A DNA stretch of 64,000 bases from Acidobacteriota bacterium (GTDB lineage: Bacteria; Acidobacteriota; Vicinamibacteria; Vicinamibacterales; JAKQTR01), in contig JAPKZQ010000046.1 in NCBI GenBank assembly GCA_026393675.1, positions 1 through 64,000 of the forward strand, in the 5' to 3' direction. Below the pieces are notes generated by a model. It did not search any database, was not told where the DNA came from, and saw only the letters and a list, made by a program, of their open reading frames with translations. Shown here piece after piece: positions 1 to 64,000 of this stretch. Every line of letters begins with the position of its first letter. The stretch's first letter is position 1. Position numbers and translations under genes: made by a program.

Positions 1-189
1 GTGAGCCGGAAGACGCTGTCGGCAATCCTGAACGGCCGCGCGGGCATTTCCCCGGAAATGGCCATCCGTTTGTCCTTGGCCTTCAACACGACCGCCGAGA
101 GCTGGCTGAACCAGCAAGTCCAGTACGACTTGTGGCACGCCGATCGGAACCGGAAAAACTTCCACGTCCGACGACTGGTTGCCGCCTGA
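1..189 (+). CDS. higA: HigA-family antitoxin, C-terminal part (cut by window edge)
   Basis: The frame is open from the first base and ends at 187-189, so the N-terminus lies outside the window; the initial GTG is probably an internal Val. The 62 visible residues carry the second half of an HTH_3/XRE domain, including [20 protein letters not shown] (recognition helix region), then the typical HigA tail [16 protein letters not shown]. HigA pairs with a HigB RNase toxin and represses its own operon; higB would lie upstream, off the window. The gene runs opposite to the neighbouring integron cassettes and its stop is 22 bp from an attC site. Toxin-antitoxin modules are common cargo of large cassette arrays. 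The family call is firm; toxin presence is inference. Confidence 0.85.
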
Positions 190-211
190 TCGTCTCGTTC
201 CCGTGTATTCC

Positions 212-284
212 GCATAACGTCCACGGCTCACCCGCGGCCGCTCACGGTTCCTCGGCGGCCGTCGGGTGCAGCCGTTGGTTGGGC
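212..284 (-). other. attC site 1
   Basis: Cores gcataac (212-218) and gttgggc (278-284) bound a 73-bp imperfect palindrome sharing the inner segments cacccgcggccgctcac and ggcggccgtcgggtgca with the other sites. It follows the stop of the GH16-like gene. On its other side lies higA in the opposite orientation. Confidence 0.8.
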
Positions 285-338
285 AGCTCCCTGATCTGGA
301 TCCGGGGTAGGTCCCAGGCTGCAGGGTGCACTGACCCG

Positions 339-1466
339 CTACTCGACAGCCATCACGGTCGCGCGCAGCTCATTGATGTGTGTCGCTTTAATCACTACGC
401 CCGCTGACAGAGTCCCGTCAGTGTAGACTGGCGGCAAAAGCCCCCGTGCCACGTAGACATCCGCCAGGGCTGTCCTGAGATCGACAATGTGCCGCGCCTG
501 GACCACTGTGCTGTTGGCGGCCGGATTTGGGTCGGCCCATAGGAAGGCGGGCAAGCCCTCCCGCGTACGCACCGCGTCGATATGGTCGCGAAGCTGCATC
601 ATGTGCGCGAGCCGGATGACTGTCGACCCCGGCGTCAACAGGCTGTCCTCGAACACCGAGAGCGTTCTGACCGTGAAACGATCGATCAGTGCTACGAAGG
701 CCTGATTCGCGCCCGCGTTGTCGACCGCCTGCAGCGACGGGTCGTACGCATCGCTCCAATCGGAGGAAGCGGGCCCCCACACAATCATGTCGGCGTGCAT
801 CGGACGTTGCGGTACGAAGGTCGTCGTCGAAAAGAGTGCGACGGCGTCGACGTAGTAAGTGAGTCGCGAGGTGCCCCACCGAATCTTCCACTCGTGATAC
901 GCCAGCGGATCGAATCCAGGCGGCAGATCTACAACCGGACCGTGGCCCGCACCGAGGGGCTCCGCGGCATACCGGTTTAACTGAACTCTCAGCGGCGACA
1001 CTCCGGCCTGCAGGTAGTTGCTGACGACCTCGATATCGACTTCGTCGTGATCGGTCGAGCAGGACGCACCGCATCCGTAGAAATACAGGCCGTACACAAG
1101 GCCACGCTGGAGACTGGTGAGGCGCATTCGAAACGCGAGAACCACGTCGGTCGTCGGGGATGGCTGAAACAACACGCGTGTCTTCGCGTGAGTGCCGTAG
1201 AGAGAGAGGCCCGTTGGGTTGAAGGTGTCGAGCGCGAGTCGGGCCGACCCATCCGCGACGACAAAGCGCCCGACACCGCCCTCGGTGACCCAATCTCTTA
1301 GTTGCGTGCGGCCGAGAAACGACCCCGCACCTATCTCCGTCGTCCAGATTGAGCGATCGAGCCGGTCAGCAGGAGCGCTGAAGTCGTCGGAGAAGGTCTG
1401 CGCCCAGCCTACCGACGGGACGATGAGCCACGCAAGGAGCAAGCATTTGACGATCATCCATGACAT
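339..1466 (-). CDS. Secreted GH16-like protein with C-terminal repeat domain
   Basis: I start at ATG 1466 (375 aa). The frame is open further upstream, but that extension only translates the preceding attC site. Residues 1-22 form a signal peptide ending VGWAQ. Residues ~25-255 are a jelly-roll with the GH16 signature DEVDIEV (E142, D144, E146), where the two Glu are the expected nucleophile and acid/base of beta-glucan or galactan hydrolases. Residues ~265-375 hold three degenerate repeats of the type IRLAHMMQLRDHIDAVR, a module I associate with C-termini of secreted acidobacterial proteins, possibly for cell-surface sorting. It is cassette cargo: attC 1 lies just after the stop and attC 2 before the start. 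No substrate can be assigned. The GH16 fold is likely; activity is unproven. Confidence 0.7.
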   Translation of the reverse strand: MSWMIVKCLLLAWLIVPSVGWAQTFSDDFSAPADRLDRSIWTTEIGAGSFLGRTQLRDWVTEGGVGRFVVADGSARLALDTFNPTGLSLYGTHAKTRVLFQPSPTTDVVLAFRMRLTSLQRGLVYGLYFYGCGASCSTDHDEVDIEVVSNYLQAGVSPLRVQLNRYAAEPLGAGHGPVVDLPPGFDPLAYHEWKIRWGTSRLTYYVDAVALFSTTTFVPQRPMHADMIVWGPASSDWSDAYDPSLQAVDNAGANQAFVALIDRFTVRTLSVFEDSLLTPGSTVIRLAHMMQLRDHIDAVRTREGLPAFLWADPNPAANSTVVQARHIVDLRTALADVYVARGLLPPVYTDGTLSAGVVIKATHINELRATVMAVE

Positions 1467-1494
1467 ATGGCACGCCTGCAGCGAATCTGAGCCT

Positions 1495-1566
1495 GCCCAA
1501 CGTTTCCGGCTCACCCGCGGCCGCTCACGATCGCGCGGCGGCCGTCGGGTGCAGCGCGTGTTAGGC
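1495..1566 (-). other. attC site 2
   Basis: Cores gcccaac (1495-1501) and gttaggc (1560-1566), 72 bp, with the same inner palindromic blocks as the other sites. It follows the stop (1624) of the exported hypothetical gene. Confidence 0.85.
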
Positions 1567-1623
1567 GGCACGCTCAAGCCTGGTAGGAGAGCCCCCGGCA
1601 CGTCGGTGCAGCCTGCGTGTGAC

Positions 1624-2349
1624 CTAGCGAAGGATAAGGATATGCGTGACGTCAAAGTTCCCCTGGTTCTTGTGCGGGATGTACGTCACTCGTATTCTCA
1701 TACCATTTTCGCAGCACGTTCCGCCTTCTACTGACGGATTCTTCCCTTGACCGGCGTTGAATTCCGTGACGAAACGATATTCCTTGCCCCCCGCTTCCAT
1801 GGTGTAACCACGCCAGTACCGTGTTCCATCAGGGCCGGTGACAACCCCTTCAAGCGTTTGCGGTTGGCGCGGGAGTACCTGCGATGCCTTGACATCGCAT
1901 TCTTCCACCCTCCAACCATTATCAGTCTGGCGGAATTGACAGGTGCCGGTGAGACGAACTGCACTTTCTTCCTCAAAGAATGTCGAGCCTGCCAGCGCTA
2001 AGTTCTCCAGCGTGCTCGGCTCGCGCGCGAGGACGGCAAAGTTACTCCAGTAGCCGACAAAAGCGTTTCCCTGCTTCCAAATGTCCTTCACGATGGACAG
2101 ATCAGCGCTCCACTCAAGAACGTACATCTTGGTGCCAGCCAACTCCTGATCGAACCCATTCGTCTTCGCGAAGCGCGCGAGGGCAATCGCGCCGCCAGAC
2201 TGACCGCTAACCTTTTGATCAAAATACTGCCGCGCCAGCGCTTCACGGTTGTCTGCGATCGAACAAGCCTGGGTCCCAATGTGTGAAAGCAGGAACAACC
2301 CAATCAACGGTAAGCGCTTGATCCATTTGGTCACACGGCCTCCCATCAA
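1624..2349 (-). CDS. Exported hypothetical protein (integron cassette)
   Basis: A 241-aa protein of unknown function. Residues ~10-29 are hydrophobic (LPLIGLFLLSHIGTQAC), a signal peptide that could end in a weak lipobox before Cys29. The rest is soluble, with six further Cys including a CC pair near the C-terminus (GGTCCENGMRIRVTY), suggesting an oxidised periplasmic or surface protein. A second ATG one codon downstream is an equally good start. It is the only gene of its cassette, with attC 2 after its stop and attC 3 before its start. I recognise no family; unknown exported proteins are typical cassette cargo. Confidence 0.65.
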   Translation of the reverse strand: MMGGRVTKWIKRLPLIGLFLLSHIGTQACSIADNREALARQYFDQKVSGQSGGAIALARFAKTNGFDQELAGTKMYVLEWSADLSIVKDIWKQGNAFVGYWSNFAVLAREPSTLENLALAGSTFFEEESAVRLTGTCQFRQTDNGWRVEECDVKASQVLPRQPQTLEGVVTGPDGTRYWRGYTMEAGGKEYRFVTEFNAGQGKNPSVEGGTCCENGMRIRVTYIPHKNQGNFDVTHILILR

Positions 2350-2376
2350 GTCCTGATCCGGTTCGTCGCCTTGTCC

Positions 2377-2451
2377 GCCGAACGATCCCGCATCACCCGC
2401 GGCCGCGGTGCGTCAGCTCCGGCGGCCGTCGGGTGCATGCGGTGGTTCGGC
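2377..2451 (-). other. attC site 3
   Basis: Cores gccgaac (2377-2383) and gttcggc (2445-2451), 75 bp. It ends 12 bp from the stop codon of the nuclease-like gene. Its R'' core differs by one base from the core at that cassette's start. Confidence 0.8.
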
Positions 2452-2463
2452 GGCGTTTAGCCG

Positions 2464-3504
2464 TCATCGTGGTTCCTCTCGCGTTCCGATCCTCTCGCGA
2501 ACGCGCCCGAGCCAGTCGTCGTCCAGTCTGAAGTTGAAGACCTTGATCTGATCGCCTGGCGCGTACACTGCCGTCAGCTCGCTCAGATACGTGGCCTTGA
2601 GATCGGCCGCAGCGCGTCGAGACAGAACGCCTTCGTCGGCATATAGAGCAAAGAGCTGCTCCGGCAGGTCGAACGTGAAGATCGGCTCCCGCTGTCCCGA
2701 TTGGTGGACGGACCAACCCTGTGCGTTGTGTTCCTCGGGCAAGTAAATCTCGACGCGTTCCAGGGCTGGGAGCCGTTCGAGGTCGAGACCCGGACGTGGC
2801 ACGAGGAACACCGGGAAAGCCTGTCCAATGGTGGCGACGAGAGCCTGGCCGATCTGCCGCGTGGACGCAGCCACAGGATCGAGCCATGGAAACCGGGCCG
2901 CTCCTCCAGGAGGGACCACATCTGGTTGGAGGCGCCGGCGCAGTTCTCTCCGGACCTCCGAGACAGTGATCTCCGCTACTTGGCCGTCAGCCCTCAGCGT
3001 CAAGCCGTCCGTGGCGGCTTCAATCGATCGCAGGATGGGCGCGAAGTTGGACGACCGTGCAAGCGGCAACAGGTAGACGTCGTGAGCGAAGGCGTAGTCC
3101 TGCGCATCCGCGGTGAAGGGGGAGGAGCTGAAGATGGCACCTTGGTAGTGGTACCGCGCCGGCGCCGGGTGTCGTGCGTCGCGAGCTACCCAGTACTCGG
3201 ATACGTCTTTGATTACGCCGACGGTTCCTCGGACGATCGGCAGCCCGATCGGACGGTCGTCGCGATAGGATTTGGTCTCGACAAGAAGGCGCTGCGGATT
3301 TGAGAACGGTTGCCCGAGTCGAAAGTCAGCGACGGCGTCAATCTGGTGCCTGGCGCCCCTGCCGGCCACCGTCAGCCCAGCGGCGACCATGCCGAGTGTC
3401 GGGTCAACTCCGGGTTCGGACACCGTCCGGTAGCCCGCGGCTCGAAGCAGCATCAGCACTGTCTCTTCCAGCAGTGCGCCGCGAACCTGGTGGATCGACG
3501 CCAC
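2464..3504 (-). CDS. Predicted PD-(D/E)xK-type nuclease (integron cassette)
   Basis: A 346-aa cytoplasmic protein. The N-terminal ~110 residues look like a restriction-endonuclease-fold domain: a helix (QVRGALLEETVLMLLRAAGY), then HQIDAVADF with Asp56, then the strand LLVETKSY with Glu76 and Lys78, and a following helix. That is the order of a D-(x19)-E-x-K active site as in Mrr-like and Holliday-junction-resolvase-like enzymes. The remaining ~230 residues are not recognised and may set specificity. No methylase gene is in the cassette, which argues against a classical type II system; a modification-dependent or stand-alone defence nuclease is possible. The fold call comes from motif reading only. 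It lies between attC 3 and attC 4. Confidence 0.6.
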   Translation of the reverse strand: MASIHQVRGALLEETVLMLLRAAGYRTVSEPGVDPTLGMVAAGLTVAGRGARHQIDAVADFRLGQPFSNPQRLLVETKSYRDDRPIGLPIVRGTVGVIKDVSEYWVARDARHPAPARYHYQGAIFSSSPFTADAQDYAFAHDVYLLPLARSSNFAPILRSIEAATDGLTLRADGQVAEITVSEVRRELRRRLQPDVVPPGGAARFPWLDPVAASTRQIGQALVATIGQAFPVFLVPRPGLDLERLPALERVEIYLPEEHNAQGWSVHQSGQREPIFTFDLPEQLFALYADEGVLSRRAAADLKATYLSELTAVYAPGDQIKVFNFRLDDDWLGRVRERIGTREEPR

Positions 3505-3543
3505 TGTCGTGCCTCCTTCGACTGGATCTCCGACTGTCCGTCC

Positions 3544-3615
3544 GCCTAACGATCGCGCTCACCCGCGGCCGCTCACCAGTCGCCGGCGGCCGTCGGGTGC
3601 AGCGCGCTGTTCGGC
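3544..3615 (-). other. attC site 4
   Basis: Cores gcctaac (3544-3550) and gttcggc (3609-3615), 72 bp. It follows the stop of the 60-aa gene at 3691, and its R'' core mirrors the core at 4035-4041 exactly. Confidence 0.85.
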
Positions 3616-3690
3616 AGTGCCTTCGCGCTCCTCGGGCGTGTCTGCCAGCCACGTGACCAGCCTGCAATGTGGCCAGGAGCTCGGCCTGCG

Positions 3691-3873
3691 TTACGGTCTG
3701 ACCTCGCGAGCAACAACAAGGTAGTACCCTATGTCGAACCCAAAGACGGTTACGGCGTCGAGCGCAACGAAGCGCCACCCGTCTTTCGCCATGTCGTTCA
3801 GGTACGTCTCGATCCTTCGGGCCTTGTTGCCGGCGGAGTAGCAGAACCAACTGCTGGCGACCCTGTATTCCAT
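3691..3873 (-). CDS. DUF4177-like small protein (integron cassette)
   Basis: A 60-aa protein, the only plausible gene in this 0.49-kb cassette. Its pattern EYRVASSW...LNDMAKDGWRFVAL...YYLVVAREV matches the small beta-alpha-beta DUF4177 family, in which a short strand is followed by an amphipathic helix, a Gly-Trp turn and two strands. The biochemical function of that family is unknown. It starts at ATG 3873 and ends before attC 4. About 160 bp upstream of the start, up to attC 5, holds no other convincing frame. The family call rests on pattern recognition. Confidence 0.6.
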   Translation of the reverse strand: MEYRVASSWFCYSAGNKARRIETYLNDMAKDGWRFVALDAVTVFGFDIGYYLVVAREVRP

Positions 3874-4034
3874 GTTGCCCCTCCAACAGAATCGAAGCGA
3901 CGCCTACCGTCGGGTGGCACCCTGCCGCCTGATTCGGGTGCGCACGATATGGTCGGACGAGCGCACTACAGGTCGGCTACTGGTTGTGCACCGCGTTCTC
4001 ACGACGTTCCGTCCCTTCCCTCACCCCGTCATCT

Positions 4035-4105
4035 GCCGAACGTTCGCAATGAGCCGCGGCGCGCACGATCGCTTGGGCGCCGCCGGCTCCATTGCGGTGT
4101 TAGAC
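4035..4105 (-). other. attC site 5
   Basis: Cores gccgaac (4035-4041) and gttagac (4099-4105), 71 bp. It follows the stop (4158) of the zinc-ribbon gene. Its R'' core GTCTAAC is the exact complement of that cassette's start core at 4744-4750. Confidence 0.85.
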
Positions 4106-4157
4106 GGCGTGTCTCACGAGGAGAACTATCTCCCCGCTGGTTCGTGGGCAACACCAG

Positions 4158-4700
4158 TCACAGAACCTTGCCGCACGCCGGGCACTTGGTCGCACCGGCG
4201 CCGACTTCGCTACCGCAGTGGTAGCAGAATGGCGCAGATTCGGTTGAGCGATCCGCCGTGGAATCCACTGCTACATCAGCGCCGTCGTCAGCGTCAGAGA
4301 CGTCGGTGCCAGAGTCAGAGGGTTCGACGAGTGAGGCCCTTCCGTTGGGACGCAGCGACATGACGGTTGCCCTGAGATCATCGGTGAGGAAGGGCGATGA
4401 ATGTACAGCCGTGTCAAGAGTCGCGCGGAGGAGCTGGCCTTGAGCCGCCACCATGACGCCAATCACGAAGAAGACCGCCCCCACCATGATCCCGATGATC
4501 AAACCACCGCCAGGCGATTTCATGGCCTCGCTGACACCGGCGAAAATGAAAACGCCGAGGATGCCACCTCCAACCTTGATTGCCTGGCCAAACCAGCTGA
4601 TTGTGTTCGCGACTCGATAGGCGTCGACGTATCGCCGTTGCGCAACCGAAGCAAACCGCGAGCGTCTACCGGGTTTTGCCGAGGTGGTGGTTGCTGGCAT
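4158..4700 (-). CDS. Two-TM protein with C-terminal zinc ribbon (integron cassette)
   Basis: A 180-aa protein. A basic N-terminus (~1-35) is followed by two membrane segments at ~41-60 (IKVGGGILGVFIFAGVSEAM) and ~66-86 (GLIIGIMVGAVFFVIGVMVA). Next come an acidic low-complexity linker (~126-152) and a C-terminal zinc ribbon with Cys159, Cys162, Cys173 and Cys176 (CYHCGSEVGAGATKCPACG). Such ribbons are common on small bacterial membrane proteins and probably bind zinc for protein contacts; no enzymatic role is visible. It starts at ATG 4700, between attC 5 and attC 6. Confidence 0.7.
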   Translation of the reverse strand: MPATTTSAKPGRRSRFASVAQRRYVDAYRVANTISWFGQAIKVGGGILGVFIFAGVSEAMKSPGGGLIIGIMVGAVFFVIGVMVAAQGQLLRATLDTAVHSSPFLTDDLRATVMSLRPNGRASLVEPSDSGTDVSDADDGADVAVDSTADRSTESAPFCYHCGSEVGAGATKCPACGKVL

Positions 4701-4743
4701 GTTCTTCCTTCAACTCCAGTCCGGTCCCGAAGCCAGTTCAGCC

Positions 4744-4817
4744 GTCTAACGATCGCGCTTCAGCCGCGGCGGTTCACGATCGCGCCAACCGCCGTCGGCT
4801 GCAAGCGCTTGTTAGCC
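4744..4817 (-). other. attC site 6
   Basis: Cores gtctaac (4744-4750) and gttagcc (4811-4817), 74 bp, the most canonical copy. It follows the stop of the cassette gene at 4865. Its R'' core mirrors the terminal core at 5486-5492 exactly. Confidence 0.88.
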
Positions 4818-4864
4818 CGTCCTCTTTGATGCTCAGCGCTCATGAGCGCCCTGGTACGTGCGAC

Positions 4865-5407
4865 TTATCGTCTTGACTCGAAGTACTTCTTCAACGCCTG
4901 TATGAGCGGAGCGATGAGTCTATTGGCCTCTTCCGTGTAGACCCCTGCCCCCCACGTTGTGTCGCCGATCTTCCATGTGTAGCGGTTCTGCCACAATGGG
5001 GACGTTACGACGATGTACTCCTTGGTTTCCGCAAACAGTGTCGGTATGTCCCAAGAGTAGATCTTCTCGGCGTCGATCGTCTTCACGATCCGTTCGCGTT
5101 CTGCAGCGGCGTGGAAGTGGAGGCGCAAGTTCGGGTGCACGACTCTGACCTGTCCTGGCATCGTCTCCTCACGAAACGTCAGATTGGCGTTGACGAAATC
5201 CAATCGGAACAACGGCTCTTCGAGACCATGAGGATGCCCCATCTTCCCCTTGTCGGAAACAAGGCTGCAGGTCCATCCGGTCGGAAGGTGCTTCTGAACA
5301 TCGGAAGCGACAGCTTCACCCGGCGACTGGTCGATTCCCCCAGCCGTTGCGCACTCAAACACAACAGCTGCGAACATGACGGCGAGAACGCTGAATGATG
5401 TCCGCAT
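4865..5407 (-). CDS. Exported hypothetical protein (first integron cassette)
   Basis: A 180-aa protein with a signal peptide at ~1-22 (MRTSFSVLAVMFAAVVFECA...). The mature part has no motif I recognise; it is mixed alpha/beta with only one Cys and ends in a charged helix (LIQALKKYFESRR). It starts at ATG 5407. It is the cassette nearest the unpaired core site at 5486-5492, the position that would be transcribed most strongly from an integron Pc promoter. Function unknown. Confidence 0.65.
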   Translation of the reverse strand: MRTSFSVLAVMFAAVVFECATAGGIDQSPGEAVASDVQKHLPTGWTCSLVSDKGKMGHPHGLEEPLFRLDFVNANLTFREETMPGQVRVVHPNLRLHFHAAAERERIVKTIDAEKIYSWDIPTLFAETKEYIVVTSPLWQNRYTWKIGDTTWGAGVYTEEANRLIAPLIQALKKYFESRR

Positions 5408-5480
5408 GTCGGACGTTCCCAGCCAGGAAACCGAGCCACTGTGTACTCAACCAGGATCGAGCCCCCGTCTTCGTTCGTCC

Positions 5481-5500
5481 TGTCGGGCTAACTTGTTATT
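5481..5500 (-). other. Unpaired recombination core site, attI-like
   Basis: On the minus strand this reads AATAACAAGTTAGCCCGACA; the core GTTAGCC occupies 5486-5492. It has no second core or attC palindrome on its outer side and marks the outer end of the first cassette. The preceding AACAA resembles the AACAAAGTTAGRC context of class 1 attI. It could equally be the remains of a truncated attC. Confidence 0.5.
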
Positions 5501-5588
5501 CGACTGCGTAGCCTCGTACGCGGAGTCCGTCAGGTATATGCCCGTCGAGGCGCACGGTGTCCCAGCCACGAAGTCTCACAATGCGCGC

Positions 5589-5597
5589 ATCTTAGCA
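5589..5597 (-). promoter_or_regulatory. Candidate cassette promoter (extended -10)
   Basis: On the minus strand the sequence TGCTAAGAT is an extended -10 element about 100 bp upstream of the attI-like core and 180 bp upstream of the first cassette gene, the place expected for a Pc promoter. A -35 box is not evident. Confidence 0.35.
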
Positions 5598-5617
5598 CCG
5601 CCCGACGCAGCCCGAAC

Positions 5618-5647
5618 GCCGATTCATACCTTGCCGATTCATACCTT
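5618..5647. repeat. 15-bp tandem direct repeat
   Basis: Two perfect head-to-tail copies of gccgattcatacctt in the gene-free stretch beside the cassette array. Confidence 0.7.
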
Positions 5648-5914
5648 GCAAACAGGCTGGCGTGGTTACCTGCGACGACCGCAGGTATGACGGCGACGAA
5701 GAACTGCCGGCTTGGTGGCAAACCTCCGTTGCCCCAGCGATTTGAGCGCACCGAGCCCCGAGAACATGGAGCCGGATACCTGCGAGAACGGCGTTGTATC
5801 CCGTCGGACATCACTGGACCTCGCGCAATGGTGCTACAGGCGGTCCGCCGGACTTCGCGACTGCCACCGGTCCAGGTGCAACGGGCAGGGTGATGTGAGA
5901 AGGCGCCCGCCGCG

Positions 5915-7540
5915 CTACTTGACGATCGGAGCAGGCGACCGGGTCGCGGCGCACGCCCGTCCGCCCGACCGTCGCGCCATCTGGGGCGCGACTGCGGACG
6001 CGGTTCGGGTGCTTTCGTTCCCGACGCGATCCACGGCGCTGACGGCCACGGCAGTGACTGGCTTGGCGCCCTTCTCGAGTGTCGCGCTGGTTCGCGCGCC
6101 TGGCACGATCTGGTGGGTCCATGCGCCGTCGCGCTGTTGGTAGACGACCCACAGGAACGCTGCTTCCTGACCGCGCGGCGTCCACGAGACGTCGAGGCCG
6201 CTCGCGCCAGCCTTCACGCGCGCCTCCGGCGAGGTGGGCGGCGTGGCGTCGAGCCACGGGCTCGCTGGAACCAGTGCCTGTTTCGCGTAGGGTCCGGTGA
6301 AGTTCTGCCCCTGGCCTTCGAGCACGCCCTTCAGCAACGCGCCGGGCAGAGCCGTGTCTGTGCCCTGCAGCGCCTTCATGCTGAAGAACACGTTGCCCGG
6401 CGCATCAGGGACCATGCCGCGCGTGATCATGATCTGGTTGACGATCTCCCGCGCGCCGTCTTTGCTTCGTCCCTGGCCGATCGTCAGGCCCGGCCACAGA
6501 TGCCGACCGCGCTTGTTCTGGTCTTTCCACCAGCCAAGCAGCACGGGGTAGCTCTGGGACACGCGGCTGATCTGCCAGTAGAGCTGCGGCGTGTAGTAGT
6601 CCACCCACCCTTCCGCGAGCCACAACCGCGCGTCGGCGTAGAGCCTGTCGAACTGGTCGTACCCCTGGATCGACGCCGGCGACCCGGGTCGCCAGATCCC
6701 GAACGGGCTGAGGCCGAACTTGCAGTGCGGCTTCGCAGCCTTGATCTCGAAGTAGAGGCGCTGGATGAAGCGGTTGACGGCCTCGCGGCGCCAGTCGTTT
6801 CGCGCGAGGGTTCCGCCTGCAGCCCGGTACGCCGCGAAGCTCGCACCGTCCGGAAAGTCCTTGCCGTCGTTGTAGTCCCAGTAGGGATAGAAGTAGTCGT
6901 CGAAGTGCACGCCGTCGATGTCGTAGCGGCGGACCACGTCCATGACGACCGCGATGGAGTGATCCTGCACGCTCTGCAGCGCGGGGTCCATCCAGTAGTA
7001 GCCTTTGTCGCCAAGCTTCACCACCATTTCGGGGTGGGCCTTGACGAGGGAGTTCGGCGCAAGACCGTCGACGCCTCCGGGATGGGACGGATGATTGGCA
7101 CGGTAGGGGTTGAACCACGTGTGGAACTCGATGCCCCGCTTGTGGGACTCGGTGACCCAGAATTCGAGCGGGTCGTAGTACGGGTCCGGCGCCTGGCCCT
7201 GCGTGCCGGTCAGGTAGGCCGACCAGGGTTCGAGATCAGACTTGTAGAGGGCATCGGCCTGCGGGCGCACCTGAAACACCACCGCGTTCATGTTGAGTTC
7301 GACCAGCCGGTCGAGGATGGCGATGGCTTCGGCCTTCTGCGCGTCGGTCGACAGCCCGGGTTTCGACGGCCAGTCGATATTGGCGACAGTGGCGACCCAG
7401 GCGGCTCGGAACTCGCGATCGGGAGAAGGAATCTCGGCCGCCACAGGTGCAGCCGCTTGCTGCGCGACCGGCAGGTCGGTGCCTGTCATCATGCCAACCG
7501 TCAATCCAGCCGCAAGCCAGCGAGGGAAGAGTCGAGTCAT
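5915..7540 (-). CDS. Secreted GHL10/DUF187 family glycoside-hydrolase-like protein
   Basis: A 541-aa protein. Residues 1-~27 form a signal peptide. Residues ~40-430 are a (beta/alpha)8 barrel of the GHL10 (YngK/DigH-like) family, recognised by FRAAWVATVANIDWPSKPG, NMNAVVFQVRPQADALY, EFHTWFNPYRAN and DIDGVHFDDYFYPY. Members such as E. coli DigH cleave denuded peptidoglycan glycans, so a role in cell-wall turnover is plausible. Residues ~440-525 form a fibronectin-III-like tail (LDVSWTP...VTAVAVSAVDRVGNES). Start ATG 7540. The upstream gap holds a palindromic repeat. The substrate is inferred from the family only. Confidence 0.8.
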   Translation of the reverse strand: MTRLFPRWLAAGLTVGMMTGTDLPVAQQAAAPVAAEIPSPDREFRAAWVATVANIDWPSKPGLSTDAQKAEAIAILDRLVELNMNAVVFQVRPQADALYKSDLEPWSAYLTGTQGQAPDPYYDPLEFWVTESHKRGIEFHTWFNPYRANHPSHPGGVDGLAPNSLVKAHPEMVVKLGDKGYYWMDPALQSVQDHSIAVVMDVVRRYDIDGVHFDDYFYPYWDYNDGKDFPDGASFAAYRAAGGTLARNDWRREAVNRFIQRLYFEIKAAKPHCKFGLSPFGIWRPGSPASIQGYDQFDRLYADARLWLAEGWVDYYTPQLYWQISRVSQSYPVLLGWWKDQNKRGRHLWPGLTIGQGRSKDGAREIVNQIMITRGMVPDAPGNVFFSMKALQGTDTALPGALLKGVLEGQGQNFTGPYAKQALVPASPWLDATPPTSPEARVKAGASGLDVSWTPRGQEAAFLWVVYQQRDGAWTHQIVPGARTSATLEKGAKPVTAVAVSAVDRVGNESTRTASAVAPQMARRSGGRACAATRSPAPIVK

Positions 7541-7570
7541 CGTCGTATTGGTCCCTTGCGGACGAAGTTA

Positions 7571-7643
7571 CTGGAGACGGTTTCAAAACCTGCATGAGTG
7601 GCCAGTTGTCCGACCACCAGAACGGGTTTCGAAACCGGTTCTC
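7571..7643. repeat. 73-bp palindromic repeat, family G, copy 1
   Basis: It has GGTTTCRAAACC-type palindromes at both ends (7579-7590 and 7625-7636) and an ACCAGAACGGG block. The reverse complement of 56966-57038 matches it at 59 of 73 positions without gaps. It lies between two minus-strand genes and may act in RNA as a hairpin. Confidence 0.75.
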
Positions 7644-7672
7644 GCGTCCAGGAACAGAAACCGTAGTAGCGA

Positions 7673-9586
7673 TCAGCGCCTCTCCAACACGCTCAGCTTG
7701 ATGGCCGAGGCGGCAGTTTGTGAGCGGTAGACCCGCTCGATCGCCTTCTGGAAGTCGGCCGCCGTGGCCGTATTGATGTTGCAGAACTTCTGCGGGTTCA
7801 GGTTCACGAGCGGGAACCAGCTGCTCTGGATCTGCACCATGAGGCGATGGCCGCGGCGGAACGTGTGGAACACGTCCGGCATCACGTACTCGACCCTGGT
7901 CGCCTGGCCTGGCACGAACGGCTCCGGCTTCTCGTAACTGTTGCGGAACTTTCCGCGCATCGCCTCGCCGCGCACCAACTGCTGGTAGCCGCCCATCACG
8001 GACGGCGCCTGGGGCATGGCGGCCATTGAAGAGGCCGGCGCACCCGGCTCGCGATAGCCATCCGGATACACATCAATCAGCTTGACGACCCAATCCGAGT
8101 CCGTGCCGCTGGTCGACACCTGGAGACTGGGCGAGATCGGGCCGGCGACGGTCAGGTCCGCTTCGAGCACATCGGTAACGTAGGTGAGTACGTCGGGCCG
8201 CCGGGCGGCGAACCGCTGATCGTCGATCATGTGCTCGCGCGTCATACCGATCGCGATGTTGTTGATATACGGCACCGGACGGGCCGGATCGCTCACGTAC
8301 TCGTCGTAGGCGGTCGCTGCGCCGGACGGCGCGGTCCACGTCAGTCGTCCGCCCGCCGCCAGGTACAGCGTCTTGGTGACAGCCTGCTTCGGCGGCCATG
8401 CATCAAGGCGGCGCCACTGGTTGCTGCCGGTCTCGAACAGGTAGGCCTCGGGCAGCTTCGGATCGGGCTTGTCCTTGAGGTAATGGGCGAAAAATGGCAA
8501 CTCGATCTGCTCGCGGTAGAACGGCCCTGTCTTCGCGCCGAATTTGACCGCGCCGAGCGTGTCCCCGTCGCCGCGCGCCCAACCTCCATGGACCCAGGGT
8601 CCCATCACCAGCATGTTGGACGCGCCCGGGCTCTGGCGCTCCACGTTCTTGTAGGTCTCGAGCGCCCCGAACAGGTCCTCCGCGTCGAACCAGCCACCCA
8701 CCGTCATCACGGCCGGCTTGATGTTCTTGAGGTGCGGCCTGAGGTTGCGCGCCTGCCAGAAGGCGTCGTACGTCTCGTGCGCCATCAGGTCGTTCCAGAA
8801 CGCGATCTCGCCCTTGAAGTACTTCGTGTTGACGTTCGGCATCGGCCCCAGTTTCAGGTAGAAGTCAAAACCATCCTGGGTGCCGTAGTCGAAGCGCGGT
8901 CCTGACGCGGTGGTCGGCGATGGCCGCGGCCGTCCGAACCCCGAAAAGAAACTGAACGCGTGCGGCAGGTAAAGTGTGCCGTTGTGGTGGAAATCGTCGC
9001 CGATGAACCAGTCCGAAATCGGCGCCTGGGGCGAGGCCGCCTTGAGGGCCGGATGCGCATTGATCATCCCGGCCGACGTGTAGAATCCCGGGTACGAAAT
9101 CCCGTACATCCCGACGCGGCCGTTGTGGCCCGCGACGTTCTTGAGCAGCCACTCGATCGTGTCGTACGTGTCGGAACTCTCGTCGATGTCCTTCGGCCCG
9201 TTCTTCACCTCGAGGTGGGGCCGCATGTCGACGAACGCCCCTTCCGACATCATGCGCCCCCGCACATCCTGGTAGACGAAGATGTACCCGTCGCGCGTGA
9301 ACAGATCCGACGGCCCGATGGCGGTCTTGTACGCGTCCGGACCGTACGGCGCCACGCTGTACGGCGTGCGGTTGAGCATGAGGGGATACTTCTGGCTCCG
9401 GTCCTTCGGCGTGTAGATGGAGGTGAACAGCTTGACGCCGTCACGCATCGGAATCTGGACTTCGAGCTTGGTGTAGTTGGCCCGGACGTAATCCGGCGCC
9501 TGGCCCGACAAGACGAGCGACGCCCCGCCGACCACGAATCCCAACACGCCAATCTGCAGTACGCGCCGCACGCGTGGTCTGACCAT
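7673..9586 (-). CDS. Secreted CocE/NonD-family hydrolase (X-Pro dipeptidyl-peptidase S15 type)
   Basis: A 637-aa protein with a signal segment at ~8-30. It has the CocE/NonD alpha/beta-hydrolase: VQIPMRDGVKLFTSIYTP near the start, YVFQDVRGR-like YQDVRGRMMSEG, and the nucleophile elbow MYGISYPGF with Ser164. The C-terminal ~250 residues are the jelly-roll typical of cocaine esterase, glutaryl acylase and PepX-type enzymes (…VEYVMPDVFHTFRRGHRLMVQIQSSWFPL). Likely a serine acyl- or peptidyl-hydrolase in the periplasm or outside the cell; its substrate is unknown. Start ATG 9586 has a strong SD, GGGGAGG. The upstream leader holds palindromes GAGATTCTATCTC (9618-9630) and ACCGATCGGT (9631-9640), possible operators. 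Confidence 0.85.
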   Translation of the reverse strand: MVRPRVRRVLQIGVLGFVVGGASLVLSGQAPDYVRANYTKLEVQIPMRDGVKLFTSIYTPKDRSQKYPLMLNRTPYSVAPYGPDAYKTAIGPSDLFTRDGYIFVYQDVRGRMMSEGAFVDMRPHLEVKNGPKDIDESSDTYDTIEWLLKNVAGHNGRVGMYGISYPGFYTSAGMINAHPALKAASPQAPISDWFIGDDFHHNGTLYLPHAFSFFSGFGRPRPSPTTASGPRFDYGTQDGFDFYLKLGPMPNVNTKYFKGEIAFWNDLMAHETYDAFWQARNLRPHLKNIKPAVMTVGGWFDAEDLFGALETYKNVERQSPGASNMLVMGPWVHGGWARGDGDTLGAVKFGAKTGPFYREQIELPFFAHYLKDKPDPKLPEAYLFETGSNQWRRLDAWPPKQAVTKTLYLAAGGRLTWTAPSGAATAYDEYVSDPARPVPYINNIAIGMTREHMIDDQRFAARRPDVLTYVTDVLEADLTVAGPISPSLQVSTSGTDSDWVVKLIDVYPDGYREPGAPASSMAAMPQAPSVMGGYQQLVRGEAMRGKFRNSYEKPEPFVPGQATRVEYVMPDVFHTFRRGHRLMVQIQSSWFPLVNLNPQKFCNINTATAADFQKAIERVYRSQTAASAIKLSVLERR

Positions 9587-10022
9587 CAGAACCTCCCCAT
9601 CTACTCCGGCTGAAAGGGAGATTCTATCTCACCGATCGGTAAGTAGCCGCAGCCCGTGCCTGCGAGACGACGGTTCCTCCGCGTCCCCGCTCACGCAAGC
9701 CGGCAAAATGCGTCTCCGGCCGGAGGCGGGCCGCGCGACGCCGGCTGCCGCTTCGCGGACGAAAACGCCGGCTGGTTCCTTTGGCCTGCAACGCGTTTTG
9801 CAGACTGACGCTGTCGGCTTGGTTCGAGGGGCCGCTCCGGAAGCCGCCCGCCCACCGGCACGTGCACCAGGAATTGGTGCGTGCTCCATTCTTGCTTCTT
9901 ACTTCCTGCTTCCCCCTCTCCTGTTTCGTTTGCCGCCCGCGCCAATCAAGCGTACAATTTGCCGAATCAGGCACTCTGCTTGACCGGCGGCACTGGTCAC
10001 AACGGCCCACGAGCGGATTTCC
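9587..10022. other. Gene-free divergent intergenic region
   Basis: 436 bp between two divergent genes. It holds two palindromes next to the hydrolase gene (9618-9640), a pyrimidine-rich stretch with repeated ttcttac/ttcctgc words (~9892-9925), and the promoter for the downstream operon. No frame looks like a protein. Confidence 0.55.
9930..9958 (+). promoter_or_regulatory. Predicted sigma-70 promoter of the PspA/ABC/AAA operon
   Basis: -35 TTGCCG (9930-9935), 17-bp spacer, -10 TACAAT (9953-9958), giving a leader of about 58 nt before ATG 10023. A sigma-54 -24/-12 element, as used by enterobacterial psp operons, was sought and not found. Confidence 0.55.
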
Positions 10023-10652
10023 ATGAGCGACACCAACAAAACCTGGGGACATACGGTGCTGGGCTGGTTCGTCGTCCAGGACGACGAGGGCAACCCGGCC
10101 GCCGGGCCCGCCGTTATTGAGGCCGCCCCCGCCCACGCGGTCGAGCAGGTGTTTGTCACCAATCCTCCAGCCGCCGTGGGTGGCAAGGTGGACTTCGACC
10201 AGGTGTACGACGCCGCCGGCATCGGGAGCGACGAACGCCAGCGGGTGACCAAGACGCTCGAGCTGCTCGCCGCGTTGCCGTCCGACACACCGACGCCGGT
10301 CAAGAAGCAGATCGTCGAGGCGTCGCTCACGGCGTTTGGCGTCCCCATTGACAAGATCATCGAGTCGGGCGTGGCCGAGATCCAGGCGCTCGAGGGCTAC
10401 ATCCGGGCGGGGGCCGCCGACACCCAGCAGGTGTTCGCCGATGCCGAGACGCGGATCAAGGCGAAAGAGGACGAGATCCGCCAGCTCCGCACGGTGATGG
10501 ACGAGCGCGTGCAAGAACAGCAGGCAGCCACCAAGGCGTGCAACGACAAGAAGCTCAGCATCCAGCAGATTCTCGAGTTCTTCGGCCAGGAAGCCGTGGC
10601 GCGCGTCGTCGCGGCCTCACCGAAGCTGCGGGCACCGTCGCGCAAGGGATAG
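10023..10652 (+). CDS. Coiled-coil hypothetical protein, first gene of PspA/ABC/AAA operon
   Basis: A 209-aa soluble protein, family not recognised. Residues ~1-60 look like a small N-terminal domain (GHTVLGWFVVQDDEG...). Residues ~60-125 are helical (VDFDQVYDAAGI...VKKQIVEASLTAFGV). Residues ~125-180 form a long charged coiled coil (ADAETRIKAKEDEIRQLRTVMDERV). The C-terminus is basic. There is no signal peptide or TM segment. It is followed after 44 bp by the PspA-like gene, all in one direction. A cytosolic adaptor or oligomerising partner of PspA is my guess; sequence alone gives no activity. Confidence 0.75.
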   Translation: MSDTNKTWGHTVLGWFVVQDDEGNPAAGPAVIEAAPAHAVEQVFVTNPPAAVGGKVDFDQVYDAAGIGSDERQRVTKTLELLAALPSDTPTPVKKQIVEASLTAFGVPIDKIIESGVAEIQALEGYIRAGAADTQQVFADAETRIKAKEDEIRQLRTVMDERVQEQQAATKACNDKKLSIQQILEFFGQEAVARVVAASPKLRAPSRKG

Positions 10653-10696
10653 GCCCGGCGCGGGCCGGCGGCCGCATCGAACGAAAGGTTACGGGC

Positions 10697-11401
10697 ATGG
10701 GACTCATCTCGCGGTTCGGCAACCTGTGGCGGGGCTTCCTGTCACTGTGGATTTCGGACATCGAAAAGGAACACCCGGAGATCGCGTACGAAAACGCCAT
10801 CAACTCGATGGTGGAAAAATACACGAGGCTCAGGACGGCGACGGCCGCCATCATCCGTCGGCGCGAGGATATCGACGCGCGCCAGAAGACCGACACCGAG
10901 GAACTGGCCCAGGTGGAGGCGCAGCTCACCGTCGCGGTTGAGACCAACCAGGACGACCTCGCCGTGGGGCTCATCCAGAAGAAGAACGAGCTGATCAAGG
11001 AGCTGGCGGACCTGCGCATCGAGCTCGAGACCGCGCAGAAGGACGCCGACTCGGCGAAGTCGTCGCTGCTGACCGTGCAGGCCGAGATCAAGAAGCTCAA
11101 GGCCGAGCGCGACACGATGCTGGCGAAACTCCAGTCGGCCCAGGCTCGTATCAAGATCCAGGGCCAGCTCGACGGGCTCTCGGTCGACGCCGATGTCCAG
11201 GCCCTCGACAACGTGCGCGAGCACATCCGCACGACGATTGCCGAAGCCAACCTGGGGCGCGAAATGTCCGAGTCGTCGCTCGACGCGCGGCTGGCGGCGC
11301 TGCAGACGCAGGCGGGTGACGTGCAGGCGCGTCAACAACTGGCCGAGCTGAAGGCCAAGCGCGCGGCCCAGGCCGCCGCCCAGGGCCAGAAGACCCTGTA
11401 G
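10697..11401 (+). CDS. pspA: PspA/IM30 (Vipp1)-family membrane-stress protein
   Basis: A 234-aa protein. The start MGLISRFGNLWRGFLSLWIS (ATG 10697, SD gaaagg) gives the short amphipathic helix used by PspA/Vipp1 to bind lipid. The rest is almost entirely long heptad-rich helix (e.g. LIQKKNELIKELADLRIELE; LLTVQAEIKKLKAERDTMLA), as expected for this ESCRT-III-related fold. Its length suits the family (about 220-260 aa). Family members polymerise on stressed membranes and protect envelope integrity. Here it sits inside an ABC-transporter and AAA operon and not with PspBC or PspF, so the partner set differs from the E. coli psp system. Family call from architecture and N-terminal helix. Confidence 0.8.
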   Translation: MGLISRFGNLWRGFLSLWISDIEKEHPEIAYENAINSMVEKYTRLRTATAAIIRRREDIDARQKTDTEELAQVEAQLTVAVETNQDDLAVGLIQKKNELIKELADLRIELETAQKDADSAKSSLLTVQAEIKKLKAERDTMLAKLQSAQARIKIQGQLDGLSVDADVQALDNVREHIRTTIAEANLGREMSESSLDARLAALQTQAGDVQARQQLAELKAKRAAQAAAQGQKTL

Positions 11402-11419
11402 GAGCGGGAGAAACAGACC

Positions 11420-13051
11420 ATGAAGCTCACTGCATTCGCTAAGTTCTTCATCACGGTCGTCATTCTGGCTGTCGTCGGCTACGCGGTCTACACCTACCGC
11501 GGCACCGATATCAAGAAGTGGGCCGTCGGCGACAAACCGGCGGCCGGGGCGGCCGAACAAGTGACAACCGGCGACTTCGCCTCCCTCAACAACGCACCTC
11601 CCGATCCGGCCCGAAACGCTGGCGCGACTGGCGTCAACGGCACGGCCCTGGGAGCGGGCGGGCGGCTCACCCGCCCGCTCGTGGTGGCCATCAACACGTG
11701 GGCCGGCCACGCGCCGGGCATCGTCTTCAATGGCGGGCTCGATGCGAATGCCGGGTCGAACTTCCGGAAGCGCTACGGCTTTGATGTCAAGTTCGTGCTG
11801 ATCGAGGACCCGGCCGCCAAACTCGCCGCGTTCCGCAACGGCGACGTGGACCTGATGTGGGACACGGTGGACAACTGGGCGCGCGAGGCGTCCATCCTGT
11901 CGGAACAGAACCAACAGGCACGATCGATCATGATGCAGGACTGGTCGCGCGGCGGCGACGGCATCGTGTCGCTCACCTCCATCAAGTCGGTCGAGGACCT
12001 CAAGGGCAAGAAGATCTCGTGCACGCAGTTCACCCCGTCGCACTTCCTCCTGCTCTACCTGCTCGCGCAGTCTGGCCTGACCACCGAGGATCGGACCGCC
12101 CTGGAGAAGTCGATCATCTTCGCCAAGGACGGGCCGGATGCCGCCGCCATGTTCAAGGCCGGCCGGGTGGACGCGGCCGTAACGTGGGAACCCGACCTGT
12201 CGGCCGCTGTGGCGGCCAGGGGTGACGCGGCGCACGTGCTGGTGTCGACCACCGCGGCGAGCAACATCATCGCCGACACGCTCATCGCCCGGCAGGATGT
12301 CGTGAACACGGCGCCCGAGACGCTTCGCGACTTCGTCCACGGGTGGTTCGACGGCATCGACATGATCAAGGCCGACCCGAACGCCGCGTATGCCATAGTG
12401 GCCAAGGCCTTGAAGCTTGATGCCGACACGGTGTCGGGCATGCTATCGGGCCTCAAGCTGACGCCTTACGCCGACAACGCGCAGTTCTACGGCCTCACCG
12501 GTGGCAAGGCGCACTTCGAAACGCTGTTCGACACGGCCTTTGTCATCTGGCGCAAGAAGGGGCTCGTCACGCGCCCCGTCTCCGCGAAGGACTGGGTCGA
12601 TGTGCGCTTCATCAGCGCGCTGGCCGCCGCCTACCCGGGCCAGGCGGTGGAGGAGCCGAAGATCACTGCCAAGGCGCCATCGGCCAACGACCGCGCCATC
12701 GTGAACAAGCAGATCCAGATCCACTTCACGCCGGGATCCGACGAGATCATGCCGGGGTCGTACTTCGTGCTCGACGCGCTCGGCGAGACAATGACCTCGT
12801 TCGGAAACACGTACCTGCGCATCGAGGGCAACACGGACTCGACCGGACCGGCGGCTGTGAACCTGACGCTGTCGGAGCGCCGGGCTCTGGCCGTCAGGAC
12901 CTACGTGCTGAAGAACTTCCCGAACATTCAGGCGGCGCGTTTCCAGACGATCGGCCGCGGCGCGGCCAACCCGGTGGCGGACAACGCAACCGAGACGGGC
13001 CGCCAGCTCAACCGGCGGACCGAGATCAAGGTCGTGCTCGCGACCAAGTAG
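11420..13051 (+). CDS. Periplasmic substrate-binding protein fused to OmpA peptidoglycan-binding domain
   Basis: A 543-aa protein. Residues ~7-27 are an uncleaved-looking signal anchor (FFITVVILAVVGYAVYTY), followed by a Pro/Ala/Gly linker to ~90. Residues ~92-390 are an NMT1/TauA/SsuA-like type II binding domain (VVAINTWAGHAPGIVFNGG; FRNGDVDLMWDTVDNWA; DLKGKKISCTQFTPSHFLLL). Residues ~425-540 are an OmpA C-terminal domain (IQIHFTPGSDEIMPGSYFVL; LRIEGNTDSTG; NLTLSERRALAV; GRQLNRRTEIKV). The OmpA part should bind peptidoglycan, so the receptor would span from inner membrane to wall. Its TauC- and TauB-like partners follow directly. The ligand is unknown; taurine-, nitrate- or thiamine-precursor-like molecules are family precedents only. 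Confidence 0.85.
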   Translation: MKLTAFAKFFITVVILAVVGYAVYTYRGTDIKKWAVGDKPAAGAAEQVTTGDFASLNNAPPDPARNAGATGVNGTALGAGGRLTRPLVVAINTWAGHAPGIVFNGGLDANAGSNFRKRYGFDVKFVLIEDPAAKLAAFRNGDVDLMWDTVDNWAREASILSEQNQQARSIMMQDWSRGGDGIVSLTSIKSVEDLKGKKISCTQFTPSHFLLLYLLAQSGLTTEDRTALEKSIIFAKDGPDAAAMFKAGRVDAAVTWEPDLSAAVAARGDAAHVLVSTTAASNIIADTLIARQDVVNTAPETLRDFVHGWFDGIDMIKADPNAAYAIVAKALKLDADTVSGMLSGLKLTPYADNAQFYGLTGGKAHFETLFDTAFVIWRKKGLVTRPVSAKDWVDVRFISALAAAYPGQAVEEPKITAKAPSANDRAIVNKQIQIHFTPGSDEIMPGSYFVLDALGETMTSFGNTYLRIEGNTDSTGPAAVNLTLSERRALAVRTYVLKNFPNIQAARFQTIGRGAANPVADNATETGRQLNRRTEIKVVLATK

Positions 13052-13146
13052 TTCAACTGGGAGACCGGGGGGCGGCATTCACGATGCAGCCTCCCGGGCC
13101 CGGACTCCCGTCTCCTGACCACTGACACGCAACGAGAATCTGGCCG

Positions 13147-13944
13147 ATGTCTCACAGCCGTTTCTTTGCCCTGCGGCAACCACTTCCACGCTCTACGAGC
13201 CTCGTGGTTGGGCTGGTGCTGCCGGCAGTGGTGCTGGGCGCGTGGTGCATCGCCTCGTATGGCGGCCTCGCGCCGCCCGACTTCCTACCGTCGCCAAGCG
13301 AGACGGTGCGCGGCACGCTGCAGTTGTTCATCGAATACGATCTTGCGCGTGCCATCTGGGTGTCGACCCAGCGCATCCTGATCGCGTTCCTGCTCGCCTC
13401 GGCGATTGCCCTGCCGCTTGGCGTCCTGATGGGCGCTTTCGAGCCGGTCAACCGCCTGTTCGAACCCATCGTGGCGCCGCTGCGCTACATGCCGATCTCG
13501 GCGTTCATCCCGCTCCTCATCCTGTGGTTCGGGATCTACGAAAAGCAGAAGGTGGCCTTCCTGTTCCTGGGCGTCTTCGTGTACCTGCTGCCCGTGGTCG
13601 TGTCGGCAATCCGCGCCGTACCGGACGAACTGGTGCAGACCGCCCTCACGCTGGGCGCGACGCGCCTGCAGGTGATCCGCACGATTCTCCTGCCGGCGGC
13701 GCTGCCCGAGATCTTCGATTCCTTCCGCGTGATGAACGCCATCTTGTGGACCTACGTTATCCTGGCCGAAGGCGTAAACGCGCAGGGCGGTCTGGGTTAC
13801 ATGGTGGATCTGGCCTACCGTCATCAGAAGGCCTCGTGGTCGTTTGCCGGCCTGCTGGTCATCGGAGGAATTGGATTGCTGACCGATCTCCTCATCCGAT
13901 CGGTGTCCGGCATCCTGTTCGGCTGGCGGGAAAAGTCGACATGA
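13147..13944 (+). CDS. ABC transporter permease, TauC/SsuC type
   Basis: A 265-aa integral membrane protein with about six TM segments, beginning ~17-40 (TSLVVGLVLPAVVLGAWCIA). The cytoplasmic EAA loop is at ~170-190 (LGATRLQVIRTILLPAALPE), the coupling site for the ATPase. The NPSPSETV-like motif FLPSPSETV after TM1 is typical of taurine, sulfonate and nitrate permeases. The ATPase gene overlaps its stop by 4 bp (ATGA). It should form the channel for the OmpA-fused receptor encoded upstream. The start ATG 13147 has only a weak SD. Confidence 0.9.
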   Translation: MSHSRFFALRQPLPRSTSLVVGLVLPAVVLGAWCIASYGGLAPPDFLPSPSETVRGTLQLFIEYDLARAIWVSTQRILIAFLLASAIALPLGVLMGAFEPVNRLFEPIVAPLRYMPISAFIPLLILWFGIYEKQKVAFLFLGVFVYLLPVVVSAIRAVPDELVQTALTLGATRLQVIRTILLPAALPEIFDSFRVMNAILWTYVILAEGVNAQGGLGYMVDLAYRHQKASWSFAGLLVIGGIGLLTDLLIRSVSGILFGWREKST

Positions 13945-14870
13945 GCGAGGGCCACGCGCACCAACCCGAGCAGGTCAAGCTCGGCGAGCCCGGCACCGTC
14001 GCCGTCACCGTCGAGGGGCGCGGCGAAGCGACGCCACCCACCTACCGGGCGGATCTCGCCGGCACGCCCCCCAAGCTGCGCATCCGCGATTTGTGCATTA
14101 CCTACATCGATCGGACAGGCCACCAAACGGAGGCCGTCCGCGACGTCTCGTTCGACATCGTCGACAAGCCAGGCACCGGCGAGATCGTCGTGTTCCTGGG
14201 GCCGTCCGGCTGCGGCAAGTCGACCATCCTGAAGGCCGTCGCGGGTCTCCTGGCGCCGACCAAGGGCGAGATTCTGGTCAACGGCAAGGCGTTTGACGGA
14301 CCGGGCCGTGACCGCGGCATGGTATTTCAGGCCTACACATCGTTCGGGTGGCTCACCGTCCGCCAGAACGTGGAGTACGGGCTGCGCATGGCCGGGGTGG
14401 CCGCCTCCGAGCGACGGGGCCGCGCGCTGAAGTACCTGAAAGCCGTGGGCCTGGATGATGTTGCGGATCGGTACCCGAAGGACTTGTCGGGCGGCATGAA
14501 GCAGCGCGTGGCGCTCGCCCGCACGCTACTGAACGGCCCCAAGCTCGTGCTGATGGACGAGCCCTTCGGCGCGCTCGACCCGCAGACCCGGTGGGGCATG
14601 CAGGGCTTGTTGCTCGACGTGTCGCGCACCGAGGACAACACGACGCTGTTTGTCACCCACGACGTGTCCGAGGCCGTGTACCTGGCGGATACGGTCTACG
14701 TGCTGTCGTCGCGCCCGGCGCGCATTCTGCACCGCGTGGATGTCCCCTTCTTCGCCAATCGCGACATCTCGCTCAAGTCGGCGAATGAGTTCCGGGCCGT
14801 TGAAAAGCAGTTGCTCGACCTGCTGTACGCGCCAGCGGCCAACGAAGGCCGCCAGTCGGTCGAAGGGTAG
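13941..14870 (+). CDS. ABC transporter ATPase, TauB/SsuB type, with N-terminal extension
   Basis: A 309-aa protein, start ATG 13941 overlapping the permease stop. Residues ~1-45 are a non-conserved extension (EGHAHQPEQVKLGEPG...). The nucleotide-binding domain follows: Walker A GPSGCGKST (~91-99), Q-loop MVFQAYTSFGWLT, signature LSGGMKQRVALART (~178-191), Walker [13 protein letters not shown] and H-loop TLFVTHDVSEA. All catalytic residues are intact. The order receptor-permease-ATPase is the usual operon for sulfonate/nitrate-type importers. The extension is longer than in most homologues and might contact another operon product. Confidence 0.9.
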   Translation: MSEGHAHQPEQVKLGEPGTVAVTVEGRGEATPPTYRADLAGTPPKLRIRDLCITYIDRTGHQTEAVRDVSFDIVDKPGTGEIVVFLGPSGCGKSTILKAVAGLLAPTKGEILVNGKAFDGPGRDRGMVFQAYTSFGWLTVRQNVEYGLRMAGVAASERRGRALKYLKAVGLDDVADRYPKDLSGGMKQRVALARTLLNGPKLVLMDEPFGALDPQTRWGMQGLLLDVSRTEDNTTLFVTHDVSEAVYLADTVYVLSSRPARILHRVDVPFFANRDISLKSANEFRAVEKQLLDLLYAPAANEGRQSVEG

Positions 14871-14879
14871 AATAGGCCC

Positions 14880-15806
14880 ATGGCATCGACCGACAAGCGC
14901 GGCAACAGGCCGGCCGCAAAACCGGCCACCGTCGATCCGGTCGCCCCGCTCGCCGCGGTGCCGTCCTCGCCTGTGCTGGACCCGCCGCCGGCGCCGGCCG
15001 CCCTTGCCGATTTCCTCAAGGACAGGGTGCCGTACCTGCGCTTCGCGTTTTCCAACCCGTACAATCTCTCGCTGCTCGGCGGTGCCCTGGCGGCCTCGGT
15101 GCTGACGCTGAACCCGCTCATCGCGCTGGTGGCGCTTGGCGGCGAGGCACTCTGGCTGCTGCACGCGCCGGGATCGGAGCGGCTGCGGCACCTGCTCTGG
15201 GATCCGCGGTTTGCCGAGCTGAAGGCCGTGTACGATGCCGAGCAGCGGTCGGCCCGCATGCAAGTGCTCGGCGCGACCGACCGCCAGCGTGTCGAGAAGC
15301 TCATCGAGTTCAAGCAGGACATCGGCCGGCTGGCGGGCCAGAACCCGTCGTTCACGAACGAACTGCTCCGGGGCGAACTGGTGAAGACCGATCGCCTCGT
15401 CGAGTCCTTTCTCGACATGGCTGTCACGTGCGCGCGATACGAGCACTATCTGGCGTCGGTCGATATGAGCGTGCTCGATCGCGACCGCGAACGCTGGAAC
15501 GGCATCGTCACCAACACGCACCCGGAGGCCTCGCAGGTCGATATCGCCCGCAAGAACCTGGCCGTCATCATGAAGCGATTCGAGAAAGTACAGGAGATTC
15601 AGCGCTACCTCGGCGTGGCGCGCGGCCAGCTCGATTTGATTGAGAACTCGTTCCGCCTGCTGGCGGACCAAATCGTGACGATGCAGTCGCCGCAGGAGCT
15701 GTCCGGCCAGCTCGACGAGCTCCTGAACGGGGTCGAGGCCATCAAGGCCAGCACGGCCGACACCGAGCGCATGCTGAGCAGCATGGGGCTCACCAACAAC
15801 GTCTGA
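14880..15806 (+). CDS. Two-TM coiled-coil membrane protein of the PspA/ABC/AAA operon
   Basis: A 308-aa protein, family not recognised. Residues 1-45 are a Pro/Ala-rich cytosolic tail. Residues ~63-100 form a hairpin of two hydrophobic segments (NLSLLGGALAASVLTLNPLI; ALVALGGEALWLLHAPG). Residues ~105-308 are soluble and helical with long heptads (ARKNLAVIMKRFEKVQEIQR; LDELLNGVEAIKASTADTER). The gene starts 9 bp after the ATPase stop and ends 7 bp before the AAA ATPase, so it is firmly part of the operon. It could be the membrane anchor or substrate for the AAA protein or for PspA. That role is inference. Confidence 0.7.
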   Translation: MASTDKRGNRPAAKPATVDPVAPLAAVPSSPVLDPPPAPAALADFLKDRVPYLRFAFSNPYNLSLLGGALAASVLTLNPLIALVALGGEALWLLHAPGSERLRHLLWDPRFAELKAVYDAEQRSARMQVLGATDRQRVEKLIEFKQDIGRLAGQNPSFTNELLRGELVKTDRLVESFLDMAVTCARYEHYLASVDMSVLDRDRERWNGIVTNTHPEASQVDIARKNLAVIMKRFEKVQEIQRYLGVARGQLDLIENSFRLLADQIVTMQSPQELSGQLDELLNGVEAIKASTADTERMLSSMGLTNNV

Positions 15807-15813
15807 CATCCAT

Positions 15814-17661
15814 ATGGTTGACGAGCGCTTGCTTCCCGCCTGGGCCGAGGATCTCCGCCGCCGGTACCTACGCGGCGAAGCCTCCATGTTCGTGCTGCAC
15901 GGCAACGTGTACGACGTCGTGATACACGGGCAGCGGAGCTACGCCCTGACTGAGTTCCTCTGCGACGTCCTCCTCAGGGAATCGCGCGAGACGCTGGCCA
16001 CCTACAACCTGGCGAGCGGCGTCCGCTTTCCCAAGCGAGCCTCCTCGGTCACCGGGATCGACGACCTGCTGCTCGCGACCGACAAGGCCAGGGTGCTCCC
16101 GGCGCTCGAGCGGTTGCTGGTCGGGTCGACGCGCGCGGCGGTCATCATCGAGTACGCGGAAGCGATTGCGCCAGCGGGTGACCTGACGTTCCAGGCAGAC
16201 TCAGATCGCGCCGCGGTCATCACGCTGCACCGCTGGTCATCGCTCCCGGCCATCGAGAAAGGCGACAACATCATCATTCTCGTCGCCGAGAACCTGAGCG
16301 AACTGGCCCCGAAGATTGTCTCGAACCCGAAGGTCGCCGTCGTCGACATTCCGATGCCGGATCGGGACACGCGCGCGGCGATGGCGAAGCTGGCCGATCC
16401 GAAGCTCACCAACAAGGACACCGAGCGCTACGCAGACATCACGGCCGGCCTGAAGAGCGTGCAGATCGCGTCCATCCTGACGCCGCCGCCAGCGTCGGAG
16501 GAGGAGGCAGCCCGGCGCGAGGCATTCATCAAGGACATTCTCGGAGCCGGGCCGGATGTGCCCGAGCGCGCGAAACGGCTGGCCGCCATGACCGCCGGCA
16601 TGAACCCGGACGAGATTCGGCGCCTGCTCGCGCCCACCGCCTCGGCTCCCCTGTCCGACGCCGCCGCCCAGGCCGAGCGCGCCCGTGCCGACATCGATCG
16701 CGTGATTGCCAGGCGCAAGCGCGAGATCCTCGAGCGCGAGTGCTTCGGGCTGGTCGAGTTCGTCGAGCCCGAGCACGGGTTCGAAGTCGTGGGCGGGATG
16801 GACGAGGTCAAGAAGGATCTGATGGTCGTCGCCGAGAACATCCGCGAAGGGCGCACGAGCCGCGTGCCGATGGGCATTCTCTTTACAGGCCCGATGGGCA
16901 CCGGCAAGACCTTCGTGGCCGAGGCCTTCGCGAAGGAATGCGGCCTGACGACGATCAAGCTGAAGAACTTCCGATCGAAGTGGGTGGGCGCAACCGAAGG
17001 CAACCTGGAGAAGGTGCTCACGGTCATCCGGGCCATCGGCCAGGTGGTGCTGATTATCGACGAGGGCGACCGCGCCTTCGGCAACACCGATGGCGAGACT
17101 GATGGCGGCACCTCGTCTCGGGTCATCGCCCGCATCAAGGAATTCATGTCCGACACGTCGAACCGCGGGCGGATTCTCTTCCTGGTGATGACCAACCGCC
17201 CCGACAAGCTCGATGTGGACTTGAAGCGGGCGGGCCGGCTCGACCGGAAGATCCCGTTCCTCTACCCGCAGACACCTGAAGAGGTCGAGAATGTCGCGCG
17301 GGCCTCGGTGCGCAAGAACAAGGTCCTGACGCTGGTCGATTTCACGGCCATGCGGGCGGATTTCTCGGCTCACCTCGTCGGCTACAGCAACGCCGACATT
17401 GAAGCCGTCATCCTCATGGCCAATGACGATGCAGCGCGGGAAGCGGGCGGCGAAGCGGACGTCCAGGCACGGCACTTCGCACATGCGGCGGCCGATTATT
17501 TCCCCAGCCGCGATGCTGAACTGCTCGAGTACATGGAACTGCTGGCGGTGTTCGAAGCCTCGAGCCGGCGCCTCCTGCCGGCGAAGTACGCCTCGATGAC
17601 GCCGGAGGCGCTCGACCTGCGCCTGCGCACGCTGAGACTGGCCGTGGGCGGCCGCCGCTAG
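15814..17661 (+). CDS. AAA+ ATPase, Ycf46-like two-lobed architecture
   Basis: A 615-aa cytosolic ATPase. The C-terminal lobe (~325-560) is an intact AAA+ module: Walker A GPMGTGKT (359-366), Walker [10 protein letters not shown] with Asp416 and Glu417, sensor-1 region [12 protein letters not shown], and an arginine-finger-like run [11 protein letters not shown]. The N-terminal lobe (~15-270) resembles a degenerate AAA domain that lost its P-loop but keeps a [10 protein letters not shown] start, a Walker-B-like strand [11 protein letters not shown] and a sensor-like strand [10 protein letters not shown], as in Ycf46 proteins. There is no protease motif (no HExxH), so it is not FtsH. Last gene of the operon; it may remodel the PspA polymer or the membrane complex. 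Confidence 0.85.
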
Positions 17662-17680
17662 CCCCGGAACGGCCTGTTTC

Positions 17681-18940
17681 TCAGACCGTCCGCGACGACT
17701 CGCGCCGGTAGTGGCGCAGCGCCGGCGTGCGTGCCGCGATCCAGACCGTGGCCAGCACACACCCGATGCCGCCCGTCACGACCGAGAAGGGCGCGCCAAA
17801 CAGGTTGGCGACCAGACCGGCCTCGACTTCGCCAAGTTGCGGGCCGCCCATGAAGAACACCATGTTGACGCCGACCATGCGGCCCCGCATGTGGTCGGGC
17901 GTCTCCATCTGCCGGATCACGTTGCGAAACACCGTGCTGACCGTGTCGGTCGCGCCGGTCAGCGCGAGACAGATGAACATCATCCAGAACGACCGCGTCA
18001 GCCCGAACGCGATGGTGGCCACGCCGAAGCTCGCCACCGACCACAGCATCACAATGCCGCGCCGATCGATCCGGTCGACCAGCCGCACCATGGCCGCGCT
18101 GGCCACCAGCGCGCCCACCGACTGCGCCGCGTACAACCAGCCGTACCCGTGCACCCCGACGATGAGGATGTCCTGCGCGAAGATGGGCAGCAGCGTGTTG
18201 GCCGAGGCGAAGAAGGTCGCGAAAAAGTCCAGTAGCATCGACGACCGGATGAGCGGCTGCGAGAAGACGAAGCGCAGGCCGTCCATCGCCGCGCGCAGGC
18301 TCATCTCGATCCGCGCGTGCCCGTCGCGCGTGCCGCGGCCCTGGACGCCGCGCATCATCAGCAACGCCGCGATCACAAAGAGAAACGAGAGCGCGTTGAG
18401 CCAGTATGCCCAGGCGATGTCACCGAGGAGCATGGCACCGGCGAACGCGGGGCCGCCGACCACCGCGGCAATCTGAAACATGATCGTGTTCAGGCTGATC
18501 GCGTTGGCCAGGTCGCTGCGCGGCACGAGATTCGGCACCAGCGCCTGACGCGACGGACCATCAAACGATCCCGCGATGGCGGTGAGGCCCGCCAGCAGGT
18601 AAATCGGCCAGATGCTCTGGAGTCCCGTCCAGGCCAACACGCCGAGGATGGCCGCGAGCACTGCCATCAGGCTCTGCGTGATGAGCATGACGCGGCGCCG
18701 ATCGTAAACATCGGCCACCACGCCGCTCACCATCGAAAACAGCACAACCGGGAGGAACCGGACCAGGCCGACCGTGCCGAGCGCGAGGCCCTTGTGGCCG
18801 GGCGGCGCCAGCAGCGAGACGTGCCACAAGATGGCCGCCGTCTGCATCATCGAACCGGAGAAGGAGATGACCTGCCCGATCCACAGCAGTCGGAAGTTGC
18901 GATGCCTGAGCGCGGTGAGCGCGGAAGCCGGTGAACTCAC
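17681..18940 (-). CDS. Major facilitator superfamily exporter (DHA3/EntS type)
   Basis: A 419-aa protein with about 12 TM segments. The N-terminus ALRHRNFRLLWIGQVISFSG and the loop-2/3 motif VVADVYDRRRVMLITQSLMA are typical of the DHA3 drug/siderophore exporter group, as is GPSRQALVPNLV in the TM4-TM5 region. The start is GTG 18940; the gene lies 21 bp downstream of the ahcY stop on the same strand, so they are probably cotranscribed. The exported compound cannot be told from sequence; the link to ahcY might be incidental. Confidence 0.85.
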   Translation of the reverse strand: MSSPASALTALRHRNFRLLWIGQVISFSGSMMQTAAILWHVSLLAPPGHKGLALGTVGLVRFLPVVLFSMVSGVVADVYDRRRVMLITQSLMAVLAAILGVLAWTGLQSIWPIYLLAGLTAIAGSFDGPSRQALVPNLVPRSDLANAISLNTIMFQIAAVVGGPAFAGAMLLGDIAWAYWLNALSFLFVIAALLMMRGVQGRGTRDGHARIEMSLRAAMDGLRFVFSQPLIRSSMLLDFFATFFASANTLLPIFAQDILIVGVHGYGWLYAAQSVGALVASAAMVRLVDRIDRRGIVMLWSVASFGVATIAFGLTRSFWMMFICLALTGATDTVSTVFRNVIRQMETPDHMRGRMVGVNMVFFMGGPQLGEVEAGLVANLFGAPFSVVTGGIGCVLATVWIAARTPALRHYRRESSRTV

Positions 18941-18961
18941 GGACAGCGACGCAGCGGCGCC

Positions 18962-20461
<1,500 letters not shown>

Positions 20462-20551
20462 GAATCCTTCTCCTTCACAACCAACAGAACCCGGGCCAGC
20501 ACGCCCGCTCGTGTCGCTATAAGTCTGGATGCGGTCTGCCCCAGAAGATCA

Positions 20552-20581
20552 ATTGTACCCGGGCGTATCCCCGATTACCAA
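20552..20581 (-). promoter_or_regulatory. Predicted promoter of ahcY
   Basis: On the minus strand: -35 TTGGTA (20576-20581), 18-bp spacer, -10 TACAAT (20552-20557). It lies at the very end of the upstream VWFA gene. The leader was checked for a SAH-riboswitch core and none was seen. Confidence 0.45.
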
Positions 20582-20596
20582 ACCACCCGGCCGCGT

Positions 20597-23494
20597 TTAT
20601 TTGCTTCGGGCGATGAAACCCGCCCACCGACCAACCAGCGCCGCGTGGGCGCCGCCGGCTGCTGCGTACAGCCCGGCGTACTCACGCGCGGTTGCGGCGT
20701 CTTCGGCAGCCGTCTTGACACGGCCTCCGGCCGCATGGGTATCGTACATCAGGCGCAGCGCCAGAAAGATCGCGTCGACGTCAGTCTGGTGCCGTGCGAT
20801 GTACGGCTCGAGCAGCGCGAGCGCCTCCCGCCCGTGATCGAGTACCGCCTTCGAGGCGGCCAATCGCGGCACGAACGAATCGTCGTCGGCCCACTTGTTG
20901 CGAGCCTCGGTCAGGATGCTCACGGCCTGCTCGGCGTCACGCAGGCGCAGCAGGGCGTCGGCCAGCACGTCGTAGACGATGCGCGCGTCGGCTTCGGTGA
21001 CCAGTGCGGTCTGCCATGCACCTACGGCTTCGCGATCGCGCCCTCCGGCGGCATAGCAGGCGCCGAGATAGAACGCGGCGGGGAGGAAATCTCGCGAGAG
21101 GCGCAGCGACGCGCGGAACTGCGCGGCCGCCGGCTCCAGGTCGCCCTTGCCCAACAGCGCCAGTCCCTTCAGGAAGGGCGCCGCCAGATGCGTGGCGTCA
21201 GCGCCAGCCAGCGCGGCGAGGGCGTCATCAAACTTCCCTCCCCGCAGTGCGCTGGAGGCCGCACCGATCGACGCCGACCCGGCCGCGGTGGTGTCGGCAT
21301 CCTGGAGACGCGCCAGGAAGAAGCCGAGCGCGTCGCCGCGCAGGACATCCTCGCGGGCAAAGGCGCGGACAAGACTGCCTGATTCGCCGGCAGAGAAACG
21401 CACTCTCGGCGCCGCGGTCGCGACACCTCCAGATACGGAAGGAACTGGGGCCCGGCGCTCGATGTGGATTGGCCGCTCGACGCGGCCGAGCTGGCGCTTT
21501 GCATCATTGATCGTGGCCACCGCGATGTAGTCTCCGGGTGGCAGAGGACTCAGATCGAGGTGCACGCCTGCCGTCCATGGTGCCTTCGCGTCTTTCCGCG
21601 ATGCGGGGACCTGGAACGACAGGAGGAGTGCGGCACCGGGACGATCGGCAATGCCAAACGTCACGCCGCTCGACGCCAATTGACCAGCCTTCGGCACGAA
21701 CTCGATGTATGCCTCGACGCTCTGACCCCAGAGCTCACCGTCGGTCACGGCCGCGACACCTTCTTCCTTGCTGCGCAGGGGATCGAGCAGCAGGAGGTCC
21801 CCGATCCGGATGCCGTCTCCGTCAGTGAGCCCAACGGTAAACGGATGCTCGACGCTTCCGGCCCGTCCGGCCGCATCAGTCGCCGCGAGGCGGAGAACGT
21901 AGTTGCCAGGCTTGAACACGCCATCCACGAGGAACGACGCCGATCCCATTTTGCTGGTCGCTCTTGGCGTCAGCCGGGACTTCTGCGCGACGGCACCGAA
22001 GGTGCGGCCGATCGCGTCCGAGATGACGTAGCCGACGTGCATGTCGACCGGACCGCTGAGTCCTTCGCCAATCTCCGCGCTGATGAACACGCGAAGACCC
22101 GCACCCGATTCCTGCGCCATCGTGTGAGTGGTCACGCGCATGGGCAGGCCCGTCGCCAGTCGTGGCGCGCGAAGGATCTCGGCGAGCGCGTCGTCGGGCG
22201 TCGCGGGCGTCGTGGCCTTACCCGGCAGCGTCACCTCGGCGCGGCTCCTCGCCTCGGCACCGGGGATGTTCACCTTGACGTGGATCTGATGCGTCTTTCC
22301 GTCGCGGTCGCCTTCGGCTGGCTCCACGCCCAGCACGTACGCGGCGGCCGTTTCGCGCAGCACGCGATCAAAAGCGACATCGGCTCCCGCCACCACGCGG
22401 GCCAGCGAGCCTCCACCGGCACCGGCGAGGAGCTCCAGCCCGGTGCTCATCATGCTCATTTCGCGCCACAGGCTGTCGCCACCTCCGATCCCGCGACCAT
22501 CCACAATCGACACGGCATCCAGAAAACTCGAGTCGATGTGCAAGATGTACAGGTTGAGATTGGCCGCAGCCGCGTCCCGGGCGATCGACGTGACATCTCC
22601 GGAGAACTGGAGATCGGTGCCCACTCTGTCTGCCACAGGCAATCCAGCGCTGACAAGCACGAGCGTCTTGCGTTCTCGAATCTGTGCCAGATTTCGGACC
22701 ACCGCCTGAAGTCCTCCGAGGCTTCTGGTCACCTGCATGGCGGCCGCCTGTCCGATGCCGGTCGCCTCCATCGTGATCTGGTTCCTGCAGCCATCCATTA
22801 AGTGCCCCGTCAATGTCCCGCACTCCCGCCGCACCACCAGATCAAACACCATCGTGTCCCCGGCACGGATGTCGATGGCCTCTGTCAGGCTGATCCGGCC
22901 GCCGAACGCCTGGGATCGCAAGGCGTCGGCCGACCCGATGATCTGCTCGGTCGCCGCGCGCGCCGCGGCGTGGTTCTGTGACGCCTGCACCCACGGACCT
23001 GGCGGCGGAAACGCGATGAGACCGACCCGGTCGGATCGCTGTAATCGATCGATGAACTTCCGGGCGGCCTCCATCGCGCCATGCGCCCCGATTGTGCGAA
23101 AACTGCCCTGATCGACAGCGAGGTAGATCAGCCGGCCTGGCGCCACCGGCTGTCCCGCGGCGTCTTCGTTTGAGCTGTAGACGCGGCGTGCCGGCGCCTC
23201 TGCGGCCGCAGCCGACTTGCCGGCGGTGACGAACTCCATGAATTCAGCCGAGGCCACCCGCCGCGGTTTGCCGTCGAGCGTCACCTCGAATTGATCCGGC
23301 CTGAGCCCTTTGACTGGCTGGCCATTCCTGTCGACCACGCTCACGTCGACGGCCACCAACTCCACGCCCGACTTGAAGACGGGCGTCTGTTTCTGCGGCG
23401 ACGGAGGCTGTCTACGGGCGCCCTGCAACGGACCGCTGCAGATGGCGAGTCCGGTAAACACGATTGCCGCCCTGCACGCGTTCTTGATCCTCAT
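20597..23494 (-). CDS. Secreted VWFA-related protein with C-terminal TPR region
   Basis: I start at ATG 23494 (SD GAGGCGG), giving 965 aa; the frame is open 39 bp further. A signal peptide covers ~1-25. Residues ~40-320 are a VWFA-related domain of the acidobacterial type: VDVSVVDRNGQPVKGLRPDQ (the 'xV(T/S)V.D..G..V.gL..daF' pre-domain), LIYLAVDQGSF (MIDAS replaced by Asp-Gln-Gly-Ser), and LVLVSAGLPVADRVG. A middle beta-rich part follows (~430-700). The C-terminus (~770-965) has TPR-like helices (FLKGLALLGKGDLEPAAAQF; AFYLGACYAAGGRDREAVGA). Likely a cell-surface scaffold or adhesion protein; the real function is unknown. Downstream of a second VWFA gene, spacing 35 bp. Confidence 0.75.
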   Translation of the reverse strand: MRIKNACRAAIVFTGLAICSGPLQGARRQPPSPQKQTPVFKSGVELVAVDVSVVDRNGQPVKGLRPDQFEVTLDGKPRRVASAEFMEFVTAGKSAAAAEAPARRVYSSNEDAAGQPVAPGRLIYLAVDQGSFRTIGAHGAMEAARKFIDRLQRSDRVGLIAFPPPGPWVQASQNHAAARAATEQIIGSADALRSQAFGGRISLTEAIDIRAGDTMVFDLVVRRECGTLTGHLMDGCRNQITMEATGIGQAAAMQVTRSLGGLQAVVRNLAQIRERKTLVLVSAGLPVADRVGTDLQFSGDVTSIARDAAAANLNLYILHIDSSFLDAVSIVDGRGIGGGDSLWREMSMMSTGLELLAGAGGGSLARVVAGADVAFDRVLRETAAAYVLGVEPAEGDRDGKTHQIHVKVNIPGAEARSRAEVTLPGKATTPATPDDALAEILRAPRLATGLPMRVTTHTMAQESGAGLRVFISAEIGEGLSGPVDMHVGYVISDAIGRTFGAVAQKSRLTPRATSKMGSASFLVDGVFKPGNYVLRLAATDAAGRAGSVEHPFTVGLTDGDGIRIGDLLLLDPLRSKEEGVAAVTDGELWGQSVEAYIEFVPKAGQLASSGVTFGIADRPGAALLLSFQVPASRKDAKAPWTAGVHLDLSPLPPGDYIAVATINDAKRQLGRVERPIHIERRAPVPSVSGGVATAAPRVRFSAGESGSLVRAFAREDVLRGDALGFFLARLQDADTTAAGSASIGAASSALRGGKFDDALAALAGADATHLAAPFLKGLALLGKGDLEPAAAQFRASLRLSRDFLPAAFYLGACYAAGGRDREAVGAWQTALVTEADARIVYDVLADALLRLRDAEQAVSILTEARNKWADDDSFVPRLAASKAVLDHGREALALLEPYIARHQTDVDAIFLALRLMYDTHAAGGRVKTAAEDAATAREYAGLYAAAGGAHAALVGRWAGFIARSK

Positions 23495-23529
23495 CGTCCG
23501 CCTCGCTCCGGTCGTTGACGACACGCGGC

Positions 23530-24729
23530 TCACCTGGCCTCCAGGCGATAGCCCTGCCGGGTCCTGATCCTGACGTCGCGTGTCGGCACTTCCACGCGCA
23601 GGGTTCGCCAGCGGCCATCACGGGCGCTGTTGATAGGCACATAGCCCAGCAGATATTGATTCGACAACTCATCGATGATCGCCGAAAACACATCGTCGAG
23701 CTTGTCGAGTGTTTCGAAGAACGCGCGGCCGCCGCTCCGCTTTGCCAGACGCTCCAGTACGGTCCTCAGCGCGACGATTGTGGGCGCGCGACCCTGGCCG
23801 ATCGGATAAAGCGTGACATCGCTCGCCTCGAGGTGGCGTTCCGCCACTTCGAGCGGCACACGGCTGTTGAGGTCTTCGCCGTCGGTGAACACCACCAGCG
23901 CGCGTCGCCCTGGCTGGCGCCCCAGTTGATCGATCGCCTGGACGATCACGTCATACAGAGCTGTCCCACCCCACGGCGCGGGACGGTCGACGGCCTTCAG
24001 GCGAGTCGCCAGGTCGACGGTGGGCCTGGCCAGCGTGAAGACGTTGTCGTTAAACCCGAGCACGGTGACGCGGTCGGTGGGCCTCAAGGCCGACAGGAAG
24101 CGCTTGACCGCCGCCTTCACGGTCGGCATGGCCCCGGTCATGCTCCCGCTCACGTCGACAGCCACGATGATCTCGAGCGAGATGTTTTCCGCCTGGAAAC
24201 TCGTGATTGTCTGGGCGACGTTGTTGTCGTAGACGCGGAACGCGTCGCGGGGCAGCCCGCGGACAAACCGCCCGCCGCCGTCGGTGACCGCCGCGGTCAC
24301 CTGGATGACATCCACGTCGACCGACTCTGTGTAGGCCTCGCCCTTGGTGCGAATGCTCTGCGCGATCCGCCGACCACTCGCCAGTTGCGCCGTGGCGCGC
24401 AACGTATGCTCCACCACCGTACGCCCGGCATCCCACGAACACTCAAACGGTGAGCGCTCCAGCGCGCACACGAGCTGGCCGTCGGCAAACAGGCTCACGG
24501 TCCGGATGTCAGCGCCTTTCGGTTCGATCCGAATCCGCAGCGGCGTTGGTCCACTCGTGTAGCCGTTGTCGACCGGCGACTCGAAGACGATGACCGGATC
24601 GGCTGATGGCGTCGTGCCTGTCTGGCGCGCCGACACGACGGCCGCCAGCGCCATCGCCGCAAGCAGCAGGACGGCGGCCAGGCGACGCGGCGTCCCGCGT
24701 CCGCTACCGGATGGGGACCAACGGTCCAT
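23530..24729 (-). CDS. Secreted VWFA-domain protein with intact MIDAS
   Basis: I start at ATG 24729 (399 aa), which places a basic N-terminus (RGTPRRL) before the signal segment AAVLLLAAMALAAVVSA; earlier in-frame Met give an implausible Arg-rich leader. Residues ~45-130 are an Ig-like domain (DPVIVFESPVDNGY...). Residues ~145-180 match the pre-VWFA motif (VTAAVTDGGGRFVRGLPRDA). Residues ~195-370 are the VWFA with MIDAS VDVSGSMTG, Thr in GGTALYD and Asp in VVFTDGEDLN. A short tail ends QGYRLEAR. Metal-dependent protein binding is expected. It overlaps the preceding 1038-aa gene by 26 bp, so the two are probably translationally coupled. Confidence 0.8.
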   Translation of the reverse strand: MDRWSPSGSGRGTPRRLAAVLLLAAMALAAVVSARQTGTTPSADPVIVFESPVDNGYTSGPTPLRIRIEPKGADIRTVSLFADGQLVCALERSPFECSWDAGRTVVEHTLRATAQLASGRRIAQSIRTKGEAYTESVDVDVIQVTAAVTDGGGRFVRGLPRDAFRVYDNNVAQTITSFQAENISLEIIVAVDVSGSMTGAMPTVKAAVKRFLSALRPTDRVTVLGFNDNVFTLARPTVDLATRLKAVDRPAPWGGTALYDVIVQAIDQLGRQPGRRALVVFTDGEDLNSRVPLEVAERHLEASDVTLYPIGQGRAPTIVALRTVLERLAKRSGGRAFFETLDKLDDVFSAIIDELSNQYLLGYVPINSARDGRWRTLRVEVPTRDVRIRTRQGYRLEAR

Positions 24730-27700
24730 TGGTCGTGAGCGATGCGATGTAGTCATCCATCCTCGGTGGCAGCGTCTTCCGCACCTGCCGGAACATGGAG
24801 ATCCAGTCGTCCTCGAACGCCAGACGAACGTCGTCCTCGAAATCCTGTGTCGCCGCCGCAAGCATCGACCGCGTCAGCATCGCCGGCAGATGGCGCTCCC
24901 GGAGCGCGTCGGCGACGAGCAGCGCCATGTCGGGCATCAGGGACGCGACGACCGCCTTGCCGCGGCGTCCAGCCATCGTCTCCCAATCGCCCGTCAAGGG
25001 GAATGTAAGGCAGAGGCAGCCTTCGCGAGCCAACCCGGATGTCCCCCACGCATCGAGACGCTCGATTGATGACGGCCGCACCTGGCCGACCCGGAGCACG
25101 TCACTCAGTGAGAAGAAATCCGGCAGCCGCTCTGGTTCGTTCGCCAGCGTCCACGGGATCATCTCTCGTCTCGCGCCCCGAATGCCAGCCGCGTTCATGA
25201 GATCAGTCAGAGTGCCCGGATTCGACTGCGCCGACGCGACCCTGGCCCGGCCGCGCCGAAGCGCGTCGACCAACTGATCGCGATCCTCATCGAGGTAGTC
25301 GAACGCGTTGGCGAGGCTCACGCCTTCGGTGAACGCCGCCCGGTCGTTGGCACTGAGGGTGGGCGGATCGGGCAGCGATTCGGTGAACACACGCCGAAGG
25401 GCCAGGTCGCCCAGACCGACGTCCAACGCCATCAGCGATCCAGAGACCCGCCACACCCCGGCCGCGTCCCGCGTCCAGGTCGGAATGCGCCACGGCGCGC
25501 GCAGCCGGTCTTTCTCGATCCGCTCGGTGAGCCCCCAGTCGTGGCGCGGGGACGGATCACCGGCGAGCATCGCTTTGCCGGCCGGGTCGCCGAGATGGGG
25601 AGCATAGGCCAGCGCGATCAGCACTTCGGCGAGGAAGTAGTCGACCGCGCGCAGCAACGGACGCGCAATGTCCGGCAGTTCTTTCAGGTTCTCGGGCTTC
25701 CTGATCCTGGCCACGCGCGTCGTGGCCTCATCCAGCAGCCGACCGAGACGCGGCGGCACGCCGGCTGCCGTCTGGGCGCGCGATTCGTGGGCCAGGAGAG
25801 GCTTGGCCGACGCGACCAGCGCGGAAAGCCGTGCGGGCAGCGCCGACACGGCCGACACGTCGGCCGCCAGCGCCTCGACGGCCCGGGCGAAGGCGAGCAC
25901 CTGGTCCAGCGTGACGCCGCCCTGCGCGGCACGCATTGCTTGCCATCGCGCGACGTCGGCCGCAGCGGGATCGACCCGGTACCGCAATCCCTCGATCTCG
26001 ACAACCGGCGCGGACCGCGGTTCAGAATTCCGGGCCAATCCGGCGAACGCGCGGAGTACATGCCGCTCCAGAGTGGCGGCGTCGGTGGGAACCTCCAATG
26101 GCACGAGCGGCGGCTTCAACGCCGACAGAAAGACCAGTTCGATCCATCCTGCGACCGATCCGAAGGCCTCTCCATCGCTGGTCATCGGCACACTCGCCAG
26201 CGACACCACCAGTCGGCCTGCCGTCTCGGCATCGATCGCATGGCCGAGCCTGGCGCGTTCGACCATCGCGAGCGAACCTTGGAACAGGGCCAGCGCGTTG
26301 GCGGCGGTCGTCGTGCCACCGATACTCATCACGCGCTCGGCGCGGATGAGCGTCCTGGCATAGACGGACGGATCGGTGATGCCCAACCGCTCGAGCGTGA
26401 GCACGAGCGCGCCAAAGCGCTGGTACCCGCGCAACGCCACCAGCACGTCCGGCATCGCGCCGATCGACGCGTGGGCGAAGACACGCTGGGCAAACAGCCA
26501 CATCTCCGCGCGCTCCCGCCGCGATGTGGTATTGGCGACGCAGATCCGTTCGACGATGTCTGCCGCATAGAGGAAACCGTCCTGCTCGATGCCCTTCACC
26601 TCGTCGTCTGGCGCGGCGGGGATCTCGTCGCTGGCCAACGCCCTGTCCCACAACTTCCGCCAGGCGGGCGCCTGCGGGCGCCCGTCGGGGGAGAATCGCA
26701 TCATGGCCAGGATGTGCGCCGCGTCGTAGACGTTGTGGCTGAATGGGTGATCGACCGGGTTGCCGCCGGCATTGGCGGTCAGGCTCGCCGCGTACAGCGC
26801 GCGAAACCGGACGACCCGCGGTTCGACATTCCGCTGTCCCAGTCCAAGCACAAACGTCTGCCCCGCTTCGTCAAGATAGGCAATGGCATCGTACAAAATG
26901 GCGACCTGCCCATCGTTTCTGCCGAGCAGCTCGAGGAGGAATCGATCCGGGCGAATGATGGCCTCGCCGACCAGGCTCTCCCACAGGGGAACGGCGCCGG
27001 CGCCGCCGGGCACGTCGACACGTCCATCGCGCACTCGGAGGCTCTGTCCATGCGCGGCCAGCGCGGCGACCCGCGACGTTCGATAGATGGCGTCGAGCAG
27101 GTCCGGGCGCGCGGCGATATAGGCCCGGGTGGTGGCATCGGTCGCCGATAACCCGACAAACAGCAGCGATGCCCGGCGATCCATCAGGATCGCCGCGAGG
27201 AGCACGCCCGCACGTTCGGGCGGCGGCTGCAGCAGCGCGTCCCAGGTGCCCTCCGTCAGCGGCGATGGGACGTTGTCACCCGGCAGCGTCAGGCTCACCG
27301 AGCGACCGGCGTTCATCTCGATCTCGATCGCGTCGACATCAAGACCCGCCTCCTTGAGCCACGCGCGCCGCTGCTGCTCGCGCTCGCCCGGTGCGGCATG
27401 CATGGTGAATCGACTGCCCTCGGGCCGGAGCTGCGAGCCAATCGCCGCGCACAGCGCGTCGAGCCGCCGGCGCGATTCAGGGACCTTCGCGATGGCCAGC
27501 GCGACCGGCCCGGCGGGAAGCCCCGATCGCGCGCGCTCGAAGTCCGCGATCGCCTGGAGATACGCATAGACGCGACTGCGACGCTGGTCGGCGACCGGCT
27601 CGAACTTTTCGGCGAACGCATAGAGCGATCTGACCAGCGACCAGAGGGCCTGGGCGCGCGGCGTGGCGGGATCAAGACCTGCGACACGAAGCAGCACGGC

Positions 27701-27820
27701 CGTGCCGCCTGGCACGCGCACGTGCGACCACGCCGCGTCAGCCGCCGGGGTCTGGACCGCGGCCATACCGTGGACGCTCCAGCACAGCACCAGGAGGGGG
27801 ACGACGGTCACCGCGCGCAT
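24704..27820 (-). CDS. Large exported hypothetical protein
   Basis: I start at ATG 27820 (1038 aa), where a signal peptide follows at once (MRAVTVVPLLVLCWSVHGMA). The mature protein is soluble and mainly helical, with no catalytic motif, repeat or known domain that I recognise. Recurrent Ala/Arg-rich helices and SSP-like loops suggest a multi-helix periplasmic protein. It is followed by the MIDAS VWFA gene (26-bp overlap) and the second VWFA gene; this fixed order suggests a three-protein exported complex. It lies just downstream of pepF with a gap of 94 bp. Function unknown. Confidence 0.6.
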   Translation of the reverse strand: MRAVTVVPLLVLCWSVHGMAAVQTPAADAAWSHVRVPGGTAVLLRVAGLDPATPRAQALWSLVRSLYAFAEKFEPVADQRRSRVYAYLQAIADFERARSGLPAGPVALAIAKVPESRRRLDALCAAIGSQLRPEGSRFTMHAAPGEREQQRRAWLKEAGLDVDAIEIEMNAGRSVSLTLPGDNVPSPLTEGTWDALLQPPPERAGVLLAAILMDRRASLLFVGLSATDATTRAYIAARPDLLDAIYRTSRVAALAAHGQSLRVRDGRVDVPGGAGAVPLWESLVGEAIIRPDRFLLELLGRNDGQVAILYDAIAYLDEAGQTFVLGLGQRNVEPRVVRFRALYAASLTANAGGNPVDHPFSHNVYDAAHILAMMRFSPDGRPQAPAWRKLWDRALASDEIPAAPDDEVKGIEQDGFLYAADIVERICVANTTSRRERAEMWLFAQRVFAHASIGAMPDVLVALRGYQRFGALVLTLERLGITDPSVYARTLIRAERVMSIGGTTTAANALALFQGSLAMVERARLGHAIDAETAGRLVVSLASVPMTSDGEAFGSVAGWIELVFLSALKPPLVPLEVPTDAATLERHVLRAFAGLARNSEPRSAPVVEIEGLRYRVDPAAADVARWQAMRAAQGGVTLDQVLAFARAVEALAADVSAVSALPARLSALVASAKPLLAHESRAQTAAGVPPRLGRLLDEATTRVARIRKPENLKELPDIARPLLRAVDYFLAEVLIALAYAPHLGDPAGKAMLAGDPSPRHDWGLTERIEKDRLRAPWRIPTWTRDAAGVWRVSGSLMALDVGLGDLALRRVFTESLPDPPTLSANDRAAFTEGVSLANAFDYLDEDRDQLVDALRRGRARVASAQSNPGTLTDLMNAAGIRGARREMIPWTLANEPERLPDFFSLSDVLRVGQVRPSSIERLDAWGTSGLAREGCLCLTFPLTGDWETMAGRRGKAVVASLMPDMALLVADALRERHLPAMLTRSMLAAATQDFEDDVRLAFEDDWISMFRQVRKTLPPRMDDYIASLTTNGPLVPIR

Positions 27821-27914
27821 GACGCCATGTATGGTCGTGATGCACCGAAAGGTGATCACACGCCCGTCTGGAGGACCAATCCCAGCGTCGCACGCGACCC
27901 CGGCGACTTGCGCC

Positions 27915-29738
27915 CTACGTGAGCGCATCGAGTTCCCGCTCGAGCCGGTCCACCAGTTGCTCGAACTGGACGACCACAGCCCTGACGGTCTCCGGCCGGC
28001 TCAGGTCGACACCCGCCTGGCGCAACTGCTCCATCGGATAGTCGTTGCCGCCGGCCTTGAGCAGATCGAGATAACGTGCGACGGCCGCCTCGCGGCCAGC
28101 ACCCTCGCCGTCGACGATGCCGCGCACCAGGTGCGCTGCCGAGGCGAAGCAGGTGGCGTACTGGTAGACGTAGTACGGGGTGCTGTAGAAGTGCGGGACG
28201 CGCGCCCAAGTCGCCTGAACCAGCGGCTCGTCATCGAACGTGTCGCCGTAGTACTCAGCCATCAACTGGCCATAGATCCCGCAGAGGACGTCGGCGGTGA
28301 TGGGATGGTCCTGCTCCACCAGGGCGTGCGCGCGCAGTTCGTAGTCCGCGAACAGCGACTGTGCGAAGAAGGTCCCCGCGATGTTGTCGATCGCATGCTG
28401 CAGCAGGACGATCCGCTCGCGCGGGTCGGCGCTTTGCGCCAGCAGGTACTCGAGCAGCAGCGCCTCATTCAGCGTGGACGGCACCTCGGCCACGAAAATC
28501 GTATAGTCGGAGTAGACGAACGGCTGGTGCCGATGCGCAAGCACGGTGTGGATGCTGTGTCCCATCTCGTGCGCCAGCGTAAAGACGGCATCGAGCGTAT
28601 CGTTGTGGTTCAACAGCATGTAGGGATGCACGCCGTACACCGGCGCTGAGTATGCCCCGCTGCGCTTTCCCTCGTTCTCGTAGACATCGATGCAGCCCGC
28701 TTCGAAGCTGCGCCGCACCTCGGCCTGGTACGCCTCGCCCAGCGGCGCGACCGACTCGACGACCCAGCGACGTGCCTCGTCGTAATCGTAGGCGCGCGTG
28801 AATGCGATCAGGGGCACTGTGCTGTCATACGTGAAGTACCGATCGAGCCCGAGGATGCGTTTGCGCAGCCGGTGGTAGCGGCGCACCCCCTGCGTGTGCT
28901 CGCGTGCGACGGCAATCAGCGTCTCGACCACCGCCGGCGGGATGTTGTTGCCGTGGAGCGCCGCATCGAGCGTGGACCGATAGCCGCGCGCCCGCGCCTG
29001 AAACCAGTCCCGCTGGCAGACGCCGTTGTAGAGCGCGGCATACGTGTTGCGCGCCGCGTCGAAGGTGCCGAGATAGGCGCGAAACGCCGCGGCCCGATCC
29101 GTCTGTTGGCGGGACGTCTCGAGAATGGATCGGTACTCGCCGTACGACACCGTCACCGTGCGGCCGTCGCTCAGCGTGATCTCGGGGAACCTGGCGTCCG
29201 CCGTCGAGAGCGAGGCGTACGCGTCGGACGGCGCGGCCTCGAACCGCCCGGCCAGCGACATCAGCCGCTCGCCCGCCTCATCGAGCACGTGCTCCTGCTG
29301 GCGGTACATGTTCTCGATCGCGAAGCGGTACAGCGCGAGATTGGCGTCAGCCTGCATCCACCCGCGCACGGTCTCGATTGGAATCGCCAGCAGTTCGGGA
29401 TTGAACCAGGAGGTGGCCTGCTGCCACTTCGCCATCAGGATCTGGACCTGCTGGTGGCGGGCGCTCACCTGGTTGTCGCGCTGATCCTCGTCATGACGAA
29501 GGGACGGGAAATACCAGACGCGATACGCCAGCGTGCCCAGCGCGTCGAGGGCGCGGTACGCCGCGAGCAGCGACTCGGCCCCCTGCCCGAGCGATCCGCG
29601 ACGGCAGGCAAACTCGTCGACGTCGCGCTCGAGGCGGTCGTAGGCCGCCTGCCAGTCTTCCCACGAGGCGAAGATCGGCTCCAGATCCCACTTGAAGCGG
29701 TCCGGGATCGCGGCGCGGTCTCGGGTTTGGGGTCTCAG
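27915..29738 (-). CDS. pepF: Oligoendopeptidase F (M3B zinc peptidase)
   Basis: About 607 aa from the proposed CTG start at 29738. The zinc motif is FTLAHEMGHSIHTV (HExGH near residue 390), with the downstream Glu in EVPSTLNEALLLEYLL and the PepF tail PYYVYQYATCFASAAHLV. It degrades short cytosolic peptides. Start choice: the frame overlaps the upstream gene, and no ATG, GTG or TTG lies between that gene's stop (29753) and the conserved IPDRFKWDLEPIF. A perfect GGGGAGG SD (29745-29751) stands 6 nt before CTG, which gives the N-terminus MRPQTRDRAAIPDRFKWD. An upstream start inside the neighbouring gene is the alternative. Follows the DUF349 gene by 14 bp. Confidence 0.85.
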   Translation of the reverse strand: MRPQTRDRAAIPDRFKWDLEPIFASWEDWQAAYDRLERDVDEFACRRGSLGQGAESLLAAYRALDALGTLAYRVWYFPSLRHDEDQRDNQVSARHQQVQILMAKWQQATSWFNPELLAIPIETVRGWMQADANLALYRFAIENMYRQQEHVLDEAGERLMSLAGRFEAAPSDAYASLSTADARFPEITLSDGRTVTVSYGEYRSILETSRQQTDRAAAFRAYLGTFDAARNTYAALYNGVCQRDWFQARARGYRSTLDAALHGNNIPPAVVETLIAVAREHTQGVRRYHRLRKRILGLDRYFTYDSTVPLIAFTRAYDYDEARRWVVESVAPLGEAYQAEVRRSFEAGCIDVYENEGKRSGAYSAPVYGVHPYMLLNHNDTLDAVFTLAHEMGHSIHTVLAHRHQPFVYSDYTIFVAEVPSTLNEALLLEYLLAQSADPRERIVLLQHAIDNIAGTFFAQSLFADYELRAHALVEQDHPITADVLCGIYGQLMAEYYGDTFDDEPLVQATWARVPHFYSTPYYVYQYATCFASAAHLVRGIVDGEGAGREAAVARYLDLLKAGGNDYPMEQLRQAGVDLSRPETVRAVVVQFEQLVDRLERELDALT

Positions 29739-29752
29739 AAACGGCCTCCCCG

Positions 29753-32551
29753 CTATCGCGCCTGAGGCGCCGTAGGATTGCGCCGCTCGCGCTGCCGGAA
29801 GAACCGGTTGCAGGCCCGCTGGAACCGATCGTTCAGCTCGCGGGCCGTCGCGTCTGGCAGTGGACCAATCCGCCGCCACGCGGCCTGGGCTTTGCGGATC
29901 TCCTCAGCGGCGTTCCGCCACTTCGCCTCGTCGTCGGCCCGCCCGCCAATCGTGTTGGCCGCGAGCGCCTCGCGCCATTGCGTCGCGAGAATCGCCGCCG
30001 GCGACAGCTGCTCGGAGGTCCGATCCTCGCCAGCAAGGCCTTCGACCAGCTCGCACAGGTGCTCGAGACGCTGACGGGTGGTCTCCGGATCCAACTCGCT
30101 GCCTTTGAAGGCTTCGGCATGCAGCTCGGAAAGTCGATTCATCGCCTGCGCGAAACGCACGGCGAGCGGCTCACCTTCGGCGCGCGGCAGTGTCGGCGCC
30201 GAGTCCCACTGACGCTTGAGCGCCAGCACGTGCTTCAGGATCCCTTCCTCAGGCACCATGGCCTGCTCGTCGCCGGTCGGCAGCAGCGCATCGAGGCTCT
30301 GGCACACCTGTTCCCGCACGGCCGACTGCCGGGCCACTTCCTGATCGTTGCGATGCGCGTAGCTGTCGAAGAAATGCTCGCTGGCGTTTCTGAACCGCAA
30401 CAGCAGCGACTCGGCCCGGCTGCGCTTGACGGGCCCCACGGTGCGCCAGTCCGCCTGCAGCCGCTTGACCTCGGCGAGCGCATGGTCCCAATCGGTGGTC
30501 TCCGCCAACGCCTCGAGCGCCGCGCAGATCTGTTCCTTCTTCTGCAGGTTGACAGTCCAGACGGTCTTGCGCTCGGTCAGGTCCTGCTTGCGACGGGTGA
30601 AGAAGCGATCGCAGGCGGCGCGGAACCGCTCCCAGATGGCCTTCTCGTGGCCAGGCGTCACGGGACCGAGCGTCTTCCACTGCGCCTGCAGTCCCTTGAT
30701 GGTCTCGGCCGTGCGAATCCAGTCGGTCGATTCGGCCAGCGCCTCAACCTGCTCGCACAACGCTTCCTTGGCCTTGAGGTTCTCGCCACGCTCGGTCGCG
30801 ACATGCTGGAAGAACGACTCACACCGATCGCGAATCTCGGCCTCGATCGTCTTGTAGCGCTGCCAGAGGTCGTGGCCCTTCTCGCGCGGCACCGTGCGGA
30901 CCTTGTGCCACTCGTCATGAATCTGCCGCAACTGCCGGGCCACATTGGCCGGATCAGCCTCCTCGCGCAGGGCTTCGAGCCGGCGGATGAGTGATTCCTG
31001 CACGCCGGCGTTCGCCCAGCGCTCCCACTCGTCGGCTTCGCGCAGATCCTGGACGCGCGGGAACACGAGCGACTGAACCGACTTCAGCCTCGCGACCATC
31101 GCTTGCTGGTCCTGTCTCGACGGCAGCGGCCCCGGCGCATCGAGCGCGGCGCGGGCCTCCCGCAGCGCGCGTTCGGCGTCACGCAATGTCAGCCGCTCGC
31201 TCTGGGCAACCTTTTCGAGTTGTTCGCTGAGGTGCTGCAGGCGAAGCAGGTTCTCGTGCTGCTGTCTGGTGCGGGCCTCGCGCAGCGCGGATTCGCGCTC
31301 GTCAATCTGCGTTTCAATCCGCGTCACTCTGGCGGCCGTCTCCTCGTCTAACTCGAGGCCGGGCAGCATCGACGTCCAGTCTCGCCGGAGCGCGTTCCAC
31401 CGCGTGCGGGCGTCAGAAAAATCCGTGGCGGCCAACACCTGCTCGGCACCATCGAGCAACTGCACGAGATGCGCCAGCTTTTCGGCGCGCTGCTCGGGCG
31501 TGTCCGCCACCACGACCGGGACGGGCACCTCCGCAGGCGCTGATGCCTCCACCGCGTCTGATGCCTCCACCGCCTCTGGTGCGTCCACCGCCTCTGGTGT
31601 CTCCACCGCGTCTGATGCCTCCACCGCGTCTGGTGCCTCCACCGCCTCTGGTGTCTCCACCGGCTCGGGTGCCTCCACAAGCGCGGCCGTCGCCGCGACC
31701 GGCTCAGGCGGCGGAGCAGCTACCGCTTCTGGCACCTCCAACAGCGGACTCTCAACCACAGGCTCCTCGACTGGGGCTGGCGATCGAGTCAGAACGTCTG
31801 CGGCTGGCGGCTGCTGGTCGTCGTGTTGTGTGGCCACGGGTGTCTCGGACGCCTCATCGACCGGATCGGACCTCAACGGTGTCCCGGCCTGGTCAACTGG
31901 CGGATCAGATTCACCGGGCTGGCGCAACAACGCGCGGGCCCGGCGAACCACGGCTTTGTGTTTGGCACGGCTCGCGACCTGCTCGATCGCCTCCCGATCG
32001 GACACCCGATCGAGAGCCGCCAGCGCGACATCGCGGTGCTCGCTCCGCAGGGCGACCTGCGCCAGTTCGGCGGGATCGTCCAGACGGTCGAGCGCAGCTC
32101 GTGCCACCAACTCGTGGCGCGACTGGCGCGCCACAGCGCTAAGGGCCTTTGAATCGCGGAGGGCATCGACGGCGGCACGGCCCACCGCGTCCAGGAAAGC
32201 CCCCTTCGCGAGCGTGAGGTAGATACGCGCATCGGCCCCGCTTCCAAGGGCGTCGATGGCGGCACGTCCCATCGCTTCGTCTGTGGCGTCGGCGGCCATG
32301 GCCGCAAGCCTTGCCGCGGCTTCTTCGCGCACACCGGCATCACCGTCCCCGGCCGCCACCCGACCCAGCGTCTCCACGTGATCCAGACGAGCGACGGCCG
32401 CCTTCCGCACGCGGGCGTCGTCATCTGTCGTCGCCAGCTCCGCGAGCGTGTCGCGAGCGTCGGCGGTCATCTCTCGAACGGCCTCGAGGCGCACCTCCGC
32501 GTCCTGGTGCTTCCATCGTGGATGCGATCGCAGTCGGTCGATCAGTCCCAT
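29753..32551 (-). CDS. HEAT-repeat and DUF349 multidomain protein
   Basis: A 932-aa cytosolic protein. Residues ~1-215 are HEAT-like helical repeats (VRKAAVARLDHVETLGRVAA and similar units). Residues ~225-375 are an acidic, low-complexity linker with repeated (A/T/S)(P/S)(E/D)AVE units encoded by an 18-bp tandem repeat. Residues ~390-925 hold several DUF349 units, each a three-helix module with the W+xxG signature (DWRTVGPVKRSRAESLLLRF; QWKTLGPVTPGHEKAIWERF; AWRRIGPLPDATARELNDRF). DUF349 proteins are thought to bind other proteins or nucleic acids; none has a settled function I can cite. The downstream pepF follows by 14 bp. Confidence 0.85.
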   Translation of the reverse strand: MGLIDRLRSHPRWKHQDAEVRLEAVREMTADARDTLAELATTDDDARVRKAAVARLDHVETLGRVAAGDGDAGVREEAAARLAAMAADATDEAMGRAAIDALGSGADARIYLTLAKGAFLDAVGRAAVDALRDSKALSAVARQSRHELVARAALDRLDDPAELAQVALRSEHRDVALAALDRVSDREAIEQVASRAKHKAVVRRARALLRQPGESDPPVDQAGTPLRSDPVDEASETPVATQHDDQQPPAADVLTRSPAPVEEPVVESPLLEVPEAVAAPPPEPVAATAALVEAPEPVETPEAVEAPDAVEASDAVETPEAVDAPEAVEASDAVEASAPAEVPVPVVVADTPEQRAEKLAHLVQLLDGAEQVLAATDFSDARTRWNALRRDWTSMLPGLELDEETAARVTRIETQIDERESALREARTRQQHENLLRLQHLSEQLEKVAQSERLTLRDAERALREARAALDAPGPLPSRQDQQAMVARLKSVQSLVFPRVQDLREADEWERWANAGVQESLIRRLEALREEADPANVARQLRQIHDEWHKVRTVPREKGHDLWQRYKTIEAEIRDRCESFFQHVATERGENLKAKEALCEQVEALAESTDWIRTAETIKGLQAQWKTLGPVTPGHEKAIWERFRAACDRFFTRRKQDLTERKTVWTVNLQKKEQICAALEALAETTDWDHALAEVKRLQADWRTVGPVKRSRAESLLLRFRNASEHFFDSYAHRNDQEVARQSAVREQVCQSLDALLPTGDEQAMVPEEGILKHVLALKRQWDSAPTLPRAEGEPLAVRFAQAMNRLSELHAEAFKGSELDPETTRQRLEHLCELVEGLAGEDRTSEQLSPAAILATQWREALAANTIGGRADDEAKWRNAAEEIRKAQAAWRRIGPLPDATARELNDRFQRACNRFFRQRERRNPTAPQAR
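31545..31680. repeat. 18-bp coding tandem repeat in the DUF349 gene linker
   Basis: About seven to eight imperfect copies of a unit like gcctccaccgcgtctgat on the plus strand, keeping the reading frame (six residues, EA(V)E-type). It is a likely length-variable site. Confidence 0.75.
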
Positions 32552-32569
32552 CGTGATTCGATCGAGGTC

Positions 32570-32656
32570 CTACTTCTTCTTGCCCTTGAACTCTGCCAGT
32601 GAGTGGATCTTGCCATCCGACCCCGCCAGCGCGATCACGATCATGCTTGGGGGCAT
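32570..32656 (-). CDS. 28-residue mini-ORF, redoxin-like fragment
   Basis: ATG 32656 is preceded by AAGGAG at 7 nt. The peptide starts MPPSMIVIALAGSD, continues GKIHSLAEFKGKKK and then stops. The second half resembles the beta-hairpin start of AhpC/TlpA redoxins (…GSDGKxxSLxEFKGK). It could be a truncated redoxin, consistent with the CcmH-like gene upstream, or an unrelated short peptide. Very short, so uncertain. Confidence 0.35.
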   Translation of the reverse strand: MPPSMIVIALAGSDGKIHSLAEFKGKKK

Positions 32657-32660
32657 CTCA

Positions 32661-32810
32661 TCACTCCTTGATCGCATCCGACCAGCGTTGATATCCAGGA
32701 TGTTCGGGCTTGACGGCCACGAAGGTTCCGCGACAACTCGCGTGGGCCGGACCGCAGCCGAAGCACGTGGTCTCGGGCGCGTAGCGGTCCTGCAGGCTCT
32801 CGTCACTCAC
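32661..32810 (-). CDS. 49-residue Cys-containing mini-ORF
   Basis: GTG start at 32810, stop 32661-32663. The first part, SLQDRYAPETTCFGCGPA, looks like the N-terminus of PaaI-type thioesterases in related genomes. The rest (HASCRGTFVAVKPEHPGY...) does not continue that family. It has three Cys including CFGC. It begins 5 bp after the CcmH-like stop and its end carries the SD of the next mini-ORF, so translation could be coupled. It may be a fused remnant and not a working gene. Confidence 0.4.
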   Translation of the reverse strand: MSDESLQDRYAPETTCFGCGPAHASCRGTFVAVKPEHPGYQRWSDAIKE

Positions 32811-32815
32811 GCCGG

Positions 32816-33283
32816 TCAATCCAGGTTCCGAAGTTCTTCATCGAGGCGGTCCGCCTCGGCTTCACTCTCGGGCGATGGTGCACGCGGTGCAGACGCCAGC
32901 GCTGGAACGCGCGGGGCAGACGCTCGGAGTCGACGCACGACCGTCACGACGAGGCCGATGCTGCCAGCCAGAAACACCCAGGGGAGCACGTACAGCGCCG
33001 CACTGAACCCGCGCGCGGGCGGCTCGGCCAGGATCCGATCACCATACTCCGCGACGTACGCGTCGAGAATCTGCTGCCGCGTCTTGTTCTGAGCCAGCAT
33101 CCGACGGATGTTGGCCTTGATTTCATCTGCCACCGGCGACTGATGGAGCGAGACCTGCTGGCTCCAGCAGCACGGCGCGATCAACATCGCTTCGATCTGC
33201 TTGGCCTCCCGCTCGAGCGCCTGCGGATCAGGAGGCGGAGCGGCCAGCAACAGCGCGATGAAGAATGACGTCAGGATGCCCAT
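32816..33283 (-). CDS. CcmH/CycL-like cytochrome c biogenesis protein
   Basis: I start at ATG 33283 (155 aa), giving the signal segment MGILTSFFIALLLAA. The periplasmic helical domain EAMLIAPCCWSQQVSLHQSP...IRRMLAQNKTRQQILDAYVA...YGDRILAEPP matches CcmH (NrfF/CycL family), which handles apocytochrome c haem-binding thiols. The usual LRCxxC motif appears here as APCCWS, so the two Cys are adjacent. A C-terminal TM follows (~97-118, LYVLPWVFLAGSIGLVVTVV) with an acidic tail. No other ccm gene is next to it; only two mini-ORFs follow. Confidence 0.75.
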   Translation of the reverse strand: MGILTSFFIALLLAAPPPDPQALEREAKQIEAMLIAPCCWSQQVSLHQSPVADEIKANIRRMLAQNKTRQQILDAYVAEYGDRILAEPPARGFSAALYVLPWVFLAGSIGLVVTVVRRLRASAPRVPALASAPRAPSPESEAEADRLDEELRNLD

Positions 33284-33720
33284 GCAGTGGTCTCTTGAAA
33301 GCCCGGGCGCGCCAACCGACCAAGGTGGCCTGGGCAACACATAAGTGTACCGCAAGCCGGGCGTTTCACTCCAGCCGAACCGGGATCACGCCTGTTCAAA
33401 CAATTGGATCACCTGGGGCTTCGAGACCTTCCCCATCGCTGCTGCACGTCGGCCGGCGCGGCGAATCAGGTCGGGGGCGCTTGACGGATGCACGGGGATA
33501 CCTCAGCGCTTCGACTCGCAATGACGGTTGCCTATTTTTGTGAGGCAATCCGGTGAATAATGCTCGCTCAGCACTAAGTCTTGAGTGAACGCATTCGTTG
33601 CCGAACTTGTGAATCGAAGGACTTAGCGTGCTTCTCGCTCGAATCCAACGGCCGGCACCGGGTTCCCGTGCGCGACGTCCGCCACGAGCGGCCATTCGGC
33701 AACGAGGAGGGTTCTGACAT
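33284..33720. other. Gene-free intergenic region with inverted repeats
   Basis: 437 bp between divergent genes. It contains ctaagtc...gacttag arms around 33574 and 33619 and a 10-bp perfect inverted repeat cgttgccgaa (33596-33605) / ttcggcaacg (33695-33704). No convincing small gene, tRNA or promoter could be assigned. The SD for the M14 gene (gaggaggg) is at its end. Confidence 0.5.
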
Positions 33721-36411
33721 ATGCGCGCATCACGCCTCGCGGTTGCGATTGTTCTGGGACTGTCCCTGCTCCTGACATCGAGTTCGACGGCGAGGCTGGT
33801 TGCCTACGCCCAGCAGGCGCCGGCCATGCAGACGCCTGAGAAGTTTCTGGGCTTCCGTGTCGGCGCCGACACGAAGCTGGCCCGCTGGGACAGGATCGTG
33901 GACTACATGCGGCTGGTGGCCGCCGCCTCGGATCGCGTCCGGTTCCGCGAACTGGGCAAGACGACGCAGGGCAATCCGTTCATCGCGCTCGAGATCAGCG
34001 CCGCTGAGAACCTGAAGAAGATCGACTACTACCGCGGCCTCGAACGCCGCCTCTACTTCCGCGACGGCACGCCGACCGATGCGCAGCGTGACGAGATCTT
34101 TCAGGCCGGCAAAGCGGTCGTCGTCGTGACGTGCAACATTCACTCGACCGAGATCGGCGCGTCGCAGATGGTGCTCGATCTCGTGTACCGGTTGGCTACT
34201 GACAACTCGCCGCGCGTGCAGCACGTGCTCAACAACGTGATTCTGCTGCTGGTCCCAAGCCTCAATCCGGACGGCCAGATCATGGTGGTCGACTGGTACA
34301 ACAAGAACCTGGGCACCGAGTTCGAGCCGTCGCAGATGCCGTGGCTGTATCACCCGTACGTCGGCCACGACAACAACCGCGATATGTACATGTTCACGCA
34401 GAAAGAAAGCCAGCTGACGGCGAAGCTCCTGTGGCAGGACTGGTTCCCGGCGGTCTGGCTCGACGAGCACCAGCAGGGCGCCAACGGCGCGCGCATCTTC
34501 GTGATGCCGGCCACCGACCCCATCAACCCCAACGTGCACCCGCTTATCTATCGGTGGAATACCCTGTTCGGCCAGACGCAGGGCGCGGCGCTCGAGGCCG
34601 CCGGCAAGGACGGCATCATCTACAACGCCACCTACACGAACTTCTGGCAAGGCGCGATGGCCTGGAGTGGATGGTGGCACAACCAGGTCGGCCTGCTGAC
34701 CGAAGTGGCTTCCGTGCGCGTCGCATCGCCGACCGAGCAGCGCAGAGCCGAGATGGGGCGGCCGCCCGCTCCGACCTCTGGCGAAGGTGGCGGGCGGGGC
34801 GGCGGCGGTCGAGGAGGACAGGGCGATGCCGGTGGTGTGATGCCGCCACCGACCGACGTCATGCCGCGAACGGAGTATCCGCGACCCTGGCTTGGTGGCC
34901 GTTGGACACTCCGCGACATCGTCGACTACGAACTGATCGCGACGATGGCCACGCTCGAACTGGCGGCTGATCAGAGGGAGACGCTGCTGCGCCAGATTTA
35001 TGAGGTCAATCGCGCGACGATCGACGCCGGCAGGAAGGGCGATCCGGCCGCGATCGTGGTGACGCCATCGACGCAGCACGACCCGGCTGCCGCGTACCGC
35101 CTGGTTGGACGCCTCCAGATGGGTGGGGTCGATGTGTATCAGGCCGACGCGACGTTCAAAGCGGATGACAAGGACTACCCCGCCGGCACGTTCGTCATCC
35201 CGATGACGCAGGTGTTTGCGCGGTACGCCAAGGACATGCTCGAGAAACAGACCTACCCGGAGGTCCGCCGTGGCGGTCCCAACTCGCCGCCTGAGCCGCC
35301 CTACGACGTCACCTCGTGGTCGCTGGGGATGCTGCTCGGCGTCGACGTGACGTTCGTCAAGAAGCCGATAGGCGAAAGCGTGCGCCTGACGAAGGTGAGC
35401 GACACGCCAAAAATCGCCGGCGCGGTCACCGGCACCGGCAAGCGCTTCGTGTTCGACTACACCGGGCCGGATGCGGCCATCGCGATCAACCGGCTGTTCA
35501 AGGACGGCGCGCGTGTCAGCCTCGTACAGGCGCAGGACGCGTCGGGTCCAGTGTCGCGCGTTGAGGTCACGGGTGCCACGCCGAAGGCCATGCAGGCGAT
35601 GGCTACCTCGCTGGGCCTGCAGATTCGCGCCGACGACAAACCGTTGACGGCCGGCGCGGGCCGGTCGCTGGCGCTGAAGGCACCACGCCTCGCGATGTAC
35701 CAGCCCTGGTCGGGCAACATGGACGAGGGCTGGACGCGCTGGGTGATCGAACAGCACGAGTTCCCGTACACGTCGCTGCACAATGCCGACATCAAGGCGG
35801 GCAAGCTGCGCGAGAAATTCGACGTGATTCTCTTCGCCGATCAGCAGCCAGAGAGCATCGTCAGGGGCAACGAGGCGGCCAGCGTGCGGCCCGAGTACCG
35901 CGGCGGCATTGGTGATGAGGGGGTCAAGGCGCTGAAGGCGTTCGTGGCGCAGGGCGGCACACTCGTGATGCTCGGCAACGCCTGCGACTTCGCCATCGAT
36001 CGGTTCCCGCTGCCGGTGAAGAACCTGAAGCGGGGATTGAGCCGCGATCAGCAGTTCGCGCCGGGCACGATCATGCGCATCCAGGTCGACACCAGTCATC
36101 CGATGGGTGCCGGGATGGACGCGAGCACGTACGGCTTCTATATCAACAGCCCGTTCTTCGCGCTCACCGAGGGGTTCGCGTCACAGAAGACGTCGGTCAT
36201 CGTGCGGTACCCGAACGCGGACCTGGTCGCGTCGGGGTGGCTCAAGGGCGAGGAGTTGATGACCGGCCGGGCGGCCGTCGTGTCGGTCGATCTCGCCCCC
36301 GGGCGCATCGTCTTGTTCGGGCTGCGGCCGCAACACCGGGCCCAGACGCAGGCGACGTTCCCGCTGCTGTTTAACGCCATCTACCTGGCCGCGGCGCAGG
36401 AGGGGAAGTAG
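33721..36411 (+). CDS. Secreted M14-family zinc carboxypeptidase-like protein
   Basis: An 896-aa protein with a signal peptide at ~1-30 (ASRLAVAIVLGLSLLLTSSS...). The M14 catalytic domain (~45-390) shows the zinc pair in VTCNIHSTEIGASQ (HxxE), the substrate Asn-Pro-Asp-Gly (SLNPDGQ), HDNNRDMYMFTQ (Asn-Arg substrate site) and a further acidic motif PAVWLDEHQQG. A Gly/Arg-rich loop (GGGRGGGGRGGQG) interrupts the domain near residue 355. The C-terminal half (~400-896) looks like a glutamine-amidotransferase-like alpha/beta domain, as in other long bacterial M14 proteins. Likely extracellular peptide degradation. Confidence 0.85.
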   Translation: MRASRLAVAIVLGLSLLLTSSSTARLVAYAQQAPAMQTPEKFLGFRVGADTKLARWDRIVDYMRLVAAASDRVRFRELGKTTQGNPFIALEISAAENLKKIDYYRGLERRLYFRDGTPTDAQRDEIFQAGKAVVVVTCNIHSTEIGASQMVLDLVYRLATDNSPRVQHVLNNVILLLVPSLNPDGQIMVVDWYNKNLGTEFEPSQMPWLYHPYVGHDNNRDMYMFTQKESQLTAKLLWQDWFPAVWLDEHQQGANGARIFVMPATDPINPNVHPLIYRWNTLFGQTQGAALEAAGKDGIIYNATYTNFWQGAMAWSGWWHNQVGLLTEVASVRVASPTEQRRAEMGRPPAPTSGEGGGRGGGGRGGQGDAGGVMPPPTDVMPRTEYPRPWLGGRWTLRDIVDYELIATMATLELAADQRETLLRQIYEVNRATIDAGRKGDPAAIVVTPSTQHDPAAAYRLVGRLQMGGVDVYQADATFKADDKDYPAGTFVIPMTQVFARYAKDMLEKQTYPEVRRGGPNSPPEPPYDVTSWSLGMLLGVDVTFVKKPIGESVRLTKVSDTPKIAGAVTGTGKRFVFDYTGPDAAIAINRLFKDGARVSLVQAQDASGPVSRVEVTGATPKAMQAMATSLGLQIRADDKPLTAGAGRSLALKAPRLAMYQPWSGNMDEGWTRWVIEQHEFPYTSLHNADIKAGKLREKFDVILFADQQPESIVRGNEAASVRPEYRGGIGDEGVKALKAFVAQGGTLVMLGNACDFAIDRFPLPVKNLKRGLSRDQQFAPGTIMRIQVDTSHPMGAGMDASTYGFYINSPFFALTEGFASQKTSVIVRYPNADLVASGWLKGEELMTGRAAVVSVDLAPGRIVLFGLRPQHRAQTQATFPLLFNAIYLAAAQEGK

Positions 36412-36413
36412 TC

Positions 36414-37481
36414 CTATTCGCGCGGTTTGAAGTCGCGGATGATCTTCGAGATCGTCCGCGCCTGGCGCTTACGCTCCTGCCCGGCCCGCTCGTCCTGCTG
36501 GCTGGCCAGAAACGCCCGTTCTCTGTGCAGCTCACGGTAGCTCTCCAGCCGGCCGCCATCGAGCTGACCTGCGTCGGCGGCGGCCTTCACCGCGCACCCC
36601 GGTTCGGCGTCGTGCCGGCAATCGCGAAACCGGCACCCCCCGCCAAGCACTTCGATATCGTCAAAGGTGGCGTCCATCCCGCCGGCCCCGTCCCACAACT
36701 GCAGCTCACGCAGGCCGGGCGTGTCGATGAGCAGCGCGCCGCCCGTGACGATGATGAGTTCCCGATTCGTCGTTGTGTGACGGCCACGATGATCACTGGC
36801 GCGAACCGCTCGCGTGGGTTGCATCTGGTGCCCCACCAGGCGGTTCACCAGCGTGGACTTGCCGACGCCCGACGACCCCAGCAGCGCGATGGTCCGGCCG
36901 GCAATCAGGTAGGGGTCAAGGACGTCGAGGAGCCCGTCATCCTTCGTGCTGACAGCGTGCACCGGCGCCGTCTGCGCGACCGCCTGGACTTCCCGCACCC
37001 GGGCTTCGACATCGGCGCAGATGTCTGCCTTGTTCAGGACGACCACCGGGGAGGCGCCGCCGTCGCGTGCGGTGATCAGATACCGCTCGATGCGGCGCAG
37101 GTTGTAATCGCCGTCGAGCCCCATCATCAGAAACACCGTGTCGATGTTGGCCGCCACCACCTGCTCGGTGGTTTCGCGCCCCGCGACCTTCCGGGAGAAT
37201 TTGCTCCTGCGGGGCAGGATGACCTGAATGACGCCGCGGCGGCCCCCCGCGACCGGGGTGATGGCCACCCAGTCGCCAACCGCGGGAAACTCGTGGCGGC
37301 CGGCCGCGCGGTGGCGCAGCCCGCCCGCCACCGTCGCCAGCGACTCGCCGTCGGCGGCCTGCACCGTGTAGATGTGCTGGTGCTCGAGGGTCACGCGCGC
37401 CGCCGTGAGGCCGCGCCGGCCGTGCTCCTCGAAGTGCTGCTCGAAAGACGCGTCCCAGCCGAGATCCCGGAGATCCACCAT
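36414..37481 (-). CDS. rsgA: Ribosome small-subunit-dependent GTPase A
   Basis: I start at ATG 37481 (355 aa). An N-terminal OB fold (~30-110) precedes a circularly permuted GTPase: G4 NKAD (VVLNKADIC), G1 LLGSSGVGKSTLVNRLVG, G2 and G3 in TTTNRELIIV...LIDTPGLREL. The C-terminal zinc site has CRFRDCRHDAEPGC with Cys-x5-His-x-Cys-like spacing. RsgA releases RbfA and checks 30S maturation. It converges with the M14 gene (gap 2 bp). All key motifs are intact. Confidence 0.95.
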   Translation of the reverse strand: MVDLRDLGWDASFEQHFEEHGRRGLTAARVTLEHQHIYTVQAADGESLATVAGGLRHRAAGRHEFPAVGDWVAITPVAGGRRGVIQVILPRRSKFSRKVAGRETTEQVVAANIDTVFLMMGLDGDYNLRRIERYLITARDGGASPVVVLNKADICADVEARVREVQAVAQTAPVHAVSTKDDGLLDVLDPYLIAGRTIALLGSSGVGKSTLVNRLVGHQMQPTRAVRASDHRGRHTTTNRELIIVTGGALLIDTPGLRELQLWDGAGGMDATFDDIEVLGGGCRFRDCRHDAEPGCAVKAAADAGQLDGGRLESYRELHRERAFLASQQDERAGQERKRQARTISKIIRDFKPRE

Positions 37482-37664
37482 CGACGAGCGTAGCACAGGC
37501 GCCGGCGGACGCCGGAAAGAGGGTCAGGCGGCGGCGTGGTCAGCGACGACGTGTCCATCACGCTCGACGTGGAGTTAGTGCCCCGATTCCGAAATACGGC
37601 AACGGCAGTCGGGGCACCGCGCTCCGGAATCTGCTTCACACATGGCGGAGACGGACTGCTAGTG

Positions 37665-37670
37665 TAGAAT
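37665..37670 (+). promoter_or_regulatory. Candidate -10 box for the microprotein gene
   Basis: TAGAAT preceded by a TG dinucleotide, 54 bp upstream of the ATG at 37725. No good -35 box is present. It resembles the TAGAAT/TACAAT boxes before other genes in this window. Confidence 0.35.
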
Positions 37671-37724
37671 CGCTCTGTCAACGCCCCTGCACTGACAACA
37701 TCGTCGTCAATGGAGAAACACGTC

Positions 37725-37793
37725 ATGGCGAAATGCGGAGGATGCGGAACCGGTAAGAAGACCACTGTGAAGAAGACCGCAAAGAAGCGGTAA
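37725..37793 (+). CDS. 22-residue Cys- and Lys-rich microprotein
   Basis: The peptide is MAKCGGCGTGKKTTVKKT followed by AKKR. It has a CGGC (CxxC) motif at residues 4-7 and a basic tail resembling histone-H1-like KTxKK repeats. An SD-like GGAG lies 9 nt before the ATG, a -10 box 54 bp upstream, and a strong palindromic element directly after the stop. It could bind a metal and nucleic acid or RNA. Being so short, it may be missed by gene finders. Real translation is likely but unproven. Confidence 0.5.
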   Translation: MAKCGGCGTGKKTTVKKTAKKR

Positions 37794-37799
37794 TGCACG

Positions 37800-37863
37800 C
37801 GTAGGGGCAACCCCCCGTGGTTGCCCCTCGTCATTCGGGCGGGCACAGGGACCCGCCCCTACG
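37800..37863. repeat. 64-bp two-hairpin palindromic repeat, family Z, full copy
   Basis: Terminal inverted repeats cgtaggggc (37800-37808) and gcccctacg (37855-37863) enclose two hairpins: aggggcaacc/ggttgcccct (37803-37828) and gggcggg/cccgccc (37837-37858). It lies between convergent genes and could also end transcription, though no T-tract follows. A 27-nt segment recurs, inverted, between cysT and cysW. Confidence 0.75.
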
Positions 37864-37895
37864 GGTTCCTGCCGATTCCGAACGCCGAATCCCGT

Positions 37896-39581
37896 CTACT
37901 TTCCCATCATCTTGTCTCGGCGGGCCTTGAACTCGGTGCCGGGCTTCCACTCGGGAAACTTGTCAGCCTGCGCCACGCGGTATCCCATCACGTAGTAGAC
38001 CTGCAGATCCTGGACGGCTCCGGCCATGTCCCAGTCCGGACGCATGACGTCTGATGGCTTGTGATAATGCAGCGCGGTGTACTCGTCCTGGGCTTTGCGC
38101 GCCCAGCCTGCCGGCTTTCCGATCACGTCTTCGCCACCGCCCGCGTTGATGGCCGGCACTCCCTGTTTCGCAAACGGGAAATGATCCGAACGGAAGTAGC
38201 CGCCGTCCTCAGGCTTCGGATCGGGCACGAGGTGCCGCCCCTGCTCGGCCGCGGCGTCGCGTGCGTAGTCGTCCAGATCAGAGTTGCCCAACCCCACCAC
38301 CGTCAGGTCGCGCGTCTTGCCGTAGACGTTCAGCCCGTCCATGTTGATGGCGGCCAGCGTGCTTCGCAGCGGATAGAGCGGCGTGCGCGCGTAGTAGTCG
38401 GATCCGAGCAAACCCTGCTCTTCGGCCGTCACCGCCAGAAACAGCAGCGAACGCTTCGGGGCCACCGGCAGTTTCGCGTACGCCCGCGCGATCTCGATCA
38501 TCCCGCCGATGCCGGTCGCGTTGTCGAGCGCTCCGTGGTAGATCTTGTCGCCGTTGACGGGCGCCCCGATGCCGAAGTGGTCCCAGTGCGACGTGAAGAT
38601 GACGTACTCATCCTTGAGCCTGGGATCGCTGCCCACAATCTTGCCGGCCACATTACGCGAATCGATCGTGCGGATCGTATTGGCGATCGTCATCGAGGCG
38701 GTCACCCCGAGCGGCACCGGCCTGAAGTCGCGCGTGAGCGCCTGCTTCTTGAGCGCGGCGTAGTCCTGGCCGGCGAGCAGGCAGAGTGCCTTTGCCTGAT
38801 CGAGCGTGATCCAGCCTTCGATAGCCGCCCGCCCCAGCCCCTGGTCGGGCGTCAGCAGATCGAACTGTTCCTTGACCTTGCCCTGCACCACCGAGAACGG
38901 ATACCCCGCGGGCCCGGTCTCGTGCACGATCAGCACCGCGGCCGCTTTCTTCTCGGCCCCCATCTCGTACTTGTAGGTCCAGCGCCCGTAGTACGTCATG
39001 GCCCGTCCGCCGAAGACCTTGGGATCGAGTTTGGTCGGGTCCTTGGGGTCCGGCACTGGAGGATCGCCCACGAGCACGATCACCGTCTTGCCGGTAAGAT
39101 CCACGCCCTTGTAGTCGTCCCACCCATACTCCGGCGCCTGCACCCCGTAGCCCACGAAGACCACGTCGGATGCGTCGAGGCTGACGCGCGGCTGCACGCG
39201 CTTGGTCCACGCGACCACGTCGTCTTTGAACTTCAGCGTCTGCGTAACCGTCCCTTTCGCGAAGGTCAGCGATGTCGAGGGATCCGGGGTGATGCCGACC
39301 ATCGGCACCTTCTGGATGTAGGTGCCGTCCGGGTTGCCTGGCTTGAGGCCGACCTTCTTGAACTGGTCTTCGATGTACGCCACCGTCAGATCTTCACCAC
39401 GCGTGCCGGGTGCCCGGCCCTCGAACTGGTCGGACGACAGCACCTTGACGTGATCCAGCAGCGCCGGAACGCTGATCGACGGCGCCACGACCGGGAGCTT
39501 CGCCGCTTGAGCGAGCAGGCCTGCGCCGAACGCCGCGGCCAGCAGAACTCCGGACAGGATGAATGCGAGTCGTTTCGTCAT
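37896..39581 (-). CDS. Secreted M28-family zinc aminopeptidase with PA domain
   Basis: A 561-aa protein with a signal peptide at ~1-25 (LAFILSGVLLAAAFGAGLLA). A PA insert domain (~130-280) is followed by the M28 core with zinc ligands in FTSHWDHFG (His and Asp), NATGIGGMIEIAR, and VTAEEQGLLGSDYYA (Glu-Glu base and ligand). A distal His is in GEDVIGKP...YHKPSD. Expected to release N-terminal residues from peptides outside the cytoplasm. Start ATG 39581. A TACAAT -10 box lies 43 bp upstream. Confidence 0.88.
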   Translation of the reverse strand: MTKRLAFILSGVLLAAAFGAGLLAQAAKLPVVAPSISVPALLDHVKVLSSDQFEGRAPGTRGEDLTVAYIEDQFKKVGLKPGNPDGTYIQKVPMVGITPDPSTSLTFAKGTVTQTLKFKDDVVAWTKRVQPRVSLDASDVVFVGYGVQAPEYGWDDYKGVDLTGKTVIVLVGDPPVPDPKDPTKLDPKVFGGRAMTYYGRWTYKYEMGAEKKAAAVLIVHETGPAGYPFSVVQGKVKEQFDLLTPDQGLGRAAIEGWITLDQAKALCLLAGQDYAALKKQALTRDFRPVPLGVTASMTIANTIRTIDSRNVAGKIVGSDPRLKDEYVIFTSHWDHFGIGAPVNGDKIYHGALDNATGIGGMIEIARAYAKLPVAPKRSLLFLAVTAEEQGLLGSDYYARTPLYPLRSTLAAINMDGLNVYGKTRDLTVVGLGNSDLDDYARDAAAEQGRHLVPDPKPEDGGYFRSDHFPFAKQGVPAINAGGGEDVIGKPAGWARKAQDEYTALHYHKPSDVMRPDWDMAGAVQDLQVYYVMGYRVAQADKFPEWKPGTEFKARRDKMMGK

Positions 39582-39623
39582 GATTCCCTCAAGAAGCGAG
39601 AAGATGCGGATCGTCGGACCCGC

Positions 39624-39629
39624 ATTGTA
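39624..39629 (-). promoter_or_regulatory. Candidate -10 box of the M28 peptidase gene
   Basis: TACAAT on the minus strand, 42 bp before the ATG. The same hexamer serves the predicted promoters at 9953 and 20552. The -35 is poor. Confidence 0.35.
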
Positions 39630-39757
39630 GCCCGAATGGTCAGGCCGACGCTTTTGTGCACCTCACGCCTGAGGGCCTGGCCCGGGCCGACCCGGACCCG
39701 TCCACGCGGATGGTGCGCCCGGACCGGCTGACGCCGGCGAGTTGCTCATACCACATC

Positions 39758-39766
39758 ACATCATGT
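39758..39766. promoter_or_regulatory. Small palindrome in the sahR-like/metH leader
   Basis: acatcatgt, in an AT-rich island (39748-39780) right before the start of the ArsR-type regulator, in otherwise GC-rich DNA. It is a plausible autoregulatory operator of that regulator. Confidence 0.3.
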
Positions 39767-39778
39767 AGATTTATAGAT

Positions 39779-40747
39779 ATGATTGAGGTTGCTGCCATCT
39801 TCCGGCTGCTCGGCGAAGAGGTGCGGCTGCGCCTCCTGCGGGTGCTCTCGCGCGAGCGTCTGAACGTGACCGAATTGACCGCCGTGCTCGGCCTGGCGCA
39901 ATCCGGCGTCTCACGCCATCTCGGGCTGCTCAAGGACGCGGGCCTGGTCGACGAGGAGCCTGCCGGCGGATTTACGTACTACCGATTGAGCCAGGCCCTC
40001 GCCAGCGGACCGCTCTCCGGCCTCTGGACGCACATCGACAGCGACGCCAGCGGGATGGGCACCAGTCCGCTCGTCCGCGGAGACGAGGCGCGCCTCCAGG
40101 AAGTGCTGCGCGTGAGGCGCGAGAACTTCGACCCGCACGCCTCAGACGCCGGACTGCTCGTGCCGGGCCGGAGTTGGGCCGCCTGGGCCCGCGCGCTCGG
40201 GGCTCTGCTGCCGCCCGTTGAGGTCGCCGACCTCGCGTGCGGCGAGGGTTACCTGACGGTCGAAGCCGCCAGGTGGGCGCGCCGCGTGATCGCGATTGAT
40301 CGGGACCCGGAGGTGCTGCAGAGGGCCCGCGCCCTCGCCCGCAAACGCGGCATCACGAATGTCACCTGGAAGCGGGGCGACATCGAACGGCTGCCGATCG
40401 AGGCAGCGAGCGTCGACGTGGCGCTGCTGTCACAGGCCCTGCACCAGGCCGCTGATCCGGCCCGAGCCGTCGCGGAGGCCGTTCGGATTCTCCGGCCGGG
40501 CGGCCGCCTGCTCGTGCTCGAGCTGCGGCCTCACGACCAGATATGGGTCAAGGAGCGGCTCGGCGATCAGTGGCTCGGCTTCGCCGATGACGCCATTGCC
40601 CGCATGCTGCGGACCGCCGGGCTCGTCGATGTCAGCGTCCAGTTGGGGGCGCGCAGGGCCGGGGGCCCCTTCGCCGTCACCATCGCCAGCGGGCGCAAAC
40701 AGGAGCCTCCCCGGCGCCCGCGGCGCGCCCGGACCAGGCGCAAGTAG
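39779..40747 (+). CDS. ArsR-family regulator fused to SAM-dependent methyltransferase (SahR-like)
   Basis: I start at ATG 39779 (322 aa); the longer frame adds no domain. Residues ~1-85 are a winged helix ([20 protein letters not shown]...; [20 protein letters not shown]). Residues ~130-290 are a class I methyltransferase ([19 protein letters not shown] with the SAM-binding DxACGx[36 protein letters not shown]). The C-terminus is Arg-rich. This architecture matches SahR-type regulators, which sense S-adenosylhomocysteine and control methionine-cycle genes in some Proteobacteria. metH follows after 8 bp. The methyltransferase fold may act only as the SAH sensor. The SahR assignment is inference from architecture and neighbour. 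Confidence 0.8.
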
Positions 40748-40755
40748 GAGGCACC

Positions 40756-44661
<3,906 letters not shown>

Positions 44662-44683
44662 GCGGCCGCCGGGTGTGACCGCC

Positions 44684-44730
44684 TCCGCCAAGGCTACGGC
44701 GGTCCGCCGAAGCGCCTCGCGAAGGCGGAA
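44684..44730. repeat. Palindromic intergenic repeat after metH
   Basis: Two short hairpins: ccgcc/ggcgg arms at 44685-44702 and 44704-44728. It lies between convergent metH and the amidohydrolase gene. Its style resembles common CGCCAAGGC-type intergenic repeats; it may also act as a weak transcription stop. Confidence 0.5.
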
Positions 44731-44804
44731 GACCCGGCCTCCAGTTTCAAAGACGCGGCTCCGGGGTCCGTTCCCTCAGGCTCTTCCCGAATCCCCAATC
44801 CCGT

Positions 44805-46556
44805 CTATTTGCTACCCGCCCCGTACATCACCTTGCCGCCCACGACGGTGTACAGCACCTTCGCCGTGGGAATCTGATCCTCAGGGATCGTGAGGATGTC
44901 TCTGGACAGGATCGTCACGTCGCCGAGTTTGCCGACGGCGAGCGACCCCTTGATCTTCTCCTCGAACGCGGCAAAGGCGCCGTTGATTGTGTATGACTTC
45001 AGCGCCTCCATCCGCGTCATCCGCTGATCGCCGAAAAACACCGATCCGTCTTTCAATCGCCGGCTCACCGTCGCGTAGTAGTTGGCAATGGGATCGACAT
45101 CTTCGACAGGCGCATCGGTCCCGTTCGAGATGATCGCGCCCGACTTCATCAGCTTCTGCCAGACGTACGCCCCCTCCTCGGCGCGCTTTGCCCCGAGCCG
45201 CGCGAGCACATACGGCGCGTCAGAGGTGCAGTGGATGCCCTGCATCGCCGCGATGACGCCCAGTTTGCCAAACCGCTCGATATCGGCCGGATTGAGATGC
45301 TGGCTGTGCTCGTCGCGCCACCGCAGATCCTTCTTGTCGGGATTGGCCTTGAACGCCTCCTCGTAGATGTTGAGCACTTCACGGTTCGCGCGGTCGCCAA
45401 TCGCATGGATGGCGAGCTGATAGCCATTCGCGATGGCGAGCTTCGCGGTCTCGCGGACCGAGTCGACCGGCGTCGTATTCAACCCTGTATGTCCAGGCAG
45501 ATCCGCGTACGGCTCAAGAAACCACGCGCCGCGCGATCCCAGGGCACCGTCGATGGTGACCTTGATGGTGCGCAGTGTCACGTGGTTGTCCGCAAATCCA
45601 ATCGTCTTGTACTTGGCGAGGTTCTCCACCAGGCGGGCGTTGCTCTCGCGCACCATCACGTAGAGCCGGATCCCGAGCTTCCCTTCCTGGGCCACCTGTT
45701 TGAACAGGTCGATGGTCGAGAATGGTTCGCCGGCATCATGGAACGTCGTCACGCCCTTCGAGAGGCATTCCTCGGCTGCCAACTGCACGACAAGGCGGGC
45801 TTCGGCGTTCCGTTCCTGCGGCGTCATCTTGTCGCGCGCGGCACGTTCGGCCCGACCGAACAGACCCTGGGCCGTCTCTCGGAACACGCCGATCGGGTTG
45901 CCAGCCGCGTCCTTCAGAATCTCGCCGCCAGCCGGATTGGGCGTGGTCTTCGTAATGCCCGCCAGTTCCATCGCCTTGGCATTGGCGAACGTCGCGTGGC
46001 CGCTCGCATGCTCGAGCACGACCGGGTTGTTCGGCGAGACCTTGCTCAGCGATTCGTGCGTTGGGAATCCCTCAACGTTCGGCTCCGGCCGCTTCGTCCA
46101 CTTCTCCTGGTGCCAGCCCCGACCCGAGATCCACTCGCCTGGCTTGGCCTTCTTCGCCGCCTCGGCCACCATCGCCACAATCTGCTCCCAGCTCGTCGTC
46201 TTCATCAGGTTGAGCTGCAACTTGGCTTGTCCAACTCCAGTGAAGTGACCGTGGCTCTCGATGATGCCCGGCACGGCGAGCGCACCCTTGAGATCGATGA
46301 TCCTGGTCGACGCCGCGATGTATGGCTTGATGTCGGCTTCCGTGCCGACCGCCACGATTCTGTCGCCCCGAACGGCGAGCGCCTGGGCCTCTGGCCTGAC
46401 GTCGTCAACGGTCACGATCTTCCCGTTGTGAATGACCAGCGTGGCCGGCTCCACGCGCGCGGGCACCTGAGCCACCGGCCCGGCGGTCAGCGTCAGAGCG
46501 GAAAACACGACGAGCAGGGCGAATACGCGAATGGACCCGCGAATACCGATCGGCAC
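44805..46556 (-). CDS. Secreted amidohydrolase family 3 (YtcJ-like) protein
   Basis: A 583-aa protein with a signal peptide at ~1-30 (RVFALLVVFSALTLTAGPVA). It carries the amidohydrolase metal motif as VPGIIESHGHFTGVG (HxH), then GRGWHQEKW typical of YtcJ-type enzymes, LAIHAIGDRANREVLNIYEE (metal His), RDEHSQHLNPADIERF and SNGTDAPVEDVDP (late Asp). The composite beta-sandwich at both ends (TLVIHNGKIVTVDD; GKLGDVTILSRDIL) is present. Members hydrolyse amide or formamide bonds; the substrate here is unknown. Start ATG 46556, SD AAGGAGG. Confidence 0.87.
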   Translation of the reverse strand: MPIGIRGSIRVFALLVVFSALTLTAGPVAQVPARVEPATLVIHNGKIVTVDDVRPEAQALAVRGDRIVAVGTEADIKPYIAASTRIIDLKGALAVPGIIESHGHFTGVGQAKLQLNLMKTTSWEQIVAMVAEAAKKAKPGEWISGRGWHQEKWTKRPEPNVEGFPTHESLSKVSPNNPVVLEHASGHATFANAKAMELAGITKTTPNPAGGEILKDAAGNPIGVFRETAQGLFGRAERAARDKMTPQERNAEARLVVQLAAEECLSKGVTTFHDAGEPFSTIDLFKQVAQEGKLGIRLYVMVRESNARLVENLAKYKTIGFADNHVTLRTIKVTIDGALGSRGAWFLEPYADLPGHTGLNTTPVDSVRETAKLAIANGYQLAIHAIGDRANREVLNIYEEAFKANPDKKDLRWRDEHSQHLNPADIERFGKLGVIAAMQGIHCTSDAPYVLARLGAKRAEEGAYVWQKLMKSGAIISNGTDAPVEDVDPIANYYATVSRRLKDGSVFFGDQRMTRMEALKSYTINGAFAAFEEKIKGSLAVGKLGDVTILSRDILTIPEDQIPTAKVLYTVVGGKVMYGAGSK

Positions 46557-46700
46557 GACAGAACCTCCTTGCGGCGGATGGCGCCGTGTCAGTTCTAACG
46601 CAATCCAGCCGGCATCACAAGGTCAAACCGCTGGGCGGCGCCCAACCCAGACCCCTCTCCTGCATGCTACGATCAGCTGATTACTGTCCCCGGAGGATTC

Positions 46701-47486
46701 ATGCCTATGTCACGTTGTCTCCGTATGGCCGGTCTCGCCCTGATCGGCCTCTGCCTCCTGTCCGCGTCGTTCGCCGCGGCACAAACCGCCAAGCCCGCGG
46801 CGCCGGCGGTCAAGCCCGCGGCACAGGCTGCGCAGCCTGCGCGACCCGCCGAAGCCAAGGCCGAAGTGCCGGCACTCGACGCCATGCACGAGACCATCAT
46901 GCCGATGTGGCATGACGCCTGGCCCAACAAGGACTACAAGGCGCTCTCCGGCATGCTGCCGGATATCGAGAAGCACATCGCCGCGATCAGCGAGGCTGAA
47001 CTGCCGGGCATTCTGCGTGAGAAAGCCCCGCAGTGGGCCGTTGGCCTCGCCGATCTGAAGAAGGCCGGCGCCGGCTACAAGGCCGCCGTCGCGAGCGGCA
47101 AGAACGAGGATCTGCTCAAGGCCGCCGAAGCGCTGCACACGCAGTACGAAAAGCTGGTGCGCATCATCAAACCGGTGCTGCCGGAACTCGATGATTTCCA
47201 CGGCACCCTCTACGTGCTCTATCACACCCAGACCAATCCGCTGGTCGTGGCGAAGGTGGCCGCATCGGTGGAGACGCTCAAGGTGAAGATGGCCGCCCTC
47301 GACAAGGCGACGCTGCCCGACCGTCTCAAGGCCAAAGCGGCCGAGTTCACGGCCCAGCGCGACCGTCTCGCGAAATCGCTCACCGCGCTCTCCAGCACGC
47401 TGGCGGGCGGAGACGAGGCGAAGATCAGGGAAGCCATCGAGTTGATGCACGTCGAGTACCAGAAGCTCGAGAAAGTCTTCGAGTAG
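46701..47486 (+). CDS. Secreted helical hypothetical protein with His-containing repeats
   Basis: A 261-aa protein. Signal peptide ~1-27 (MAGLALIGLCLLSASFAAAQ), then an Ala/Pro/Lys-rich linker (~28-55). Two related helical units follow, each beginning with an acidic-aromatic His motif (LDAMHETIMPMWHDAWPNKD and LDDFHGTLYVLYHTQTNPLV), and a third partial unit (ELMHVEYQKLEKVFE). The spaced His and Met could bind metal or haem in a four-helix arrangement, but there is no CxxCH. SD GGAGG 4 nt before ATG 46701. A good terminator follows. Function unknown. Confidence 0.7.
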   Translation: MPMSRCLRMAGLALIGLCLLSASFAAAQTAKPAAPAVKPAAQAAQPARPAEAKAEVPALDAMHETIMPMWHDAWPNKDYKALSGMLPDIEKHIAAISEAELPGILREKAPQWAVGLADLKKAGAGYKAAVASGKNEDLLKAAEALHTQYEKLVRIIKPVLPELDDFHGTLYVLYHTQTNPLVVAKVAASVETLKVKMAALDKATLPDRLKAKAAEFTAQRDRLAKSLTALSSTLAGGDEAKIREAIELMHVEYQKLEKVFE

Positions 47487-47513
47487 GGCGCCCGCGCCTC
47501 GCTCCTGATGTCA

Positions 47514-47552
47514 GCCCCGGTTCGCCTCAGGCGGGCCGGGGCGCTTTTGTTT
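47514..47552 (+). terminator. Rho-independent terminator
   Basis: Stem gccccgg/ccggggc (47514-47520, 47536-47542) with an inner stem cgcct/aggcg, followed by ttttgttt. It follows the helical secreted gene and precedes the Rrf2 promoter. Confidence 0.85.
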
Positions 47553-47561
47553 GGCGTCATT

Positions 47562-47599
47562 GTCTATTTATTGACTCTAGTCTAGTGAATAAGTAGACT
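47562..47599 (+). promoter_or_regulatory. Promoter and dyad operator of the Rrf2/sulfate operon
   Basis: -35 TTGACT (47571-47576), 17-bp spacer, -10 TAGACT (47594-47599). An 11-bp inverted repeat, gtctatttatt (47562-47572) and aataagtagac (47588-47598), matches at 10 of 11 and covers both boxes, so a bound dimer would block RNA polymerase. A second palindrome ctagtctag lies between. Transcription would start only about 4 nt before the ATG at 47610. Confidence 0.65.
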
Positions 47600-47609
47600 T
47601 CTCAGCGTC

Positions 47610-48074
47610 ATGCTGTCCCGTAAGTGCAAGTACGGCCTCAAAGCCGCCTTGCGCCTGGCCGCGGAACCGGCCGGCGCGTTCATGAACGTGACCCGCCTGG
47701 CCTTCGCCGAGCGCATCCCGAAGAAGTTCCTCGACCAGATCCTGCTCGAGCTCAAGCGGCGCGGCATCCTCCAGAGCCGGAAGGGCCAGGGTGGCGGATA
47801 CATGCTCGGCCGCCCCTCGAACACTATTTCGTTTGGCGAAATCGTCCGCACACTCGAAGGGCCGCTCGCGCCCATCGGCTGCGTCAGCGTGACGGCCTAT
47901 GCGCGCTGCCTGGAGTGCGAAGACGAGGCGCGGTGCGGCGTCCGGGCGGTGATGAAGCGGGTCCGCGATGCCACGGCCGACATCCTCGATCACACGATGC
48001 TGGCCGACGTCGTGGCAGACGCGAAGCCTCCCGCGCGACAGCGACGCCGTCGATCGGCGTCGAAATCGCGCTGA
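47610..48074 (+). CDS. Rrf2-family transcriptional regulator
   Basis: A 154-aa protein. N-terminal winged helix typical of Rrf2 ([60 protein letters not shown]). The effector region carries three Cys in [19 protein letters not shown] plus an earlier GC, suggesting an Fe-S cluster or thiol sensor as in IscR or NsrR; the exact ligation is not certain. A dyad over its own promoter suggests autoregulation, and it is followed after 23 bp by a sulfate transport operon, so a CymR-like role in sulfur control is plausible. No SD is visible; the mRNA is probably near leaderless. Confidence 0.88.
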
Positions 48075-48097
48075 CGGACCTGCCCCAACGGGATACC

Positions 48098-49114
48098 TTG
48101 ATACGAACTCCTGCTCTGCGCGCCCGGCTCGTCGCCGCCCTCTCGGCGGTCTTGCTCTCCGCATCGGGGGCGGCGGCCCAGGTCACATTGCTCAACGTCT
48201 CGTACGATCCGACGCGCGAGTTCTACCAGGAAGTGAACACGGCCTTCGCCAGAGGCTGGCAGGCGAAAACCGGTACCCGGGTGACCATCGCCCAGTCGCA
48301 CGGCGGGTCGGGCAAGCAGGCCCGGGCTGTGATTGACGGCCTCGAGGCCGACGTCCTGACGCTTGCGCTCGCCTACGACATCAATGCCATCAGTCGCCAG
48401 GCCGGCCTGCTGCCGCCCACCTGGCAGACCCGGCTGCCAAACAACAGTTGCCCGTACACCTCCACGATCGTGTTCCTCGTGCGCGCCGGCAACCCGAAGC
48501 GCATCAAGGACTGGGACGACCTGGTCAAACCGGGCGTCTCCGTCATCACGCCCAACCCGAAGACGTCCGGCGCGGCCCGCTGGAGCTACCTGGCCGCATG
48601 GGCATTTGCGAGGAAGCGCTTCGGCGACGAGCTGCATGCGCGGGACTTTGTCGCGGCGCTCTTCAGGAATGTGCCGGTGCTCGACTCGGGCGCCCGCGGC
48701 TCGACCACGACTTTCGCCCTGCGCGGCATCGGCGACGTGCTGCTCTCGTGGGAGAACGAGGCGTTTCTCGCCCAGGAGAAGCTCGGGCGCACCCGCTTCG
48801 AGATCATCACCCCCTCGACGAGCATGCTGGCGGAACCGCCCGTCGCCATTGTCGACAAGGTCGTCGATCGACGCGGCACTCGCATCATTGCCCAGGCGTA
48901 CCTTGAGTTCCTGTATTCGCCGAAGGGCCAGGAAATCGCCGCCCGGCATTTCTACCGGCCGCGCGCGGCTGACGTGATGGCGAGGCTTGGCGCGCGGTTC
49001 CCGACACTCACGCTGGTCAGCATCGCGGACGCGATGTTCGGCGGCTGGGACGCGGCGCAGAAGAGGCATTTCGATGAAGGCGGCATCTTCGATCAGATCG
49101 TCGTTGCGCGGTAG
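48098..49114 (+). CDS. sbp: Sulfate ABC transporter periplasmic binding protein
   Basis: I start at TTG 48098 (338 aa), which places a signal peptide at once ([18 protein letters not shown]). Typical Sbp/CysP stretches: [56 protein letters not shown] and [20 protein letters not shown], the residues that dehydrate and hold sulfate or thiosulfate. It binds the anion and hands it to CysT/CysW. The frame is open into the rrf2 gene but no better start lies there. The next gene overlaps it by 41 bp. Confidence 0.93.
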
Positions 49115-49925
49115 CCGCTCGGCGCTGCCCGGGCTCGGTCTCACGCTGGGCTACACGCTGCTGTACCTCGGCGTGGTGGTCCTGGTCCCGCTGGCCGCGC
49201 TCGTGCTGCGTGCGGCCGACCTCTCCTGGTCCCAGTACTGGGCGACGGTGACCACGCCGCGCGCGCTGGCCAGCTATCGACTCACGCTCGGCGCGTCGCT
49301 GACAGCGGCGGGGTTGAACGGCGTGTTCGGCCTGCTGGTCGCATGGGTGCTCGTGCGCTACCGGTTTCCGGGGCGCCGGCTGGTTGACGCCATCGTCGAT
49401 CTGCCATTCGCGCTCCCGACGGCGGTTGCTGGCATCGCTCTCACAGCGGTCTATGCGCCCAATGGCTGGATTGGCAGCTTTCTTCACTCGTGGGGCGTCC
49501 CCATCGCCTACACCCCTGCCGGCGTCGTCGTGGCCCTCACCTTCGTCGGTCTGCCGTTTGTCGTGCGCACCGTGCAGCCCGTGCTCGAAGACCTCGATCC
49601 CGAAGTTGAGGAAGCCGCCCGGTCCCTGGGCGCCACGCCGTTCCAGACGACGGCACGCATCATCATCCCGACGGTGTTGCCGGCCCTGGCAACGGGCACA
49701 GCGCTGGCGTTTGCGCGCGCGCTCGGCGAGTACGGTTCCATCGTCTTCATCTCAGGCAACCTGCCAATGCGGACCGAGATGACGACGGTGCTCATCATGG
49801 CCAGACTCGAGCAGTTCGACTACGCCGGCGCCACGGCGCTGGCGAGTGTCATGCTCGGCATGTCGTTCGCCCTGCTGCTCGGCATCAACCTGATGCAGTG
49901 GATGGTGCGGCGGAGGATGGCATGA
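49074..49925 (+). CDS. cysT: Sulfate ABC transporter permease
   Basis: A 283-aa protein from ATG 49074, overlapping the binding-protein gene. The N-terminus [20 protein letters not shown] is typical of CysT(U). About six TM segments and the EAA loop [20 protein letters not shown] near residue 180 are present. It forms the sulfate channel with CysW. The gene ends ATGGCATGA at 49917-49925; this junction is duplicated 107 bp downstream, where the copy starts cysW. Confidence 0.95.
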
Positions 49926-50032
49926 ACGCCAGAGACCTGCGTCCCGGATCGGGCAACCACGGGGGGTTGCCCCTACGGCGGACTCGGGAGAGTGGGCTCG
50001 GCAGCGCGCTGGCGCGGCGGAGGACGGCATGA
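49907..50032. repeat. 107-bp insertion between cysT and cysW with 19-bp flanking duplication
   Basis: Direct repeats 49907-49925 and 50014-50032 match at 18 of 19 (gcggcggaggaYggcatga). Between them lies one hairpin of the Z family (gggcaacc/ggttgccc, 49951-49972) followed by ccctacg. Its 27 nt from 49951 to 49977 equal the reverse complement of 37800-37826. Confidence 0.75.
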
Positions 50033-50892
50033 CGCGGGGCGGCGGCGGAAAGGCAGTCCAGTGGCTGCTGATCGCGGTGGCGCTCGCCTTCCTCGCGGCG
50101 TTTCTCGTGGTGCCGCTCGTGTCCGTGCTGACGCAGGCGTTCGAGCAGGGGTGGCGCGTCTACTGGGCCTCTATCACCGAACCTGACGCACAGAGCGCCA
50201 TCCGCCTGACTCTTCTCATCGCGCTGATCGTCGTGCCGCTCAACACCGTGTTCGGCGTCGCCGCCGCGTGGGCCATCGCGAAGTTCACCTTTCCAGGCCG
50301 CACGATCCTGATCACGTTGATCGATCTGCCGTTCGCGGTCTCCCCCGTGATCTCCGGCCTCGTCTTCGTGCTGCTGTTCGGGGCGAAGGGCGTCTTCGGG
50401 CCATGGCTGTCGGCGCACGGGGTCAGAATCATCTTCGCGTTTCCCGGGCTGGTCCTGGCGACGTTGTTCGTCACGGTCCCCTTCGTCGCGCGGGAACTCA
50501 TCCCGTTGATGCAGGAGCAAGGCACGGAGGTGGAGGAAGCGGCCATCGCGCTCGGCGCATCCGGGTGGCAGACGTTCTGGCGCGTCACGCTTCCGAACAT
50601 CAAGTGGGGCCTGCTGTATGGCGTCATCCTCCTGAACGCCCGGGCCATCGGCGAATTCGGTGCCGTGTCGGTGGTGTCCGGCCACATTCGCGGCGAGACC
50701 AACACGCTGCCGCTGCACGTCGAGATCCTGTTCAACGAGTACAACTTCACCGCAGCGTTTGCCGTCGCGTCGCTGCTGACGCTGATGGCGATCGTCGCCT
50801 TGGCCGCCAAGTCGGTGGTCGCGTGGCGGACCGACCGAACACTGGTCCCCTCAGCCGCACCGCAGGCCGGTCTCACGGACCTTCAGTCATGA
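50029..50892 (+). CDS. cysW: Sulfate ABC transporter permease
   Basis: A 287-aa protein with about six TM segments (first ~12-32, [20 protein letters not shown]). The EAA loop is [20 protein letters not shown] (~180-200), and [20 protein letters not shown] is highly typical of CysW. It pairs with CysT. Start ATG 50029 uses a SD (ggagga) that lies in the second copy of the duplicated junction. Its stop overlaps the cysA start (ATGA). Confidence 0.95.
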
Positions 50893-51944
50893 GCATCGAA
50901 GTCGCGCATCTCACCAAGCACTTCGGCACGTTTGCCGCCATCGAGGACGTGTCGCTGCGTGTCGAAACGGGCGAACTGGTCGGGTTGCTCGGGCCATCCG
51001 GCTCAGGCAAGACCACGCTGCTGCGCGTCATCGGCGGCCTCGACCTGCCCGATTCCGGGTCGGTGGCCATTGACGATGTGGACGTGACCGGCCAGGGCGC
51101 ACGCCAGCGCAAGGTCGGGTTCGTCTTCCAGCACTACGCGCTGTTCCGCCACCTCACCGTCTTCGAAAACGTCGCGTTCGGTCTCCGTGTCCGCCCGAAG
51201 GACGGCCGGCCGCCGGAATCGGAGATTCGCAGCCGCGTACAGCAGTTGCTCGACCTGGTTCAACTGGGCTTTCTCGCCGACCGCTACCCCGCGCAACTCT
51301 CGGGAGGGCAGCGTCAGCGCGTCGCCCTGGCCCGCGCGCTGGCGGTCGAACCGCGGCTGTTGCTCCTCGACGAGCCGTTCGGCGCCCTCGACGCGAAAGT
51401 GCGGAAGGAGCTGCGGCGGTGGCTGAGGCGGCTCCATGCCGAACTGCGCGTCACCACGGTCTTCGTGACGCACGATCAGGAGGAGGCGCTTGAGCTGTCG
51501 GACCGCGTCGTTATCATGAACCAGGGGCGCGTCGAGCAGGTCGGCACCCCTGAACACGTGTATCACTCACCCGCGAGCCTGTTCGTCTACCAGTTCCTCG
51601 GCGAGGTAAACCTGTTTGTCGGGCGCGTCGCCGGTGACAAGGCCTACCTGGGCGGGCTGGAAGTCGACCTGCCGAACAAGGCCGGTGCACCCGCCGATGT
51701 GGCTCGCCTCTTCATCCGGCCACATCTGCTCCAGGTGCACGCCGAGCCCACGAGCGGTACGTTCAAAGCCACCGTCGTCCACGTCAACAAGGCTGGGCCC
51801 TCGGTCAAGATCGAGCTGCGGGCCGAATGGGGCGACCCGGTGTTTGTCGAGATGTCTCCGGAACGTTGCGACCAGTTGAAGCTGGCGCGTGACGCGGTCG
51901 TGTTCATCAGCCCCCAGTCTCACGATCTGTTCGTCAGGGAGTGA
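50889..51944 (+). CDS. cysA: Sulfate/thiosulfate import ATPase
   Basis: A 351-aa protein from ATG 50889, overlapping the cysW stop by 4 bp. Walker [10 protein letters not shown] (~36-44), Q-loop [12 protein letters not shown], signature [14 protein letters not shown], Walker [13 protein letters not shown] and H-loop [11 protein letters not shown] are intact. The C-terminal ~110 residues are a TOBE-like regulatory domain ([14 protein letters not shown]...). Energises the CysTW channel. Last gene of the sulfate operon. Confidence 0.95.
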
Positions 51945-52240
51945 CGGAGCTAAACCAGGCGTTGTGAATCCGTCCGGCAAACCTCGCGAGCGTCGGTCGG
52001 CCGACACCAATTCCAGAACCGCGCACCGGCGAGAAATTGCGCGACAACTGGTGAGGTCTGAGCATTTAGGCCGTCGGCCGGGTGACGCCGGCCTTCACAG
52101 GCCGTCACACCATGACCCGGGATTGCACGCGCCAGCCCTGGTACGTGCTTTGCTCCAGGCATCCTCAGTCCGGCATTCAAGCAACTCGACATCTGGCCGA
52201 TTACGTGATCACCGGGCACAGTGGGCTCATGGAGGGTCGC
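51945..52240. other. Gene-free region between cysA and a small gene
   Basis: 296 bp. Contains short GC palindromes (around 52074-52105) but no T-tract terminator, promoter or gene that I can support. Confidence 0.4.
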
Positions 52241-52468
52241 ATGGACGCCAGATCAAACGATGTCGCGCACATTCCGGGATTGGCGGCTCGAACGCTCGCC
52301 TGCGCCGTGATCAAGCAGGCGCTTGTGGATGCGCTCGACCCGACGACACCCCAGGAAATCCGGGCGGACGCCCAGGCGTTTCTGTCCGGTGATGAGTGGT
52401 ATCGGATGTGGTGCAACGCGGGCGGCTATTCGCCAAGCCCGCTGCTCCACCGCCAACAGGCTGCATAA
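52241..52468 (+). CDS. Small hypothetical protein
   Basis: A 75-aa protein from ATG 52241, chosen because GGAGGG stands 4 nt upstream; an earlier in-frame Met is also possible. The core VIKQALVDALDPTTPQEIRA followed by DAQAFLSGDEWYRMWCNAGG looks like a genuine small helical domain. I have seen similar 'A..FL....(F/W)..WC..AG.(D/S)P' tails in short phage- or chromosome-encoded proteins of unknown role. It stands alone, with about 300 bp of gene-free DNA after cysA before it and a strong hairpin behind it. Confidence 0.55.
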   Translation: MDARSNDVAHIPGLAARTLACAVIKQALVDALDPTTPQEIRADAQAFLSGDEWYRMWCNAGGYSPSPLLHRQQAA

Positions 52469-52488
52469 AGGCCCCCTCCTGCCAGATC

Positions 52489-52518
52489 GGGCGCCGGCGA
52501 TGGAATAACCCGGCGCCC
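52489..52518 (+). terminator. Hairpin after the 75-aa gene
   Basis: Perfect 9-bp stem gggcgccgg/ccggcgccc (52489-52497, 52510-52518) with a 12-nt loop. No T-run follows, so it may pause or protect RNA and not terminate by itself. It separates the small gene from the oxidoreductase operon. Confidence 0.45.
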
Positions 52519-52558
52519 GCTCGCCTATCAGTTTGAGATTCCGATACACTTCCGGCCC

Positions 52559-54571
52559 ATGGCCACGCCGCGGACGATCCGCACGGTGTGCCCGCGCAAC
52601 TGCTACTGCACGTGCGGGATGCTCGTCACCCTCGACGAGCGTGACCGGATCGTGCGGATTGAGGGCGATCCGGCCAACCCGGCCACCGGCGGTCATGTAT
52701 GCCTCAAGGGGCTAAGCTACGCCCGGCGTGTGAATTTCCGCGATCGACTGCTCACACCGATGCGCCGGCGCCCGAGTGGTGAGGGTTTCGAACCGGTCGC
52801 GTGGGACGATGCCCTCGGCGAGATCACCGAGCGATTGACGCGCATCCGTACGACCCACGGACCGTCGAGCGTCTTGTACTACGAAGGCTCCGGATCCCAT
52901 GGCGCGCTCAGTAGGCTCTCGATGGCCTTCTGGCGGCAGTTTGGCGGGTGCACCACGACGTACGGAGACCTGTGCTGGCCAGCCGGCCTCGAAGCCACGC
53001 GGTTGACCTACGGCGCCAACATCCACAATCACCCGCGCCTTACACGCGACAGCCGTTTCATTCTGATCTGGGGCCACAACCCGGCCGAAACCAATATCCA
53101 CCAGTGGCGGCTGATTCTGGACGCGCAGGAGCGCGGCGCCATCGTAGCCGTCGTTGATCCGCGCAGCACCGATACGACCGACGCCGCCGACATCCACCTG
53201 CAGCCGCGCCCGGGAACCGACGCGGCGCTGGCGCTGGGGCTCGCCCGCATCATCGTGGATGCCGGCCTGCACGATGCGGCGTTTCTCGGCGCGCATGCCG
53301 CAGGCTTTGAGCAGTACCGCGCGCGCCTCGCCGACTATCCCACGGAGAGGGTCGCTGACATCACGGGGCTCGACCCGGCAGCGATTCGCGATCTCGCGCT
53401 GGCCTATGCGCGGACCCGTCCAGCGTTGCTCATCGCCGGCTTCGGATTGCAGCGTCACCATCGCGCCGGCCAGACGATGAGAGCCGTCGCGTTGTTGCCG
53501 GCCGTCACTGGCAATGTGGGGGTGGCGGGCGGTGGCTGGCAATACGCCAACCTGGCAAGCCATTGTCTGCGCGAATTGCCGCTGCCGCCCGAGCCCGCCG
53601 GGATGCGAGCCATCCCGGTGTCGCAGCTGGCCCGCCATCTGGAAACGCAGACTGCTCCCCCCATCCGGGCCGCGTGGATTGAACGCGGCAATCCGGGCAG
53701 GCAAAACCCGGCCGCCCCGCGGGTACGGGCTGCCCTCTCGTCGCTCGACCTGGTGGTCGTGGTCGATCAGTTCATGACGCCGACGGCCGCGTGCGCCGAC
53801 TTTGTGCTGCCGGCCAAATCACTGTTCGAAGAGGAGGATCTCGTCACCGCGTATTGGCATCCGTATCTGCAGTGGCGCGCGAAAATTCTCGAGCCTCCCG
53901 GCCAGGTGAAGCCCGAGACCGAGATCTGGCGACTGATGTGCGAGCGATTCGGGTACGACACGTCGTGGTTCCCAGTGGACAAGCTCGCCTACCTGCGCGA
54001 GTTGCTCCCGGCAGGCCACGAGTCAGCGCTCGAGGCCCTGATGGACCGGCCTCTGGATCTGTCGGAACATGGTGACGTCGCGTTCGCCGATTGGCACTTT
54101 CCGACGCCATCGGGGAAGATACAGTTTGCCTCCGAGGAGGCCGGGGACTTGTGGGGCGTCGGGGCCGTGCCGGAGTATGCACATCTTGACGAGGGCCATG
54201 CCTCGGCGCTGGCGGACCGTCTCCCGCTGCAGCTCCTCTCGTGCAAGACGCGCGATCGGATCCACTCGCAGTTCGGCAATCTCGACTGGGTGCGCGAAGT
54301 CGAGCGGCCGCACGTGCTCGACATCAATCCGCACGATGCGTCAGTACGTGGCATCACCGACGGCGCCCGTGTTGCCGTGTGGAACGATCGCGGCCGGATC
54401 GAGCTCGCGGCGCGCGTGACGCCGGGCATCAGGCCTGGCGTCGTGCACATCCTTGAAGGCTGGTGCCACGAGGGCGATCCCGATGTGAACGCGCTCACCG
54501 GCGAAGGCATCACCGACATGAACCACGGCGCGACCTTCTACGAGTGCCTGGTCGACGTGGTGCACGTATGA
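52559..54571 (+). CDS. Molybdopterin/tungstopterin oxidoreductase catalytic subunit (DMSO reductase family)
   Basis: A 670-aa protein. N-terminal [4Fe-4S] site TVCPRNCYCTCGM with Cys11, Cys15 and Cys19, and the fourth Cys in GGHVCLKGLSYA. The bis-PGD domains follow (ILIWGHNPAETNIHQWR; IWRLMCERFGYDTSW; C-terminal NPHDASVRGITDGARVAVWN). The likely metal ligand is the Cys in TTYGDLCWPAGLEATRL, so it is of the Cys-ligand branch and not the Ser (DmsA) branch. There is no twin-arginine signal, so the enzyme probably faces the cytoplasm. It is followed with ATGA overlaps by a ferredoxin and a membrane subunit, and then by tungstate uptake genes. The substrate is not deducible. Confidence 0.88.
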   Translation: MATPRTIRTVCPRNCYCTCGMLVTLDERDRIVRIEGDPANPATGGHVCLKGLSYARRVNFRDRLLTPMRRRPSGEGFEPVAWDDALGEITERLTRIRTTHGPSSVLYYEGSGSHGALSRLSMAFWRQFGGCTTTYGDLCWPAGLEATRLTYGANIHNHPRLTRDSRFILIWGHNPAETNIHQWRLILDAQERGAIVAVVDPRSTDTTDAADIHLQPRPGTDAALALGLARIIVDAGLHDAAFLGAHAAGFEQYRARLADYPTERVADITGLDPAAIRDLALAYARTRPALLIAGFGLQRHHRAGQTMRAVALLPAVTGNVGVAGGGWQYANLASHCLRELPLPPEPAGMRAIPVSQLARHLETQTAPPIRAAWIERGNPGRQNPAAPRVRAALSSLDLVVVVDQFMTPTAACADFVLPAKSLFEEEDLVTAYWHPYLQWRAKILEPPGQVKPETEIWRLMCERFGYDTSWFPVDKLAYLRELLPAGHESALEALMDRPLDLSEHGDVAFADWHFPTPSGKIQFASEEAGDLWGVGAVPEYAHLDEGHASALADRLPLQLLSCKTRDRIHSQFGNLDWVREVERPHVLDINPHDASVRGITDGARVAVWNDRGRIELAARVTPGIRPGVVHILEGWCHEGDPDVNALTGEGITDMNHGATFYECLVDVVHV

Positions 54572-55152
54572 GCGGCGCGGGATTCCTCGTCGACCTGCAT
54601 CGGTGCGTCGGATGCGGCTCGTGCGTGCTCGCGTGCCGAATCGAGAACGGTCGAACCGACGAGCTGTCATGGCGGCGCGTGCTGCCGCTCAATCTGCGGC
54701 GGCACCCGGGAGGACCCACGTATTTCCTGTCGGTCGCGTGTCACCACTGCGATGAGCCCGCGTGCCTGCGAGGTTGCCCGTCCCGCGCGTACGAGAAACG
54801 GGCGGATGGCGTGGTGCTGCATCACGACGATCGCTGCCTGGGCTGCCGCTACTGCGAGATGACCTGCCCGTTCGGCACGCCGACATACGACGAGGAGCGG
54901 GGCGTCGTCTCGAAGTGTCACCTGTGCGTGCAGCGGCTCGACCAGGGACTAGCGCCGGCGTGCGTCGCCGCGTGTCCGACCGAGGCGTTGCGGTACCAGG
55001 GGCCGGGAGCCGCGGCGAGCGCTGATGCGCGGGCGGGCGTGCCGGGATTCATAGATCCGGCCGGCTGCAGGCCGAACATCAGGTTTACACCGCCGAGAGG
55101 TGCGCGACGCGTGGTGTTGTTCGCGGCGCTTGAGGAGGTGATGCGGCGATGA
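54568..55152 (+). CDS. Four-cluster ferredoxin subunit (DmsB/NrfC-like)
   Basis: A 194-aa protein from ATG 54568, overlapping the catalytic-subunit stop. Sixteen Cys lie in four groups: CVGCGSCVLAC, CHHCDEPACLRGCP, CLGCRYCEMTCP and CHLCVQRLDQGLAPACVAAC, as expected for four [4Fe-4S] clusters that pass electrons between the membrane subunit and the Mo/W site. The C-terminus is longer than the cluster core (~150-194). ATGA overlap with the next gene. Confidence 0.92.
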   Translation: MSGAGFLVDLHRCVGCGSCVLACRIENGRTDELSWRRVLPLNLRRHPGGPTYFLSVACHHCDEPACLRGCPSRAYEKRADGVVLHHDDRCLGCRYCEMTCPFGTPTYDEERGVVSKCHLCVQRLDQGLAPACVAACPTEALRYQGPGAAASADARAGVPGFIDPAGCRPNIRFTPPRGARRVVLFAALEEVMRR

Positions 55153-55970
55153 CCCAATCGTCTGGACACATGCCGCTCGTGTGGTTCACCAGCCTGGCCA
55201 TCGGCGGGGCCGGCCTCATCGCCGCCGCCGCGTGGCGCCTACCTGCGGATCTCGCGTCGCAGGCGACTGCGCTGGCGGTGGGCGCGGTCGCGCTGGGCGC
55301 CGGTATTCTGGTCTCGATGCTCCATCTCGGCCGGAAGTCGCGCGCCCTGCTGGCCGCGCGCGGCGCGGGCCGCAGTGCCCTCAGTCACGAAGTCCTTCTG
55401 GCGGGGGCGACCCTCGCGTCGGCCCTGGCGCTTCTGGCGATGTACTGGCAGGCCTCTCCCTATGTGTGGGCCAAGTTCGCGGCGGCCACAACCGCGAGCC
55501 TGTTTCTCCTTTCGATCGGACGTGTGTATCGACTGGGGGGACAGCGGACGTGGCGCGGCCCGACCGTTCTGGTGCCCCTGACAACCGGGCTCGTGTGCGG
55601 CGAAATGTTCCTGCAGGTGATTGGCAACGCGTCGATCAGAGAGATCAGCGTGGCGTTCTGGATCATCCCCATCGACGCCATGGTGTTTGCCTCTCGGTGG
55701 TGGACTTTGGCCCGCACTGCTTCGGCGGGCACGCCGCGACGTGTTGACGCCAACCGACTGCACAATCTCTCAGCCGCGCGCCTGCTCATCTTCGACGTCA
55801 TCCCGCTCGTGCTCCTCGACATGAACGCGGCCGGTCTTGCCATGATCGCGGTTGTGATGGGACTGGCGCTCGATCGATGGCTCTTCTATGCGCTCGCGGA
55901 CCAGCATACGACGGAGGCCGAGCTCGCCCGCGTCGAGGCGATTATCGAACGCGAATCTCGAATCGGATAA
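55149..55970 (+). CDS. Membrane anchor subunit (DmsC-like quinone-reactive)
   Basis: A 273-aa protein with about eight TM segments (e.g. LVWFTSLAIGGAGLIAAAAW; VGAVALGAGILVSMLHLGRK; LLAGATLASALALLAMYWQA). DmsC-type features: the HLG motif after TM2 and the LSHEVLLAG-like segment. It should anchor the catalytic pair and exchange electrons with quinones. Translationally coupled to the ferredoxin gene. Confidence 0.88.
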   Translation: MTQSSGHMPLVWFTSLAIGGAGLIAAAAWRLPADLASQATALAVGAVALGAGILVSMLHLGRKSRALLAARGAGRSALSHEVLLAGATLASALALLAMYWQASPYVWAKFAAATTASLFLLSIGRVYRLGGQRTWRGPTVLVPLTTGLVCGEMFLQVIGNASIREISVAFWIIPIDAMVFASRWWTLARTASAGTPRRVDANRLHNLSAARLLIFDVIPLVLLDMNAAGLAMIAVVMGLALDRWLFYALADQHTTEAELARVEAIIERESRIG

Positions 55971-56026
55971 AATCGTCGTGGTCGCTGCAGCGGCTCTGTC
56001 ACACCCATCCAGAGGACTGATTCCCC

Positions 56027-56956
56027 ATGATCGTGCGTCGTGCTCACCTGAGAGGAGCGGTCATCGGACTCCTGCTCATCGCAACGTCGGCACCAGTTGT
56101 CGGCCGCGCCGGCGTCCAGGGCGGCGAGTCGAAGCCCGTGTTGCGCCTGGCCACCACCACCAGCACGGCCGACACGGGCCTGCTGAGCGCGCTGCTGCCC
56201 GATTTCGAGCGCCAGTGCGGCTGTCGCGTGGATGTGGTGGCCGTCGGCACGGGTCAGGCACTCGGACTCGGACGGCGCGGCGACGTGGACGTCCTGCTGG
56301 TACACGCGCGCGAGGCCGAGGACGCGTTTATCGCCGAAGGCCACGCCACGCGTCGCGACGACGTGATGTACAACGACTTCGTCATCGTCGGGCCGGCTGC
56401 CGATCCGGCGGGGATCGGAAAGACGAAGCTGGCCGTCGAGGCGTTCAAGGCCATCGGCAAGGCGAACGCAGCATTCGCGAGCCGCGGCGACAAGTCGGGC
56501 ACGCACACGAAGGAACTCGCGCTCTGGAAGTCGGCCGGTCTCGCGCCCACCAGGAAAATGTCCTGGTACCTGTCGGTCGGCCAGGGCATGGGCGAAACGC
56601 TGACATTTGCGAGCGAGCGTCAGGCGTACACGCTGAGCGATCGCGCCACATGGCTCGCGATGCGCGGCAAACTGACCGGGCTCCGGTTGCTGTTTGGCGG
56701 CGAGACGCTGGCGGCCAATCCTGATCGCGATCTGCGCAACGACTACGGCATCATCGCCATCGGCCAGACCCGACATCCGTTCGTGCAGGCGGCGTTGGCG
56801 GCGCGCTTCGTCGAATGGATTCTCTCAAAGCCGACACAGGACCGCATCGGCGCCTTCGGCGTCGATAGGGTTGGCCAGCCGCTGTTCTACCCGAACTCGC
56901 ACAGGCGGCCGAACACGCGCGACGCCGGCCAGGTGACGTCGATCACCGTGCGCTGA
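56027..56956 (+). CDS. tupA: Tungstate/molybdate ABC transporter binding protein
   Basis: A 309-aa protein with a signal peptide at ~1-25. The mature start VLRLATTTSTADTGLLSALL carries the TTTS motif that contacts the oxyanion in TupA. VVAVGTGQALGLGRRGDVDV and MYNDFVIVGPAADPAGI are equally typical. TupA binds tungstate, often also molybdate, with high affinity. It lies 56 bp after the membrane anchor of a Mo/W enzyme, so it probably supplies that cofactor. The SD agagga is rather distant (10 nt). Confidence 0.93.
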   Translation: MIVRRAHLRGAVIGLLLIATSAPVVGRAGVQGGESKPVLRLATTTSTADTGLLSALLPDFERQCGCRVDVVAVGTGQALGLGRRGDVDVLLVHAREAEDAFIAEGHATRRDDVMYNDFVIVGPAADPAGIGKTKLAVEAFKAIGKANAAFASRGDKSGTHTKELALWKSAGLAPTRKMSWYLSVGQGMGETLTFASERQAYTLSDRATWLAMRGKLTGLRLLFGGETLAANPDRDLRNDYGIIAIGQTRHPFVQAALAARFVEWILSKPTQDRIGAFGVDRVGQPLFYPNSHRRPNTRDAGQVTSITVR

Positions 56957-56965
56957 CGACATGGT

Positions 56966-57038
56966 GACAACCGGTTTCAAAACCCGTTCTGGCGGCCGGA
57001 ACACGTGCCGCGCGCACAGGTTTCGAAACCGTCTCCAG
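56966..57038. repeat. 73-bp palindromic repeat, family G, copy 2
   Basis: Lies between tupA and tupB, starting 10 bp after the tupA stop. Inverted relative to copy 1 (7571-7643), with 59 of 73 positions equal. It carries ggtttcaaaacc and ggtttcgaaacc ends. It abuts the sequence encoding the tupB N-terminus. Confidence 0.75.
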
Positions 57039-57093
57039 AAGGTGTCTCATCGATAGCATCCTGCGTGCACTCGGAGAGCCGGCATTAGTCGCG

Positions 57094-57714
57094 GTGGTGG
57101 CCCTCACCTTCCGCGTGACCGGCATTGCGCTGCTCCTGGCGACCATCGTCGGCGTGCCCATCGGCGCCGCCCTCGGTCTCGCGCGCTTTCCGGGCCGCCG
57201 CCTCGTGACGCTCGTGCTCTACACCGGGATGGGACTGCCGCCCGTCGTCGTCGGGTTGTTCGTCTACGTGGCGTTCTCGAGAAGCGGCCCGCTTGGCGAT
57301 CTCGGGTGGCTGTTCACACCCGCCGCCATGATTGCGGCGCAGACCATCATTGCGTTTCCGCTAGTGGCTGCGCTCACGATGAGCGCGGTGGACGGCGTCG
57401 ATCGGGACCTGCGCCTGCAGGTCCGTGCGCTGGGCGCCACGCGGTGGCAACTGGCCTGGACCGTGCTCCGCGAGGCCCGCATCGGCGTCACGGCCGCGAT
57501 CGTGGCGGCGTTTGGCGGGATCATCTCGGAGGTGGGCGCGGTCATGTTGGTCGGCGGGAACATCGAGGGCCAGACGCGGGTGCTGACGACCGCGATCATG
57601 CTGTATGCGCGCCAGGGCGACTTCGCCCTCGCCATGGCGCTTGGCCTCATCCTCATCGCGCTCGCGCTGGCCGCTAATGCCGTCCTGCTTCAACTCCAGG
57701 GGCGGTCGCGATGA
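57094..57714 (+). CDS. tupB: Tungstate ABC transporter permease (start uncertain)
   Basis: 206 aa from GTG 57094, but the true start is probably upstream: the in-frame codons before it read IDSILRALGEPALVAV, the usual TupB N-terminus, and the frame is open to 56968 without any ATG, GTG or TTG. A GAAGG SD-like run lies just before an ATC at 57049. About five to six TM segments follow (e.g. LVTLVLYTGMGLPPVVVGLF), and the EAA loop is LQVRALGATRWQLAWTVLRE. Residues in the final third (FGGIISEVGAVMLVGGNIEG) are TupB-like. ATGA overlap with tupC. Confidence 0.85.
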   Translation: MVALTFRVTGIALLLATIVGVPIGAALGLARFPGRRLVTLVLYTGMGLPPVVVGLFVYVAFSRSGPLGDLGWLFTPAAMIAAQTIIAFPLVAALTMSAVDGVDRDLRLQVRALGATRWQLAWTVLREARIGVTAAIVAAFGGIISEVGAVMLVGGNIEGQTRVLTTAIMLYARQGDFALAMALGLILIALALAANAVLLQLQGRSR

Positions 57715-58436
57715 GCGGCACCGGACCGGCTTACCGCATCACCGATCTGCGCCATCGCTATGGCAGTCGCATCGTGCTGGACGTGCCAGCGCTCGACATC
57801 GCGCGTGGCGAGACGCTGGCCGTCATCGGCCCGAGTGGCGCGGGAAAAACGACGCTGCTGCGCCTGTTGCAATTTCTCGAACGGCCGACGGAGGGCAGGA
57901 TTGAGTACGCGGGAACGCCGGCCGTTTTTCCGATGCCAATCGAGATCAGCCGAACTGTCACCACGGTGTTTCAGCGGTCGGTCATGCTGGACCGATCGGT
58001 CCGCGACAATGTCGTGTTCGGACGCCGTCTCCGCGGCAGCCGAGCATTCGCCGATGTCGACGCCCTGATCGAGCGGTTGGCGCTGCAGCACCTGGCGAAG
58101 GCGCCCGCCCGGTCGCTCTCGGGCGGCGAGATGCAGCGCGTCGCGCTCGCCCGCGCCATTGCCACCGGGGCCGACGTGCTGCTGCTCGACGAACCGGCGG
58201 CAAACCTGGATCCCCGCAATGTCGCCATCGTGGAAGCGATGATCAAGGAACTCCAGGGACGGGGCACGACGCTGGTGCTCGTCACGCACAACACGCACGA
58301 AGCCCGCCGCCTGGCGTCGCGGACGCTGGTCCTGCTCGATGGCCAAGTGATCGAGGTGGGGCCAACCGCCACGGTCTTCGACTCGCCGGCCGACCCCCGC
58401 ACCCGAGGCTTCCTGCGCGGCGACTTCATCTACTGA
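57711..58436 (+). CDS. tupC: Tungstate ABC transporter ATPase
   Basis: A 241-aa protein from ATG 57711. Walker A GPSGAGKTTLLRLL (~43-56), Q-loop TTVFQRSVMLDRSV, signature [16 protein letters not shown], Walker B VLLLDEPAANLD and H-loop TLVLVTHNTHEA are present. There is no TOBE domain. Completes TupABC. A perfect palindrome follows the stop. Confidence 0.93.
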   Translation: MSGTGPAYRITDLRHRYGSRIVLDVPALDIARGETLAVIGPSGAGKTTLLRLLQFLERPTEGRIEYAGTPAVFPMPIEISRTVTTVFQRSVMLDRSVRDNVVFGRRLRGSRAFADVDALIERLALQHLAKAPARSLSGGEMQRVALARAIATGADVLLLDEPAANLDPRNVAIVEAMIKELQGRGTTLVLVTHNTHEARRLASRTLVLLDGQVIEVGPTATVFDSPADPRTRGFLRGDFIY

Positions 58437-58459
58437 GAAATGGGGCCAGGCCCCATTTC
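58437..58459. terminator. Palindrome between convergent tupC and GH27 genes
   Basis: Arms gaaatggggcc (58437-58447) and ggccccatttc (58449-58459), almost no loop. It could form a hairpin in both transcripts; the flanking a/t bases give only a weak tail. Confidence 0.5.
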
Positions 58460-58481
58460 GCCAGGCCGCCTCATTGTTGCC

Positions 58482-60551
58482 TTATCTGGGCCGGCCAATC
58501 TTGATCAGCACCGCGCCGTGGCGAGGCACCGTCGCCGAAAACTGATCGGTGGCGCTGCCGAGATCCCGGTGGAGCCACAAATCGCGAACCGGTTGGCTGC
58601 CCGACAGGCCCAGCGCCGAGAGCTTCACAGCCACCGTGGTCGGTTCGGGGCCGCGGTTAAACAGGCCCACGGCCATCGTGCCATCCGAAAGCGGTTTCGC
58701 CCAGACGTCGTACCGACCGTCGCCTGCGAGACGACCTGCCGCCTTGCCGAGCACGTCCTGATTGACGGCCAGCACTTCCGGGTTGCCGAGCAGGTTGACG
58801 GTGAACTCGTCAATCCGCGACATGTCGGCGCCAATCAGAAGCGGCGCCGCCTGCAGGCTCCACAACGAGATGTGGGTGATCTGCTCGTTTGGCGTCAACT
58901 GTGTCGGCCTTGCCGTATCGGTCCGCCCCCAGCCCACCATGCCGACGACGAGCATGTCGGTGTCGTTCCAATGGCCGGGGCCCGCGTACTTCTCGTGACC
59001 GGTTTGCTCGAAGCCGATGCCAGACATCGACGGCCATGTGTCGGTGATGTCGCCGGTCACCCGCCACAGGTTGCCGCCGACCTCGTCGCCCCACTCCCAG
59101 ACGTTGCCCCAGCCGTACTGGCAGAGACTGTAAACGAAGTCGCGATCGAGCGTGTCGAGGATGCCGCGCATCAGCACGTATGGCTTCTTCAGATCCGCGA
59201 GGTTGTTGCGATCGCCCTCGTAGGAGCACCAGTCGTACTTGATGTAGTCGAAGCCCCACTTCGACCACGTGCGCGCGTCCTGCGCCTCGTGCTGGAAGCT
59301 GCCGTCGTACCGCTGCTGGCACGTGCGCGGCCCTGGCGACGAGTAGATCCCGATTTTGAGGCCGAGCCCGTGGACGTAGCCGGTGAGCGCCTTCATGTCG
59401 GGGAACTTCTCGTTCGCGGTGATCTCGCCTGTCGCCGTGCGCGGCCCTTCCCACGCATCGTCGATGTTGATGTACGTATAGCCCTGGGCCGCCAGACCGC
59501 TTCTGACCATGCCGACAGCCGCCGCGCGCACTTTCGCATCATCCACGCGGCCGCCCCATACATTCCACGAGTTCCACCCGAGCGGAGGCGTGAGCGCCAG
59601 CGCATCCTTGCCGCCGACAATCGTGATGGCGCCGGTGGTCCGGCCTTTGGGTCCGGTGACCGTGACAGTGACGGCCGTCCGGCCCTCGCGCCTGAGCGCC
59701 CCGCGGATGACGCCCGTCTTCGAGTCGAGCGTGAGCCCGGCCGGCAGGTTCTTCGCCGCGAAGGTCAGCGGCCCCTCGCCCGACGCGGGAATCATGAATT
59801 GGAAGGGGCGCCCGGGCGTGGCGCCGGTGATGCGGGGATGGTTGATGCGCGGCTCGGCAGTCCGGCTCGATGCCATCGGCGGCGGCGCCTCAACTGGCGG
59901 TGTCACGACCTCGGGCTTTGACGTGGCCTTCTGGACCGGCAGGATCATCGCACCGCCCCAGACCACCGTGTCACCCTGAGGGCCGTCGCCGCCGTCATGC
60001 ACGGAGAGGACGAGGCGTTGGGCGCCGGCGAGATCAATCGAGATCGGCCGGGGCGCGTCGGCGGCCTTCATCAGGCCGGAGTCGCCCACATGCTTGCCGT
60101 CGACCCAGACGTCGAACGTGACGCTGCCGGGGCCGCTTTTCGCCGTGTCGTCGATACCGACCATCGAAACGAACCGTCTGGCCTGGCCCTTCAGATCGAT
60201 CGCGAGGTCTGTGTTGACGTTGAGGGGCAAGCCGTGCGCGTACGTCACGCCACCGAGCGAGAGAACGAGCGGCGCGGGAGGCGTTGGGGGAGGCGCTGGA
60301 GCAGGCGCTGGCGGCGGCGTGGCCGGTTGTCCGGGCTGGGCCTGTCCGCGTTGCGGCTGAGCCGGCGGGCGCGGAGCACGCGGGCGGCGGATTGAGGCCC
60401 GACTCAGATCGAGGCTGTCGATCCAGATGGCATTGGCCGCGTCGATGAGGGTGAGCGATGCCGGGTCCTGCATCTCGACGCGCTCAGCGACGAGCGCGCC
60501 GCCCAGTCCGAGCGCCAGCGCCGCGACGACGATGATCTTTGATGAGGTCAT
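58482..60551 (-). CDS. Secreted GH27 alpha-galactosidase-like protein with NPCBM domain
   Basis: A 689-aa protein with a signal peptide at ~1-22. Residues ~30-215 hold an NPCBM-type carbohydrate-binding module interrupted by a Pro/Ala/Gln-rich stretch. Residues ~235-300 are an Ig-like domain (ITGATPGRPFQFMIPASGEG). Residues ~315-610 are the GH27 barrel: LTPPLGWNSWNVWGG, NIDDAWEGPRTATGEI, GLKIGIYSSPGPRTC, FDYIKYDWCSYEG with the nucleophile Asp, and MSGIGFEQTGHEK. A C-terminal beta-sandwich ends the protein. Expected to release alpha-galactosyl (or N-acetylgalactosaminyl) units outside the cytoplasm. Start ATG 60551. Confidence 0.92.
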   Translation of the reverse strand: MTSSKIIVVAALALGLGGALVAERVEMQDPASLTLIDAANAIWIDSLDLSRASIRRPRAPRPPAQPQRGQAQPGQPATPPPAPAPAPPPTPPAPLVLSLGGVTYAHGLPLNVNTDLAIDLKGQARRFVSMVGIDDTAKSGPGSVTFDVWVDGKHVGDSGLMKAADAPRPISIDLAGAQRLVLSVHDGGDGPQGDTVVWGGAMILPVQKATSKPEVVTPPVEAPPPMASSRTAEPRINHPRITGATPGRPFQFMIPASGEGPLTFAAKNLPAGLTLDSKTGVIRGALRREGRTAVTVTVTGPKGRTTGAITIVGGKDALALTPPLGWNSWNVWGGRVDDAKVRAAAVGMVRSGLAAQGYTYINIDDAWEGPRTATGEITANEKFPDMKALTGYVHGLGLKIGIYSSPGPRTCQQRYDGSFQHEAQDARTWSKWGFDYIKYDWCSYEGDRNNLADLKKPYVLMRGILDTLDRDFVYSLCQYGWGNVWEWGDEVGGNLWRVTGDITDTWPSMSGIGFEQTGHEKYAGPGHWNDTDMLVVGMVGWGRTDTARPTQLTPNEQITHISLWSLQAAPLLIGADMSRIDEFTVNLLGNPEVLAVNQDVLGKAAGRLAGDGRYDVWAKPLSDGTMAVGLFNRGPEPTTVAVKLSALGLSGSQPVRDLWLHRDLGSATDQFSATVPRHGAVLIKIGRPR

Positions 60552-60621
60552 GATGTGTTCCCTTCGCGGTGATCATACTGCCGGATCTTCACCTGTGCAT
60601 CGCTCACGCCGGCCTCTGACC

Positions 60622-61077
60622 TCAAATGGCCGGATCCCTCTCGACCGAGGTCTGCAGGATGACGAAGGTCTCGGTCGACTGGATCTCCTTGATACTCTGC
60701 AGGCGCTCCGAGAGAAACGCATAGAGCTCGGGGATCCCCCGAGTCATGACCTTCGCCAGGAGGCTGTAGGTTCCCGTCGTGTAGTGCACCTCCACGATTT
60801 CTGGAATCGCCTTGAGCCGTTCCTGGGTCTGCGCGCTCAGGCCCGCCTTGGTCAGCGTGATGCCAACGAAGGCCGAGACGCCAAGTCCCAGCCCCGCATA
60901 ATCCAACACCGCCCTCGAACCCTTGATGACGCCCGCCTCCCGAAGTCTGCTGACACGCTGGTGAATGGCGCCGCCCGAGACGTCCAATGCGCGCGCAATT
61001 TCGAGGAACGGTTTGCGGGCATCCTTCACCAAGGCGCGCAGGATGGAACGGTCAAGATCATCGATGGCATGTTTCAC
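60622..61077 (-). CDS. Lrp/AsnC-family transcriptional regulator
   Basis: A 151-aa protein. N-terminal HTH (LDRSILRALVKDARKPFLEI; GAIHQRVSRLREAGVIKGSR) and RAM effector domain (~65-145; IPEIVEVHYTTGTYSLLAKV with the G-x-Y/D-x3 ligand turn). Members form octamers that wrap DNA and respond to amino acids. It is divergent from an asparagine-synthetase-like gene, mirroring the asnC-asnA arrangement in enterobacteria. Direct repeats in the shared leader are plausible binding sites. Confidence 0.92.
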   Translation of the reverse strand: MKHAIDDLDRSILRALVKDARKPFLEIARALDVSGGAIHQRVSRLREAGVIKGSRAVLDYAGLGLGVSAFVGITLTKAGLSAQTQERLKAIPEIVEVHYTTGTYSLLAKVMTRGIPELYAFLSERLQSIKEIQSTETFVILQTSVERDPAI

Positions 61078-61109
61078 GAACCCCCCTCTCAGGCACTATT
61101 AGCTAATTT

Positions 61110-61148
61110 TCACAATATTACGGTCAATAGTATCAAGTTATCACAATT
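61110..61148. promoter_or_regulatory. Direct repeats in the AsnC/asparagine synthetase leader
   Basis: tcacaata (61110-61117) and tcacaatt (61141-61148) are 31 bp apart, about three DNA turns, in an AT-rich island between the divergent genes. This phasing suits cooperative Lrp/AsnC binding. A TTGACA hexamer (61156-61161) follows. Confidence 0.4.
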
Positions 61149-61276
61149 ATGCCGATTGACATGTATGTAGTGGTAGTCACGTGCGCTTTTCGCTATCATT
61201 CAGTTCTCAGGCGCACATGGTCCTGGCCCACCAGTCACCGCTGGCGGACACGAGCCTGGAATTTAAGGAGGACGTC

Positions 61277-62329
61277 GTGGCGACACCCCGAAGAGACTCA
61301 TCCCTCGCCCTCGGCATTCAGCGGATCGAGCCGGTGGACCTGCAGGATCCCATGGTCCTCGGTTCCCTCGAACAGGCCCGGAGGGCGATGTCCAATCCTC
61401 GGCTCCAGGAGATTCTCGCCGTGCGGACCACCATCCAGCACTATCTCTGCGGCGAGCTGGTCGGTCGTGGCTACGTGCATCCGCCCGTCTACATGCTGGC
61501 GGGCTGCACGGATCCCTTGAACCACTGGACCTACCCGGCCAGGGTCAACTACTACGGCGAAGAGGTGTCGGTCACCCAGTCGCTCATTCTTCAGAAGATC
61601 CTCATGGTCATGCTTTCCGGAGCCCGACAGGTCTTCTGGGCTTCCCCGAACATCCGGATGGAGATGCGCATCGGGCGGAAGGAGTACAAGTACACCTCGG
61701 AGTTCATGCAGGTGGACTTCGAGAAGCGTGACGGAACCTACGAGGAAATGCTCGGGCTCATCTCGGATCTGGTCCGGGGCCTCTATCGGCGCCTCGCCGA
61801 AACCCATGGCGACACCATTCAGCGCTTTCGGGGATCAGCCTTGCCCGAGTTGACGGACCCGCTCAAGGTCATCGACGTCCAGGACATCAAACGGCGGGAG
61901 AGCCTGGAAGACGATGACGCCGTTGAGCGCTGGGCGGCGTCGCGCTCGCAGGGCCGGCCCTTCATTCTCTCGAACCTGCGGAGGGAGGCCTACGACTGTT
62001 TCGAGCCCGAGCAGGGACGCTTTCTCAACTACGACGTGGTCCTGCCGCCTGCGGGCGAGAATCCGCATCCCATCGAGTGTCTGTCGGGCGCCGAGCGGAC
62101 CCGGTCGATCGAGGATCTCGAGCGCCGGATGATGGATCTCAATTACCCCATGGCCTATTTCGCGCCTTTCTTCGATTTGTTCACGTCCCTCGATGGCAAC
62201 GGGGGGAAGATCGCGTGTGCCGGCGCGGGTTTCGGAGTGGAGCGGCTGACGTACGCGATTCTGGGGCTCAAGGACATCCACGAGGTCTATCCCTTTCCCC
62301 GCATGGCCGAAGGGCGGATCGCCATTTAG
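61277..62329 (+). CDS. Asparaginyl-tRNA-synthetase-like asparagine synthetase
   Basis: I start at GTG 61277 (350 aa), because AAGGAGG stands 5 nt upstream. It is a class II aminoacyl-tRNA-synthetase catalytic core: motif 2-like VFWASPNIRMEMRIGRKEYK...YTSEFMQVDFE, and motif 3 in AGAGFGVERLTYAILGLKDI. An N-terminal anticodon-binding OB domain is missing. Such AsnRS/AspRS paralogues without the OB domain are known as ammonia-dependent asparagine synthetases (archaeal-type AS-A), making Asn from Asp, ATP and ammonia. The divergent AsnC-type regulator supports that role. A free-standing aaRS-like enzyme with another substrate remains possible. Confidence 0.8.
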   Translation: MATPRRDSSLALGIQRIEPVDLQDPMVLGSLEQARRAMSNPRLQEILAVRTTIQHYLCGELVGRGYVHPPVYMLAGCTDPLNHWTYPARVNYYGEEVSVTQSLILQKILMVMLSGARQVFWASPNIRMEMRIGRKEYKYTSEFMQVDFEKRDGTYEEMLGLISDLVRGLYRRLAETHGDTIQRFRGSALPELTDPLKVIDVQDIKRRESLEDDDAVERWAASRSQGRPFILSNLRREAYDCFEPEQGRFLNYDVVLPPAGENPHPIECLSGAERTRSIEDLERRMMDLNYPMAYFAPFFDLFTSLDGNGGKIACAGAGFGVERLTYAILGLKDIHEVYPFPRMAEGRIAI

Positions 62330-62385
62330 TCTCGCGCAGGATCGGGCGTGACGACGTTGACGAGGCAGCAAGGCCATCGCCCCGG

Positions 62386-62826
62386 CTATTTTCTTGTCGG
62401 CGCGAGATGCGCGTCGAGGAACGCGTCGATGTCGGCAAGCGTGCTGTAAGCCAGCGACGTGGCGTGCCGGTGAGAAAGTCCGCTGATCATGCGTGAGATC
62501 GCGCCCTGCCGGTCGGCGTGATAGAGCACGTAGGCGCACTGGCCCGACTGCGCCGCACGGCCGAGAATGTAGCCGACCTCGAATCCCACACCGAAGCTGG
62601 AGCCCGACGCCTCGGCCACAAGGATGTCGGCGGCGTCGAGCCACTCGACATCCCGCGTGAACACGTGCTCGGCGGTCACACGGCTTTCGACCGCCTCAAC
62701 ATCGTCTCGAAGCAGGTGCGACGTCAGCACCTCGTGCCCGAGATGCACGAGCCGATCGTGAATGTGACGCGCCGCCGCAACCGCTCCGCGGTCTCCCCGA
62801 ACAGTACACGCCAGGTAGATACGCAT
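62386..62826 (-). CDS. Nucleoside 2-deoxyribosyltransferase-like protein
   Basis: A 146-aa protein with the NDT/DNPH1 fold: MRIYLACTVRGDRGAV (base site), RDVEWLDAADILVAEASGSS (Asp motif) and FGVGFEVGYILGRA, where the Glu in GFEVGYI is the expected nucleophile. It may hydrolyse deoxyribonucleoside 5'-phosphates (DNPH1/Rcl type) or transfer deoxyribose. It follows the threonine aldolase gene by 52 bp on the same strand. Confidence 0.83.
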   Translation of the reverse strand: MRIYLACTVRGDRGAVAAARHIHDRLVHLGHEVLTSHLLRDDVEAVESRVTAEHVFTRDVEWLDAADILVAEASGSSFGVGFEVGYILGRAAQSGQCAYVLYHADRQGAISRMISGLSHRHATSLAYSTLADIDAFLDAHLAPTRK

Positions 62827-62878
62827 GCCGGCTCCAGTATTCTCATCCCTTCGACCGCCGACCTCGCCTCACCGTCTG

Positions 62879-63943
62879 TCAGGGTCGCGCGAGCGCCGCG
62901 GCCCAGGGCTGGGCCGTCACGGTCGACCGAATCACGTCGATGGCGCGCTCGATGTCCGGTCTCGTAATGCCGCGGTAGGTCACGAAGCGGACCACCGATC
63001 CCATCCCCGGCAGACCGCGCACGCCCTGCTCGCGCAGGTGGGTCGCGAAGGTTGCGGCATCGATGCCCAACCCCTTGACGTCCACATTGACGATGTTGCT
63101 CTGCACGGCGTGCAGATCGACAGACAAGCCTGGGATTAACGCCACGGCTTGGGCGAACAAGCGGGCGTTGTTGTGATCCTCGGCGAGCCGCCCGATCATG
63201 CTCCGCAGAGCGACGAGTCCGGGCGCGGCAATCACGCCGGCCTGGCGCATCGCAGCGCCGAACGACCGGCGCACCTTGCCGGCTCGCTCGATAAAGGCGC
63301 TCGATCCGGCGAGTACCGACCCCACGGGTGCCGACAGGCCCTTCGACAGACAGAAACTGACGGTATCGACCGAACGGACCAGTTCGCGCGCCTCGACGCC
63401 GAGTGCGACCGCCGCGTTGAAGATGCGCGCGCCGTCGAGATGCACCGAGAGGCCGCACTCGCGACCGATGGAGGCCAGTTCGTCGATCTGCGCCGCCGGC
63501 ATCACCGTGCCGCCAGCGGCATTGTGCGTGTTCTCCAGGCACAGGATGCCGCGCGCCGGGTACATCGTTGCCGCCTTCTTCCCGGCCCACCGCACGCGAT
63601 CCGGATCAGGCGCCCCGTAGTGCCCGCCGACAGGAATCACCAGCAGCCCGCAGGCCGCGGCGACGCCGCTGAATTCCATGCCGTACACGTGCGCGCTCTC
63701 CTCGACGATCGCCGCCGCGCCCGGTTCGGCATGCGTGCGCAGCGCGAGCGTATTCGACATCGTGCCGCTGATGGTGAAGACGGCCGCATCCTTGCCCATC
63801 AACCGGGCCGATTCGGCTTCAAGTTCACGAACCGTGGGATCGCCGTCGCGCGAATCGTCGCCCAGTTTCGCCGTCACCATGCTCTGGAGCATCTCCGGCG
63901 TCGGCAGGGTGAGCGTGTCGCTGCGCAGATCGATGAGTGCCAT
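62879..63943 (-). CDS. ltaE: Low-specificity threonine aldolase
   Basis: I start at ATG 63943 (354 aa). A PLP fold-type I enzyme cleaving threonine to glycine and acetaldehyde. Motifs: IDLRSDTLTLPTPEMLQSMV at the start, GDPTVRELE, the substrate/PLP region VEESAHVYGMEFSGV, LENTHNAAGGTVMP, HLDGARIFNAAVALG with the PLP Asp, and SFCLSKGLSAPVGSVLAG with the Schiff-base Lys. Full length. It probably shares a transcript with the deoxyribosyltransferase-like gene. Confidence 0.93.
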   Translation of the reverse strand: MALIDLRSDTLTLPTPEMLQSMVTAKLGDDSRDGDPTVRELEAESARLMGKDAAVFTISGTMSNTLALRTHAEPGAAAIVEESAHVYGMEFSGVAAACGLLVIPVGGHYGAPDPDRVRWAGKKAATMYPARGILCLENTHNAAGGTVMPAAQIDELASIGRECGLSVHLDGARIFNAAVALGVEARELVRSVDTVSFCLSKGLSAPVGSVLAGSSAFIERAGKVRRSFGAAMRQAGVIAAPGLVALRSMIGRLAEDHNNARLFAQAVALIPGLSVDLHAVQSNIVNVDVKGLGIDAATFATHLREQGVRGLPGMGSVVRFVTYRGITRPDIERAIDVIRSTVTAQPWAAALARP

Positions 63944-64000
63944 ATCGCACGACTCCACATACGGGGCCTGACCGATGATCGTCGCTATTGTATCGCGGGG

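Follow-up and report, generated by a model that had tools for sequence, protein, structure and literature searches.

Does an open reading frame of 22 codons, standing alone between rsgA and a gene for an M28 peptidase, encode a protein and, if it does, to what kind of protein does it belong? The frame lies in a stretch of 64,000 nucleotides, referred to here as the window, and its predicted product contains 7 lysines and 1 arginine in 22 residues; both neighbouring genes are on the minus strand. Proteins of fewer than 30 residues are mostly invisible to annotation. In what follows, G000 denotes the host genome, G001 a genome of the same genus, and G004 a genome of another genus within the same family. 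We take the host's lineage to be Acidobacteriota, probably Vicinamibacterales.

The reading frame between rsgA and the M28 peptidase gene

A preliminary description of this DNA had proposed the frame together with a Shine-Dalgarno sequence (SD), a -10 box of its own and a following palindrome. The frame and the SD are present as described (Table 1). A -10-like hexamer also occurs upstream, but a consensus scan of positions 37450-37920 revealed no -35/-10 pair; the same scan found no intrinsic terminator. The palindrome has to be taken away from the gene. A 351-base query made partial matches at 23 other places in the host genome, all of them falling inside window positions 37788-37905, and because the palindrome is thus part of a dispersed repeat it was ruled out as a dedicated terminator. 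This repeat has the form GTAGGGGCAACCCCC...GGTTGCCCC...GGGCGGGCAC...GCCCCTAC, and a fragment of it is found at window positions 49951-49977.

Table 1. Features of the 22-codon gene and its surroundings, and of the related tandem genes in the host (window positions unless a contig or locus is named).
Feature	Position	Strand	Remarks
22-codon microprotein gene MAKCGGCGTGKKTTVKKTAKKR	37725..37793	+	translation, followed by stop; conserved in G001; diverged Cys/Lys peptide at same site in G004
CGGC codons	37734..37745	+	G001 retains both cysteines; G004 has two, as CC
Lysine-rich tail KKTTVKKTAKKR	37755..37790	+	alignable with the order's lysine-rich peptides
GGAG Shine-Dalgarno	37712..37715	+	9 nt 5' of ATG; also in G001
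TAGAAT, -10-like	37665..37670	+	TAGAATCG upstream in G001 and G004 too; no -35
rsgA (RsgA GTPase), upstream, divergent flank	36414..37496	-	PF03193, 4.8e-48
M28 peptidase, downstream, convergent flank	37896..39581	-	PF04389, 1.7e-46
Imperfect palindrome, dispersed-repeat copy	37797..37866		arms 70% complementary
Host tandem lysine-rich gene pair	G000:C3:62498-62713
Order-wide tandem gene locus in host, promoter and leader	L139 5402-5714 (G000:C3)

Other interpretations of the region were considered. A second in-frame ATG is located at 37710, 5 codons upstream of the start, and no SD was seen before it. Upstream in-frame starts and a minus-strand frame at 37391-37846 were examined as long-ORF alternatives and rejected, and the 53-residue form open in G001 is missing from G000, where the frame opens only 19 codons upstream. 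An RNA gene was dismissed, no Rfam family being found in the window at gathering score, and a RiPP precursor or toxin-antitoxin component was set aside, the neighbours being RsgA and an M28 peptidase and the peptide not being hydrophobic. Searches with the peptide listed no Pfam or NCBIfam family up to E 10, and no profile match to PF07382 or to the NCBIfam H1-like models was found up to the same limit.

Conservation of frame and codon pattern in relatives had been set beforehand as the test of the gene. DNA searches of 60 genomes, host included, gave matches in 8: the host, G001 over the gene, and six genomes whose match is confined to the lysine tail. G001 encodes MAKCGGCGTGKKAAVKKTTKKR at the corresponding rsgA/M28 site, and the two coding sequences align with 60/69 identities and no gaps, so that the frame is kept without an indel. 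The 9 substitutions fall at 3 first, 0 second and 6 third codon positions, and spare the start, the stop and both cysteines. When 9 substitutions were placed at random, 1.4% of 100,000 trials kept start, frame and stop with no more than 3 residue changes; a P of about 0.014 from two species is modest taken alone. Conservation is lower in the surrounding intergenic DNA, with 51/68 identities immediately 5' of the gene (37656-37724), 34/62 and 97 gap columns further upstream (37497-37655), and 42/60 downstream (37836-37895); the end of the M28 gene aligns at 443/505. The coding sequence is thus the best conserved part of the rsgA-M28 intergenic region. Because frame and codon pattern are conserved in the sister species, we take the frame to be real, and the comparison supports a monocistronic gene for a 22-residue basic protein, the unannotated microprotein that had been suggested.

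A more distant version is apparent in G004, where a lysine-rich 28-mer with two cysteines, MACCGAGKKMTAQKAAPKKAAPKKATKK, is encoded at the corresponding M28 gene, immediately ahead of its end, and is preceded by TAGAATCG and by its own SD (AGGAGGA). It aligns with the window peptide through CGTGKK/CGAGKK, with a score above those of all 2000 shuffles. Two cysteines are found in all three peptides; their CxxC spacing is not kept, being CGGC in G000 and G001 and CC in G004. The Cys peptide is therefore present in three of the five family genomes, all five of which have rsgA. No Cys/Lys frame was found in the stretches examined from G002 and G003, the latter having rsgA and M28 on different contigs, and in the three g2 genomes a different gene, which we take to encode a YceI-type protein, adjoins rsgA.

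Among the matches examined from wider searches there were no further members with the cysteines. A protein search of 297 genomes of the phylum matched 49 at E <=10, only G000 and G001 scoring below 0.001. The GTDB 220 collection, from which the host and very near records were possibly left out, held 11 MAKCGGCG stretches, none of them a lysine-rich microprotein: five lie inside one 276-residue frame and the rest are 8-83 residues long and lack the lysine tail. With a looser N-terminal pattern, 11/193 class genomes matched, and the nine besides G000 and G001 were other proteins or short tail-less frames. A Cys...G-K-K pattern matched in 108/193 class genomes; among the listed matches that were extended (in-frame matches of 20 loci and 17 further regions picked by eye), peptides with 30% lysine came from G000, G001 and G004 alone. 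The degenerate Cys pattern also matched starts of the type MAKQCEVCGKK, which are presumably those of bL28.

Tiny lysine-rich peptides in the order

All six of the tail-only DNA matches, from other families of the order, proved to be standalone lysine-rich genes, for example MAKKTAKKATKKKAAKKR. The host and the order carry one or two genes for such peptides of 14-32 residues, for example MAKKTAKKATKKAAKKR. We searched for the pattern MAKK...KK(R)-stop in a class sample of 193 genomes, 162 of them in the order, and found it in 91 genomes and 58/104 genera, with all 91 genomes belonging to the order; a backward control of the pattern gave 19, counted from its columns. The 131 matches listed are all a multiple of three in length, at 45-60 nt. 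In an even sample of the phylum, 34/396 genomes matched, 27 of them in the order of the window and 7 outside the class; 3 of these 7 had lengths that are multiples of three, as expected by chance. The two tandem copies in the host both encode MAKKTAKKATKKAAKKR, and their 8 differing sites are all synonymous or stop-to-stop, a pattern matched by 1 of 100,000 random trials. Composition varies freely among the order's peptides, as in AKGGKKKAGKKR and AAKKPAAAKK.

These genes lie at a recurrent locus. The genes for tgt, a HEAT-repeat/cyclophilin protein and a deoxynucleoside kinase (dNK) flank them in 10/10 contexts, and ddl is present in 9/10. The HEAT-cyclophilin protein, used as bait, matched in 30/30 genomes, 29 of which had been missed by the MAKK...KK(R) pattern, and lysine-rich small frames adjoin its gene in 19/25 loci of the order. 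Five of the six order loci without a small frame are from family f8, with no leader (see below) at the leader-model threshold, and the sixth (G155) lies where its contig ends. Small frames are clear at two (G076, G088) and doubtful at one (G070) of the five HEAT-cyclophilin loci taken from the class's other orders.

The loci examined contain 109 distinct small genes, of which 42 have the leader that marks gene A and 58 a G-run SD as in gene B. The remaining 9 have neither, and two of them are chance frames from outside the class. A T-run follows within 110 nt of the stop in 64/109. The G-run SD of gene B (e.g. GAAGGGGGGGAT; L139 5661, L118 1501) resembles the 5' arm of the gene's own terminator, and its pairing with the terminator C-run is possible. 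No description of the peptide family was found in titles and abstracts of the open-licence literature searched with short term lists. GMSC predicts frames from 30 nt (PMC11364881), and raw entries for the order's peptides may exist there.

Promoter and leader RNA of gene A

Sixty distinct leaders were picked for the motif TAATCTA[CT]AT with a lysine-rich frame after it; their -10 region is therefore given by the selection. TTGACA is present in 59 of the 60, at a spacing to TAATCT of 18 in 55 cases and 17 in 4. Downstream, a pseudoknot was drawn by eye in which GGUGG pairs with CCACC and the loop GCUCAGC pairs with GCUGAGC further downstream. On an alignment of 37 leaders (18 longer than 115 nt and 5 with insertions or a B-type start being left out), 85.7% of cells pair, with 89.4% for helix 2 and 80.5% for helix 1, and 6/12 pairs change on both sides. 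Its covariation score was reached by 0/500 shuffles and its number of pair types by 10/500; pairing falls to 26-49% when the structure is slid along the alignment. RNAalifold, a program unable to represent pseudoknots, recovered no more than 4 pairs of helix 2 (-1.59 kcal/mol), which counts against the strength of the pseudoknot.

A leader model built from helix 2 and sequence matched 120/193 class genomes; every one of these belongs to the order, and all 15 sampled families are represented. The match is single in 116 genomes and double in 4 (G035, G052, G167 and G168; f14, g25). In most f5 cases the leader leads into gene B. Rfam gave no family at gathering scores in ten tandem-gene contexts, and for two leader stretches its matches all stayed below threshold and mostly fell on the hairpins after the genes. 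Five f10 genomes (G013, G023, G033, G042, G058) keep the promoter and the start of the leader but lack a frame for gene A up to 260 nt from the -10 region (L011/L144/L191, L147/L193, L168, L190, L192), and a hairpin and T-run stand there instead in at least L147 and L192. The leader RNA in these genomes may have a function of its own.

Relationship and possible function of the window peptide

The window gene, reading MAK...KKR-stop over 22 codons, fits the standalone frame of about 14-32 codons with a MAK start and KK(R/K)-stop. It is found between rsgA and M28 and not at the tgt...HEAT-cyclophilin...dNK locus, and it has neither the gene A leader nor the gene B G-run SD, its SD being GGAG and the sole leader match in G000 lying on C3. 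Comparison with five family peptides gave scores reached by 0, 18, 162, 607 and 1104 of 2000 shuffles, the first for MAKKTAKKATKKKAAKKR of G012 and the second for MAKKTAKKATKKAAKKR of the host, with similarity that is short and of low complexity. Because start, end, size and standalone design are common to both but locus, promoter and leader differ, we infer that the window gene is likely, though unproven, to be a Cys-bearing relative of the order's lysine-rich peptides.

The same differences would be expected if the window gene were an independent microprotein specific to its genus or family, its KK-x-x-KKR tail having arisen by convergence. Low-complexity lysine tails can converge, the similarity is driven by composition, and three of the five comparisons were not clearly better than shuffles. 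We nevertheless think a separate origin rather improbable: the MAK start, the KKR-stop end and the standalone design are those of the tandem peptides, and the alignments with the host and G012 peptides do exceed those of shuffles. It is more difficult still to see the frame as an accident within a conserved small RNA or intergenic element from which no protein is made. The stretch 5' of the gene is fairly conserved, positions 37672-37870 fold somewhat better than shuffles (z -2.55, though with the palindromic repeat included), and the f10 genomes retain a leader start without gene A. Yet no substitution falls at a second position, the start, stop and cysteine codons are all intact in their meaning, and the coding sequence is the best conserved intergenic segment, which makes this very unlikely.

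A ribosomal role is a serious rival. The small lineage-specific ribosomal proteins bTHX and bS22 are very short, very basic and easily missed by annotation, and the window peptide, which is likewise tiny and basic, could similarly be ribosome-associated and thread into rRNA. Its size, charge and MAK-C-x-x-C-G...KK start, the last resembling the N-terminus of Cys-type bL28, are consistent with this role, as are its position next to rsgA, which encodes a 30S biogenesis GTPase, and the strong promoter that drives the related gene A, which would suit an abundant structural protein. On the other hand, neither neighbour of the window gene encodes a ribosomal protein, the related peptides vary in composition more freely than fixed contacts with rRNA would lead one to expect, and the 7 pattern matches outside the class are chance-like. 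On balance we judge a ribosomal role unlikely.

We give about even weight, for and against, to the reading that we prefer, in which the window gene is a real, Cys-bearing offshoot of the order-wide lysine-rich family and its product a polycation like a histone H1 tail, with cysteines that perhaps cross-link. The family's main genes, often in tandem, are those at the tgt...HEAT-cyclophilin...dNK locus, and the peptides would most likely act like detached H1-type tails, that is, as disordered polycations binding DNA, RNA or another polyanion such as polyphosphate electrostatically. As to the metal binding first suggested, a pair of cysteines is too few to fill a zinc site within one monomer; more speculatively, those of the window variant might dimerise the tail through a disulfide or a shared metal and so turn a monovalent tail into a bivalent cross-linker. 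The CGGC motif is shared with small Cys peptides (metallothionein-like peptides and the CGGC domain), but the window peptide has just two cysteines and the CxxC is not kept in G004.

Nucleic-acid binding by the window peptide is plausible by analogy with known lysine-rich tails. The order's peptides are polycations of the same type, rich in lysine and alanine (and proline), as Hc2 of Chlamydia and the C-terminal domains of AlgP and PhaF of Pseudomonas. According to one study (PMC9239181), H1-like tail peptides with KPAA repeats bind to DNA in vitro, and AlgP has a part in spacing polyP granules. The known tails differ in scale: Hc2 is 165-237 residues long (PMC2848022) and in AlgP the repeat region, 154 residues in length, is part of a larger protein (PMC9239181), whereas here whole genes mostly encode 14-32 residues. 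The two-cysteine head of the window variant is also unlike the Hc2 and AlgP tails.

Tentatively, and as a possibility that may well prove wrong, we propose that the order encodes minimal chromosomal (or ribosomal) polycations, 14-32 residues long and in many cases specified by two tandem genes at a single locus, with expression from a near-invariant strong promoter and control by a new pseudoknot leader RNA (kept in the five f10 genomes that have no peptide gene behind it), the window peptide being a later paralogue whose cysteines were gained for cross-linking or for redox or metal sensing. A coding gene of this length that occurs across all 15 families sampled in the order, at the same locus wherever its context was examined and with a nearly invariant promoter and a covarying leader, would specify one of the shortest bacterial proteins known to be deeply conserved. 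Concrete targets for study are the leader RNA, which is new, and what may be a minimal H1-like tail, and the Cys form in the window would show how an H1-like tail can gain cross-linking or sensing.

Two further genomes of f8 have enlarged versions of the tiny peptide, of 48 and 65 residues, with H1-tail-like repeats (L153 1230 and L171 1220, reverse-strand coordinates). The 65-residue version carries KKPAAKKPAVKK repeats and matches Hc2 weakly (E 0.0015; 19.1 bits, where the cut-off is 40). The f8 versions form an apparent series from minimal to H1-like peptides.
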